This document shows positions 1 through 48,198 of a DNA stretch of 48,198 nucleotides, in pieces. Every line of letters begins with the position of its first letter. Position 1 is the stretch's first letter. This stretch comes from Vicingaceae bacterium (lineage in GTDB: Bacteria > Bacteroidota > Bacteroidia > Flavobacteriales_E > Vicingaceae), in NCBI GenBank assembly GCA_019429185.1, contig JAHYJH010000013.1:1-48198 (forward strand), given 5' to 3'. The position numbers were made by a program, and so were the translations under genes. The notes below the pieces were generated by a model, which was not told the DNA's origin, did not search any database, and saw only the letters and a list, made by a program, of their open reading frames with translations.

Positions 1-3000
1 ATTCCATCACAAGCTCCAAAGCAAGTTTCTGGAATTATGTTGGTGATTGTTAAGTTTAGTCCATTGGTATTAATGGTTACGGTATCTACTGTAACACAAT
101 TATTAGAGTCTGTTATGGTAACGGTATAAAAATTGGCACAAAGACCTGTTGCAAAAAAACCATTTCCTCCTGTAGGACTCCAGCTATAGGAATATGGAGC
201 TGTTCCGCCACTAACTGAAGCTAATGCTGTTCCATTACAAGCACCTGTACAAGTTTCATCAGTTGAAGTAATTACAACAGTTGCCGAACTATTACTATTA
301 ATAATAATGGTATGATTAGAAATACAACCTGTGCCTAAATCTGTAATTTGTAAATTAATAGTACCTGCACAAAGCCCATTTACGGTTGATGTTGGTTGAT
401 TTGTTACAGTTATTGGCAAAGTTGGGTTAGCTCCAGTAACAACTGTATAAACAAAATCATAAGGACCAACACCTCCAGAAGGAGTAGATGTTACACTTCC
501 ATTACAGACACCACAAGTTGGACTAGTAACCGTTGCGTTTTCATTAATAATCGCAGGGGCAGTTAAAGTAATGGTATCATTTATTGCACAATTATTTGCA
601 TCTGAAATTACAACAAAATAAGTACCTGCACATAAATTAATGGCTGTTTGCGTAGTTTGTCCATCACTCCAATTGAAAATGTAAGGAGGAACGCCTCCAA
701 CAGGATTAGCAGTTGCAGTTCCATTACAAACTCCGTTACAAGATGGATCAACTCCCGAAATAGTAGTTGTTAAAACAGGGTTATCAACAATAGTTATTTG
801 AATAGAATCAACACAGCCATTGTTATCTGTTATTGTTGCGGTGTATATTCCAGCACAAAGTCCAGTAGCTAAATTATTGTTTTGAGTAGGCGTAGTACTC
901 CATGAATAAGTATAACCGGGCGTTCCTCCAGAAACAATAGCTAAAGCAGTTCCATCACAATCGCCAAAACAAGTTGGGGTTGTTAGGTTAGATGAAAGTG
1001 CAAGAACAGTAGGCTCAGTTATTACAACACTATCTTGAATAGAACAACCATTGTTATCGGTAATTGTTACTACATAAGTTCCTGCACATAAGTTGGTTAT
1101 TGTTGGCGTTGTTTGTCCTCCTGGCATCCATAAAAAAGTATAAGGAGCAATTCCACCTGTTGGATTAGCGGTTGCTGTTCCATCACAAAGACCATTGCAA
1201 GTAACATTTGTTTGCGTTAAATTAGCTAAAATTTGAGTAGGTGTTTCAACGGTAATTGTATCAACAGTTATACAGCCATTGGCATCTTGCACAACAACGG
1301 AGTAGAGTCCTGAACATAATGAAAAAGCACTGTCGTTTGTTGTTAATACAGGGTCGTTCCATTGGAAAATGTATGGAGCATTGCCTGAGTTTACCGTTAA
1401 ATAAGCTAATCCATCACAAGAGCCGAAGCAAGTTACACTATCTGCACCCAACGTTATGCTTGGTCCGTTGGGATTACTGATTAATACATTTAGTGTAGAT
1501 GAACAACCATTTGCATCTGTAATTTGAAGTGTGTATGAACCCGGACATAAATTATTGATGGAAGGAGTAGTTTGACCTCCGGGTAACCATAAAAAAGTAT
1601 AAGGAGCAGCACCACCAGAAGGAGCAGAAACTGTTGCTGTACCATTACAAACACCACAAGTAGCATCAGTTGTGTTTGTGGTTGCAGTGATTAAATTACC
1701 TTCTCCAATAGTAATATTACCTTGAGTAGAGCAACCGTTTGCATCTGTAACTGTTACTGTATATGTGCCAGCAGTAAGCCCTAATGCAGTTTGAGTAGTA
1801 GCACCATTGTTCCAAGAATAAGTATAAGGAACTGTTCCTCCTGAAGGAGTAGCAGTAACAGATCCATCGTTGCCTCCGTTACAAGAAGCATTGTTACCAC
1901 TAACACTTACGGTTAATGTATTGGGTTGATTTATTGTTACATTTTGAACAAAACTACATCCAACAGCATCAGTAATCGTAACCGTATAACCTCCTGCACA
2001 AAGTCCTGCCACTGCATTAAGCGTAGGCGTAGATCCTGCACTCCAACTATAAGAATAGGGTGGTATTCCTCCGCTTGGTGTTGCTATTGCAGAACCATCG
2101 CAAATACCATTGCAAGTGGCATCAATAGTAGTTACCGAAGCAGTAATTGGTGAATTATCAGTAATTGTAATGTTTTGAACGGTTATACAACCATTTCCAT
2201 CGGTTACCTGAACAGCATAAGCTCCCGCACAAAGTCCGTTTATGTTTGTTGTGGTTGCTCCTGTACTCCATAAAAAGGTGTAATTAGGTGTTCCTGAAGT
2301 AACTGAAACCGTTGCACTTCCATCACAAACACCATTGCAAGTTGCATTCGTTTGCGTTACAGAAATTACAGGTCCGTTTGGATTACTTATCGCCACAGGA
2401 ACTGAAATCATACAACCATTTGCATCGGTAATATCAACATTATAAATCCCTGCCAATAATCCATTAACACAAGGTGTTGATGGGCCAAAATCCCATAAAT
2501 AAGTGTAAGGAGCTGTACCTCCCATTGGAGCAACACAAGCTGTTCCATCAGCATTTCCACAAGTTGCCATAGTGGTAGTTAGGTTAGGAACAATAACAGT
2601 AGGCTCATTAATGGTTATCGTATCATTTCCTGTGCAACCATTTGCATCTGTAATAACAACAAAATAGGTTCCTGCACATAATCCAGTTGCTGTTTGGGTA
2701 GTTTGAGCTAACGCATCGTTCCATAAATAAGTATATAGAGTTACTCCTCCTGTTGGATTAGCTGTTGCAGTACCATTGCAAACTCCGTTACACAACGCAT
2801 CGGTTGTTGTTGTGTTTGAAGTTATTCCTGTAGGAGCTGCAATCGTAAAAGTTACTAATTTAGAACAACCGTTAGCATCGGTTATGGTTACACTCGCAGC
2901 ACCAGCACATAAACCTGATGTAGAAGCAGCAGTAGAACCATTACTCCATAAGTAAGTATAAGGAGCTGTACCTCCCGAAGGATTTACATTTGCTGTTCCA

Positions 3001-6000
3001 TTGCAAAAACCATTACAAGCAGTATTTGTAATGGATAAATTTTCAGTGATACTATCGGCTTCTCCAACCAACACAGTAGTTGCTAACACACAGGCATTAG
3101 CATCTGTTAAGGTTAAAAAATAAGTTCCCGTACATAAATTTGTTAACGTACTATCATTTGGATAAGGGCCTCCCGGAGGAACAGATGTCCAAGCATAAGA
3201 AAAAGGGGATAACCCGCCAATAGGAATAGCATTTAACCCACCATCACAAGCTCCAAAACAAGATGCATTGATAACCGTTGATGTTATTCCTGATGGTCCG
3301 GTAGGATTACTCACTGCCATAGTAAAAATTCCTATACAACCATTATTATCTGTAATGGTATCGGTATAAAATCCCGGGCATAAATTTGTTATTATTGGAG
3401 TAGTTGCTCCATTAGACCAAGAATGAGTATAAACACCACTTCCTCCTGTTGGTAAAGTTGCTATAACACCATCACAAACACCACAATTTGCTGGAGTTAT
3501 GGTTGGATTTGCACTAATATTTGCCGGTTCATTGATGGTTACGGATCCTATAAAGAAACATCCAAATGAATCTGTTACAGTTACTGTATAATTTCCCGGA
3601 CATAATCCTGTTATGGTTGGTGTGTTATTGGGCACAGGATTACACGTTCCTACCCAAGAATAGGAATAAGGAGGCGTTCCTCCTACAGGAGCTGCTGTAG
3701 CCGTTCCATCAGCTTGTCCATTACAAACAACATCTGTACTGCTAAGCGTAACATTCAATGTTGTAGGAGAGTTTACAATAAATGAATCTAATCCAGTACA
3801 CCCATTAATGTCTGTTACCAAAATATAATACGTGTCTTGACACAAACTATTAATAGATTGATTTGTGCTAAAATTAGGATTAGTTGATGTTGACCATTGA
3901 TAAATATACCCAGGAGTTCCACCTGTTGGATTTGTTGTTGCTGTTCCTGTGCAAGGCGTACCACCACAAGCAATACCTGTTCCTGTTGCTGTTGGATTAA
4001 TTTGGTTTGGTTCTGTAATGGTATAATTCTGTGTTGTAGTACAACCGTTAGCATCAACAACAGTAACTGAATAAGGCCCTGGTGCTAAATTATATATGGT
4101 TGCTGTATCAAGAAATGTCGATGACCAATTATAAGTATAAGGCAATGTTCCTCCATTCACAAGTATCCCAGCTGTACCATCATTAGCTCCAAAGCAAGTT
4201 ACATTGGTTGATACTGCATTTGAAGATAATAAAACAGGTTGATTTATTGTATATGTTTCAATTCGAGAACAACCATTAGTATCTGTAATTGTAACAGTGT
4301 AATTTCCTGCGGGTTGGTTGTTAATACAAGCTCCAATTCCTAATCCACCTGACCATAAATAACTAAACCCTGGTGTTCCTCCAGTTGGTGCAAGACATAT
4401 ACTTCCATTTCCAGTGCCATTGCATGTTAAATCAGTAATCGTAGGATTAGGCGAAATAGTATCAGGATTAATAATTGTTAATGTATCTGTTTGAACACAA
4501 TTACCTGCATCAGTAACTGTAACAACAGCAAATCCTGCACATACATTATTTGTATCAGGTATAGACCATGATATGCTGTATGGTGGAGTTCCACCTGTTG
4601 GTGCAGAAGAAACCATGGCATCACAATTACCATTACAACTAATTTGTTGATCTATAGTAGCATTTGGAACCAATACAGTAGGAGATACAGGCATGAATAC
4701 TGAATCTACTGAAAAACAATCATTTGAATCAATTACTGTTAAATATATCCAACCTGGACATATACTGTCTGCTAAAGAAGTATTATCTCCATTAGACCAA
4801 CTGTAAGTGTATGGAGGTGTTCCTCCAGAAGGAGTTGCTATAGCTGTACCATCACACAATCCATTACAACTTATAGTTATTGGGTTAGCAACAATAACTA
4901 TCGTAATTAAAGGTGCTATTGTTACCGATCCGTTGGTTGTACAACCATTGGTATCTGTAACAACTACAGTATAGGTTCCTGCACATAAATTGGTAGCCGT
5001 TTGAGTTATTTGAGAAGCAGTATCATTCCATTGATAGGTATATCCAGATGTTCCGCCAACAGGAGTTGCTGTAGCAGAACCATCACAAGTGGTTTGGCAA
5101 CTTGCAGCAGTGGGTACAACATTTACAGATAAAGCCGGAGGATTAGTTATGGTAACGGTATCTTTACCTATACAACCATTTGCATCTGTAACAGTTACTT
5201 CATACTGTCCCGGACCTAAATTATTTATGGGATTTCCGGCAATTGGAGTTCCAGGCAATAACACCCAACTAATGTTATAATTAGGAACACCTCCATTAGG
5301 AAATGAACCTGCACTCCCATCATTTGCTCCATTACAAGAAATAGCTGTAAATTGAACATTCGGATTTAAAACCGCAGGCTCTGCTATAACCACAGAATCA
5401 ACTGTAGAACATAAATTAACATCTGTAATGGTTACTATGTATGTTCCAGCACAAAGATTTGCAATTGAGTTTGTTCCTTGACCAGTAAATGTAAGCCCAA
5501 TAGGATTGGTTGTCCAATTATAACTATAAGTACCTGTCCCTCCAACAGGAATTGTTGTTGCCGAACCATTACAAACATTGTTGCACAAAAGGTTTGTCCC
5601 AGTTGTTGTTGTTGTTAGGGCACCAGGTTCAATAATTGTAAAATTGAGGTTGAGCGGACAGTTATTTGCATCTCTAATGATAACAGTTTGTGGTCCAGCA
5701 CAAAGATTAGTTATGGTATTAGATCCTACAACAGGAATAAAAGGTCCACCGTTCCAAGAAACAGTATAGGGAGGAATACCTCCAGCTGGAGTTATGGTAG
5801 CTGTACCATCGCAAACACCATTACAAGAAGCGTCTGTTTGAGTTAAACTTGCTGTAATTGCCAAAGGTTCATTTACGGCAATAGAAGCGTTGGCAGTACA
5901 TCCATTAGCATCAGTTATGTTTATGGTGTAAGTTCCTGCACATAAATTAGAAATAGTTGGGGTTCCTTGTCCTGTTGAAACTTGCCCAGCAGGAATGCTT

Positions 6001-7560
6001 GTCCATACTATCGAAGAATATGGTGTTGTCCCTCCATTAATTACTGCCGTTGCTGTTCCGTCACAAACACCATTACAACTTATATCTGTTTTAGCAAGTG
6101 TAATAGATACAGGTTGAGGAGCAACCAATGTAACACTATCGATGGCAACACAATTATTTGAATCGGTAACTGTTACAATATAAGTTCCTGCACATAAACT
6201 ATTAACAGGATTTGTAAAATAAGGACCACCCGGACCGTTCCAAAGAAAAGAGTAAGGGGTTGTTCCACCTGTTGGGTTTGCTGTAACACTTCCATCACAA
6301 ACTCCAGCACAAGAAGGAGGTGTTGATGATGGATTGGCTACTAACAAAGCCGGTTCTGTGATAGTTATCGTATCCGAAACTGTACAACTATTACTATCAA
6401 TAATATCTACAATATATTGACCGGGACATAGGTTAAAAATAGAATCTGTTCCCTGTCCTCCAAAAATTAATCCCCCGGGAATGGATGACCAAGTATAAGT
6501 ATATCCCGGAGTTCCTCCAGAGGTTGTTGTAACCGCAGTTCCATTACACGTTCCAAAACAAGTTACATTGGTTGAGTTGGTTGAAGTAATTAAAGGTTGC
6601 GGTTCCGTAATGATAATGGTAACAACAGTATCACAACCATTTCCATCAACTATAGAATCTGTGTAAGTTCCGATGCATAAGTTATTGATGGTTGAAGACA
6701 ATCCTGTGCTATTAAACCCATTACTCCAAAAATGAGTAAATGGAGCAGTTCCACCACTTAGAATATTTACCGTAATTGAAGCATCACAAAGTCCACCACA
6801 ACTTACTTGTTGCACTATAGTATCCCATTGTAATTGATTAGGAATGGTAATCGTTACGCTATCAATTGCCGAGCAACCTTGAGGGTCAGAAACAGTTACT
6901 CCATAAACACCCGGACATAAATTAGTTAAATTAGGCGTTACTTCTCCATTGGGAGTCCATAAATAAGTATAAGGACCACCATTTCCACCAGTTACTAATG
7001 ATGTTGTAGCTGTTCCTGTGCAAGTTCCAAAGCAATTGATGTTGGTACTATCTAATTGAAAAGTTACTGCAGGAGTTTGTGCTAAATTAAAATTTTGAGA
7101 AGCGGTACATCCATTGGCATCAACAACATTTATGGTGTAAGGTCCTGCACATAGGTTATTAATAATAGCTGTTGTGTCAGGTACTTGTACCCATGAAATT
7201 GTATATGGAGGAACTCCAAAAGCAATACTAGTACCTATGGTACCATCACAATCACCATTACAGCTTGGAGGAATAACGCCTATTTGATTAATAGCAATAG
7301 CAATAGGATTCGTAACAAGAACTTGATCGGAACATTGTACACCAAAAGGTGGACTTTGTCCTAAATCAGTTACTTGAACACCTATATTACCTTGACAAAC
7401 ATTAAAGAGCGTATCGTTAGTGTTGCCAGGTGGTGGAGCTCCAAGCCATAAAAAAAGAAAAGGTCCTACACCTCCTGTTACCGAAACTACAACAATAGCA
7501 TCGCAAGCACCTTGGCAAGAAACGCCAAAACCATTATAATTGGAAATAACGGTTGTAGTT
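1..7560 (-). repeat. SprB-type tandem protein repeats (32 complete plus one partial)
   Basis: The CNGxCDG-like motif recurs at roughly 7510, 7265, 7030, 6795, 6560, 6310, 6075, 5830, 5585, 5335, 5100, 4870, 4635, 4425, 4200, 3970, 3735, 3490, 3260, 3020, 2790, 2560, 2340, 2115, 1890, 1660, 1430, 1200, 970, 730, 520 and 255, with a partial copy near 25. Mean period is about 234 nt. Copies are divergent in sequence but similar in length. Most carry four cysteines: CNG (C1), xCDG (C2), LCAG (C3) and NGC (C4). Confidence 0.9.
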
Positions 7561-8351
7561 ATGGTAAAAGCAGGAGAACCACAAGGATTCCGCATTGTTG
7601 TTCCATTGCTCAGGGTAACTGTTTTTTCATCAATGTTGCCTAATTTTATTTCTTGAGCGTTTCGGAATACAATTACATCAGATTCATCATTAGCTAACGT
7701 GAAATTAGGAGCATCAAAAACAGCTTTGTTGTGCGTGTATAAAACCGCTTTGGTTAAGTTAATTTTTTTAACTGCATTGCCTTGATTAACAATCCCTCCC
7801 GAATAAATGGTAATGTTGTTTGCTTTTATTTCTCCTTGTTTGATATAAATGTAATTTGAATCTGTTAAAACAACATCATCAACCATATTCCATGTTCCAA
7901 CACCATCAAATTCAATATCACCTAAAAAAGATTTTCTTGCTGATTTTAAAATGGTATTAGGTTGGTTGGATGTGAAAATTATTTTTCCATAAAAGTTATT
8001 TTCAAACAACTGGTTTAGTGAAAAATTGCCCGAAACTTGAAATGTTGCTGCTGTTGTTGATGAAAATTCAACAGATTGATTTGAAGAAAAGTTAAAATTA
8101 GCTGCTTTAATGTTTCCTGTTACAGTTATTGTTCCTGTTTGATTAAACGATTGTTGATTAATATAAACATTATCATTTATAGTTGGTATTCCAACGCCTC
8201 CATTTCCACCACTTGTGGCAGACCAATGCGAAGCATCATTCCAGTTTCCACTATTTCCTACCCAATATAAATCGGCAGCAAAAGAATTAATTGCGAGCAT
8301 CAAAACCACTAATAGTTTAGATACCAATATACTATCTTTTCTAAAATTCAT
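1..8351 (-). CDS. Giant SprB-repeat surface adhesin, 3' end outside window
   Basis: One open frame of 2783 codons runs from ATG at 8351 off the left edge without a stop, so the C-terminus is missing. Residues 1-25 form a signal peptide ending NSFA. Residues of about 26-260 are a beta-rich region starting DLYWVGNSGNWNDASHW, common at the front of large Bacteroidota surface proteins. From about residue 270 there are 32 complete tandem repeats and the start of a 33rd, spaced about 78 residues. Each has CNGxCDGTA, a GGTPPYxYxW core, LCAGxYxVTVTD and NGC. This is the SprB repeat; in Flavobacterium johnsoniae, SprB is the T9SS-exported adhesin moved along the surface during gliding. By inference this protein is exported by the same route and would carry a T9SS or gliding-associated C-terminal domain beyond the window. 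Repeat family and secretion are well supported; a role in gliding is not shown. Confidence 0.93.
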   Translation of the reverse strand, partial: MNFRKDSILVSKLLVVLMLAINSFAADLYWVGNSGNWNDASHWSATSGGNGGVGIPTINDNVYINQQSFNQTGTITVTGNIKAANFNFSSNQSVEFSSTTAATFQVSGNFSLNQLFENNFYGKIIFTSNQPNTILKSARKSFLGDIEFDGVGTWNMVDDVVLTDSNYIYIKQGEIKANNITIYSGGIVNQGNAVKKINLTKAVLYTHNKAVFDAPNFTLANDESDVIVFRNAQEIKLGNIDEKTVTLSNGTTMRNPCGSPAFTITTTVISNYNGFGVSCQGACDAIVVVSVTGGVGPFLFLWLGAPPPGNTNDTLFNVCQGNIGVQVTDLGQSPPFGVQCSDQVLVTNPIAIAINQIGVIPPSCNGDCDGTIGTSIAFGVPPYTISWVQVPDTTAIINNLCAGPYTINVVDANGCTASQNFNLAQTPAVTFQLDSTNINCFGTCTGTATTSLVTGGNGGPYTYLWTPNGEVTPNLTNLCPGVYGVTVSDPQGCSAIDSVTITIPNQLQWDTIVQQVSCGGLCDASITVNILSGGTAPFTHFWSNGFNSTGLSSTINNLCIGTYTDSIVDGNGCDTVVTIIITEPQPLITSTNSTNVTCFGTCNGTAVTTTSGGTPGYTYTWSSIPGGLIFGGQGTDSIFNLCPGQYIVDIIDSNSCTVSDTITITEPALLVANPSSTPPSCAGVCDGSVTANPTGGTTPYSFLWNGPGGPYFTNPVNSLCAGTYIVTVTDSNNCVAIDSVTLVAPQPVSITLAKTDISCNGVCDGTATAVINGGTTPYSSIVWTSIPAGQVSTGQGTPTISNLCAGTYTINITDANGCTANASIAVNEPLAITASLTQTDASCNGVCDGTATITPAGGIPPYTVSWNGGPFIPVVGSNTITNLCAGPQTVIIRDANNCPLNLNFTIIEPGALTTTTTGTNLLCNNVCNGSATTIPVGGTGTYSYNWTTNPIGLTFTGQGTNSIANLCAGTYIVTITDVNLCSTVDSVVIAEPAVLNPNVQFTAISCNGANDGSAGSFPNGGVPNYNISWVLLPGTPIAGNPINNLGPGQYEVTVTDANGCIGKDTVTITNPPALSVNVVPTAASCQTTCDGSATATPVGGTSGYTYQWNDTASQITQTATNLCAGTYTVVVTDTNGCTTNGSVTIAPLITIVIVANPITISCNGLCDGTAIATPSGGTPPYTYSWSNGDNTSLADSICPGWIYLTVIDSNDCFSVDSVFMPVSPTVLVPNATIDQQISCNGNCDAMVSSAPTGGTPPYSISWSIPDTNNVCAGFAVVTVTDAGNCVQTDTLTIINPDTISPNPTITDLTCNGTGNGSICLAPTGGTPGFSYLWSGGLGIGACINNQPAGNYTVTITDTNGCSRIETYTINQPVLLSSNAVSTNVTCFGANDGTAGILVNGGTLPYTYNWSSTFLDTATIYNLAPGPYSVTVVDANGCTTTQNYTITEPNQINPTATGTGIACGGTPCTGTATTNPTGGTPGYIYQWSTSTNPNFSTNQSINSLCQDTYYILVTDINGCTGLDSFIVNSPTTLNVTLSSTDVVCNGQADGTATAAPVGGTPPYSYSWVGTCNPVPNNTPTITGLCPGNYTVTVTDSFGCFFIGSVTINEPANISANPTITPANCGVCDGVIATLPTGGSGVYTHSWSNGATTPIITNLCPGFYTDTITDNNGCIGIFTMAVSNPTGPSGITSTVINASCFGACDGGLNAIPIGGLSPFSYAWTSVPPGGPYPNDSTLTNLCTGTYFLTLTDANACVLATTVLVGEADSITENLSITNTACNGFCNGTANVNPSGGTAPYTYLWSNGSTAASTSGLCAGAASVTITDANGCSKLVTFTIAAPTGITSNTTTTDALCNGVCNGTATANPTGGVTLYTYLWNDALAQTTQTATGLCAGTYFVVITDANGCTGNDTITINEPTVIVPNLTTTMATCGNADGTACVAPMGGTAPYTYLWDFGPSTPCVNGLLAGIYNVDITDANGCMISVPVAISNPNGPVISVTQTNATCNGVCDGSATVSVTSGTPNYTFLWSTGATTTNINGLCAGAYAVQVTDGNGCITVQNITITDNSPITASVTTIDATCNGICDGSAIATPSGGIPPYSYSWSAGSTPTLNAVAGLCAGGYTVTITDAVGCSFVQNVTINQPNTLTVSVSGNNASCNGGNDGSVTATPSGGTVPYTYSWNNGATTQTALGLTAGTYTVTVTDANGCSTQGNITIGEGNLITATTNTTDATCGVCNGTATVSAPSGGAAPYTFLWLPGGQTTPSINNLCPGSYTLQITDANGCSSTLNVLISNPNGPSITLGADSVTCFGSCDGLAYLTVNSGNAPYIFQWNDPVLTTNDSAFSLCSGLYSVVVQDANGCITVDTITVETPTQILANLTQTNVTCNGLCDGTATANPTGGIAPYTFLWMPGGQTTPTITNLCAGTYVVTITDNNGCSIQDSVVITEPTVLALSSNLTTPTCFGDCDGTALAIVSGGTPGYTYSWSTTPTQNNNLATGLCAGIYTATITDNNGCVDSIQITIVDNPVLTTTISGVDPSCNGVCNGTATANPVGGVPPYIFNWSDGQTTQTAINLCAGTYFVVISDANNCAINDTITLTAPAIINENATVTSPTCGVCNGSVTSTPSGGVGPYDFVYTVVTGANPTLPITVTNQPTSTVNGLCAGTINLQITDLGTGCISNHTIIINSNSSATVVITSTDETCTGACNGTALASVSGGTAPYSYSWSPTGGNGFFATGLCANFYTVTITDSNNCVTVDTVTINTNGLNLTITNIIPETCFGACDG

Positions 8352-8382
8352 CACTTATTTTTTATTAAGAGAATAATTACGA

Positions 8383-8412
8383 CAATAATACAAAAAATGT
8401 TGCGTATTGCAA
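8383..8412 (-). promoter_or_regulatory. Candidate promoter of the giant adhesin
   Basis: On the minus strand TTG (8412-8410) is followed after 19 nt by TATTATTG (8390-8383). This differs at one base from the Bacteroidota -7 consensus TAnnTTTG and has normal spacing. It would give a leader of about 25 nt before the ATG at 8351. The 12-nt perfect palindrome GTATTGCAATAC (8404-8415) overlaps the -33 element and could be an operator. Confidence 0.4.
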
Positions 8413-8424
8413 TACTTAAAACAT

Positions 8425-8450
8425 ATTAAAAAACTAATTAGTTTTTTAAT
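8425..8450. terminator. Perfect 26-nt AT-rich palindrome, probable terminator
   Basis: Two 10-nt arms, ATTAAAAAAC and GTTTTTTAAT, flank TAATTA, so the whole 26 nt is a perfect palindrome. It lies about 40 nt beyond the esterase stop codon and ends in a T-run on either strand, which fits a terminator for the esterase just upstream of the adhesin promoter. With almost no G/C in the stem, a protein-binding site is an alternative. Confidence 0.5.
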
Positions 8451-8489
8451 TTGACGTTGCAATGAAAAATTTAGTTGCAAAAAAGAATT

Positions 8490-9254
8490 TTATGCAATAA
8501 AATTTTTTATCATAGATAAGAATGCTTCTGGTTGTTCGGCATGTATCCAATGCCCTGAATTTTTAATCGTTCCAATAACTGCTTTAGGAAAAATACTTTT
8601 TATTTCTTCCCTATCACTATCTAAAATATAATTGGATTTTTCGCCTCTTATAAAAAGTGTTGGTTTAATAAATTGACTCCCATTTGAATTTATGGCTACA
8701 CCAATTTCCGCAATGTTTTTTGCAATTACTTCTAAATTAAAACGAAAAGCCAATCGTTCCTTTTCAATCCAATAAAGATTTTTTAACAAAAATTGACGAA
8801 CAGATAAATCAGGTATGTATTTGATTAATTTTTCATCTGCCGCATTTCTTGTTTTTATCACATTAAAATCCAATGATAGCAACCCTTCAATAATCAACTC
8901 ATGATGTACTGGATATGCTTTTGGAGCAATATCAACAATAATTAATTTTGATACTAAATGCGAATACTCAACAGCAAATTGCATAGCTATTTTTCCTCCC
9001 ATGGAATGACCTAAAATTATGGAATCTATCAATTGATGTTTATCTATAAATTCTTTTAAATCATCTGCCATAACTTGTATATTAAACACATTGCTATGAG
9101 GAGATTGCCCATGATTTCTAGCATCAACCAAATACACCTCATATTTTTCTGACATTGTTTTTGCAAAAGTCATCCAATTATCTAACGAACCGAAAAGCCC
9201 ATGAATAATAATTAAGGGTTGCCCTGTTCCTAATTTTTTATAATTTAATCGCAT
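8490..9254 (-). CDS. Alpha/beta-fold hydrolase, YbfF-type esterase
   Basis: A 254-residue cytosolic alpha/beta hydrolase. The oxyanion-loop motif HGLFGS is at residues 18-23, DARNHG at 44-49, the nucleophile elbow GHSMGG has catalytic Ser84, and GHWIH near residue 235 supplies the catalytic His. This set matches the YbfF esterase family, which hydrolyses short acyl esters or thioesters; the real substrate cannot be read from sequence. The frame is open to 9401, but the extra 49 residues are AT-rich and overlap the divergent gene. The ATG at 9254 (MRLNYKKLG) fits the family's N-terminus and leaves a 61-nt divergent promoter region. Confidence 0.85.
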   Translation of the reverse strand: MRLNYKKLGTGQPLIIIHGLFGSLDNWMTFAKTMSEKYEVYLVDARNHGQSPHSNVFNIQVMADDLKEFIDKHQLIDSIILGHSMGGKIAMQFAVEYSHLVSKLIIVDIAPKAYPVHHELIIEGLLSLDFNVIKTRNAADEKLIKYIPDLSVRQFLLKNLYWIEKERLAFRFNLEVIAKNIAEIGVAINSNGSQFIKPTLFIRGEKSNYILDSDREEIKSIFPKAVIGTIKNSGHWIHAEQPEAFLSMIKNFIA

Positions 9255-9274
9255 TAATGCATCGTTTTTATACT

Positions 9275-9282
9275 TATTTTTG
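9275..9282 (+). promoter_or_regulatory. Candidate -7 element of the biotin carrier operon
   Basis: TATTTTTG matches TAnnTTTG exactly, 33 nt before the ATG at 9316. No convincing TTG is seen at the -33 distance. The overlapping TTG at 9280 is therefore an unlikely start codon. Confidence 0.4.
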
Positions 9283-9315
9283 AACTTATTATTTAAAAAA
9301 ATAAAAGTACTATTT

Positions 9316-9828
9316 ATGCGTGTAATTAAAGTAATTGCTGAAAATAAAAATGAATATAAAGTCGAGATAGACAAAAACACATTGAAAGGCAAATTGAACA
9401 ACGAATTGTTTTCTTGGAATGTGATAAAAATAAAACCCCATCTTTTTCATGCTATAAAGGATAATAAATCTTACAATTTGGAATTGTTAAAACTCAATCG
9501 TGATGAAAAAACTGTTTTTGTAAAAATAAACGGTGTGAAGTTTAAAATGCAATTGCAAGATAAATACGATGAATTGCTACATCTGTTAGGAATGGATAAT
9601 TTATTAACCACCAAAGTTGCTGAACTAAAAGCTCCTATGCCCGGATTGGTACTTTCATTACTTGCAAAAGAGGGAGAAACTGTTCAAAAAGGAGATACAT
9701 TACTTATTTTAGAAGCCATGAAAATGGAAAATGCAATAAAATCGCCAACTGACGGAGTAATTAAAAGCATTTCGGTTAACACGGGCGAAGCGGTTGAAAA
9801 AAATCAGTTGATTCTTAATTTTCAATAG
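9316..9828 (+). CDS. Biotin carboxyl carrier protein of an acyl-CoA carboxylase
   Basis: A 170-residue carrier protein. The C-terminal half (about residues 103-170) is a biotinyl/lipoyl domain with the biotinylation motif EAMKMEN, biotinyl-Lys being residue 136. The N-terminal half resembles the carrier-proximal region of propionyl- or acetyl-CoA carboxylase alpha chains. It is thus the stand-alone carrier type, distinct from AccB at 36542-37042. The partner biotin carboxylase and carboxyltransferase are not adjacent. An in-frame TTG at 9280 would add 12 residues but overlaps the -7 element. The next gene starts 3 nt after the stop, so it likely leads an operon. Confidence 0.88.
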   Translation: MRVIKVIAENKNEYKVEIDKNTLKGKLNNELFSWNVIKIKPHLFHAIKDNKSYNLELLKLNRDEKTVFVKINGVKFKMQLQDKYDELLHLLGMDNLLTTKVAELKAPMPGLVLSLLAKEGETVQKGDTLLILEAMKMENAIKSPTDGVIKSISVNTGEAVEKNQLILNFQ

Positions 9829-9831
9829 ATT

Positions 9832-10590
9832 ATGAAAAATAAAATTTGGTTTCTTTCTTGTGTTGTTGTAATCTTTTTTTCGTGCAATACTGAAAAGGAA
9901 AACAATCCAGATAGCTATCAGAACAACAAAGAGCAATCGGAAAACCTTCAACTGATTGAACCAAAAATAGATAAAGAAATTAAAAATTACATTGTTAATG
10001 AAATTTCGCTTACAGAAATTAAAACACAATCCTATCCAGAAGCTTCACTTTCATTAAAACCCCAGCCCTTTAAAGAAGGATTAAATGCCCTTCATTTTAC
10101 TATTGAAAACAACCAAAATTTTAGCATAACAACTATTCAAAATAATTATACCATTCAAACACACACCTCTACGATAGTGGAGCAAGAATTTTTAGCAGGA
10201 AACAATGTTTTTTTAGCTTTTTTAACCGATAAAAACAAGCTGGCTATCAAAACCAACAAAGCAACTTTTTTGGAAAACATTGTACTTTTTGACGAACCTG
10301 TTTTCAACACAAAAACACCTCATTTGTTTTATTATTTACCTCAAAACAACCAACCTATTTTAGATTTTTGCTTGGTAAATACTTCTCTTGATGAGCTTGG
10401 TAATCAGCTGGAAGTTACCATTAATGAAACCGTTTTTTACATCAAAAAATGGGCTGCTTACCAAATAGAAGGATTGACAAAAAAAGAAAATACCATTCGT
10501 TTGCGTTTGTTGGATAAAAATAAGCAGTTAATTCCTGGCCCTTTTAATGATTCTGGAGAACGTAGTTTTACAATCAATTTTAATCCATAA
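9832..10590 (+). CDS. Hypothetical lipoprotein
   Basis: A 252-residue protein with a lipoprotein signal: a hydrophobic stretch followed by lipobox FFSC with Cys at residue 18, then an Asn/Glu/Lys-rich linker to about residue 45. The remainder alternates hydrophobic and polar residues in a beta-rich pattern. No catalytic motif or known family was recognised. It starts 3 nt after the biotin carrier gene and precedes a small membrane protein, so co-transcription is likely. A functional link to carboxylase activity is not evident. Confidence 0.7.
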   Translation: MKNKIWFLSCVVVIFFSCNTEKENNPDSYQNNKEQSENLQLIEPKIDKEIKNYIVNEISLTEIKTQSYPEASLSLKPQPFKEGLNALHFTIENNQNFSITTIQNNYTIQTHTSTIVEQEFLAGNNVFLAFLTDKNKLAIKTNKATFLENIVLFDEPVFNTKTPHLFYYLPQNNQPILDFCLVNTSLDELGNQLEVTINETVFYIKKWAAYQIEGLTKKENTIRLRLLDKNKQLIPGPFNDSGERSFTINFNP

Positions 10591-10606
10591 TACAAATTAC
10601 TTTTTT

Positions 10607-10822
10607 ATGTCAATTACTAAAAATAAACAATCTTCTCAAAGTCCAATTTCAAGAGCTGAAGACAATAAAAATTTCAAAGTAAATCGAAATTTAATTATTG
10701 TTTTATTTTCAGTAATCATTTTCATAAGTATTCTCTTATTTGGACTCTTCTTTTTTTTAGTTAAAAGCGACACATCAACACATAATCAGATTGAGCATAT
10801 ACAAATCAATAATAGCAAATAG
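10607..10822 (+). CDS. Small single-pass membrane protein
   Basis: A 71-residue protein with a polar N-terminal 26 residues, one long hydrophobic segment (about residues 28-52, rich in Ile, Leu and Phe) and a short polar tail. The frame is open from 10547, but the ATG at 10607 avoids overlap with the lipoprotein gene and gives a sensible N-terminus (MSITKNKQ). QueG follows within a few bases. Function unknown; the clean topology and tight spacing argue it is real. Confidence 0.6.
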   Translation: MSITKNKQSSQSPISRAEDNKNFKVNRNLIIVLFSVIIFISILLFGLFFFLVKSDTSTHNQIEHIQINNSK

Positions 10823-10825
10823 GTT

Positions 10826-11794
10826 TTGATAAAACCGAGCAAATTTTTACATAACACTTTATTTTTGTCAAAAAATTACTCAAATACGATCAAACAAAAA
10901 GCTACGGAATTAGGCTTTTCTTTTTGCGGTATTTCAAAAGCTGAATTTTTAGAAGAAGAAGCTCCCCGACTTGAAAAATGGCTTTCCAACAACATGCACG
11001 GTAATATGCAATACATGGAAAATCATTTTGAAAAACGTTTAAATCCCACCAAACTAGTGGAAGGAAGCAAATCGGTTATTTCACTAATGTACAACTATTT
11101 CCCTGAAAAAGAACAACAAGACAACACGTATAAAATCAGTAAATACGCTTACGGACAAGATTATCACTTTATTATAAAAGATAAACTTAAAACCTTTTTA
11201 CAACTATTAATTGATGAAATTGGAGAAATTAATGCCCGTGTTTTTACCGACTCAGCACCAATTTTAGAAAGAGCTTGGGCAAAAAAAAGCGGATTAGGTT
11301 GGATAGGAAAAAACACCATGCTCATCAACAAAAAACAAGGCTCTTTTTTCTTTTTAGCAGAAATTATTTTAGATGTAGAACTACAATACGATACACCTAT
11401 AAAAGATTATTGTGGTTCTTGCACAGCTTGCATTGATGCTTGTCCGACCAATGCCATTTTACCTAATAATGTAATTGACGGAAGCAAATGTATTTCCTAC
11501 TTCACCATAGAATTAAAAGATGAATTGCTGTCAAAAGAACACACTAAAAATTTTAACGACTGGATTTTTGGTTGCGACATTTGTCAGGATGTTTGCCCTT
11601 GGAACAGGTTTTCAACTCCGCACCAAGAGCCACTTTTTGCTCCCGACAGCAGATTGTTAAACTACAGCAAAAAAGAATGGGAAGAAATTACGCAAGATAT
11701 TTTTAATGAAATTTTTAGAAAATCTGCCGTAAAAAGAACCAAATTCAGCGGATTAAAAAGAAATATAGAAGTCGTTTCGAAAAATAAAATTTAA
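10826..11794 (+). CDS. queG: Epoxyqueuosine reductase QueG
   Basis: Cobalamin- and iron-sulfur-dependent reductase that converts epoxyqueuosine to queuosine in the tRNA wobble position, the last step of queuosine synthesis. Two ferredoxin-type 4Fe-4S clusters are visible: [12 protein letters not shown] near residue 195 and [10 protein letters not shown] near residue 250. Upstream, [20 protein letters not shown] and GWIGKNTM match conserved QueG segments. No ATG lies near the expected N-terminus. The frame opens at TTG 10826; TTG 10865 ([12 protein letters not shown]) would give an N-terminus closer to the family, so the start is uncertain. At 322 residues it is family-typical. Confidence 0.92.
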
Positions 11795-11806
11795 TAGCTA
11801 AAGCAA

Positions 11807-12607
11807 ATGCAATTTCAATGGTTTAAAGACTTTATAAATGGTGAATATATTAATCATGCTGCAATTTTAATACCTGTTAAAATTAATAATAATGATTGCT
11901 TCATCCAACTCGATACTGGAACTAAATCAAGTATTATCTATAAAGATGCTCTTACTTCTTTTACTACTAATGAGGGTAAAAGCAATAATTTACACTTGAA
12001 TTTTGTTTGTGAATACAAAACCCACCAATTAACTTTTAAAATTGACAATGAAACTAATTGTGAAGTTTTCAATAATATTCCTATAATAGGTTTGTTAGGT
12101 CTTGATTTTATTTTAGCTCAACCTCTTTTATCTATTGATTTTTTGAATCAAAATATCTCTTTTGGTAATTCTTTATTATTCGAAAATAATCCTCATTCAT
12201 CTTTTCCATTTGAAATAAAAGGCGGTTTCATAAGTTTTGAAGTACCCATAAATAATAAAAATTACTGTTTAATGTGGGATTCGGGAGCTTCATTTATTGA
12301 TTTATTTGGAACTAATGATTTTTGGGAATTATTATCAGGTCAAAGAACTGCTAACAAAAACATTGATTCAATATCATTATCAGGTGCCTATGGAAGCACT
12401 CATATTCTTTTAAAGCATAAGGTTATTGTTTCTTTTTCACTTTTCAACAAAGAAATGAAAGGCAAAAATATTTATTGTAACAAAATTTATTCACCACTTA
12501 CCGATTTATCCTTAATTGAAATTGACGGACTTATAGGAAATACACTTTTTTTAAAAAATACGATAACACTTGATTTTAAAAATAAAACACTTTTAGGTAA
12601 TTGGTGA
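11807..12607 (+). CDS. Retropepsin-like aspartic-protease-fold protein
   Basis: A 266-residue protein without a signal peptide. It has two half-domains: QLDTGTKSS with Asp36 followed by IIGLLGLDF near residue 97, and MWDSGASF with Asp158 followed by IDGLIGNTLF near the C-terminus. Paired D-[ST]-G plus hydrophobic-hydrophobic-G motifs are the signature of a two-lobed pepsin-type or duplicated retropepsin fold. Both aspartates are present, so activity is possible. No ortholog with known function was recognised. It follows queG by 12 nt and is convergent with the sirtuin gene, with 13 nt between stop codons and no obvious terminator. Confidence 0.6.
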   Translation: MQFQWFKDFINGEYINHAAILIPVKINNNDCFIQLDTGTKSSIIYKDALTSFTTNEGKSNNLHLNFVCEYKTHQLTFKIDNETNCEVFNNIPIIGLLGLDFILAQPLLSIDFLNQNISFGNSLLFENNPHSSFPFEIKGGFISFEVPINNKNYCLMWDSGASFIDLFGTNDFWELLSGQRTANKNIDSISLSGAYGSTHILLKHKVIVSFSLFNKEMKGKNIYCNKIYSPLTDLSLIEIDGLIGNTLFLKNTITLDFKNKTLLGNW

Positions 12608-12620
12608 CTAACCACTTTGT

Positions 12621-13319
12621 TTAAACTTTCTCTTTTAAAGACATCAGCTGATTAACCAACTCAGCAACACCCTCTCCTGCTTTCTTTTGTATAAATTGGA
12701 TGTTGTTTTCTAAAAATGAAGCAGGTTTTTTTGGATCTATTAAATATTTCACGCAATTAGCAGAAACAAAATTAAGAATGTTAGCTGCTGGATAAACATT
12801 TAGCGAAGTGCCAATAACTATCAAAACAGCAGCATTTTCACAAACTTTTGCTGCTTCCATCATATTCGGTACAGGCTCTCCAAACCAAACCACATGCGGA
12901 CGAAGTTGGTAACCTTTCGGACATTTATCTCCTAATTTTAATGCAGGTTTTTTCCAATCATAAAGCTCATCATCAAAAGTGCTACGAGCTTTTAAAATTT
13001 CTCCATGGAGATGCAACACTTTTGTAGAACCGGCTCTTTCATGTAAATCATCAATGTTTTGAGTAATAATTTGAACATCAAAATTTTGCTCAAGCAAAAC
13101 AAGTGATTGATGAGCTTGGTTTGGTTGTGCTTTCAACACCTGTTTTCTTCGTTCATTGTAAAAATCTAATACCAATCTCGGGTTTTCATTCCATGCTTCA
13201 GGAGTTGCTACTTGCCGTATATCATGATTTTCCCACAAGCCATCACCATCTCTAAAAGTTTGGATACCACTTTCGGCACTTATTCCGGCACCTGTAAAAA
13301 CCACAATTTTTTGTTTCAT
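12621..13319 (-). CDS. cobB: SIR2-family NAD-dependent protein deacylase
   Basis: A 232-residue sirtuin that removes acyl groups from lysines using NAD+. The NAD-binding motif GAGISAESGI is at residues 10-19, QNIDDLH at 87-93, the catalytic His in HLHGE is residue 105, and FGEPVP follows. Tyr54 and Arg57 form the YxxR pair that marks class III sirtuins preferring succinyl or malonyl lysine. Oddity: the zinc-ribbon region holds only one cysteine (GDKCPKG) rather than four, so structural zinc is probably absent. This is inferred from sequence only. Confidence 0.88.
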   Translation of the reverse strand: MKQKIVVFTGAGISAESGIQTFRDGDGLWENHDIRQVATPEAWNENPRLVLDFYNERRKQVLKAQPNQAHQSLVLLEQNFDVQIITQNIDDLHERAGSTKVLHLHGEILKARSTFDDELYDWKKPALKLGDKCPKGYQLRPHVVWFGEPVPNMMEAAKVCENAAVLIVIGTSLNVYPAANILNFVSANCVKYLIDPKKPASFLENNIQFIQKKAGEGVAELVNQLMSLKEKV

Positions 13320-13343
13320 GGGAATTTTTTAGAAAAACGGCAC

Positions 13344-13511
13344 TACAGGATTAAGAGTGAAGTTCTTTTATAAAAACAAATATACACTTAAACACAAATT
13401 GACATAAAAAATTTACTACAAACATACTAATTGTGGCTAAAACCATATAAGTTGATTACGATTTATTACCCCGACCTTTTAGTAAAAAAAATATTCACTC
13501 TTAATCCTGTA
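13344..13511. repeat. Perfect 17-nt inverted repeats 134 nt apart
   Basis: TACAGGATTAAGAGTGA at 13344-13360 is the exact reverse complement of TCACTCTTAATCCTGTA at 13495-13511. The enclosed DNA is AT-rich, with no coding frame. A related TTAAGAGT sequence recurs near 41345 beside another repeat, so this may be a remnant of a dispersed inverted-repeat element. Confidence 0.6.
13377..13384 (-). promoter_or_regulatory. cobB: Candidate -7 element of the sirtuin gene
   Basis: On the minus strand TATATTTG matches TAnnTTTG, about 58 nt before the ATG. No -33 TTG at ideal spacing. The proposed leader contains one arm (13344-13360) of a long-range 17-nt inverted repeat. Confidence 0.4.
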
Positions 13512-13525
13512 ATTCCAAAATATCA

Positions 13526-13569
13526 AAAAAATATGCCACTAAGACACAAAATCACAAAGAAACACAAAG
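13526..13569. repeat. 44-nt direct repeat, copy 1, with an imperfect inverted partner
   Basis: Identical to 13651-13694. It contains GCCACTAAGACACAAAATC followed by ACAAAGAAACACAAAG. The following 13575-13610 (CTTAGTGAAAC through CCTTTGTGGCA) is an imperfect reverse complement, so copy 1 can form a long irregular hairpin. This resembles the ACACAAAG-type intergenic repeats scattered in many Bacteroidota genomes. Confidence 0.75.
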
Positions 13570-13650
13570 AATTCTTAGTGAAACTTCCTGCCTTCGAGCC
13601 TTTGTGGCAGAAATTATTCAGCAATCCGAACAGTAACAAAAAATAAATAA

Positions 13651-13694
13651 AAAAAATATGCCACTAAGACACAAAATCACAAAGAAACACAAAG
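13651..13694. repeat. 44-nt direct repeat, copy 2
   Basis: Identical to 13526-13569 over all 44 nt but without the inverted right half, so it looks like a partial copy of the same element. Confidence 0.75.
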
Positions 13695-13767
13695 CTAATG
13701 TTAGTTCAAGAACTTTACAAATTTTTCTTTCAACCTTATCAAAAAACATTTATTTTTAAAAAATATG

Positions 13768-13775
13768 TAGCTTTG
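13768..13775 (+). promoter_or_regulatory. Candidate -7 element of the DUF4293 gene
   Basis: TAGCTTTG matches TAnnTTTG, 17 nt before the ATG at 13792. The -33 region is A/T-rich without a clear TTG. Confidence 0.4.
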
Positions 13776-13791
13776 CCAAAACTAAAAAATT

Positions 13792-14268
13792 ATGATACAA
13801 CGTATTCAAAGTTTGTTTTTATTATTAGTTGCTCTTTTAGGGATAGTATTTTCTTTCGCGCCAATAATAGAACTTATCGACTATGAAAACTTCTTTACAA
13901 TGAATGCTTATTACGTTTTCATTACAGAGGAAAATACACACGAAATCGTTTTTAAAAATATGGGCGTAGGGGTATTAGCTGGAATCATTACGCTTTTAGC
14001 TACTTATATTATTTTTATTTATAAAAACAGAGGCTTACAATTAAAGCTTTCTAAATTGATTCTTTTGCTTTTAGCACTAAAATTAGTTGCTATTTTCATT
14101 TATAGCGAAGCCGCTACATCTAAGATTACAACCAACGAAGAGCATCTTCTAATCAATTACAAAATTGGTGTTTTTATTCCCATCATTTCATTGCTTTTTA
14201 CTTACCTCGCCATTTATTTTATTAAAAAAGACGATGAGTTAGTTCGTTCAGCCGATAGACTAAGGTAA
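13792..14268 (+). CDS. DUF4293 family membrane protein
   Basis: A 158-residue integral membrane protein with four hydrophobic segments (about residues 5-25, 60-80, 86-105 and 124-145). The opening MIQRIQSLFLLL and the closing KKDDELVRSADRLR are characteristic of DUF4293, a Bacteroidota family of unknown function. The length is typical. The gene stands alone on the plus strand behind a candidate -7 element. Confidence 0.85.
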   Translation: MIQRIQSLFLLLVALLGIVFSFAPIIELIDYENFFTMNAYYVFITEENTHEIVFKNMGVGVLAGIITLLATYIIFIYKNRGLQLKLSKLILLLLALKLVAIFIYSEAATSKITTNEEHLLINYKIGVFIPIISLLFTYLAIYFIKKDDELVRSADRLR

Positions 14269-14338
14269 AATACTTATCAACAAAAGCAACCCCTACTAGG
14301 TAATTTTCGTCAAGTGTTGAAAAATATACTTATTTTTT

Positions 14339-14371
14339 TTTGCATCTAAATTATGTTTTTAATTACATTTG
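14339..14371 (+). promoter_or_regulatory. Promoter of the tail-fibre-like gene
   Basis: TTTG (14339-14342), a 21-nt spacer and TACATTTG (14364-14371) fit the Bacteroidota -33/-7 pattern. The predicted leader is about 50 nt and ends at the ATG at 14427, which supports that start over the upstream in-frame codon at 14340. Confidence 0.55.
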
Positions 14372-14426
14372 CTTGATTAGTTACAATTTAGAAAATAAAT
14401 TCATTTACAAACATAACTTTTTTATC

Positions 14427-15974
14427 ATGAAAAAAATTATCCTTTTCGCAGTTGTTTTTCAATTTGCATTATTCAATTTAAACGCACAAAATATTGGTAT
14501 TAACGCAACTGGAGCAGCACCTGCTGCAAGTGCTGGTTTAGATGTAAATTTCACCAATAAAGGACTACTAGTTCCAAGAGTTGCTTTAACAGCTCTTAAT
14601 GCTGCTGGACCAATTGCTGCCCCTGCTACATCATTATTAGTTTACAACACCGCAACTGCTGGTGTAGCTCCTAACAACGTAACTCCAGGTTATTATTATT
14701 GGGGAGGTGCTGCTTGGGTTAGAGTTTCAACAGGAGGCGATGATTGGAAAATTACAGGTAACGCAAATACTACATTTGGAACACATTTTTTAGGAACCAC
14801 AAATGCTCAAGGTGTTGATTTTAGAACCAACAACATTATACGATTAAGAATACCTAATGCCAATCAGGTTCATGCTAATTCCAACGGAACAGCTGCTCTG
14901 CCTTTTTATTCAAGAAGTACAGACCCGAACACCGGAATGTATTTTAGTGCTGCAGACCAATTAAGTTGGTCAACTGGTGGTGTTGAAAGGTTGCGACTAA
15001 GAAATGTACAATTAGCTACTACTTTTAATGGTACTGCTGCTACACCTGCCTATTCATGGACTACTGATGTTAATATGGGAATGTATAGAATAGGTACTGA
15101 TATTTTAGGGTTTTCTACGAATGGGGTGGAGAGAATGAGGATAATTGCTAATGGTCAAGTTGGAATAAATACACCTGCTCCTGTAGTTGGAGATCTTGTT
15201 TCTACAGTTGCTGCTGCTGGAAGAGAATGGGCAATTAATGGATACAACGCACTTACTATCGGTAGTAGTATTTATGGAGAAATTAATAATAATACAAATG
15301 TATATTCAACAATAGAGGGGTTCAAAACTGGGACTCCAGCTAATGGTGGTGGAGTATTTGGTATAGGATATGCTTTTGGAACAATAGGGTTAGCCAATAG
15401 TGGAGGAACTGCTTATGGAGGCTATTTTTCAACTAATTTTGGAGATTTTGCTTATGTTGGTGGTTGGAATGGTGCTTCTCGTAAAATTATTGGAGTAGGC
15501 ACAGTTGGCACTATCATTAATGATTTAAATAACAACAGAGTATCTATGTGTGCCCCTGAAGCACCAGAAGTGTTATTTATGGATTATGGAGTTGGTCAAT
15601 TATCAGGAGGAAGAACACATATTGAAATTGACCCTATTTTAGCTAAAAATTTACATGTTGATAAAAATCATCCAATTAAAATTTTTGTTCAATTAGAAGG
15701 TGATTGTAATGGCGTATATGTTACCAATAAATCTGCAACAGGTTTTGATGTAATCGAATTAAACGGAGGAACATCAAATGTTAGTTTTTCATGGAGTTTA
15801 GTAGGTAATAGAGCAAATGAAGTTTATTCTTATTCGAATGGAACAACTCGAGTTTCTGATTATGCTTCGGAAAGATTCAATCCAGCACCTCCCTATATTA
15901 AACCAAAAACAAAGTCTGGAATTGAAAATGAAATTCAAGTTGAGAGTATTACAACAAGCTCTGTTAATAATTAA
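14427..15974 (+). CDS. Secreted tail-fibre-like repeat protein, probably frameshifted at its C-terminus
   Basis: A 515-residue protein as read. A signal peptide ends FNLNAQ. Residues of about 20-120 resemble the N-terminal region of Bacteroidota surface proteins that precedes fibre repeats. Two copies of a phage-tail-fibre-like module follow, PxYSxxTDxNxGMY...LxxSTxGVERxRI, the second leading into GQVGINTP. The middle is Gly/Asn/Thr-rich, like a beta-helical shaft. This frame ends SITTSSVNN at 15974, while the +1 frame from about 15945 reads straight into a coiled coil ending at 16053, the usual C-terminus of such proteins. The ATG at 14427 is chosen because it starts a good signal peptide downstream of the promoter. 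A T9SS gene follows 5 nt after the coiled-coil stop. Confidence 0.7.
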   Translation: MKKIILFAVVFQFALFNLNAQNIGINATGAAPAASAGLDVNFTNKGLLVPRVALTALNAAGPIAAPATSLLVYNTATAGVAPNNVTPGYYYWGGAAWVRVSTGGDDWKITGNANTTFGTHFLGTTNAQGVDFRTNNIIRLRIPNANQVHANSNGTAALPFYSRSTDPNTGMYFSAADQLSWSTGGVERLRLRNVQLATTFNGTAATPAYSWTTDVNMGMYRIGTDILGFSTNGVERMRIIANGQVGINTPAPVVGDLVSTVAAAGREWAINGYNALTIGSSIYGEINNNTNVYSTIEGFKTGTPANGGGVFGIGYAFGTIGLANSGGTAYGGYFSTNFGDFAYVGGWNGASRKIIGVGTVGTIINDLNNNRVSMCAPEAPEVLFMDYGVGQLSGGRTHIEIDPILAKNLHVDKNHPIKIFVQLEGDCNGVYVTNKSATGFDVIELNGGTSNVSFSWSLVGNRANEVYSYSNGTTRVSDYASERFNPAPPYIKPKTKSGIENEIQVESITTSSVNN

Positions 15975-16053
15975 GCAGGAAGCTCAAAATGAAAGAATAG
16001 ATGCCTTAGAACAACTAATTTTAGAATTACAAAAAGCTATTGAAACTAAATAA
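15945..16053 (+). pseudogene. Out-of-frame coiled-coil C-terminus of the preceding protein
   Basis: In the +1 frame this stretch encodes LQQALLIIKQEAQNERIDAL and continues to a tail ending AIETK and TAA at 16053. It is a heptad-like amphipathic helix of the kind that closes fibre-like Bacteroidota proteins. The simplest explanation is a one-base insertion between about 15905 and 15955, or a sequencing error. Programmed frameshifting cannot be excluded, but no slippery heptamer is evident. Confidence 0.6.
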
Positions 16054-16058
16054 ACACC

Positions 16059-17354
16059 ATGAAAAAACTACTTCTCATATCGCTGTTAACATTACCAATA
16101 ATTGGCTTTTCCCAAGCCCGCCTGGTATTTAACAACGGTGGCTACATCAACATCGAAAACAATGCTTATTTGGTAATAGATAATGGAGCTGCCAATGCAG
16201 TTACGCTATTAGGTACTGGTGGAAATATTTTATCAGAAAGCGAAACGGATTTGGTAAAATGGAATATTGGAGCTAACACAGGGCTACACAGAGTGCCTTT
16301 TACTAATACTAATTTGGTAAAAGTACCTGTAGATATTAATATTACTACTGCCGGAAGTGCCGGAGGAAGTTTGTTACTTTCTACGTATAGAACCAACAAC
16401 ATGAACTTGCCTTGGCCTGCTGTTGCTCCTGCTGTTACCAATATGTGTTCTCAAACAATAGGAACTGATGCTTCCCTGTTTGTGGTGGATCGTTTTTGGC
16501 GTATTGATGGAGCTAGTTATGGTACTAAGCCTGGCTCAACCATGAGTTTTGGCTATGATTTTACCAACGAAGCAGGAGGAACAAACACAATTATCGAAGC
16601 AAATCTTCAAGCACAACGCTTTAATCCAACAACTGGTTCAGGAAATACACCTTGTCCTTTTCCGGCAACACCTCCAGGGCCTGGTGGTAATTGGGAAAAT
16701 ATATTGTTCGGAACAGTAGATGTTGTTAATAATAGGGTAAACAATGCGGTAGTGTCGTCAGCTAATTTATTTAAAGATTGGATTTTAGTAGATAACTCTA
16801 CGCCTCTACCTGTAACATTAGCAAGTTTTGATGCAACTTGCGAAGGAAACGCAACGGTTCTTTCATGGGCTACATTATCAGAAATTAGTAATGATTATTT
16901 TAGTATTGAAAAAAGTTACAATGCTGTTGATTTTTTTGAAATTGGAAGAAAAATAGGAGCAGGAAGTAGTAATTCTTTCAACACCTATTCTTTCATTGAT
17001 AATAACACAACAAATGAAATTGCTTACTACCGTTTGAAACAAGTTGATTTTAATGGTCAATTTGAGTATTTTAATATTGTGGCAACTAACTGTGGAAAAA
17101 CAACAAATTTTGATGTTAATCAGGTTGTTTTTTCAGATGATCAGTTAGGCCTAAACATTTCTATTTCTGAAGATGAAGAGTTTCAGCTTTATTTATATGA
17201 TGCATTAGGAAAAATTATTACCTCAAAAAAACTAACTGTAACTAAAGGATTTAATCCAATTCAATTAGATAGAATACATTTAAGTAGAGGTGTTTATATG
17301 CTAAATATTGTTGGTGAGAAAAACCACTATTCTACCAAGGTATTTAAACAATAA
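16059..17354 (+). CDS. Secreted protein with a T9SS C-terminal sorting domain
   Basis: A 431-residue protein: a signal peptide (MKKLLLISLL to GFSQ), an N-terminal beta-rich domain (about 20-250), a domain starting LPVTLASFDA with WATLSEISNDYFSIEKS and YYRLKQVDFNGQFEY (about 250-345), and a C-terminal type A sorting domain (about 355-431) with YDALGKII and LSRGVYMLNI and ending KVFKQ. The arrangement is standard for T9SS cargo, with the C-terminal domain removed as the protein is attached or released at the surface. The function of the N-terminal domain is unknown. It lies 5 nt after the frameshifted fibre-like gene, suggesting a shared transcript. Confidence 0.85.
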   Translation: MKKLLLISLLTLPIIGFSQARLVFNNGGYINIENNAYLVIDNGAANAVTLLGTGGNILSESETDLVKWNIGANTGLHRVPFTNTNLVKVPVDINITTAGSAGGSLLLSTYRTNNMNLPWPAVAPAVTNMCSQTIGTDASLFVVDRFWRIDGASYGTKPGSTMSFGYDFTNEAGGTNTIIEANLQAQRFNPTTGSGNTPCPFPATPPGPGGNWENILFGTVDVVNNRVNNAVVSSANLFKDWILVDNSTPLPVTLASFDATCEGNATVLSWATLSEISNDYFSIEKSYNAVDFFEIGRKIGAGSSNSFNTYSFIDNNTTNEIAYYRLKQVDFNGQFEYFNIVATNCGKTTNFDVNQVVFSDDQLGLNISISEDEEFQLYLYDALGKIITSKKLTVTKGFNPIQLDRIHLSRGVYMLNIVGEKNHYSTKVFKQ

Positions 17355-17364
17355 AACAAAATTA

Positions 17365-17555
17365 GTTACTACTCAGCTATTCATTATGCCACTGATTACA
17401 CACCACGGGTAGCATCAACACATTTTGAAAAAATAGATAAACTGTTGATAAATTTTCGCAGATTTCATACACAGATTTGATTTTTCTTTGAAAAATCTGT
17501 GTGAATATACGTAATCAGTGGCAAAGAGAAAAAAAATAAGTGACTGAGTAGTAAC
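17365..17555. repeat. Nested inverted-repeat element, about 191 nt
   Basis: Outer arms GTTACTACTCAG (17365-17376) and CTGAGTAGTAAC (17544-17555) are perfect inverted repeats. Inner arms GCCACTGATTAC (17388-17399) and GTAATCAGTGGC (17511-17522) are also perfect. An innermost hairpin forms around ACACAGATTT and AAAAATCTGTGT (about 17470-17501). It has no coding frame. The GCCACTGATTACACAGATT type of sequence recurs in Bacteroidota intergenic regions, so this looks like a non-coding dispersed element. Confidence 0.65.
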
Positions 17556-17570
17556 CAAAATTAAAGTAAC

Positions 17571-17606
17571 AAAGCCCTGACTGTTTTAAAACCGTCAGGG
17601 CTTTTT
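17571..17606. terminator. Bidirectional rho-independent terminator
   Basis: AAAGCCCTGAC (17571-17581) pairs with GTCAGGGCTTT (17594-17604), followed by further T on the plus strand and preceded by A-rich sequence. It is a G/C-rich stem with a short loop between convergent genes. Confidence 0.85.
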
Positions 17607-17614
17607 GCATAAAT

Positions 17615-17634
17615 AGTGTCTGTCTGTAAAGTCC
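17615..17634. repeat. Solo end of the MITE-like family
   Basis: AGTGTCTGTCTGTAAAGTCC matches the left terminal repeat of the elements at 36391 and 45559. No internal part or right end follows. Confidence 0.55.
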
Positions 17635-17658
17635 AACAAGGGGTCATGACCCCTTGTT
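17635..17658. terminator. Perfect 24-nt palindrome at a stop codon
   Basis: Arms AACAAGGGGTCA and TGACCCCTTGTT form a perfect palindrome that overlaps the first base of the stop codon of the minus-strand T9SS gene. The stem is strong, but no T-run follows on the minus strand. It may be an mRNA 3' stabiliser, with the terminator at 17571-17606 doing the terminating. Confidence 0.5.
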
Positions 17659-18425
17659 TATTGAGCAATCACAACTTTTTTATTAACAACACCTTCAGAT
17701 GTAGTAATTACCATTGTATAATTTCCTTTAGAAATTGTTGATACGTCAACAGAAATTTTACCTGAAATAGCATTTTCATTAGATTGAATAATTGTTTGTC
17801 CTAATAAATTTACTAAACGATAAGAAATTACTGTTACTGACGAAGCAATATCAATGTTTAAAATATGGGTTGCAGGATTAGGAAATAAACTAATTTTATT
17901 TTCTAAAGTAAGTTCATCAATAGAAACAGGAACTCCTTGCCAAAAGGCAACACCATTTTGAGTGCCATTACCAAAATAAGAATATGAAGGGTTTCCTGCT
18001 ACAAAATCACCCGTAGTCCATATTCCTTTAGTAACAGCTACACTTTCTTTAGCATTTCCAGCTGTTTTCCATTGAACATAATCTAACATATTGGCTGCAT
18101 TCGAAAATCCAGTGCCAGTTGTTCCAGGTATATATAAAGCTAAATCTCCTCCCGCTAAATTCATAGGAAACCCATTTAACCAAACTGTTTGTCCGCCCAT
18201 TAGAACTGCAGGACTTCCTCCAACTATATTAAGAGTTGAAATAGTCACGCAATTGGCTTGAGTACAAACAATATGCCCTGTGATGTCAACTGTTGTTGTT
18301 CCGAAATTTTTTATCATAAGCAACCCTTGACTAGGATCAGTTCCTAACAATCTAATTTGAGCAGTTGTGTTAAATGCTGTTCCAAGAAACAACATAATTA
18401 ATAATGATTGTAAAAGTTTTTTCAT
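17658..18425 (-). CDS. Secreted lamin-tail-like protein with a T9SS sorting domain
   Basis: A 255-residue protein: a signal peptide ending NTTAQ, a beta-sandwich region (about 24-165) whose pattern (MIKNFGTTTVDITGHIVC, LALYIPG, MLDYVQWKTAG) resembles lamin-tail domains, and a C-terminal sorting domain starting ISLFPNPATHILNI at about residue 180 with YRLVNLLGQTI and KGNYTMVI. This is type A T9SS cargo. The start is fixed by the signal peptide and by a well-placed promoter 30-60 nt upstream. Ligand and role are unknown; small lamin-tail cargo is common in this phylum. Confidence 0.82.
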   Translation of the reverse strand: MKKLLQSLLIMLFLGTAFNTTAQIRLLGTDPSQGLLMIKNFGTTTVDITGHIVCTQANCVTISTLNIVGGSPAVLMGGQTVWLNGFPMNLAGGDLALYIPGTTGTGFSNAANMLDYVQWKTAGNAKESVAVTKGIWTTGDFVAGNPSYSYFGNGTQNGVAFWQGVPVSIDELTLENKISLFPNPATHILNIDIASSVTVISYRLVNLLGQTIIQSNENAISGKISVDVSTISKGNYTMVITTSEGVVNKKVVIAQ

Positions 18426-18455
18426 ATTTATTTTTTTTAAAGGTTTATATTACGA

Positions 18456-18487
18456 CAAATGTATTAAAAAATACGATGAATAATCAA
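18456..18487 (-). promoter_or_regulatory. Promoter of the lamin-tail-like T9SS gene
   Basis: On the minus strand TTG (18487-18485), a 21-nt spacer and TACATTTG (18463-18456), an exact TAnnTTTG match. The predicted leader is about 25-30 nt. Confidence 0.55.
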
Positions 18488-18507
18488 TTTGTTAAGATTT
18501 AAAAAAA

Positions 18508-19500
18508 TTAAATCAATTCATTAGAATCTAAATCAACGTCTCCATACTTTTTTGTAGGCTTTTTCTTTGCAAAATCAGAAGTTCGAGTAGATTTAGTAAT
18601 TGTATCTGCTGCTAACAAACTCGATTGAATCTGTGTTTGCAAATCTCCAACTGTAGTTGGAGAATAAGGCATGAATATAGTATTTACACCTTGTTCAGCC
18701 AAACGGGCTACGGTATCATAATGTTGAGTCATAAACAACATATTCATTACTTGTTGCCCTGTAACACCCTCATCCATTGCCCCTTTCACTTCTTCAACCG
18801 ATTGTTTCATACCATTGGCTATTGCTATTCGTTGATTGGCAATACCAACCCCTTGTAATTGCTTACTTTCTGCTTCGGCTTCGGCAGCTTTTACCACTTT
18901 AATTTTTTCGGCTTCGGCATATTCTTTCGCTGCTTCTTTCATACGTTTAGCAGCATTAATTTCGTTCATTGCGTGTTTTACTTTTGCATCAGGATCAATA
19001 TCTGTGATAAGTGCTTTGATGATTTTAAACCCATATTCTTCCATAATATCAGCCAATTCTATTTGAACTGCTTTGGCTATTTTATCTTTTTCGCTAAAAA
19101 CATCATCTAAAAACATATTGGGTACTTCCGAACGAATAGAATCAAACACATAAGATTGTATTTGCCGAGCTGGATCATCAAATTTATAAAATGAAGTTTG
19201 GATTCCCTCTTTGCTTTCTACAACAAAATATTGAACAGAAACAACCAATCGAACAAAAACATCATCTTTAGTTTTGGTTTCCACATCAACAGGCAATTCC
19301 ATTACTTTTAGGTTTACCGAGCCCGCTTTTTTATCAATAATAGGAATTTTTAAGTTAAAACCTGCTGTTGCTACTCGTTGGAATTTACCAAATCGTTCAA
19401 TAATAATTGCTGTTTTTTGTTTTACTATAAAGAAAGCTCCTGAAAAGAATATTATAGCTATTGCAATATAAATAATTGGTGTAAATGATGCTGGATTCAT
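18508..19500 (-). CDS. SPFH/band 7 membrane-scaffold protein
   Basis: A 330-residue protein. One N-terminal transmembrane segment (about 8-27) is followed by an SPFH/band 7 domain (about 28-190, with IIIERFGKFQRVATAGFNLKIP), then an Ala/Glu/Lys-rich coiled coil (AAKRMKEAAKEYAEAEKIKV and on) and a C-terminal region with MPYSPTT. It belongs to the stomatin/HIR-like group that forms oligomers on membranes; a specific client cannot be predicted. It lies just downstream of pyrF on the same strand, with only 19 nt between. Confidence 0.85.
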   Translation of the reverse strand: MNPASFTPIIYIAIAIIFFSGAFFIVKQKTAIIIERFGKFQRVATAGFNLKIPIIDKKAGSVNLKVMELPVDVETKTKDDVFVRLVVSVQYFVVESKEGIQTSFYKFDDPARQIQSYVFDSIRSEVPNMFLDDVFSEKDKIAKAVQIELADIMEEYGFKIIKALITDIDPDAKVKHAMNEINAAKRMKEAAKEYAEAEKIKVVKAAEAEAESKQLQGVGIANQRIAIANGMKQSVEEVKGAMDEGVTGQQVMNMLFMTQHYDTVARLAEQGVNTIFMPYSPTTVGDLQTQIQSSLLAADTITKSTRTSDFAKKKPTKKYGDVDLDSNELI

Positions 19501-19519
19501 GTTTTTTTAAGTTTAGTTA

Positions 19520-20335
19520 TTAATATAAATTATTGTTCAACAAGATATGCATTTCTTCTTGAATTTTTTGTGTTTCAATACGAGATTTTTTAGCAAAATT
19601 TTTATCGTTTCCTGCATAGATAATTCCTCTTGAAGAATTAACTAACAAACCAACATCTTTGTTCATACCAAATTTACAAACTTCTGCTAATGAACCACCT
19701 TGAGCACCAACGCCAGGTACTAACAAAAAATTATCTGGTACAATTTTTCGTATTTCTTGTAACATTTCTGGTCGAGTTGCTCCTACTACATACATTAAAT
19801 TTTTATCATCTCCCCATTTTTTTGCTTGTTGAAGTACTTTTTCAAATAATTTTTCATTTTGTCCTTCAAAAAACTGAAAATCATCAGCTCCTTTATTTGA
19901 GGTTAATGCCAATAAAATAACCCATTTATTTTCAAAGGTTAAAAATGGTTTTACAGAATCTTCTCCCATGTAAGGAGCAACGGTAATGGCATCAAAATTC
20001 AATGTTTCAAAAAAGGCTTTGGCATACATAGTTGATGTATTTCCAATATCTCCTCTTTTTGCATCGGCAATTGTAAAATGCTCTTTGGGGATATATTCCA
20101 ATGTTTTTTGGAGTGCTTCCCAGCCTTTTGTACCATAAACTTCATAAAAAGCAGTATTGGGTTTATAAGCTACACATAAATCATACGTAGCATCAATAAT
20201 TTGCTTGTTAAATTCAAAAATGGGGTCTTTTTCTTTTAAAAGATGTGCTGGAATTTTGGTTAAATCAGGGTCTAATCCTACACACAAAAAAGATTGTTTG
20301 CTTTTTATTTGATTGATTAGTTCTTGTTTTGTCAT
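19520..20335 (-). CDS. pyrF: Orotidine 5'-phosphate decarboxylase
   Basis: A 271-residue enzyme converting OMP to UMP, the last step of de novo pyrimidine synthesis. [11 protein letters not shown] lies near the N-terminus and the catalytic [11 protein letters not shown] starts at Asp91. The length and motif are those of the type 2 (longer) PyrF group. The phosphate-binding region [10 protein letters not shown] is near residue 205. It is third in the purM-prfA-pyrF run. The 80-nt gap from prfA contains a short CACAGTCTTCA direct repeat but no clear promoter. Confidence 0.95.
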
Positions 20336-20415
20336 TGATTATTTTTTAATTTACAGTCTTCAGTTCACAGTCTTCAAAATTTTCAATTAGCCATTTTCAA
20401 TTATTACTTATCACA

Positions 20416-21495
20416 TCAAACAACACCTGCTTGTAATTTTTCGGCATTTTCTGCCAATTTTAATGCCTGAATTATCTCATCAATATCTCCTGCAACAATA
20501 GCATCTAAATTATATAATGTTAATCCTATTCGGTGGTCGGTTACTCTTCCTTGCGGATAGTTATAGGTTCTAATTTTAGCTGATCTATCTCCTGTTGAAA
20601 TTTGTGATTTTCGTTCGGCAGCTCGGGCTTGTTCTCTTTTAATCACTTCTGCTTCGTAAAGTTTTGTCCGTAAAGCCGTCATTGCCATTTCGTAATTTTT
20701 CAGTTGCGAACGAGCAACTTGACGTTCAATTACAATCCCTGTTGGGATATGTGTTAAACGAACTGCGGTTTCCACTTTATTTACATTTTGACCTCCTGCA
20801 CCTCCAGAACGGTAGGTATCACGTTTTATATCGTCTTTTCTTATTTCAATATCCACTTCTTCAGCTTCGGGCAAAACAGCTACTGTAACAGCAGAAGTAT
20901 GAACCCTACCTTGTGTTTCTGTTTGTGGAACGCGTTGCACACGATGTACTCCCGATTCAAATTTCAAAATTCCATATACATCTTCTCCTTGTACTGAAAA
21001 TGAAATTTCTTTATAGCCTCCAGCAGTTCCTTCATTTAATGATAAAATTTCGGTAGTCCAACCTTTTTTTTCGATGTATTTTGAGTACATCTTAAACAAA
21101 TCACCTACAAAAATAGATGCTTCATCACCGCCTGTTCCTGCTCTTATTTCCACAATAGAATTTTTGCTATCTTCCTCATCCTTAGGAACTATCATTAATT
21201 TAATTTGTTCTTCTAACTTTTCTTGTTCCTCAGTTAATGTTTCAACCTCAGCTTTTGCCATATCAACAAACTCCTTATCTGTTTCTGTTTTTAGCAATTC
21301 TTTAGATGAAGCTATGTTATCAAGAACTCCTTTATATTTTTTGTATAAAACGATTATTTCCTCTAAATCTTTATATTCTTTATTCAATTTCACATACCGT
21401 TTCATATCAGAAACAATTTCAGGATCAACAATTTGTTCGCTTATCTGATCGTATCTAATGTTTATGGCTTCTAATTTTTTTAATAAACTACTCAT
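20416..21495 (-). CDS. prfA: Peptide chain release factor 1
   Basis: A 359-residue class I release factor that ends translation at UAA and UAG. The GGQ motif lies in SGGAGGQNVNKVET near residue 230. The preceding GVHRVQRVPQTETQGRVHTS and the codon-recognition domain are typical for RF1. The N-terminal helical domain begins at MSSLLKKLEAINIRY. It starts 8 nt after the purM stop, so the two are co-transcribed. A separate RF2 gene is expected elsewhere for UGA. Confidence 0.96.
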   Translation of the reverse strand: MSSLLKKLEAINIRYDQISEQIVDPEIVSDMKRYVKLNKEYKDLEEIIVLYKKYKGVLDNIASSKELLKTETDKEFVDMAKAEVETLTEEQEKLEEQIKLMIVPKDEEDSKNSIVEIRAGTGGDEASIFVGDLFKMYSKYIEKKGWTTEILSLNEGTAGGYKEISFSVQGEDVYGILKFESGVHRVQRVPQTETQGRVHTSAVTVAVLPEAEEVDIEIRKDDIKRDTYRSGGAGGQNVNKVETAVRLTHIPTGIVIERQVARSQLKNYEMAMTALRTKLYEAEVIKREQARAAERKSQISTGDRSAKIRTYNYPQGRVTDHRIGLTLYNLDAIVAGDIDEIIQALKLAENAEKLQAGVV

Positions 21496-21503
21496 TGTTG
21501 TAT

Positions 21504-22676
21504 TTAATGGTAAATAAATTCACCATAAGGGCTTTTTATTGTTAATTTTTTTTCTCCTTTTGCAACTACTTTTCCTATAATTTGGGCATCAACATTAAAT
21601 GATTTTGAAATAGCAATAATTTCATCGGCCAACATTTCATCAACATATAATTCCATACGGTGTCCCATATTAAATACCTTGTACATCTCTTTCCAATCAG
21701 TTTCAGATTGTTCTTTAATAAGTTTAAACAAAGGTGGAATTTCGAATAAATTATCTTTTACAATATGTAAATCATCAACAAAATGAAGGATTTTTGTTTG
21801 TGCACCGCCACTACAATGCACAATGCCATCTATTTTCCCTGCAAACTTTTCTAAAATGGCTTTTACAATTGGAGCATAGGTTCGTGTTGGTGATAAAACT
21901 AACTTTCCAGCATCAAGTGTAGAACCATCAACCTTGTCTGTTAACTTTTTCCCTCCACAATAGACTAACTCGGTTGGGATATTATTATCGTAGGTTTCAG
22001 GATATTTTTCGGAAATAGTTTTATCAAATACATCATGACGAGCTGAAGTTAATCCATTACTTCCCATGCCTCCATTATATTCCTTTTCATAAGTTGCTTG
22101 TCCAAAAGAAGCCAATCCAACAATCACATTTCCTACCTTAATGTTTGCATTATCAATCACATCAGCCTTTTTCATTCGGCAAGTAACGGTTGAATCAACA
22201 ATTATGGTTCTTACTAAATCGCCTACATCGGCTGTTTCACCTCCTGTAGAATAAATTCCAATGCCTTGCTTTCTCAATTCGGCAAGAATTTCTTCTGTAC
22301 CATTAATTATTTCAGCAATAACAACTCCTGGAATTAAATTTTTATTTCTACCTATGGTTGATGAAATTAAGATGTTATCTGTTGCTCCAACACAAATTAA
22401 ATCATCTAAATTCATCACAATTGCATCTTGGGCGATGCCTTTCCAAACAGATACATCGCCTGTTTCTTTCCAATAGGCATAAGCCAATGCTGATTTTGTA
22501 CCAGCTCCATCTGCATGCATAATAATACAATGCTCGTTACTTCCTGTTAATGTATCGGGAACAATTTTGCAAAATGCTTTAGGAAAAAGTCCTTTATTAA
22601 TGTTTTGAATTGCTTGATGTACATCTTCTTTGGAAGCTGAAACACCTCTTTGCATGTATTTTTCTGATTTGCTCAT
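21504..22676 (-). CDS. purM: Phosphoribosylformylglycinamidine cyclo-ligase (AIR synthase)
   Basis: A 390-residue enzyme of the PurM/AIR synthase superfamily making aminoimidazole ribotide, the fifth step of purine synthesis. Recognised by the opening YMQRGVSASKEDVHQAI, HADGAGTKSALAY, the metal/ATP region AQDAIVMNLDDLICVGATDN, and the glycine-rich GIYSTGGETADVGDLVRTI. It is longer than the roughly 345-residue enterobacterial enzyme, matching the Bacteroidota form. It heads the purM-prfA-pyrF run and follows a terminator. Confidence 0.92.
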   Translation of the reverse strand: MSKSEKYMQRGVSASKEDVHQAIQNINKGLFPKAFCKIVPDTLTGSNEHCIIMHADGAGTKSALAYAYWKETGDVSVWKGIAQDAIVMNLDDLICVGATDNILISSTIGRNKNLIPGVVIAEIINGTEEILAELRKQGIGIYSTGGETADVGDLVRTIIVDSTVTCRMKKADVIDNANIKVGNVIVGLASFGQATYEKEYNGGMGSNGLTSARHDVFDKTISEKYPETYDNNIPTELVYCGGKKLTDKVDGSTLDAGKLVLSPTRTYAPIVKAILEKFAGKIDGIVHCSGGAQTKILHFVDDLHIVKDNLFEIPPLFKLIKEQSETDWKEMYKVFNMGHRMELYVDEMLADEIIAISKSFNVDAQIIGKVVAKGEKKLTIKSPYGEFIYH

Positions 22677-22701
22677 GTTTTAAACACTATGTTAAGGGTA
22701 T

Positions 22702-22740
22702 AAAAAAAGCATCCAACTAATTTAATCGGATGCTTTTTTT
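22702..22740 (-). terminator. Rho-independent terminator of the PorE-like gene
   Basis: AAAAAAAGCATCC (22702-22714) pairs with GGATGCTTTTTTT (22728-22740). The stem ends in a T-run on the minus strand, 15 nt past the stop at 22755, and insulates purM. Confidence 0.88.
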
Positions 22741-22754
22741 AGTATGTTATTTAT

Positions 22755-24758
22755 CTAATTACTTGGTGCTTCTTCTGGTGCAGGATTTTTAGGTACAAAA
22801 TCCGTGCTTAACACTTTAAAATCAGTTCTTCTATTTCGTTGATGTGCTTCTTCTTTCTCTTCTTTAGTTTTCAAAGCATTAATGTATTTTTCATTTAATA
22901 AAGTTCCATCAGGCATTTTTAATGGCTCTTCTTCACCCATACCTTTAGCTACAATTCTATCAGGATCAACACCTTTTTCTTTCACTAAGTAATCCACACA
23001 AGATTGAGCTCTTTTTTGTGAAAGCACCATATTGTTTTTATTACTTCCTCTAAAATCGGTATGCGAACGTAACTGAATAATAATTGTTGGGTTTTCTACC
23101 ATTACGTTATATAAGAAATTCAACGAATCTTTAGAGTTTGGCAATAAATCCCATTTCGTATATTCATACTCAATTAAAGGTAATTTTATAACTGTATTTA
23201 TAACTGGTTGAAGGTTATATTCGTGATTAAAAGTTTTTGAAGCTTTAAGACCAACGGTAGTTTCTTTACCTTTTGCAATCAAATAATCTTTTTTTGTTAC
23301 AACTAATGAATAAGATGTGTTAGGGTTAATGTAACGAGCACTTCCATTTTCTGCAAAAGTAAAGTTACCAGAAGCGTCAGAAGTAACTTCTGCACTACTT
23401 CCATCCGTTCCAATTAATTTAATGGTTGCATTTGCCAACGGTTCAGAAGTTTCTAAATCTTTTACGATACCATTAATTGCATATAACATTGGAGGAAGAT
23501 AAAATTCCCAAATATCATCTCCACCTTTACCACCTTCACGACTAGTAGTAAAAAAGCCTCTATCTTTATCTTCTTCGAAAACGATTCCAAAATCATGCCC
23601 TGCTGAGTTCATTGGTGATTTTAAGTTTTCAACTTTACCCCATTGATTTACGCCTTTGCTTTCTGCTTTAAACAAATCTAACCCTCCCATTCCAGGATGA
23701 CCATTTGATGCAAAATACAACTCTCCATTAAATCTAACATAAGGAAACATTTCATCTCCTGATGTGTTGATTTCTGCTCCTAAATTAACTGGTTCTGACC
23801 AAGTTTTTGCTTTTGTATTATAAGTAATATACCATAAATCTTTCCCTCCTTGTCCGCCAGGCATATCAGAAGCAAATATTAATGTTGATTCATCATTAGA
23901 GATTGCAGGATGACCTATAGCAAAAGTGTCAGATGCAATTGGAATTAATTCTGCATCACCCCATTTTTGACCAGATTTTTTTGCAGTAAAAATACTACAT
24001 CCCATAATGCCGTTTTTTTCCACACCACAACGTGTAAAATAAATTTGATTTTTTTTCTCATTTAAAACTGAAGCTCCTTCTTCTGCTGGTGAATTAATCG
24101 TTTCATTTAGAGGAGTTGGTTCACTCCATTTTCCTTTTTTATCTCTTTTTGTAGCATAAATATCAGAAAAATTCATTCCTGTAACATCTGAAATTGAAGC
24201 TCCTGTTGAACCTTGTCTTGTTGAAGTAAAATATAATTCTTCACCTTTTTTATCGGCAAACACAGGAGAAAAATCATAATCTTCAGAATTAATTTGAGGC
24301 ATTGGAGTTACAATGATTCTTGTAGGTTCATCCAACCATTTCTTTGCACTTTCACATGATTTAATACCTACATCAGCTCTTTTGTCTCCAGGAACAGCGG
24401 CTTTATATTTACCATATTCAACTATTGCATCTTCATACCTGCCTTCCGATTTATAAACATCTGCAATGTATAAATAAGCCAACGGATTATCATGTTTTGC
24501 TTTTATTGCTTTTTCATACCAAACAGCGGCTTGTTTTCCGTCATTTTTTAAACGGTAGCACTCTCCTATTTGAAAAAGTATCTCTGATTTGTTTTCGTTT
24601 TTACTTTCTTTAGTATAAGCTTTCTTATACATTTCTATTGCTTGATAGTATTTATATCCACTAAAGGCAACATCTGCTTCATTTTTATAGTCTTTTTGAG
24701 CGTTAGCAGTAAAGCCTATTGCAGTAATCATAAATAAAGTAGCTAATATTTTTCTCAT
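22755..24758 (-). CDS. PorE-like TPR/PD40/OmpA envelope protein
   Basis: A 667-residue protein. A signal peptide (ends GFTANAQ) is followed by TPR repeats (about 25-130), a PD40/WD40-like beta-propeller (about 150-400, blades such as DEMFPYVRFNGELYFASNG and GGLDLFKAES), a carboxypeptidase-regulatory-like domain (about 435-520, starting INGIVKDLETSEPLANATIK), and an OmpA C-terminal domain (about 550-655, with RSHTDFRGSNKNNMVLSQKR) that binds peptidoglycan. The domain order equals PorE of the Porphyromonas gingivalis T9SS, but the signal is not a clear lipobox. Many Bacteroidota have several such paralogues, so a T9SS role is only possible. Transcribed from its own promoter. Confidence 0.85.
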   Translation of the reverse strand: MRKILATLFMITAIGFTANAQKDYKNEADVAFSGYKYYQAIEMYKKAYTKESKNENKSEILFQIGECYRLKNDGKQAAVWYEKAIKAKHDNPLAYLYIADVYKSEGRYEDAIVEYGKYKAAVPGDKRADVGIKSCESAKKWLDEPTRIIVTPMPQINSEDYDFSPVFADKKGEELYFTSTRQGSTGASISDVTGMNFSDIYATKRDKKGKWSEPTPLNETINSPAEEGASVLNEKKNQIYFTRCGVEKNGIMGCSIFTAKKSGQKWGDAELIPIASDTFAIGHPAISNDESTLIFASDMPGGQGGKDLWYITYNTKAKTWSEPVNLGAEINTSGDEMFPYVRFNGELYFASNGHPGMGGLDLFKAESKGVNQWGKVENLKSPMNSAGHDFGIVFEEDKDRGFFTTSREGGKGGDDIWEFYLPPMLYAINGIVKDLETSEPLANATIKLIGTDGSSAEVTSDASGNFTFAENGSARYINPNTSYSLVVTKKDYLIAKGKETTVGLKASKTFNHEYNLQPVINTVIKLPLIEYEYTKWDLLPNSKDSLNFLYNVMVENPTIIIQLRSHTDFRGSNKNNMVLSQKRAQSCVDYLVKEKGVDPDRIVAKGMGEEEPLKMPDGTLLNEKYINALKTKEEKEEAHQRNRRTDFKVLSTDFVPKNPAPEEAPSN

Positions 24759-24835
24759 ATTTTTAATAATTTTATTCTTTTTAGAATTTTGGCTAAAATA
24801 ACTATTTATTCGATATAAATCAAAATTAAGTCAGA

Positions 24836-24867
24836 CAAAAATAGCATATTTTTTTTATTTTCTAACA
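24836..24867 (-). promoter_or_regulatory. Promoter of the PorE-like gene
   Basis: On the minus strand TTG (24867-24865), a 21-nt spacer and TATTTTTG (24843-24836). The leader would be about 70 nt. A second TAnnTTTG-like sequence (TAATTTTG) lies 12 nt downstream. Confidence 0.45.
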
Positions 24868-24897
24868 ATTCTTTAATTTATTTACAATCATTATTTT

Positions 24898-27078
24898 TTA
24901 TTTGGTAAATAAAATCTCTCTTAATTTCGGTAAAGGCCAGTATGAATCATCAATTAAAAGTTCCAATTTATCTGCATTATATTTTATTTCATCAAAATAA
25001 GGTTTTACTTTATCGCAATAGGCTAATGCTTTTATTTCTGGATTATCTATTTTATTTGCTAACTTTCTTTCCTCTAGCATTTCATCTAACTTTTGCTTAA
25101 TAATAGTTGTATGTAATGATAATGCTCTTAAAATTTCCTCTTGAGGTTTTGCTAATGTTTTACTTTCAGTGCCAAAAACTTCTTTCATTCCTTTAATATT
25201 CTCTAATAAAACATTTTGGTATTTAAAAGCAGTTGGCAAGATATGATTTCTTGCAATATCACCTAATGCTCTTGATTCAATCTGAAGTTTTAAAATATAA
25301 TTTTCTAATTCTATTTCGTATCGAGCATCTAATTCTACTTCCGTAAAAACCTCTAGGTCAGCAAAGAGTTTTTTGGTTTTTTTATCGACCATGGTTTTAA
25401 TGGCTCTTGGTGTGTTTTTTAAGTTTGAGAGTCCTCTTTTTTCGGCTTCTTTTACCCAAGCATCGCCATAGCCATTCCCTTCAAATCTTATTTTTTTTGA
25501 AGCTTTTATTAGTTGTTGTAGTTCTTTTAAAATTGCTTCATCTTTTTTAACTCCTTTCTCAATAGCAGCATCAACCACTGTTTTAAACTCATTTAATTGT
25601 TTTGCGACTATAGCATTTAAAGCTATCATTGCACTTGCACAGTTTGCTGATGATCCTACTGCACGAAACTCAAATTTGTTTCCAGTAAATGCAAATGGTG
25701 AAGTTCTGTTTCTATCGGTGTTATCTAACAAAATTTGCGGTAATTTACCTATGCTCATTTTGAGTTCTGTTTTATCTTCGGGTGTCATTTTTCCTGCTTT
25801 CACATTCTCTTCCAAATTATCGAGCATTTGAGATAATTGAGAGCCAATAAAAACAGACATTATAGCCGGAGGAGCTTCATTTGCACCTAATCTGTGGTCA
25901 TTACCTGCGGTAGCAATACTTGCTCTTAAGATATCTGCATTATCGTGAATCGCTTTGATTGTATTAATAAAAAAAGTCAGAAATCGTAAATTAGTTTTTG
26001 GGTTTTTGCCAGGCGATAGAAGATTTACACCTGTGTTTGTACTTAATGACCAATTGTTGTGCTTTCCTGATCCATTAACCGATTTGAATGGTTTTTCGTG
26101 AAAAAGAACTCTAAAATCATGTTTGCGAGCTATTTTTTCCATCAAATCCATCATCAATAAATTATGGTCATTTGCCAAGTTTGTTTCTTCAAACATGGGT
26201 GCACATTCAAACTGGTTAGGAGCAACTTCATTGTGCCTTGTTGTAACTGGAATTCCCAACTTATGAGATTCAATTTCAAAATCTTTCATAAATGCCACAA
26301 CTCGCTCACTAATAGACCCAAAATAATGATCATCTAATTGCTGTCCTTTTGCTGGATTATGACCAACTAATGCTCTGCCCGTCATTATTATATCTGGTCT
26401 GGCATTATATAACGATTTATCAATTAAAAAATATTCTTGTTCCCAACCCAAATTTGCATTTACTTTTGAAATTTCTTTATCGAAATATTGACAAACGCCA
26501 GTTGCCGCTTTGTCAATAGCATTTAGTGTTTTAAGTAAAGGCATTTTATAATCAAGTGCTTCTCCAGTATAAGCAATAAAAACGGTAGGCACACAAAGTG
26601 TTTGACCAATTATAAATGCTGGTGAAGTGGGATCCCAAGCAGTATAGCCTCTTGCTTCAAATGTATTACGTATTCCTCCATTTGGAAAACTAGATGCATC
26701 TGGCTCTTGTTGAATAAGATTGTCTCCATCAAAGCGTTCAATAGCTCGTCCGCCACTAATAGGTGTAAAAAAAGAATCATGTTTTTCAGCTGTTGCTCCT
26801 GTTAGGGGTTGAAACCAATGCGTATAATGGGTTACTTTTTTTATCATAGCCCAATCTTTCATTGATGATGCTACCTGATTGGCAATACTTCTATCAATTC
26901 TTTTTCCTTCATTAATAGATGCCATAACGCTTTGATATGCTTCTTTGGGCAAAAATTCACGCATTTTTTCCTGTGTAAAAACATTTGTTGCATAGAATTC
27001 AGAAATTTTATCCGATGGATAATCTATTTGTTTAGGTGTTCTTTTTAGAACATCATTTAAAGCATTAAAACGTAACAT
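24898..27078 (-). CDS. glnN: Glutamine synthetase type III
   Basis: A 726-residue enzyme that makes glutamine from glutamate, ammonia and ATP. The length and the opening (MLRFNALNDVL, TNVFTQEKMREFLPKEAYQS) are those of GSIII, the large dodecameric form common in Bacteroidota. Conserved segments include EKHDSFF, GWEQEYFLIDKSLY with metal-binding Glu, EVAPNQFECAPMFEE, HEKPFKSVNGSGKHNNWSL and NRTSPFAFTGNKFEFR. It is monocistronic, with a -7 element just upstream. It sits between two envelope genes with no evident functional link. Confidence 0.96.
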   Translation of the reverse strand: MLRFNALNDVLKRTPKQIDYPSDKISEFYATNVFTQEKMREFLPKEAYQSVMASINEGKRIDRSIANQVASSMKDWAMIKKVTHYTHWFQPLTGATAEKHDSFFTPISGGRAIERFDGDNLIQQEPDASSFPNGGIRNTFEARGYTAWDPTSPAFIIGQTLCVPTVFIAYTGEALDYKMPLLKTLNAIDKAATGVCQYFDKEISKVNANLGWEQEYFLIDKSLYNARPDIIMTGRALVGHNPAKGQQLDDHYFGSISERVVAFMKDFEIESHKLGIPVTTRHNEVAPNQFECAPMFEETNLANDHNLLMMDLMEKIARKHDFRVLFHEKPFKSVNGSGKHNNWSLSTNTGVNLLSPGKNPKTNLRFLTFFINTIKAIHDNADILRASIATAGNDHRLGANEAPPAIMSVFIGSQLSQMLDNLEENVKAGKMTPEDKTELKMSIGKLPQILLDNTDRNRTSPFAFTGNKFEFRAVGSSANCASAMIALNAIVAKQLNEFKTVVDAAIEKGVKKDEAILKELQQLIKASKKIRFEGNGYGDAWVKEAEKRGLSNLKNTPRAIKTMVDKKTKKLFADLEVFTEVELDARYEIELENYILKLQIESRALGDIARNHILPTAFKYQNVLLENIKGMKEVFGTESKTLAKPQEEILRALSLHTTIIKQKLDEMLEERKLANKIDNPEIKALAYCDKVKPYFDEIKYNADKLELLIDDSYWPLPKLREILFTK

Positions 27079-27103
27079 AATATATTTTTAATAATTTTTT
27101 TGG

Positions 27104-27111
27104 CAAATGTA
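27104..27111 (-). promoter_or_regulatory. glnN: Candidate -7 element of glnN
   Basis: On the minus strand TACATTTG matches TAnnTTTG, 25 nt before the start codon. No clear TTG at the -33 position. The rest of the 220-nt gap up to 27298 holds only AT-rich DNA and a terminator. Confidence 0.5.
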
Positions 27112-27240
27112 TAATTTATTTTAAGGGTAATTATGTAATTTATATAAAATTATCAACAACACCCCATAAATTTTTTAGGTTAATCTTTAAATTAATATTT
27201 TTTTGTTTGTGATGACACAAACAAAGGCTACAAATGACAT

Positions 27241-27272
27241 AAAAAAAAGCTGTCAGAAATTGATTGACAGCT
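27241..27272 (-). terminator. Rho-independent terminator of the small OmpA-like gene
   Basis: On the minus strand AAGCTGTCA, a 9-nt loop and TGACAGCTT lead directly into a T-run (27247-27241), 27 nt past the stop codon. Confidence 0.9.
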
Positions 27273-27298
27273 TGAAAAGATTTTAAAAACTTAACGAA

Positions 27299-28489
27299 TT
27301 AATCCAACCCAACTTCTTCAATAATTTCAACACGCATATTTTTCATAGGATCTTTAACATCAACTGGTTCTTCATCTGATTTTAACTCTCTATTTAACCT
27401 ATCTGCTTTTATACCTTTTGAAACCATATATTTATATACAGCCGCTACTCTTTTCCCATCTAATTTATCGATTTCCTTTTCTGATTTATCAATATGACCT
27501 ATCAATGAAATTTTTACTTTGGGGTTTGCTTTTAAATAAGCTATTATTTGATCAATTTTTTTAACATTATCATCTATAGCATAAGATTTTGCAACAAAAG
27601 TTATAGTTATGTCATTTATATCTATAGGAGCATTGACTCCATTTTCTGTGTTTTTAGCACCTGACGAACTTCCATCTGAGCCTATTATTTCAATTTTATT
27701 AGCAGCTGGATTTTTATCACTACTAAAATTTCTGTTGACTACTTCGGCATTTCTCATTGCTGGATCGCTATCGCAATCACATTGATTTGGCGTTGAAGTT
27801 TCTATTACAGAAACATTATCAACAAAATAATAGGCATCTGGTAATTGGGGATTTGTAAACCCTCTTGGTCTTTTAACTTTTCCTATTTGAAGTTTTTCAT
27901 CAGGTGTAAAATTCCCTATTGTTAAAAATTCTTCTCCACCACTTGCTTTATAAACTCCACAAATAGGTGTCCAATAATATTGCTGTTCGTAAGTTGTAAG
28001 TTTTTTACTTACAATTTGACTTTCTACTTTTAATACATCTGTATTGTTTGCAGAAATTGCATTTTTAGTAATTGCAGCACCTATATAATTGGTAGCGAAT
28101 TTGGATAAATCTGCTAAACTTACATGAAAAGTAATGCAATACGTTTTTCCCGCTTCAAGTTGTTGAGATAGCTGAACCTGTAAATAACTTCTCGGTTCTT
28201 TGTTTTTATAGCTGTATGCTAAGAAACCAGCATAATTATCTCCTTCCATTGGTTTTTCTTCTCCGTAAGCATTTTCGGGAGTTCCTACTAATCCATTTTT
28301 GGTACTTTTGGTGTATAAATCAGCCTTGACTAATGTTGGTGAAATCCAAGGAGTGGCTAATTCAATTTGCCCTTCCTCTTTAACTTTTTTTTCTACAGTT
28401 TGAAAGGTAGGATTTGGCACTAAGTTGTCTTGTGCTAAAACAAAAAATGACATTGCTAAGAATGGTAAAATACTATATAATTTTTTCAT
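27299..28489 (-). CDS. OmpA-like protein with N-terminal beta-sandwich
   Basis: A 396-residue protein. A signal peptide (MKKLYSILPF to FVLAQ) is followed by a galactose-binding-like beta-sandwich region (about 20-235, with NLVPNPTFQ, AGKTYCITFHVSLADLS and PDAYYFVDNVSV) and a C-terminal OmpA-like domain (about 300-385). The OmpA core is divergent: the usual HTD is HID (SLIGHIDKSEKEIDKLDGKR), so peptidoglycan binding may be weakened. The frame is open from 28522, but the ATG at 28489 starts the signal peptide. A Cys-Asp-rich linker (CDCDSD) lies between domains. It lies between the terminators of its neighbours, so it is transcribed alone. Confidence 0.78.
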   Translation of the reverse strand: MKKLYSILPFLAMSFFVLAQDNLVPNPTFQTVEKKVKEEGQIELATPWISPTLVKADLYTKSTKNGLVGTPENAYGEEKPMEGDNYAGFLAYSYKNKEPRSYLQVQLSQQLEAGKTYCITFHVSLADLSKFATNYIGAAITKNAISANNTDVLKVESQIVSKKLTTYEQQYYWTPICGVYKASGGEEFLTIGNFTPDEKLQIGKVKRPRGFTNPQLPDAYYFVDNVSVIETSTPNQCDCDSDPAMRNAEVVNRNFSSDKNPAANKIEIIGSDGSSSGAKNTENGVNAPIDINDITITFVAKSYAIDDNVKKIDQIIAYLKANPKVKISLIGHIDKSEKEIDKLDGKRVAAVYKYMVSKGIKADRLNRELKSDEEPVDVKDPMKNMRVEIIEEVGLD

Positions 28490-28570
28490 GATAATTTGTT
28501 TTGATTTATACTTTAAACTCAAATTTTGTTCCGAAATTAATAATTTGATTTTAATTTAACAAAATTAATA

Positions 28571-28596
28571 AAAAAAGCCACCCGAAGGTGGCCTTT
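28571..28596 (-). terminator. Rho-independent terminator of the SPOR-repeat gene
   Basis: On the minus strand GCCACC, a TTCG tetraloop and GGTGGC are followed by a T-run (28576-28571), about 20 nt past the stop at 28617. One of the strongest terminators in the window. Confidence 0.93.
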
Positions 28597-28616
28597 TTCT
28601 TGCTTCATTAAAATAA

Positions 28617-31448
28617 TTAATTCACACTTCTTCCGTAAAAATTAACTTTTATAAGTTCTTCTAACAACATTCTTTTACCATTGTAAAATGGAGTTATCCA
28701 AGCATCTTTTTGACCTGATTTGATTATTTTTTTTCTTAAACTTTCAGCTTCGCTTAGTGTATTAAAGCTGCCTTGAGTGAAACGAGTAATTCCATCAGGA
28801 TAATCAACAATTTTTGGTTCTCCATATTGTTTTAAGTGGTTCCATTTATAATTTTTAGGGAAACGGTAGGCTGCAATTTGAACTTTAAATTCAAGTCCTA
28901 TAGCACAAGAATTTCCTCCTTTTCTGATTAATTTATTATACACAGAAGTATCATTCAAATCTTTACCTATAAATTCTGAAAAATCTATGAAAAAATCATT
29001 AGCACAAGGATCTTTTTGATATTCTTCGAGTGTTTTTCGCTGACCAAAAACAAAAACAGTTACAAAAGCTTCTTCCGATGCTTTTTCCTTTTCAGCTATC
29101 ATTTTTCTGAAGTTTTCGGCTTCTTCAAGTGTGTTAAACGGGCCAAAAGTATATCTAGTTAGCCCATCTGGATAGGTTTTAGCTGTTATTTTACCATATT
29201 TTTCTAAGTATCCTAATTTAAAATCTTCTTCATTTTCAACAGCTCCAATTTCAACCTTAAATGTTAATCCTGTAATTGTTTTTTCAGCAGCATTAACCAT
29301 AGTTGTATCGTCTAATTTAACTTCTCCATTTTCGGCTAAGTTTTTTGCTTTATTTTCTAATTCAATTTTTCTTTTATAGTTATTTATTGAATCCGTTTTA
29401 GTAACCTCTTCATGCAAGGTTGCTTGTTCCTCGTAATTAACCCGTGATAAATCTTCTCTATAATGTTGTTTAATTGTTTTTTCTTCTCCATTATCATCAA
29501 TTTTTATGTTAAATTCTGAAATTGTTGGGTCGTGTTGTACTAATTTTTGTCTGAAAATTTCTGCTTCTAACAATGTTTTAAAAGGACCTAAAACAATATT
29601 TTCAGTTCCTTGTTTCGTAGTTGATTTTTCAGCAACTCCATCAATTTCTTTAATGTTTTCAATGTTATTAGGTTCTATAAAAAAAGAAACTCCGTCTGTT
29701 TGTATATCTCCTTTTTCTTTCATGACCTTATTGTACATTTTTTCCCTGTAACCTTCATCAGTACTTTCAAATTTGTATTTTTCTATTTGAGTGTCTATTT
29801 TTCCTTGTAATTTATCTTCGGTATCCGTAACAGAAATTCCTTCTATATTCTCTTTTGAATATAATTTGAAATCATGCTCAACCTGCACATAAGTTTCTAA
29901 GGACTCTATGTCTAAGTAATCAATTTTGGTTTCGTAACCTTCAACTTCTATGGCAATTTTATATTTATTACCAGGAGTTAAAGCGAGCATATATTTTCCT
30001 GATGTTGAATTAGATTTGAATTTACCTTCTAACTCGCCTGTTCTATCATTAGTAACAGTTATATCTGCCTCAACAGCTTTACCATCAGCTTCTGTTATAC
30101 CAACAACTAAAGCTAAAATTGGTCTTTTTCCTAAGTGACCAGGAGTAACTGTATAAATATTATGAGCTGCATTTTTACTTCTTCCTGCGGAGGAATAATA
30201 TCCTGTTTTGGCATCAGCGGAAAGCATATAAAAACGATCATCATCAATCGTATTTATTGGGTGTCCTACACTTTCTGGAGTATCCCAACCTGATTCAGAT
30301 AAATAAGTGTAAAAAATATCATAACCACCCATGCTAGTATGTCCTTTAGAGCTGAAATACATTGTTTTCCTATCTGGATGAATGAATGGAGCATCTTCAT
30401 CATGTTTTGTGTTGATGGTTGCTCCTAAATTTTTTATATCTCCCCAAGTTCCATCTGGCATAAGTGAAGCTGAATACAAATCTCTTCCACCAAAACCGCC
30501 TTCTCTATCACTTGAAAAATAAAGTGTTTTACCATCACTTGTTAAAGAAACACTACCTTCCCATGCTTCTGTATTAACCAGCCCTTTTAGTTTTTCGGGT
30601 TTTGACCAAATATCGCCAACTAATTTTGACACATAAATATCTCCATTGTCTTTTTGTGATTGCTTATAAATAAATAATTGCTGTCCATCTACTGAAAGAG
30701 CGACAGCGGCATCGTGTCCAGAGGTATTGATATTTTCACCAATACTTTCTGGTTCTAACCAACTATCACCAAGTTTATAAGAAATCATAATATCCTCATA
30801 ATATTGACCATATTTATCTGGTTTTCCTGTTGGACCTTGTAAACCGCCTTTGCTTCGGCTTCCTCTATAGGTATAAATTAGCATTGATTCATCGGGTGTT
30901 ATCACAGGCACATATTCAGAATAAATCGTATTGATTGGACTACCTATATCGTTTATGGTAATTTTGAGGCTATCGTTTGTGAAAATTTTTGCATTTTCAC
31001 AATAAAATATATTTTGTTCTGCAATGCTTCTATCTTTAGGATCTAAATCATCCGCTTGTAAATAAGTTCGATATGAATCTATTGCTTTATCGAATTGATG
31101 ATTTACTGCATAGGCTCTTGCTAAATAACTATTCACTAAATTAAATTCAGGATTCATCTCCTTAACTTCTTTTAATTTAGTTATTGAAATTGCCTTTTTA
31201 TCTTTAAAATAGGTATAACAAATACCTACCATCAATTTAAAATAAGGATCATTTGGCTTGTTGGCTTCTAATTTCTCGAAAAGCTCCGTTGCTTGTGGAA
31301 TGTTTTGAAAATCGCCTTCTTCAAAATAAAGCTCAGCTTTTTCAATGATTTGTTTTTCCTCTTTAGAAGACAGCTTTTCTTGTGCAAAAGCAGATTGAAT
31401 GAATGTTAAAAACAAAATTATATATCCTAATTTTTTTAAAATAACCAT
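28617..31448 (-). CDS. PorE-like TPR/PD40 protein with SPOR-like C-terminal repeats
   Basis: A 943-residue envelope protein. Signal peptide (ends SAFAQ), TPR repeats (about 25-150), a PD40 beta-propeller (about 170-430, blades such as TLYFSSDREGGFGGRDLYSA and TMYFSSKGHTSMGGYDIFYT), a carboxypeptidase-regulatory-like domain (about 445-530), then three SPOR-like units: about 600-700 (VLGPFKTLLEAEIFRQKL), 730-820 (FKVEIGAVENEEDF, YTFGPFNTLEEAENFRKM) and 854-943 (FKVQIAAYRF, FTQGSFNTLSEAESLRKK). SPOR domains bind denuded peptidoglycan. The front half mirrors the PorE-like protein at 22755-24758, but the OmpA module is replaced by SPOR-like units. It is divergent from the M16 peptidase gene. Confidence 0.82.
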   Translation of the reverse strand: MVILKKLGYIILFLTFIQSAFAQEKLSSKEEKQIIEKAELYFEEGDFQNIPQATELFEKLEANKPNDPYFKLMVGICYTYFKDKKAISITKLKEVKEMNPEFNLVNSYLARAYAVNHQFDKAIDSYRTYLQADDLDPKDRSIAEQNIFYCENAKIFTNDSLKITINDIGSPINTIYSEYVPVITPDESMLIYTYRGSRSKGGLQGPTGKPDKYGQYYEDIMISYKLGDSWLEPESIGENINTSGHDAAVALSVDGQQLFIYKQSQKDNGDIYVSKLVGDIWSKPEKLKGLVNTEAWEGSVSLTSDGKTLYFSSDREGGFGGRDLYSASLMPDGTWGDIKNLGATINTKHDEDAPFIHPDRKTMYFSSKGHTSMGGYDIFYTYLSESGWDTPESVGHPINTIDDDRFYMLSADAKTGYYSSAGRSKNAAHNIYTVTPGHLGKRPILALVVGITEADGKAVEADITVTNDRTGELEGKFKSNSTSGKYMLALTPGNKYKIAIEVEGYETKIDYLDIESLETYVQVEHDFKLYSKENIEGISVTDTEDKLQGKIDTQIEKYKFESTDEGYREKMYNKVMKEKGDIQTDGVSFFIEPNNIENIKEIDGVAEKSTTKQGTENIVLGPFKTLLEAEIFRQKLVQHDPTISEFNIKIDDNGEEKTIKQHYREDLSRVNYEEQATLHEEVTKTDSINNYKRKIELENKAKNLAENGEVKLDDTTMVNAAEKTITGLTFKVEIGAVENEEDFKLGYLEKYGKITAKTYPDGLTRYTFGPFNTLEEAENFRKMIAEKEKASEEAFVTVFVFGQRKTLEEYQKDPCANDFFIDFSEFIGKDLNDTSVYNKLIRKGGNSCAIGLEFKVQIAAYRFPKNYKWNHLKQYGEPKIVDYPDGITRFTQGSFNTLSEAESLRKKIIKSGQKDAWITPFYNGKRMLLEELIKVNFYGRSVN

Positions 31449-31609
31449 GAGTTCAAAAAATTGTCATTTATCATTATGCTAAAATATACTATATTAGAAT
31501 ATTAAGTTATTAACATTTGTTTCAGTTATTAACGTACTTATTAACAATAAAAAGTATTTTGTTAACGCTTAAAAATTACACTTAAATGGTTGTAATTTTA
31601 CAACAAATT

Positions 31610-32839
31610 ATGAAGGAACAAATTGTTGAATTAAGGAATGGAATTAGGGTAGTTTACACACCTTCTTTAAGTCCTGTTGCTCATTGTGGATTTATTATTA
31701 ACACGGGGTCTAGAGATGAACATTTGAAAGAAAACGGAATTGTTCATTTTATTGAGCATGCCATTTTTAAAGGTACTTCTAAGCGAAAAACACACCATAT
31801 CTTAAACAGAATTGATAATGTGGGTGGAGAAATAAATGCTTTTACAACAAAAGAAAACACAAATGTTTATGCTTCCTTTACCTCAATTTATTTAGAACGA
31901 GCCGTTGAACTTCTAACTGATATTGTTTTCAATTCAACTTTTCCCGACAAAGAACTTATCAAAGAAAAAGATGTTGTAATTGATGAAATATGTTCCTACC
32001 AAGACACTCCTTACGAGCAAATTTATGATGATTTTGAAAGTCAAGTTTTTAAAAAACATCCTTTATCTTATAATATTTTAGGTACTGTTAAAAGTGTTTC
32101 TAAGTTAAATCGAAATGATTTGCTTTCTTTTTTTAATAAAAATTATGGCACAAATGAAATTGTGTTTAGCATTGTTGGTAATTTTTCAACTGAAAAAATT
32201 AAACGGATTACCCAAAAATACTTAAGTAATATTCCTTCTAAAATCATAAAATCAAAACGGAAAAAATTTACTTGCTATTCTCCAACAGAAATTATTTTAA
32301 CAAAAGATACACATCAAGCCCATTGTACTATTGGGAATATTGCTTACGATGCATATCATCCTAAAAAAGATACTTTTATTTTACTAAATAATATTTTAGG
32401 GGGACCTGCAATGAATAGTAAACTTAATATGGGAATAAGAGAAAAATATGGTTTGACATACAATATTGAATCTTCTTATAATTTTTATTCTGATACAGGG
32501 CTTTTTTCAATTTATTTAGGAACGGATAATAAACATATTTATAAAACTATAGATTTGGTTAAAAAGGAATTAACAAACTTAAAATCAAAAAAATTATCTT
32601 ATTTGCAATTAAAAAACGCCAAGCGGCAATTAATTGGACAAACTACTTTGTCAGAAGAAAACAACTGTAATGTGATGCTTGGACAAGGTAAAAGTTTGTT
32701 GCAATATAATTACGTAGAATCATTAGATGAAGTTTACCAAAAAATTGAAGCCATTACTGAAAATGAATTGTTGGATGTGGCTAATGAGATTTTTGATGAA
32801 AAGCAATTAAGCACTTTACTCTTTAAATCTACCAATTAA
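31610..32839 (+). CDS. M16 family zinc peptidase
   Basis: A 409-residue insulinase-family (M16) metallopeptidase. The inverted zinc motif HxxEH is HFIEH (His46, Glu49, His50). Downstream, DVVIDEICSYQDTPYEQIYD holds the expected third ligand region. The C-terminal half carries the conserved GGPAMNSKLNMGIREKYGLTY. It has no signal peptide, so it is probably cytosolic. The frame is open from an ATG at 31586, but that lies on promoter-like sequence (TTGTAATTTTAC); the ATG at 31610 (MKEQIVELRNG) matches family N-termini. It starts a three-gene plus-strand run. Confidence 0.88.
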   Translation: MKEQIVELRNGIRVVYTPSLSPVAHCGFIINTGSRDEHLKENGIVHFIEHAIFKGTSKRKTHHILNRIDNVGGEINAFTTKENTNVYASFTSIYLERAVELLTDIVFNSTFPDKELIKEKDVVIDEICSYQDTPYEQIYDDFESQVFKKHPLSYNILGTVKSVSKLNRNDLLSFFNKNYGTNEIVFSIVGNFSTEKIKRITQKYLSNIPSKIIKSKRKKFTCYSPTEIILTKDTHQAHCTIGNIAYDAYHPKKDTFILLNNILGGPAMNSKLNMGIREKYGLTYNIESSYNFYSDTGLFSIYLGTDNKHIYKTIDLVKKELTNLKSKKLSYLQLKNAKRQLIGQTTLSEENNCNVMLGQGKSLLQYNYVESLDEVYQKIEAITENELLDVANEIFDEKQLSTLLFKSTN

Positions 32840-32853
32840 ATACGATTTTTATT

Positions 32854-33495
32854 ATGAATTTTTTACCAGAAGCAATTAATCAATATGTTGAAAACAATTC
32901 CGAAAAAGAACCTCAACTTTTAAATGAACTCAACCATGAAACATGGGAAAAAGTATTAAATCCCAGAATGTTGTCTGGGCATTTTCAAGGAAGAGTGTTA
33001 AGTATGTTTTCTCACATGATTCAACCAGAAAACATTTTAGAAATTGGTACTTACACTGGTTATTCAGCACTATGTTTGGCAGAAGGACTGCGAAAAGGAG
33101 GAAATATTCATACCATAGATATTAATGAAGAATTATCTTCTTTAGTTAAAAAGTATATAGCAAAAGCAAATTTATCAGAAGTAATTCATCACTATACGGG
33201 CAATGCGTTAGCTATTATTCCTACTCTTAATCAAAAATTTGATATTGTTTTTATTGATGCCGATAAAACAAATTATTCTAATTACTATAAATTAGTATTT
33301 GATAAGGTTAAACAAGGAGGTTATATTATTGCAGATAATGTGCTTTGGAGTGGAAAAGTGATAGCACCCGAAGAAAGCAGGGATGACGACACAAAAGCAT
33401 TGGTTGAATATTCTAAAATGGTAATGAAAGATAAACGTGTGCAGCCACTTCTTTTGCCAATTAGAGATGGATTAATGATAGCAAGAAAACTTTAA
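32854..33495 (+). CDS. Class I SAM-dependent O-methyltransferase
   Basis: A 213-residue enzyme of the catechol/caffeoyl-CoA O-methyltransferase group. The SAM-binding motif ILEIGTYTGYSALCLAEGL is followed by IHTIDINEE, then VFIDADKTNYSNYY with the metal-binding acidic residues, and IIADNVLWSGKV. The physiological substrate is unknown. It begins 14 nt after the M16 peptidase gene and is followed 11 nt later by the DUF3817 gene, an arrangement suggesting one transcript. Confidence 0.9.
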   Translation: MNFLPEAINQYVENNSEKEPQLLNELNHETWEKVLNPRMLSGHFQGRVLSMFSHMIQPENILEIGTYTGYSALCLAEGLRKGGNIHTIDINEELSSLVKKYIAKANLSEVIHHYTGNALAIIPTLNQKFDIVFIDADKTNYSNYYKLVFDKVKQGGYIIADNVLWSGKVIAPEESRDDDTKALVEYSKMVMKDKRVQPLLLPIRDGLMIARKL

Positions 33496-33506
33496 AAACA
33501 ACAACA

Positions 33507-33788
33507 ATGCTAAAATATTTAAGAATAATTGCCTTTATTGAGGGCGTTTCCTACTTGATTTTATTAGGAATAGCGATGCCTCTAAAATATTTTTACAATC
33601 ATCCACAAGCAGTGAAAACAGTTGGAATGGCTCACGGAGTTTTGTTTGTACTTTTTGTTGTATTGCTTTTATTTGTGCATATTGAACTGAAATGGAAACT
33701 TAGCAAGACTTTTTGGGTATTTATTTCTTCGTTAATTCCTTTCGGAACATTTTATGCGGATGTAAAATGGTTTAGGAATAGGTATTAA
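33507..33788 (+). CDS. DUF3817 small membrane protein
   Basis: A 93-residue protein with three hydrophobic segments. The opening LKYLRIIAFIEGVSYLILL, the central GMAHGVLFVLFV and the closing PFGTFYADVKWF are the conserved features of DUF3817 (YdzA-like), a family of unknown function. It is the last gene of the M16-methyltransferase run; a terminator lies 170 nt downstream. Confidence 0.88.
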   Translation: MLKYLRIIAFIEGVSYLILLGIAMPLKYFYNHPQAVKTVGMAHGVLFVLFVVLLLFVHIELKWKLSKTFWVFISSLIPFGTFYADVKWFRNRY

Positions 33789-33864
33789 ATAACTTGCACA
33801 TTCTGACTTGCTCTTTTACTCTTCTACTTCTTTGAAAAAACAATAAAGAGCGGAGCTATTCGCT

Positions 33865-33880
33865 CCCGATAGCCATCGGG
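33865..33880. repeat. Short hairpin CCCGAT-agcc-ATCGGG
   Basis: A 6-bp G/C-rich stem directly after another small hairpin (GAGCG ... CGCTC, 33847-33864). This pair resembles dispersed intergenic hairpins and may be the end of the M16 operon transcript. Confidence 0.4.
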
Positions 33881-33892
33881 ATTTCAAATTGT

Positions 33893-33947
33893 ATAAGAGC
33901 AAAATTTCTTCGTCATTTCTATGCAACTTATTTTATACTTATTCCTT
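33893..33947. repeat. Dispersed 54-nt repeat, copy A
   Basis: Near-identical to 41346-41399 (about four mismatches). The shared core includes AAAATTTCTTCGTCATTTCT and ATGCAACTTATTT. No coding frame is shared. Confidence 0.75.
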
Positions 33948-33954
33948 AGAAAAT

Positions 33955-33990
33955 AAAAAAACCACTTTGATAATCAAAGTGGTTTTTTTT
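33955..33990. terminator. Bidirectional rho-independent terminator
   Basis: AACCACTTTGA and TCAAAGTGGTT pair around a TAA loop, with A-run and T-run on either side. It serves the plus-strand DUF3817 run and the minus-strand universal stress gene. Confidence 0.9.
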
Positions 33991-34013
33991 ATTTATTATT
34001 TATGCATCAATTT

Positions 34014-34853
34014 TTATGTTCCAAAAACACTACTAGCAACAAATTGATGTGTAGGATTAGTAATCAACACAGGAATTTCAGCGTCATTAGCAATCACTTC
34101 TTGCTCATCGCTACCGAAAAAATCGGGTAGTAAAGCTCCTTCTTGTGTATTAACAATTACAATTAAATCAGCATCTATTTTAGCTGAAAAACGAACCAAT
34201 TGTTTTTTAAAATTTCCTCCATCTTCATCAGCTCTTTGAATTTCATAGGTCAATCCTTTCTCATCAAAATAGTTTTTTGCAAACCGAAGTTCTTGGTCTA
34301 ATTTCTTTTTCAAGAATTCATCTGATTCAGAATCTGCAAACAAATGGACAGTGCTTTTGAAGTGTTTTGCGATGTTTGCAGCGATAGCTAATTTTTGTTT
34401 AGTTACATCTGAATAATCAATAGGAACAACAATATCATCATACGTATCCGTTTCAGATGGTTCTTTTTTCTGAACAATAATGAAAGGAACTTTAGAGTGA
34501 GATATTACTTTGATTGCATGACTTCCTAATATTTTTTGCATTCCTTTAGCTCCGTGTGTTCCCATTACAATATATCCTGCTGAAATTTCGGATGCGACAT
34601 CACCTATATCTTCAAAAATACTACCTATTCTAACGATAACATTAATGTTGACTTTAAATTTTTTTTCAGATTTGGTTGCGATTTCTGTTAATTTTTCTCT
34701 TGCTGCTTCAATTTCTTTTTGTTTTGAAACAACATGAAGTAAATAAACATCTCCACCATAAGATTTAGCTACTTGGGCTGCATGACTAATAGCACAATCA
34801 GCAATAGCGGTAAAATCATGCGGGACGAGTACTTTATAAGTTTGTTTATTCAT
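34014..34853 (-). CDS. Universal stress protein, two tandem UspA domains
   Basis: A 279-residue cytosolic protein. Domain 1 (about 1-140) starts KVLVPHDFTAIADCAISHAA and carries the nucleotide-binding GTHGAKGMQKILGSHAIKVI. Domain 2 (about 150-275) starts DDIVVPIDYSDVTKQKLAIA but lacks a clear G-x2-G-x9-G-S motif, so only domain 1 is likely to bind ATP. The client process is unknown. It is monocistronic, with its own -7 element. Confidence 0.9.
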   Translation of the reverse strand: MNKQTYKVLVPHDFTAIADCAISHAAQVAKSYGGDVYLLHVVSKQKEIEAAREKLTEIATKSEKKFKVNINVIVRIGSIFEDIGDVASEISAGYIVMGTHGAKGMQKILGSHAIKVISHSKVPFIIVQKKEPSETDTYDDIVVPIDYSDVTKQKLAIAANIAKHFKSTVHLFADSESDEFLKKKLDQELRFAKNYFDEKGLTYEIQRADEDGGNFKKQLVRFSAKIDADLIVIVNTQEGALLPDFFGSDEQEVIANDAEIPVLITNPTHQFVASSVFGT

Positions 34854-34884
34854 AGTAGTTTATATTTTAGGTAATTAATTTGAA

Positions 34885-34892
34885 CAAATATA
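34885..34892 (-). promoter_or_regulatory. Candidate -7 element of the universal stress gene
   Basis: On the minus strand TATATTTG matches TAnnTTTG, 31 nt before the ATG. No TTG at the ideal -33 distance. Confidence 0.4.
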
Positions 34893-34934
34893 ATATTATT
34901 ATGGTAAGTTATAAATTTCTTAATAAAAAAAATG

Positions 34935-36275
34935 TTAAATGTCTTTTAATTTGAATGTTTCCATAAAATTGGTTGTGAAATCACCTTTTTTGAATTTTTC
35001 ATCTTGCATCAATTGTTGATGAAAAGGAATTGTAGTTTTTACCCCTTCTATAATATACTCATCTAAAGCTCGTTGCATTTTTAAAATAGCCTCCTCCCTG
35101 GTTTGAGCAATGGTTATTAATTTTGCAATCATAGAGTCATAATACGGAGGAATTACATAACTTGCATATACGTGTGTATCTATTCTAATTCCATGACCTC
35201 CTGGTGCGTGATATGTTTTTATAGTTCCTGGACTGGGTCTAAAATCATTAAATGGATCTTCGGCATTGATTCTACATTGAATAGCGTGTAATACTGGCTC
35301 ATAATTTTTTCCAGAAATTTTTTCTCCTGCAGCTAATTTTATTTGCTCTTTTACTAAATCAAAATTTATCACTTCCTCAGTGATGGTGTGTTCTACTTGA
35401 ATACGAGTATTCATTTCCATAAAGTAGAAATCCCTGTTTTTATCCACTAAAAACTCAACTGTACCAACACCTTCATAATTAACTGCTAAAGCTGCTTTAA
35501 TTGCTGCTTCACCCATTTTTTTTCTGAGTTCTTTTGTCATAAAAGGTGAAGGAGTTTCTTCAATTAATTTTTGGTGTCTTCGTTGTATCGAGCAATCTCT
35601 TTCAGATAAATGGCATGCATTTGTACCATCACCAGCAATTTGTATTTCTATATGATGAGGTTCTTCAATAAATTTTTCCATATACATCCCATCATTACCG
35701 AAAGCCGCAGCAGCTTCTTTTCTTGCTGAATCCCAAGCTGCTTCTATTTCACTTTCTTTCCATATCACACGCATTCCTTTGCCACCACCACCTGCTGTGG
35801 CTTTCATCATTACTGGGTATTTAATTTTTTTAGCGACTGTTTTTGCATCCTCTACATCTTTCAACAATCCTTTTGAACCAGGAACTACAGGAACACCAGC
35901 TTTAATCATTGTGTCTTTTGCTGAAGATTTATCGCCCATGGCATCAATCATTTCTGGCGATGCTCCAATGAATTTAATTCCATTTTCTTGACAAATTTTT
36001 GAGAATTTTGCATTTTCAGATAAAAATCCATATCCTGGATGAATGGCATCGGCATTGGTAATTTCTGCAGCTGCAATAATATTAGGAATATTCAAATAAG
36101 AAAGTGAACTTTGAGGGGGACCAATACAAACGGCTTCATCTGCAAAACGGACGTGCAAACTATCTTTATCGGCTGTTGAATAAACAGCTACGGTATTTAT
36201 TCCCATCTCTTTACAAGTCCTAATTACGCGCAAAGCTATTTCACCTCTGTTTGCTATTAATATTTTTTTAAACAT
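34935..36275 (-). CDS. accC: Acetyl-CoA carboxylase, biotin carboxylase subunit
   Basis: A 446-residue ATP-grasp enzyme that carboxylates biotin on AccB, starting fatty acid synthesis. [20 protein letters not shown] lies at the start, [13 protein letters not shown] follows, and the ATP-binding loop is [13 protein letters not shown]. The catalytic region includes [16 protein letters not shown] and [14 protein letters not shown]. The frame is open to 36365, but the ATG at 36275 gives the family N-terminus. The 266-nt gap to accB is unusual for this pair and is largely filled by a MITE-like element. Confidence 0.96.
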
Positions 36276-36390
36276 AATCTCTAATTTGAAAATTAAACGA
36301 TTTGAAAATTTACGATGTCCGATTAGAGAATGAAAATACAATTTTACTTCTTTTTTCAAAAACATTCAGAATCGGAATTTTCAACTAATT

Positions 36391-36533
36391 AGTGTCTGTC
36401 TTTATATTCGAGAGTTTGATTCAGAATGTTCGAGTTCGAGGTTTCGATGAACTGAAAATCAGGAGTGTACTTTCGTACATGACTGATTTGAAGGTCGAGA
36501 ATAACGAAGAAATCGGACATTATGGACAAACTC
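36391..36533. mobile_element. MITE-like element, copy 1, between accB and accC
   Basis: A 143-nt non-coding element nearly identical to 45559-45701. Ends AGTGTCTGTC and GACAAACTCT form imperfect terminal inverted repeats extending about 22 nt. The direct repeat CTAATT flanks it (36385-36390, 36533-36538), consistent with target-site duplication. Inside, AAATCAG and CTGATTT, then GTAC and GTAC, form a central hairpin. A 43-codon minus-strand frame (36389-36520) is open in both copies, but nearly all differences between copies alter the peptide, so it is probably not coding. Confidence 0.75.
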
Positions 36534-36541
36534 TAATTAAA

Positions 36542-37042
36542 TTAAGCAGGTTCTACTAAAAACAAAGGTTGATCATACTCTACAGGAGAACCATCATCAA
36601 CAAGCACTTTAACAATTTTACCCGACATTTCTGCTTCAATTTCGTTGAATAATTTCATCGCTTCAATCACACAAACAACAGTTTCATTTTTAACATCATC
36701 TCCAATATTGACAAAATTAGGTTTGTCTGGTGCTGGTTTTCTATAAAAAGTACCTATCATAGGTGATTTTATTTCAATATAATTGTTGTTTTCTTCTGCT
36801 TTTACAGGAGCTGCTGGTGGAGTAGCAACTTGAGATTGTTGTTGAACAACTGGACTTGCTACTGCTACTTGCTGAGGTTGTTGTGTAGCTGGTACTGTTT
36901 GTTGAAACTCTACTATAGGTGTTCCTCTTTTGTAAGGAGGTGTTTTAATTGTAATTTTAAAATCTTTGTCTGCAATTTCTACTTCACTAACTCCTGATTT
37001 TGCAACAAATTTGATTAAATCTTGAATTTCTGATGCTTTCAT
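36542..37042 (-). CDS. accB: Acetyl-CoA carboxylase biotin carboxyl carrier protein
   Basis: A 166-residue carrier. The N-terminal region (MKASEIQDLIKFVAKSGVSE) is followed by a Pro/Ala/Gln-rich flexible linker (about 45-85) and a biotinyl domain (about 88-166) with EAMKLFNEIEA; the biotinylated residue is Lys130. The thumb segment (GTFYRKPAPDKPNFVNIGD) is typical of AccB. It lies 34 nt after fabH. Its stop codon is 4 nt from the direct repeat of the MITE-like element. Confidence 0.95.
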   Translation of the reverse strand: MKASEIQDLIKFVAKSGVSEVEIADKDFKITIKTPPYKRGTPIVEFQQTVPATQQPQQVAVASPVVQQQSQVATPPAAPVKAEENNNYIEIKSPMIGTFYRKPAPDKPNFVNIGDDVKNETVVCVIEAMKLFNEIEAEMSGKIVKVLVDDGSPVEYDQPLFLVEPA

Positions 37043-37076
37043 AATTTATAGATTTTGTGTGTATTATTATTTTATT

Positions 37077-38072
37077 TTAAGAATTATAAGCCCATTTTAC
37101 CCATATTGCACCCCAAGTAAACCCTCCTCCAAATGCTGATAAAATTAAGTTATCTCCTTTTTTTAATTTGTTTTCCCATTCCCACAAACACAAAGGAATT
37201 GTTCCTGAAGTTGTGTTTCCATATTTTTGTATATTTAGCATCACTTTTTCATCGCTCAATCCCATTCTTCGAGCTGTGGCATCAATTATACGTTTGTTTG
37301 CCTGATGAGGAACTAGCCAAGCAACATCATCGCTTGTCAACTGATTTCTCTCCATTATTTCAGCAGAAACATCAGCCATATTAACAACTGCAAATTTGAA
37401 TACAGCTTGTCCTTCTTGATAAATATGGTGTTCTTTATTCTTTACTGTTTCTAGTGTTGGTGGGTATGCAGAACCTCCTGCTTTTTGGTGCAGGAATTGA
37501 AATCCAGATCCATCACTTTTTAAAATGGAATCTTTCACACCAAACCCTTCACCATTAGGCTCAAGCAACACAGCACCGCAACCATCACCAAAAATTATAC
37601 AAGTTGATCTGTCCTCATAATCTACTAATGCAGACATTTTATCAACGCCAACTACAACCACTTTTTTATGAGAACCCGATTCTATGTATTTTGAACCTGT
37701 TACTAATCCATAAATAAAACCAGAACAAGCTGCGTTCAAGTCAAATCCAAATGCGTTGGTTGCTCCAATTTTATCGGTTATAATATTGGCTGTTGCTGGA
37801 AAGATATGGTCGGCAGTAACTGTACAACAAATTAGTAGGTCTATTTCTTTGGGAGAAATTCCTCTTTTTTCACACAATCCTCTCACTGCATGAACAGCCA
37901 TCTCTGAAGCTCCTTTTCCTTCTCCTTTAAGAATTCTTCGTTCTTCTACTCCAGTTCTTGATTTTATCCATTCATCTGTAGTGTCTATCATGGTTTCCAA
38001 TTCCTTATTCGTTAAAACGTAATCAGGAACATATCCATTAACAGCTGTAATTGCCGCAGTAATTTTACTCAT
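37077..38072 (-). CDS. fabH: 3-oxoacyl-ACP synthase III
   Basis: A 331-residue condensing enzyme that starts fatty acid elongation from acetyl- or branched-acyl-CoA plus malonyl-ACP. The catalytic triad is visible: Cys116 in NAACSGF, His256 in VPHQANKRI, Asn286 in [22 protein letters not shown] near residue 33 is also typical. The gene sits in the yceD-rpmF-fabH-accB-accC order common in this phylum. A terminator separates it from rpmF, so part of its expression may depend on read-through or an internal promoter. Confidence 0.96.
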
Positions 38073-38116
38073 CGTATTTTAAGGTTTTCGCTATCTCTAT
38101 TAAAGAGAGATGAAAA

Positions 38117-38160
38117 ATAAAAAAACTTACTATATTTCAAGTGAATTTAGTAAGTTTTTG
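38117..38160 (-). terminator. Terminator or attenuator between rpmF and fabH
   Basis: AAAAACTTACTA (38121-38132) pairs with TAGTAAGTTTTT (38148-38159), with a 15-nt loop. On the minus strand it ends in a T-run just after rpmF. It probably lowers expression of fabH-accB-accC relative to the ribosomal protein. Confidence 0.75.
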
Positions 38161-38168
38161 ATTTGCTT

Positions 38169-38354
38169 TTAGATTGCTACCTGTTTTTCAACAGCTAATT
38201 TTCCTCTATAATAACCACATTCTCCGCATACTCTGTGATAAAGTATTGGAGAACCACAGTTTGAGCAATTTACTACTGTTGGAGCAACTGCTTTATAGTG
38301 CGTTCTTCTTTTGTCTCTTCTGGTTTTTGAGGTTTTTCTTTTAGGATGTGCCAT
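38169..38354 (-). CDS. rpmF: 50S ribosomal protein L32
   Basis: A 61-residue ribosomal protein. The basic opening [20 protein letters not shown] is typical of L32, and two CxxC pairs (CSNC and CGEC) form a zinc ribbon, so this is the zinc-binding form. It follows yceD by 6 nt, the classical pairing. Confidence 0.97.
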
Positions 38355-38360
38355 TTTATT

Positions 38361-38879
38361 TTAGTTTTCTGTTTTTAATTGTGTTAACTTAGACCAACGG
38401 GGATCTATATTTTCTATTTTATTTTCTTTTACTTCTATTTTTTTTAATTTTGCTATCATTTCTTGATTACATTCTTTTTTCTTGTGAGCTCTTTTTTGAG
38501 GCACATTTATTTGAATGTATTCATAGATATATTTTGCTATGTTTATCTGATGTTCGTTTTCAGATAAGACTACCAAATCATCTGTATCATCATAATCTTC
38601 ATCTCCAAATTTAACAATGAGATTTTCTTCTCCTTTTATTTTAAGTTTCACTTCATCTAAACATCTATCACAAGGAACTTCTATAGTTCCTTTAATTTTA
38701 AAATTAAGCAATAACATTGTTGATTGTTTTTCAAATGTCAATTTCACGTTGAAATCAGCACTGGTAAATTCATCACACTCAAAAAGTTGAAAGAACGTAT
38801 TATCAATTTCATACTCGAACAAGTGTATTCCTTGTTTGAGGCTTGCAAAATTAATATTATATTCACTTAATTGTTTCAC
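38361..38879 (-). CDS. yceD: YceD/DUF177 family protein
   Basis: A 172-residue protein of the DUF177 family, linked to 23S rRNA accumulation in other bacteria and nearly always next to rpmF. The conserved core is IEVPCDRCLDEVKLKIKGEE (about 95-115), followed by the acidic stretch EDYDDTDDL and the segment YIYEYIQINVPQKRAH. The C-terminus ends DPRWSKLTQLK. It leads the yceD-rpmF transcript from a well-formed promoter. Confidence 0.9.
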   Translation of the reverse strand: MKQLSEYNINFASLKQGIHLFEYEIDNTFFQLFECDEFTSADFNVKLTFEKQSTMLLLNFKIKGTIEVPCDRCLDEVKLKIKGEENLIVKFGDEDYDDTDDLVVLSENEHQINIAKYIYEYIQINVPQKRAHKKKECNQEMIAKLKKIEVKENKIENIDPRWSKLTQLKTEN

Positions 38880-38904
38880 TTGTTTTCCTATTAGGGAAAG
38901 GCGA

Positions 38905-38934
38905 CAAAGTTATGAATTTATTTGGTTTTGCAAA
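38905..38934 (-). promoter_or_regulatory. Promoter of the yceD-rpmF-fabH-accB-accC cluster
   Basis: On the minus strand TTTG (38934-38931), an 18-nt spacer and TAACTTTG (38912-38905), an exact TAnnTTTG match. The leader is about 20 nt and holds a small TTTCC ... GGAAA palindrome next to the start codon. Confidence 0.6.
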
Positions 38935-39015
38935 ATCTAAAAACTTTTTTTTATTCTTCAAAAATATCATACGGAATAGTTAGTCTTTATCTCCATTAAT
39001 TTATTTTAAATTTCT

Positions 39016-39723
39016 CTATAATTTTAAATAAAAATTACCTGTAAGTTTTTTATAATCTTCGGTATAGTAATGTCTTTTTTCGGTTTCTATAGTTAAACTT
39101 TCTTCAATAACAGTGTTAGGTTTGGTTTTTGAAAATTCCAATAAAATTCGTTTGGTAGCTTTTGTTAAATTAGGCTTTACCTCACATTTTCTGTTTAAAA
39201 ACAATCCTTGTGAAAAAGCGTTACAAATAAAATCAACTGCCTCGTTCATGGGTAAAATTAATGAGAAAATTCCGTCTGGTTTCAATAACCTAACTACATG
39301 GATAATTAAATCTTCAAAAGAAAGTTGTTCATTATGTCTTGCTATTGCCCTTTCGTTTTGCGGAGGTTGATATGATTTTACAAAAAAAGGTGGGTTCGAA
39401 ATTATTGTATCAAAGATTTTGTTAGGGTAAAATGATTGTAACGAAGAATGATGAACAGCAATGCGACTGTTCCATTTACTTTTATTGATATTTATTTCTG
39501 CTTGAAAGTAAGCACTTTTTTCAATATCAATGGCATCAATGATTAGGTTTTGAGAACGCTGAGCTAACATTAAGGCAATTAAACCTGTTCCTGTTCCTAT
39601 ATCTAACGCACTTCCTGATTTTATTGTTGTCCAAGCACCAAGCAATACACCATCTGTGCCTACTTTCATTGCACAGTGCTCTTGCTCAACACTAAATTCT
39701 TTAAATTGAAAAGGAGCGGACAT
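39016..39723 (-). CDS. trmN6: tRNA1(Val) (adenine(37)-N6)-methyltransferase
   Basis: A 235-residue SAM-dependent methyltransferase of the YfiC/TrmN6 family. FQFKEFSVEQEHCAMKVGTD precedes the SAM motif ALDIGTGTGLIALMLAQRS, and ISNPPFF is the NPPF catalytic motif of N6-adenine methyltransferases. The gene order rpsP-rimM-trmN6 is frequent in Bacteroidota. It is separated from rimM by a 142-nt repeat-rich spacer. Confidence 0.9.
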   Translation of the reverse strand: MSAPFQFKEFSVEQEHCAMKVGTDGVLLGAWTTIKSGSALDIGTGTGLIALMLAQRSQNLIIDAIDIEKSAYFQAEININKSKWNSRIAVHHSSLQSFYPNKIFDTIISNPPFFVKSYQPPQNERAIARHNEQLSFEDLIIHVVRLLKPDGIFSLILPMNEAVDFICNAFSQGLFLNRKCEVKPNLTKATKRILLEFSKTKPNTVIEESLTIETEKRHYYTEDYKKLTGNFYLKL

Positions 39724-39865
39724 AATTAATGAGTTTGAGGTTGGAGGTTTCTTCTTCCAAACTTATCCCCCCTCCAACTCCCCTTAAGGGGAGAGTGCTT
39801 CCGCACAATGCCAACTTCCAACTTCTATCTTCTGTATTCTGTATTCTGTATTCTGTATTCCAACT
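39724..39865. repeat. Spacer with a CTCCCCTTAAGGGGAG palindrome and TTCTGTA tandem repeats
   Basis: CTCCCCTTAAGGGGAG (39778-39793) is a perfect 16-nt palindrome. TTCTGTA is then repeated four times in tandem (about 39830-39858). Both types of sequence resemble repetitive intergenic DNA of this phylum. A short open frame across the region (39729-39992) has no protein-like character. Confidence 0.7.
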
Positions 39866-40417
39866 TCAAATTTTCACATCAGCCAAATACAAATCTATCA
39901 ATCCTTCGGGAGCATCAATAAAAATCTTTTTATCCGCTCGATTTACATCTAAAATAATGTTGTCTGTAATAGGAATAAGAATTTCGTTTTGAAGATTATC
40001 CACTATTTCAAGAATAGCTTGTTGTGGATAATCTAACACTTGATTAATTTTTCCTATTATTCCTTTGGTTTTATCTTCAACTTCAAAGTTGATTACTTCG
40101 TGAAAATAAAATTTATTTCCTTTTAGAGGTGGGAGCATATCGAGTGGGAGATAAACTTCTTTTCCAATCATTGCTTTTGCTTGTTCCACATTGTTGACGT
40201 CTTCTATTTTCAGAATCAGAGAATCGTTGTTTGATAGTTGAGTAGAGGAAATAAAAAAAGGAACCAATTCACTATCCAATTTATTTAATTGAATAAAAAT
40301 TGATTCCAATTTTTTGTAGAAAGCGGGGTTGTCAACATCAAGTTTAACAACTAAACTTCCTTCTTTCCCATGAATCTTAGAAGTGTAACCTAAGTAGTAG
40401 CACGCCTCTATATTCAT
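39866..40417 (-). CDS. rimM: Ribosome maturation factor RimM
   Basis: A 183-residue 30S assembly factor. The N-terminal RimM domain begins YLGYTSKIHGKEGSLVVKLD, followed by LKIEDVNNVEQAKAMIGKEV. The C-terminal PRC-barrel includes KGIIGKINQVLDYPQQAILE and EILIPITDNIILDVN, ending in the typical DAPEGLIDLYL. It lies 6 nt after rpsP. RimM binds S19 and the 30S head during maturation. Confidence 0.94.
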   Translation of the reverse strand: MNIEACYYLGYTSKIHGKEGSLVVKLDVDNPAFYKKLESIFIQLNKLDSELVPFFISSTQLSNNDSLILKIEDVNNVEQAKAMIGKEVYLPLDMLPPLKGNKFYFHEVINFEVEDKTKGIIGKINQVLDYPQQAILEIVDNLQNEILIPITDNIILDVNRADKKIFIDAPEGLIDLYLADVKI

Positions 40418-40423
40418 TGTATA

Positions 40424-41032
40424 TTAATCTTCTTTTTTGTCTTCGGTTACTTCGGCAGCTGGAGTTTCTTCTACTTTAGCTTCAATTGCTGGAGTTTCTT
40501 CAGTTACAGGAGTTTCTTCTGCTTTAGCTTCTGTTGCTGGAGCTTCTTCAGTTACAGGAGCTTCTTCTACTGGAGGAGTCATTTTAGCTGCAATTGCTGC
40601 TGCTTTTTTCTCATTAGCTTCTTTTTCTGCTTTTAAGGCTGCTTTTTGTTGATCTTCTTTAGATTTAGAAAGTCCTTCTTTTTTGCCTTCAATTTTACTT
40701 TCTTTTTCTTTTAACCAAGCTTCAAATTTTTTGTCGGCTTGCTCTTGTGTTAATGCTCCTTTTACAACACCTCTGTCTAAGTGATCTTTGTGTAATACGC
40801 CTTTGTAAGACAATAACGCTTTGCATGTGTCTGTTGGCTGTGCACCAGTTTTCACCCAATACAAGGCTCTATCGAAATCTACATCAATAGTTGCTGGATT
40901 AGTATTAGGATTGTAAGTACCTATACGTTCAATAAATTTCCCATCTCGTGGGGCTCTTGAGTCTGCTACAACTACATGAAAAAAAGCATAACTTTTTTTA
41001 CCAAATCGTTGTAATCTAATTTTTGTAGGCAT
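40424..41032 (-). CDS. rpsP: 30S ribosomal protein S16 with a long acidic C-terminal extension
   Basis: A 202-residue protein. The S16 core (about 1-80) starts PTKIRLQRFGKKSYAFFHVV and contains IERIGTYNPN and ALYWVKTGAQPTDT. The canonical protein is about 80-90 residues. The rest is a Lys/Glu/Ala-rich helical segment (about 95-150), then an acidic Pro/Glu/Ala/Thr-rich tail with repeats such as EEAPATEAKAEETPVTEETP. Such extensions are common in Bacteroidota S16; their role is unknown. It starts the rpsP-rimM transcript from a well-formed promoter. Confidence 0.94.
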   Translation of the reverse strand: MPTKIRLQRFGKKSYAFFHVVVADSRAPRDGKFIERIGTYNPNTNPATIDVDFDRALYWVKTGAQPTDTCKALLSYKGVLHKDHLDRGVVKGALTQEQADKKFEAWLKEKESKIEGKKEGLSKSKEDQQKAALKAEKEANEKKAAAIAAKMTPPVEEAPVTEEAPATEAKAEETPVTEETPAIEAKVEETPAAEVTEDKKED

Positions 41033-41090
41033 TCTTTAATTTTTTTTAAATGTTATTATTATTTGATTATCCTAAAAATATTTAGGGCTG

Positions 41091-41120
41091 CAAATTTACA
41101 AATTAGTTTTAATTATACAA
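41091..41120 (-). promoter_or_regulatory. Promoter of rpsP-rimM
   Basis: On the minus strand TTG (41120-41118), a 19-nt spacer and TAAATTTG (41098-41091), an exact TAnnTTTG match. The leader is about 50 nt. This is among the clearest promoters in the window. Confidence 0.6.
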
Positions 41121-41289
41121 CTTGTTTTATAAAAATATATTACTCAACTTTCGCAAGTTAATTTTAGGCAGCATTTAAGCGGTTATTAAATTTAGTGTTA
41201 CTCCTATACAACTAATTTTCAAGATACTTATTATCAATATTTTACAAATATTTATGTAGGAAATTTAAAGGCTCACGCACACCTTTAAT

Positions 41290-41336
41290 CCCTAAAAGAA
41301 GCCTACGCACGTGGTAGTGTTGGCACTCTTTTAGGG
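41290..41336. repeat. Long-loop hairpin CCCTAAAAGA / TCTTTTAGGG
   Basis: A 10-bp perfect stem encloses a 27-nt loop with G/C-rich ACGCACGTGG. It stands out in composition from the AT-rich surroundings. Confidence 0.45.
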
Positions 41337-41345
41337 GTTTGAGAT

Positions 41346-41399
41346 TAAGAGTAAAATTTCTTCGTCATTTCTATGCAACTTATTTCATACCTATTCCTA
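41346..41399. repeat. Dispersed 54-nt repeat, copy B
   Basis: Matches 33893-33947 with about four differences and in the same orientation. In both places it is intergenic. Confidence 0.75.
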
Positions 41400-41401
41400 A
41401 A

Positions 41402-41424
41402 TAGAGTCTGTCTGTAATGTCCGA
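41402..41424. repeat. Solo end of the MITE-like family
   Basis: AGAGTCTGTCTGTAATGTCC, followed by GA, matches the terminal repeats of the elements at 36391 and 45559, especially the reverse complement of their right end. No internal part follows. Confidence 0.6.
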
Positions 41425-41507
41425 TTTATTCTAAATCTTTATTCTTTTTTAAAGGTTTTCATGAGATCGCTTCGCTAAGTAAATTCACACAAACTTACAC
41501 TTAAAGT

Positions 41508-42572
41508 TTATTGTTTATCGGTATTCTTATTGGCTATTCTAAATAGCACAATAAAAACAATTAAAAAATAAGTTGAAAAGATAAGTGTATATAAATGCGA
41601 CCATTCCTTAATATAGTTTATAATTAAATAAATCATTACTAAAGAAACTATAGAAATGAGCAACATAATTACAGCTACATTTTTTTCGGAAATGCCTAAA
41701 TAGGAAAGATGATGTGTGGTGTGGTCTTTTCCTCCAACAAATGGCGATTTTCCTTTGCTAATTCGTTTTATGGAAACCGTAATGGTATCAATAATTGGAA
41801 CAATAAAAGCAAGTATTGGAATAACAAATTGGCGGGAAGTAGATAATTCCCCTTGCGAAGTTGGGTTCCATAAATAATTAATGCTTAATGCTGCTAAAAC
41901 AATTCCTAAAAACTGACTCCCTGTATCGCCCATATACATTTTGGCTGGATTCCAATTAAAATATAAAAACACTAAAAGTGCTGCTATTAACCCAAATACA
42001 ACCGTAAAACTTATGTCTGTTGCTGTATTGGTTGTGAGCATTACCGTTAATATTATAAAAGTAATTACTAAGGAAACAGAACTTGTTATTCCGTCCATGT
42101 TATCTAACATATTAATGGAATTCATTAATCCTACCACCCAAAAAATGGTAAGTGCGTAGTTTAATATTGGTGATTCAAAAAGTTGTATATAAGTTCCTGA
42201 ATAGATGAGGATAATTGAGCATACTACCTGTATAGAAAATTTTAAAATGGGTCTGGTATTGTAGGCATCATCGGCTAATCCCATTAAAAAACCTAAGGAA
42301 ACAGCACCTATCATTCCTGTTGTTTTAAAATCAAATGCTTCGTTGTGGTAAGAAAAAATAAAAGGATGCAAGGTAATGGAAAGTAAAAAAACAATATAAA
42401 ATGTTAAGCCTCCAATAGATGGTTTAGCTTCTTCGCTCCATCTTACTAAAGGTTCTCCTTGCGTTCTAACGCCAAGTGTTTTAACAAATTTCAATAAGAT
42501 GTTATTGATGAAAAAGGCAAAAATAATTGCCCCAGCAAAAAACAGAATGTGTTTATTTAAAAAATATTCCAT
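41508..42572 (-). CDS. WecA/MraY-type sugar-phosphate transferase
   Basis: A 354-residue polytopic membrane protein with about ten transmembrane segments. It transfers a sugar-1-phosphate, usually GlcNAc-1-P, to undecaprenyl phosphate. Family motifs are all present: SIGGLTFY, GLADDAYNTRP with the Asp pair, SINMLDNMDGI, MYMGDTGSQFLG, and the cytosolic GGKDHTTHHLSYLG His motif. MraY is less likely given the polysaccharide context. It is the last gene of the locus, 14 nt after rfbC, and probably primes the repeat unit. Confidence 0.9.
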   Translation of the reverse strand: MEYFLNKHILFFAGAIIFAFFINNILLKFVKTLGVRTQGEPLVRWSEEAKPSIGGLTFYIVFLLSITLHPFIFSYHNEAFDFKTTGMIGAVSLGFLMGLADDAYNTRPILKFSIQVVCSIILIYSGTYIQLFESPILNYALTIFWVVGLMNSINMLDNMDGITSSVSLVITFIILTVMLTTNTATDISFTVVFGLIAALLVFLYFNWNPAKMYMGDTGSQFLGIVLAALSINYLWNPTSQGELSTSRQFVIPILAFIVPIIDTITVSIKRISKGKSPFVGGKDHTTHHLSYLGISEKNVAVIMLLISIVSLVMIYLIINYIKEWSHLYTLIFSTYFLIVFIVLFRIANKNTDKQ

Positions 42573-42586
42573 ACCTTGTTTTGTGA

Positions 42587-43129
42587 TTAAAAGGGGCTGT
42601 TGAAACTATGAAAAGCTGTTGCTATTTTATCTTTGTCGGAAAGCACAGGATTTTTAATGTTCCAATTTATGTTGAGGTTGGTATCATTCCATAACAAACT
42701 GCCTTCCGATGCTTTATTAAAATAATTAGAGCATTTATAGGTGAAAATGGTATTGTCTTCTAAGGTAAGGAATCCGTGAGCAAAACCTGCTGCAATGTAA
42801 AACATGGTTTTGTTGTGTTCCGAAAGTTCTATTAATACGTGTTTTCCGTAAGTGGGTGATGTTTTTCTGATATCAACCGCAACATCTAACACGGCTCCTT
42901 TTATAACTCTAATCAATTTTGCTTGAGCAAAAGGAGGTTGTTGAAAGTGCAGCCCTCTTAACACTCCTTTTTGAGATAGCGATTGGTTATCTTGCACAAA
43001 AATATCGGTAATTCCGTTTTCTTTAAATCTATCTTTTTGATACGATTCAAAGAAATGTCCTCTTTCGTCTTCAAAAACGGTTGGTTTTATAATTATTAAT
43101 CCTTCAATGTGTGTTTTTTCAAAAATCAT
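42587..43129 (-). CDS. rfbC: dTDP-4-dehydrorhamnose 3,5-epimerase
   Basis: A 180-residue cupin-fold epimerase in dTDP-L-rhamnose synthesis. FFESYQKDRFKENGI, QDNQSLSQKGVLRGLHFQ with the catalytic His, VDIRKTSPTYGKH and GFAHGFLTLED are the conserved segments. The other rfb genes (A, B, D) are not in the window, so they must lie elsewhere or the product is a related deoxysugar. It is 5 nt from the Wzc-like gene. Confidence 0.93.
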   Translation of the reverse strand: MIFEKTHIEGLIIIKPTVFEDERGHFFESYQKDRFKENGITDIFVQDNQSLSQKGVLRGLHFQQPPFAQAKLIRVIKGAVLDVAVDIRKTSPTYGKHVLIELSEHNKTMFYIAAGFAHGFLTLEDNTIFTYKCSNYFNKASEGSLLWNDTNLNINWNIKNPVLSDKDKIATAFHSFNSPF

Positions 43130-43134
43130 TTGAG

Positions 43135-45546
43135 CTATTTTTTTAATTTCAATTTTTTAAGTATATTCTCTATCATTGATGTTTCTTTTTCTTTGCTATC
43201 GTAATAATATCCGTTTTTCTGACCATAGCTATAGCTGTAATTGTAGCCATAACTATAATACTTGTCTTTAAAATCAACTGCATTCAAAATAATAGCTAAT
43301 TTCTTTATTCCGTTTTCTAAAATTAATTTATCAATATTATTGATGAAATTTTTTCTTGAATATTCATTTTTAAAGACATAAATAGGATAATCGGCTTTTT
43401 TTAGTGTTTCCATTGCATCAGAAACTAATCCAATTGGAGGATTATCTATCATAATGTAATCGTACTGTTTTTTTAATTTTTCAATCACTTTTTCTAGTTC
43501 ACCGCTAATAATTAGTTCTGCTGGGTTTGGTGGTGTGGGACCTGATGTTATAAAATCAAGGTTTTCTAACTCACTGTGATGAATACATTCTTCAATGGTA
43601 TTTCTATTAATTAGCAAGGTACTCATTCCAAATGTATTTTTAACGCCAAATCCAATATGGATTTTAGGTCTTCGCATATCCAAATCGATAATAATCACTT
43701 TTTTTCCTGAAAGAGCTAATATTCCAGCTAAATTAATCGCACAAAATGTTTTTCCTTCGCCAGAAATGGTTGATGTTATGGCAATAATTTTTTTATTTTC
43801 ATCATTAGAAATAAATTGAAGATTTGAACGTACAGAACGAAATGCTTCTGCAATAACCGATTTTGGTTCTTTGTCTATTACTAATTGTGATACTGGTATT
43901 TCATTACTGTAAATTGGTATATTTCCAAGAAATGCAGCCGAAGAATGTGCATATCTATTTATTTCATCAATGGAAGAAATTGTATTTTTAAACACATATT
44001 TTAAGATGAGTAATACAAGACTAATAACTACACCTAACAAAACGCCTGTTGCTAAAATAATTTTTTTGTTAGGAGAAACAGGAATAGATGACACAACTGC
44101 TTTATCTAAGATGGTTTGCTGAGGAACAAAACCAGCTTCAGAAATGGAATATTCTGTTCTTTTTTCCATCAATAAAGTAAAGAATTTCTCATCAATAGAT
44201 AAAACACGTTGCAGCCTAGCATACTCCAGTTCATTTGCTGGCACGTTAAGGTATTTAGATTGAATTTCTTCGATTCTTCTGGTTACTTCTTTTCTTCTGC
44301 TATCCAGCTTCACAACTAATGAAGAAATTGTTGCAAACAACACTTCTTTTTGTATTTCTATTTTTCTGTCTAATGATTTTGATGCTTCACTACTAACTGT
44401 TACTTCTCCTAACAGGTTTTGTTTTTGCACTAATAAACCTTGTAAATTTGTAATGAGTGCAGAAATACTGGCTTCATACTCTGTGCCTGTTAATGTTGGC
44501 ATAAGGTTATATACATCAATAGTATTTAATTTTCCTGAAACAGATTTACTAATTTCTGTGAGTACATTACGTTGGAAATCTATGTCAATAAGTTGGTTTT
44601 CAAAACGATTTATTCGATCTAAATAAATGGAAGAAAATTCTTGAGGGTTACCAATTTTATTGTTGGATTGAAAATCTTGAATTTTATTTTCGGATAATTT
44701 AACTCGATTATAGTATTTATCCAATTGATCATCTAAAAATTCAATTACTTTTTTAGAACTTTTACTTCGTTCTTCTAAATCATATAAAATATATTCATTT
44801 GCTAAGGAAGTTACTATGTCTTTAGCTTTAGTTGAATTATTATCCTGAAAAGAAATGTTAATGGTTTTTGCTGATGGGTTTAATGGAAAAATATTTAGTT
44901 GACTAATATAGCGACTAGTTAAATCATCAATGTTATTGATTACAAATAACATCTTATTGTTTTTAATATTCTTAATACTTTCATATTCATCAATCTGAAT
45001 TTTCAAATCAACCTGTTTAAGTTTTATTGGTGTATCAGCTTCAAATTCTCCAATTAATGTTTCATTTTCAAATAAGTTAAATTTATTGTTTTTAGTAATT
45101 TCAATAAAGAAAGGCACTCCTACTATTGAAGAATCTTTTATAGCATAATTCACTTTCATAGGTGAGCCTACATAAAGTTCGTTGTTTAAAAAGTTTCCTT
45201 GATTGTAATAGCTTACTTTAAGTGGTAATTTACTAAGTGCTCTTTTAAATAAAAGCTTAGATTTGAGGAGCTCTACATCTTTAGCAATATCTTCTTTTTG
45301 GCTAAAATTATCTACTTGAAGGACTTTATTTGCTGTATTTTCCGATCCTACTTGTAATACAAGTTGTGATTGATAAATAGGGACTGTATAACGCAAATAA
45401 ACAAAAGAAACTATTACACATATTGTTATGATTGCAATGAATAGAAACAAATTTCTTTTGAAAATTTTTAATAGAAGTATAATATCCAATTCTGTATTGA
45501 AATTAGATATTGGTTCTCTTTTATTAGAAAATTGTTCTTCTTGCAT
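43135..45546 (-). CDS. Wzc-like polysaccharide co-polymerase and tyrosine autokinase
   Basis: An 803-residue inner-membrane protein. Transmembrane segments at about 33-51 and 487-512 flank a periplasmic Wzz-like domain with coiled coils. The cytosolic BY-kinase domain carries Walker A (TISGEGKTFCAINLA, near residue 595), Walker A' (VIIIDLDMRRPK) and Walker B (YDYIMIDNPPIG). The C-terminal tail (about 755-785) is a dense tyrosine cluster (KYYSYGYNYSYSYGQKNGYY), the autophosphorylation site. It controls polysaccharide chain length and export with the Wza-like protein. A MITE-like element separates it from that gene. Confidence 0.94.
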   Translation of the reverse strand: MQEEQFSNKREPISNFNTELDIILLLKIFKRNLFLFIAIITICVIVSFVYLRYTVPIYQSQLVLQVGSENTANKVLQVDNFSQKEDIAKDVELLKSKLLFKRALSKLPLKVSYYNQGNFLNNELYVGSPMKVNYAIKDSSIVGVPFFIEITKNNKFNLFENETLIGEFEADTPIKLKQVDLKIQIDEYESIKNIKNNKMLFVINNIDDLTSRYISQLNIFPLNPSAKTINISFQDNNSTKAKDIVTSLANEYILYDLEERSKSSKKVIEFLDDQLDKYYNRVKLSENKIQDFQSNNKIGNPQEFSSIYLDRINRFENQLIDIDFQRNVLTEISKSVSGKLNTIDVYNLMPTLTGTEYEASISALITNLQGLLVQKQNLLGEVTVSSEASKSLDRKIEIQKEVLFATISSLVVKLDSRRKEVTRRIEEIQSKYLNVPANELEYARLQRVLSIDEKFFTLLMEKRTEYSISEAGFVPQQTILDKAVVSSIPVSPNKKIILATGVLLGVVISLVLLILKYVFKNTISSIDEINRYAHSSAAFLGNIPIYSNEIPVSQLVIDKEPKSVIAEAFRSVRSNLQFISNDENKKIIAITSTISGEGKTFCAINLAGILALSGKKVIIIDLDMRRPKIHIGFGVKNTFGMSTLLINRNTIEECIHHSELENLDFITSGPTPPNPAELIISGELEKVIEKLKKQYDYIMIDNPPIGLVSDAMETLKKADYPIYVFKNEYSRKNFINNIDKLILENGIKKLAIILNAVDFKDKYYSYGYNYSYSYGQKNGYYYDSKEKETSMIENILKKLKLKK

Positions 45547-45558
45547 TTAAGTTTAGTT

Positions 45559-45701
45559 AGAGTCTGTCTATAAAGCCAAGAGTTTGAGTCAGAATGTCCG
45601 AGTTCGAGGTTTCGATGAACTGAAAATCAGGAGTGTACTTTTGTACATGACTGATTTGAAGATTGAGAAAAACGAAGAAATCGGACATTATGGACAAACT
45701 T
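45559..45701. mobile_element. MITE-like element, copy 2, between the wza- and wzc-like genes
   Basis: A 143-nt element nearly identical to 36391-36533 and in the same orientation. Terminal inverted repeats are AGAGTCTGTC and GACAAACTT. The direct repeat TTTAGTT flanks it (45552-45558, 45700-45706), different from the CTAATT flanking copy 1, which supports target-site duplication. The central hairpin (AAATCAG/CTGATTT, GTAC/GTAC) is preserved while its loop differs. Confidence 0.75.
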
Positions 45702-45710
45702 TAGTTATGA

Positions 45711-46484
45711 TTAATTTGCGTTGAGCCTATCTACAACTATAATTAGAGTTAGCGTACTCGTTATTAAACTAATAATTGGAGCAATATCACGAATAGCCTC
45801 CCGAACAATATTTCCACGAAATTCAACATAAACAATATCGTTGGCTTGCATCACAAAATCAGCAGCCTTAATTCCTTCTAATGTACTAAAATCGAATAAA
45901 AAAACTTGCGGATTACTCAAATCTCCCCTAACTAATTTAATTCTTTTTGCTTTAGAAATATCTGTTAAACCACCTGCCAATGCTAGGGCTTCTACCAAAT
46001 TTACGTTTTCGTTTTGAAGCGTTACTACTTTCCCACTTCCTCCGCCTCCCGTAAAAATTGTTATTCTTCTGTTTAGCACTCTAACCACAACAAATGGTTT
46101 AATATAATATTTTGAATATAATTCTTCTAAATATTTTTCTGCTTCTCGAAGTGTTTTTCCTCGCAGCTCAACTTTACCTAAAATGGGCAGCTTACAAAAC
46201 CCATCAAAATCTATTAAATATTGCACTTGATCAACTGCTTGACGAACCCCTTGTGCATTATCAATTGCTGTAAAATCAATCAGTGAAGTTCCGTCATTAG
46301 TATATAATTTCAACTGTATGATATCACTAACTGCCAACACATATATTGGACTTTTTTCTGTTGGTGATGAAGAAAAAGTATAATCTTTTGGTGTTTTCAT
46401 CATTTTGTTTGAATTGTAATTACAACTAAACAATAGTGTTACAACAAAAACACTAAACATCCATTTTAAAAAATTTATTTTCAT
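45711..46484 (-). CDS. Wza-like polysaccharide export lipoprotein
   Basis: A 257-residue outer-membrane lipoprotein of the polysaccharide export family. Lipobox LLFSC has Cys at residue 21. The Poly_export domain (VLAVSDIIQLKLYTNDGTSL; FCKLPILGKVELRGKTLREA; KPFVVVRVLNRRITIFTG) is followed by one SLBB-like segment (LVEALALAGGLTDISKAKRI) and a C-terminal hydrophobic stretch (ISLITSTLTLIIVV) that resembles the membrane helix of Wza-type channels. It partners the Wzc-like kinase. Confidence 0.92.
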   Translation of the reverse strand: MKINFLKWMFSVFVVTLLFSCNYNSNKMMKTPKDYTFSSSPTEKSPIYVLAVSDIIQLKLYTNDGTSLIDFTAIDNAQGVRQAVDQVQYLIDFDGFCKLPILGKVELRGKTLREAEKYLEELYSKYYIKPFVVVRVLNRRITIFTGGGGSGKVVTLQNENVNLVEALALAGGLTDISKAKRIKLVRGDLSNPQVFLFDFSTLEGIKAADFVMQANDIVYVEFRGNIVREAIRDIAPIISLITSTLTLIIVVDRLNAN

Positions 46485-46589
46485 GTGTTTATATTTATTC
46501 TATTAAATCTATTAAATCGGGATGCTAAGAGTTAAGTTACTTTCTCTTTTAAAAGTTTACTGTTTTTAGCACACAATTCTTCATTTTGA

Positions 46590-46597
46590 CAAAACTA
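46590..46597 (-). promoter_or_regulatory. Candidate -7 element upstream of the Wza-like gene
   Basis: On the minus strand TAGTTTTG matches TAnnTTTG, about 106 nt before the start codon, inside the 146-nt gap after the glycosyltransferase gene. The long leader and missing -33 TTG make it tentative. Confidence 0.35.
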
Positions 46598-46630
46598 TAA
46601 AAATTGTTTTAAAATTAACACCTTTTAACC

Positions 46631-47827
46631 TTATTGTTTTAAAAGTGAAAAATATAACGCTTCCATATCTTTCACCAATCGCGTGTAATGAAACTTATCT
46701 TTTACGTGTTCCCAGCCCTTTAACCCCATTTCAATCCTTAATTTTTCATCTTCAATTAATATGAATAATGCTTTTGAAAATGCTGCTAAATTGTTTGATT
46801 CGACAATAAAACCAGTTTTGTTTTTTAGTACTACGTTTTCAACTCCTCCTACGTTGGTTGTAACTATGGGTTTATTGCTTGCTTGTGCTTCAATTAAACT
46901 TACAGGCGTTCCTTCATTCAATGATGATAATGCAACAATGTCTAAACCAGCATTTGCCCAATCCACATTTTTTATCCATGAAGTAAAAGTGATGGTTGCT
47001 TTTCTTGGTGAAACTGTAAATTCAGTAAAATCAAGTTTTTTTTCTTCACAATGTTTCACTAAATTTTCTTTTTCTTCCCCATCGCCAATAATAAAAACAC
47101 GAATTTTTTTTGATGTTTTTGGAAGAATTTGATTTATAGCATCAATAAATAATGTATGATTTTTTATGGGGACAAGTCTTCCAACAATCCCAATAGCAAT
47201 TTCATCTTCATCTAACAGGTATTTTTTTCTAAAGTCGGCACGTTTTTCTAATCTATTTTCCTGAAAACGACTCAAATCAAAACCCAACGGAATTACCTTC
47301 ACTTTATTAGATTTGCAAATGTTGTACTCATTCACTAATTCATGTTTTTGAATGTCGCTTATTGCAATAATAGCTGTTGATTTTTTAGCTAAATAGCGTT
47401 CAATATTTTTATAAAATGCTGTTTTTACTTTACCAAAATAAGAATGGAAAACGTGACCATGAAAAGTATGGATAATTATAGGAACATTGCATTTGTAAGC
47501 AGCTCTTCTTCCTAGAAATCCGGCTTTTGAAGCATGTGTATGCACAATATCGGGCTGAAATTCTTTAATTAATTTTTTAAGTTTTTTATAAGCAATTTTA
47601 TCTTCTTTAAAATTAATTTCACGTTTCATCTCAGGAATAATGATTGGCGTAAGGTTAAGATTCTCTAAAATAAATGCAGAACTTTCTTCGGTTACATCCT
47701 TTGCACCACCAACCAATAAAGTTTCAAAATCATCTCCCAAATATTTAGTCAAATAAGCAGCATTAAAAGTTGGTCCGCCTAAATTAAAGCGGTTGATGAT
47801 TCTGAGTATTTTTATTTTTTTTGCCAT
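46631..47827 (-). CDS. GT4 family glycosyltransferase
   Basis: A 398-residue retaining glycosyltransferase with a GT-B fold. The acceptor-binding N-terminal half starts RIINRFNLGGPTFNAAYLTK, with VHTHASKAGFLGR near residue 95. The donor-binding half has GIVGRLVPIKNH and the E-x7-E motif in SLNEGTPVSLIEAQASNKP, followed by TTNVGGVENVV. The sugar is unknown. It is the first gene of the polysaccharide locus within the window; a TACTTTTG (47848-47841) just upstream of the ATG is a possible -7 element. Confidence 0.92.
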   Translation of the reverse strand: MAKKIKILRIINRFNLGGPTFNAAYLTKYLGDDFETLLVGGAKDVTEESSAFILENLNLTPIIIPEMKREINFKEDKIAYKKLKKLIKEFQPDIVHTHASKAGFLGRRAAYKCNVPIIIHTFHGHVFHSYFGKVKTAFYKNIERYLAKKSTAIIAISDIQKHELVNEYNICKSNKVKVIPLGFDLSRFQENRLEKRADFRKKYLLDEDEIAIGIVGRLVPIKNHTLFIDAINQILPKTSKKIRVFIIGDGEEKENLVKHCEEKKLDFTEFTVSPRKATITFTSWIKNVDWANAGLDIVALSSLNEGTPVSLIEAQASNKPIVTTNVGGVENVVLKNKTGFIVESNNLAAFSKALFILIEDEKLRIEMGLKGWEHVKDKFHYTRLVKDMEALYFSLLKQ

Positions 47828-48198
47828 TGAACTTCATTGCCAAAAGTAGTGAAAAAGTACAAAATTGATTTTTATAACATGACAATCTTCTTTAAACCTA
47901 TTTTTTTGCTACTTTAGTTTTGATAAAGCAGCAAAAATAAGGTATGTTAATTCAGTTTGTAGCTACAAGCAACAAACAGCGATTTATTTATCCCACAATT
48001 GAATTCATAATTATTTAAATCATCAAAAATGTCATCAGGTAAGATACGCTTCGCTAAACTCGCACCCAATATCATTAAGTTAAGGTGTAACCATTTGTTT
48101 TTCATAGAAATAGTCTTTTATTTTTAAATTGTTTAGGTTTTGTTCTTTGCCTATATTTATCTACATCTCTTTTATTTTTTCTTCCGTTTCGTATAGGC
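47828..48198. other. 371-nt upstream flank of the polysaccharide locus
   Basis: No supported gene. A minus-strand frame (47947-48105, 52 codons, starting MKNKWLHLNL and ending CSYKLN) is the longest open stretch; it contains TTGTAGCTACAA, a perfect palindrome at 47957-47968, and looks like a repetitive remnant rather than a protein. A plus-strand TAGTTTTG (47915-47922) may be a stray -7 element. Confidence 0.5.

Follow-up and report, generated by a model that had tools for sequence, protein, structure and literature searches.

Coupled cysteines in SprB-type repeats of Bacteroidota predict an optional disulfide within the repeat and a disulfide staple between neighboring repeats

The repeats of SprB-type adhesins are very probably Ig/Fn3-like domains that carry an optional disulfide bond within the repeat, between cysteines C2 and C3, and a disulfide staple from C1 of one repeat to C4 of the next, written C1(i)-C4(i+1), at nearly every junction. 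The evidence consists of the co-occurrence of the cysteines, their coupling, effects at the ends of the arrays, changes on a tree of orthologues and a predicted strand order. The window, which is the whole stretch of DNA analysed, comprises 48,198 nucleotides of a contig from a Vicingaceae bacterium (JAHYJH010000013.1) and contains part of one such adhesin gene:

3..8354, minus strand, N-terminal part of an SprB-type adhesin ORF; 2,784 amino acids, 32 complete repeats, open at the contig end

This ORF gave tandem matches to the SprB repeat family PF13573 (E 2e-197, 638.8 bits; cut-off 28). The rest of the gene was found on a second contig (locus L020 on contig C15), which carries another six complete repeats, a CHU_C type-B T9SS C-terminal domain (E 7e-27) and an SprF gene. 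Because the 87-base overlap of the two contigs (positions 1-87 of the window, contig C160, and 6707-6793 of L020) falls inside the adhesin gene, the gene was split by the assembly. The PorP_SprF gene adjoins the array in L020 (E 1.6e-83) and also in the related locus L103 (E 1.5e-81). With 32 and six repeats, the CHU_C domain and the PorP/SprF gene on L020, the complete locus is an SprB-SprF pair with 38 repeats, and 38 is also the total in the orthologues. Judged from its repeats, CHU_C domain and SprF neighbor, the product of the joined gene is predicted to be an SprB-type gliding adhesin. A TIGR04183 match inside the repeats was rejected as spurious, as no stretch passes alone and the true C-terminal domain is CHU_C. 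The number and order of the 38 repeats are kept across genera (window 3-8354 with L020, L103, L129, L096, L097 and L114). Identity is about 50-70% and no gain or loss of repeats is apparent, an unusual degree of conservation for a tandem array of this length.

The cysteines in a large repeat alignment fall mostly at columns 24 (C1), 28 (C2), 62 (C3) and 76 (C4) of the model. The window repeats were parsed with an independent HMM. The initial annotation had counted 26 of the 32 complete repeats with four cysteines. The parse gave the same numbers, namely 26 repeats with C2 and C3, five with neither and one with C3 only. The repeats that depart from the canonical pattern are the following:

7332..7583, minus strand, first repeat; C1 codon 7515-7517; C1 to C3 present, with C4 shifted to a longer FG loop (TDLGQSPPFGVQC; DLGQSPPFGVQC)
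5172..5402, minus strand, repeat 10; C1 codon 5334-5336; C2 and C3 absent (CNGAND / NLGPG)
4269..4490, minus strand, repeat 14; C1 codon 4422-4424; C2 and C3 missing, pair relocated to columns 33 and 57 (GSICLAP / GACINN)
4041..4262, minus strand, repeat 15; C1 codon 4194-4196; C2 and C3 absent (CFGAND / NLAPG)
3558..3791, minus strand, repeat 17; C1 codon 3723-3725; C3 retained but C2 exchanged for a cysteine near column 50 (VGTCNP)
2412..2627, minus strand, repeat 22; C1 codon 2559-2561; C2 and C3 missing, pair relocated to columns 33 and 57 (GTACVAP / TPCVNG)
1731..1949, minus strand, repeat 25; C1 codon 1881-1883; C2 and C3 absent (CNGGND / GLTAG)

The joint absences described earlier near 5335, 4200 and 1890 thus correspond to repeats with C1 codons starting at 5336, 4196 and 1883, and the two repeats in which the pair was said to have moved start their C1 codons at 4424 and 2561. 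The repeat near 3735 that was thought to exchange C2 for a new cysteine does so (C1 codon start 3725). It had also been stated that C1 and C4 are never lost; this held for C1 throughout the window, and C4 of the first repeat is displaced. The relocated pair of repeat 14 is common to L103 and L129, and that of repeat 22 is not present in these same-genus orthologues.

We collected 3,681 complete repeats from about 195 Bacteroidota loci in two non-overlapping sets. The window and 116 loci supplied the 2,018 complete repeats of set 1, and set 2 held 1,663 repeats after removal of ORFs overlapping set 1. C2 and C3 were both present or both absent in 99.3% of the 3,681 repeats. A many-genome alignment scored for joint loss of the two cysteines, the check proposed with the original observation, gave phi values of 0.97 in set 1 and 0.98 in set 2, with counts (both, C2 only, C3 only, neither) of 362/1/18/1637 and 199/3/4/1457, respectively. 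The association was equally strong (phi 0.98) inside arrays that mix both kinds of repeat, and when 3,284 consecutive repeat pairs were subjected to mean-field coupling analysis, C2-C3 was the top direct coupling overall (z 40). Both cysteines were present in 561 repeats and both absent in 3,094 of the 3,681 (84%), and from these counts the repeat without C2 and C3 looks like the majority form in the phylum. The word "lost" is probably right as a direction inside this SprB clade. Two further cysteine pairs were observed. One is optional, has its cysteines at columns 67/68 and 1-8 residues after C4 (YCVTVTDANGC...C; phi 0.40 and 0.37 in sets 1 and 2) and possibly links strands F and G; the other is an extra pair near the BC loop (columns 37/38 and 43) in L087, L100, L104, L111, L119, L126 and L127.

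Changes in C2 and C3 were then placed on a tree of nine colinear 38-repeat SprB arrays (the window with L020, L103, L129, L096, L097, L121, L138, L114 and L188); L181, L124 and L100 were left out, as their register was unconvincing. L103 and L129, from the same genus, align one-to-one with the 38 repeats at 71% mean identity, and in L103 all 38 of 38 best matches are in register. The other six are in register with a clear score excess over shifted registers or background. C2 and C3 vary at 16 positions, with minimum changes of 19 for C2, 18 for C3 and 21 for the joint state. Every change of C2 only (positions 5, 16 and 23) was accompanied by a cysteine at column 49.5/50, and C3 was never absent with C2 retained across the nine orthologues. 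Since the clade of L114 and L188 carries the pair nearly everywhere, loss is the likelier direction within the SprB clade, tentatively, with the root of the tree set by midpoint. At position 21 a cysteine pair is present at columns 33/57 in the window and at columns 35/56 in L121, and the other relatives without C2 and C3 have none; by this comparison, a cysteine pair is gained or lost there as a unit at neighboring sites.

The co-occurrence of C2 and C3 might instead be due to inherited repeat subfamilies or whole-repeat gene conversion, without functional pairing, and neighboring repeats are indeed alike (C2(i)-C2(i+1) phi 0.62). We consider this very improbable, since C2 and C3 change jointly at 13 positions of the colinear set, in which each repeat has retained its identity; changes of C2 alone are always accompanied by a replacement cysteine, and two lineages have relocated pairs at position 21.

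Five consecutive repeats (3516..4688, minus strand) of the canonical, relocated, absent, canonical and C2-replaced kinds were modelled with AlphaFold2, using 148 other aligned rows. The pLDDT was 95.6 and the pTM 0.73. This pTM is a high value for a tandem of five domains, and it suggests that the domains have a defined arrangement relative to one another in the model. The predicted fold is a tandem array of antiparallel Ig/Fn3-like β sandwiches, with matches to GhpA, titin and fibronectin. Its strand order is A-B-C-E-F-G; the AB loop carries C1 and C2, the EF loop C3 and the FG loop C4. The established topology of antiparallel Ig/Fn3 sandwiches has the AB and EF loops at the C-terminal pole and the FG loop at the N-terminal pole, and by predicted strand order C1, C2 and C3 are at one pole of the domain and C4 at the opposite pole. 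Because of this polarity C2 and C3 can be close to each other, as can C1(i) and C4(i+1), whereas C1 would be far from the C4 of its own repeat; the bond geometry proposed below is derived from this arrangement. The suggestion of an optional C2-C3 disulfide was supported by co-occurrence, the top coupling, joint changes on the tree and a common pole by strand order. A predicted C2-C3 disulfide that is intra-repeat, optional and relocatable is therefore strongly supported by the alignments and the model.

The companion suggestion, a C1-C4 disulfide within each repeat, was not supported. The two cysteines are each nearly universal, and a model with C2-C3 and C1-C4 bonds both inside one repeat would retain the well supported C2-C3 half. 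The same-repeat C1-C4 bond itself was rejected, since the association was near zero in both sets (phi 0.09 and -0.03), the coupling ranked 100 of 2,556 (z 1.7) and the strand order puts the two at opposite poles. Moreover, set 1 contained eight same-repeat joint absences of C1 and C4 against 19 expected by within-array shuffling, and the effects at array ends described below separate C1 from C4. The model with both bonds within the repeat is hardly credible on these data.

C1 was instead coupled to C4 of the following repeat. In set 1 the counts for C1(i) and C4(i+1) (both, C1 only, C4 only, neither) were 1746/4/7/28 with a phi of 0.83, so that joint absences (28) outnumber discordant pairs (11); within-array shuffling gave a mean of 10.6 joint absences and a maximum of 17 in 1,000. 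In set 2 the counts were 1480/4/11/4 (phi 0.36, p 4.5e-7), weaker than set 1 at internal junctions, with four joint absences against 0.84 by within-array shuffling. Joint absence occurred in 13 arrays of set 1 and three of set 2, and all these C1/C4 counts are to be read as coming from related repeats of the same arrays and not as independent events. C1(i)-C4(i+1) ranked first of 5,698 inter-repeat couplings (z 13.4) in the mean-field analysis of the 3,284 consecutive pairs. The pairing in the other direction, C4(i)-C1(i+1), was tried and rejected as weaker (phi 0.30 and 0.05). Five of the 11 C4-only discordances of set 2 came from one array, L256; its five repeats without C1, each followed by a repeat that keeps C4, are the main exception to the inter-repeat rule. 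As the coupled pair is C1(i) with C4(i+1), the second predicted disulfide most likely connects neighboring repeats, judging from the alignments and the modelled strand order.

Duplication of two- or three-repeat blocks could produce such coupling by shared ancestry without any contact. In some arrays the cysteine pattern does alternate or has a period of three, and the repeats of L194 are more similar at lag 2 than at lag 1. However, joint absence is spread over 16 arrays, the very diverged repeats of L155 have only slight lag-3 similarity, and the array ends and C-terminal domains considered next provide evidence independent of duplication. We therefore regard duplication as an improbable source of the C1/C4 coupling.

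If C1(i) is bonded to C4(i+1), C4 of the first repeat and C1 of the last repeat have no SprB partner. The staple idea came from set 1, and set 2 served as replication for the end tests. C4 was missing from 14 of 90 first repeats compared with 27 of 1614 internal repeats in set 1, and from 13 of 56 compared with 6 of 1374 in set 2; first repeats had no excess of C1 loss in either set. Likewise, C1 was missing from 15 of 94 last repeats (28 of 1614 internal) in set 1 and from 13 of 63 (15 of 1374 internal) in set 2, and no excess of C4 loss was observed in last repeats of either set. In the last repeat before a type-B C-terminal domain (CTD), C1 was kept if a cysteine follows and missing if none does in 12 of 12 arrays of at least three repeats, a restriction that was applied afterwards with the same cut-off as in the first- and last-repeat test. 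With short runs included, the rule held in 17 of 22 arrays (p 0.011); four single-repeat proteins that retain C1 before a cysteine-free CTD speak against the staple.

Coupling reports proximity and not oxidation, and C1(i) and C4(i+1) could be adjacent but bind a metal or remain thiols. The oxidised state was inferred here from the presence of two cysteines per site and the location at the cell surface, which generally favor a disulfide, and from the tendency of a partnerless cysteine to be missing at array ends. Metal binding or free thiols thus seem very unlikely.

Taken together, the SprB repeat would be a small Ig/Fn3-like β sandwich with two disulfide systems. C2 in the AB loop and C3 in the EF loop would form the optional intra-repeat bond at the C-terminal pole, and this bond could be absent, replaced by a cross-strand B-E pair (columns 33/57 or 35/56), or altered by exchange of C2 for a cysteine in the loop that follows strand C. 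C1 of repeat i, in the AB loop at the C-terminal pole, would bond C4 of repeat i+1, in the FG loop at the N-terminal pole. The shortest covalent path would then lead from C4(i) through about 26 residues to C1(i+1) and across the disulfide to C4(i+2), or about 26 residues per two domains instead of about 152. Two such interleaved paths would bypass most of each domain, and unfolded domains could add little length. With staples at every junction and two short paths, we infer a nearly inextensible filament as the mechanical role of the bonds. SprB transmits propulsive force in gliding, and such a filament would suit a load-bearing gliding adhesin.

Staples omitted in some arrays could act as hinges. 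In L155, an array of 23 very diverged repeats, the C1(i)/C4(i+1) pair is missing at about every third junction, and this period-3 pattern suggests trimer modules with unstapled joints. Adjacent missing staples were observed zero times against 3.7 expected when runs of fewer than four repeats were excluded; the short array L144 has adjacent ones. A parity of missing staples that would leave one ply intact was unsupported (13 of 27 pairs, shuffle mean 12.5). We give roughly even chances to the broader proposal that, across Bacteroidota, arrays of the SprB and GhpA types are almost inextensible covalent cables, with junction staples, two load paths, placed hinges and C2-C3 bonds that tune the domains. 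If every junction is stapled, the stiffness and extensibility of SprB would be set covalently and reducing agents should soften the filament, and its secretion would have to allow either for a rod that is already stapled or for extracellular oxidation. In many Bacteroidota adhesins, the junctions between domains, the ends of the arrays and possible hinges would also be marked by this cysteine code.

The adhesin described here has the same repeat family, CHU_C domain and adjacent PorP/SprF gene as SprB of Flavobacterium johnsoniae, whose PF13573 repeats belong to a type-B T9SS substrate carried by SprF. Among the open papers searched, those that mention SprB repeats report no disulfides or cysteines in them, and no description of disulfides within SprB repeats was found; an earlier description for GhpA is possible. 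Disulfides have been reported in the gliding/T9SS machinery between SprF or PorG and GldK (PMC12635249). These are likewise load-transmitting links in the same motility system, but they join different periplasmic proteins, whereas the proposed staples join neighboring domains of one surface filament. The giant tandem Ig-like adhesin of Mobiluncus mulieris is also covalently stabilised, with ester, isopeptide, thioester and disulfide bonds within domains and a flexible interdomain linker in crystal structures (PMC10619420); the bonds there are intra-domain, whereas the one proposed for SprB lies between domains. The nearest solved structures are those of grappling hook protein A (GhpA) of Aureispira sp. 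(Foldseek E 1e-12, VIA-align Z 11-13), deposited from cryo-EM as 9FLP, 9FLS, 9FLU, 9FLV, 9FLW, 9FLX, 9FLY and 9G8B. GhpA differs from SprB in giving no match to a single-repeat SprB profile at E 1 and in having hardly any other cysteine between C1 and C4 over a stretch of about 20 domains. It has a profile match at E 8e-51, and over those domains its sequence follows the same cadence of C1, 55-58 residues, C4, 26-29 residues and C1.
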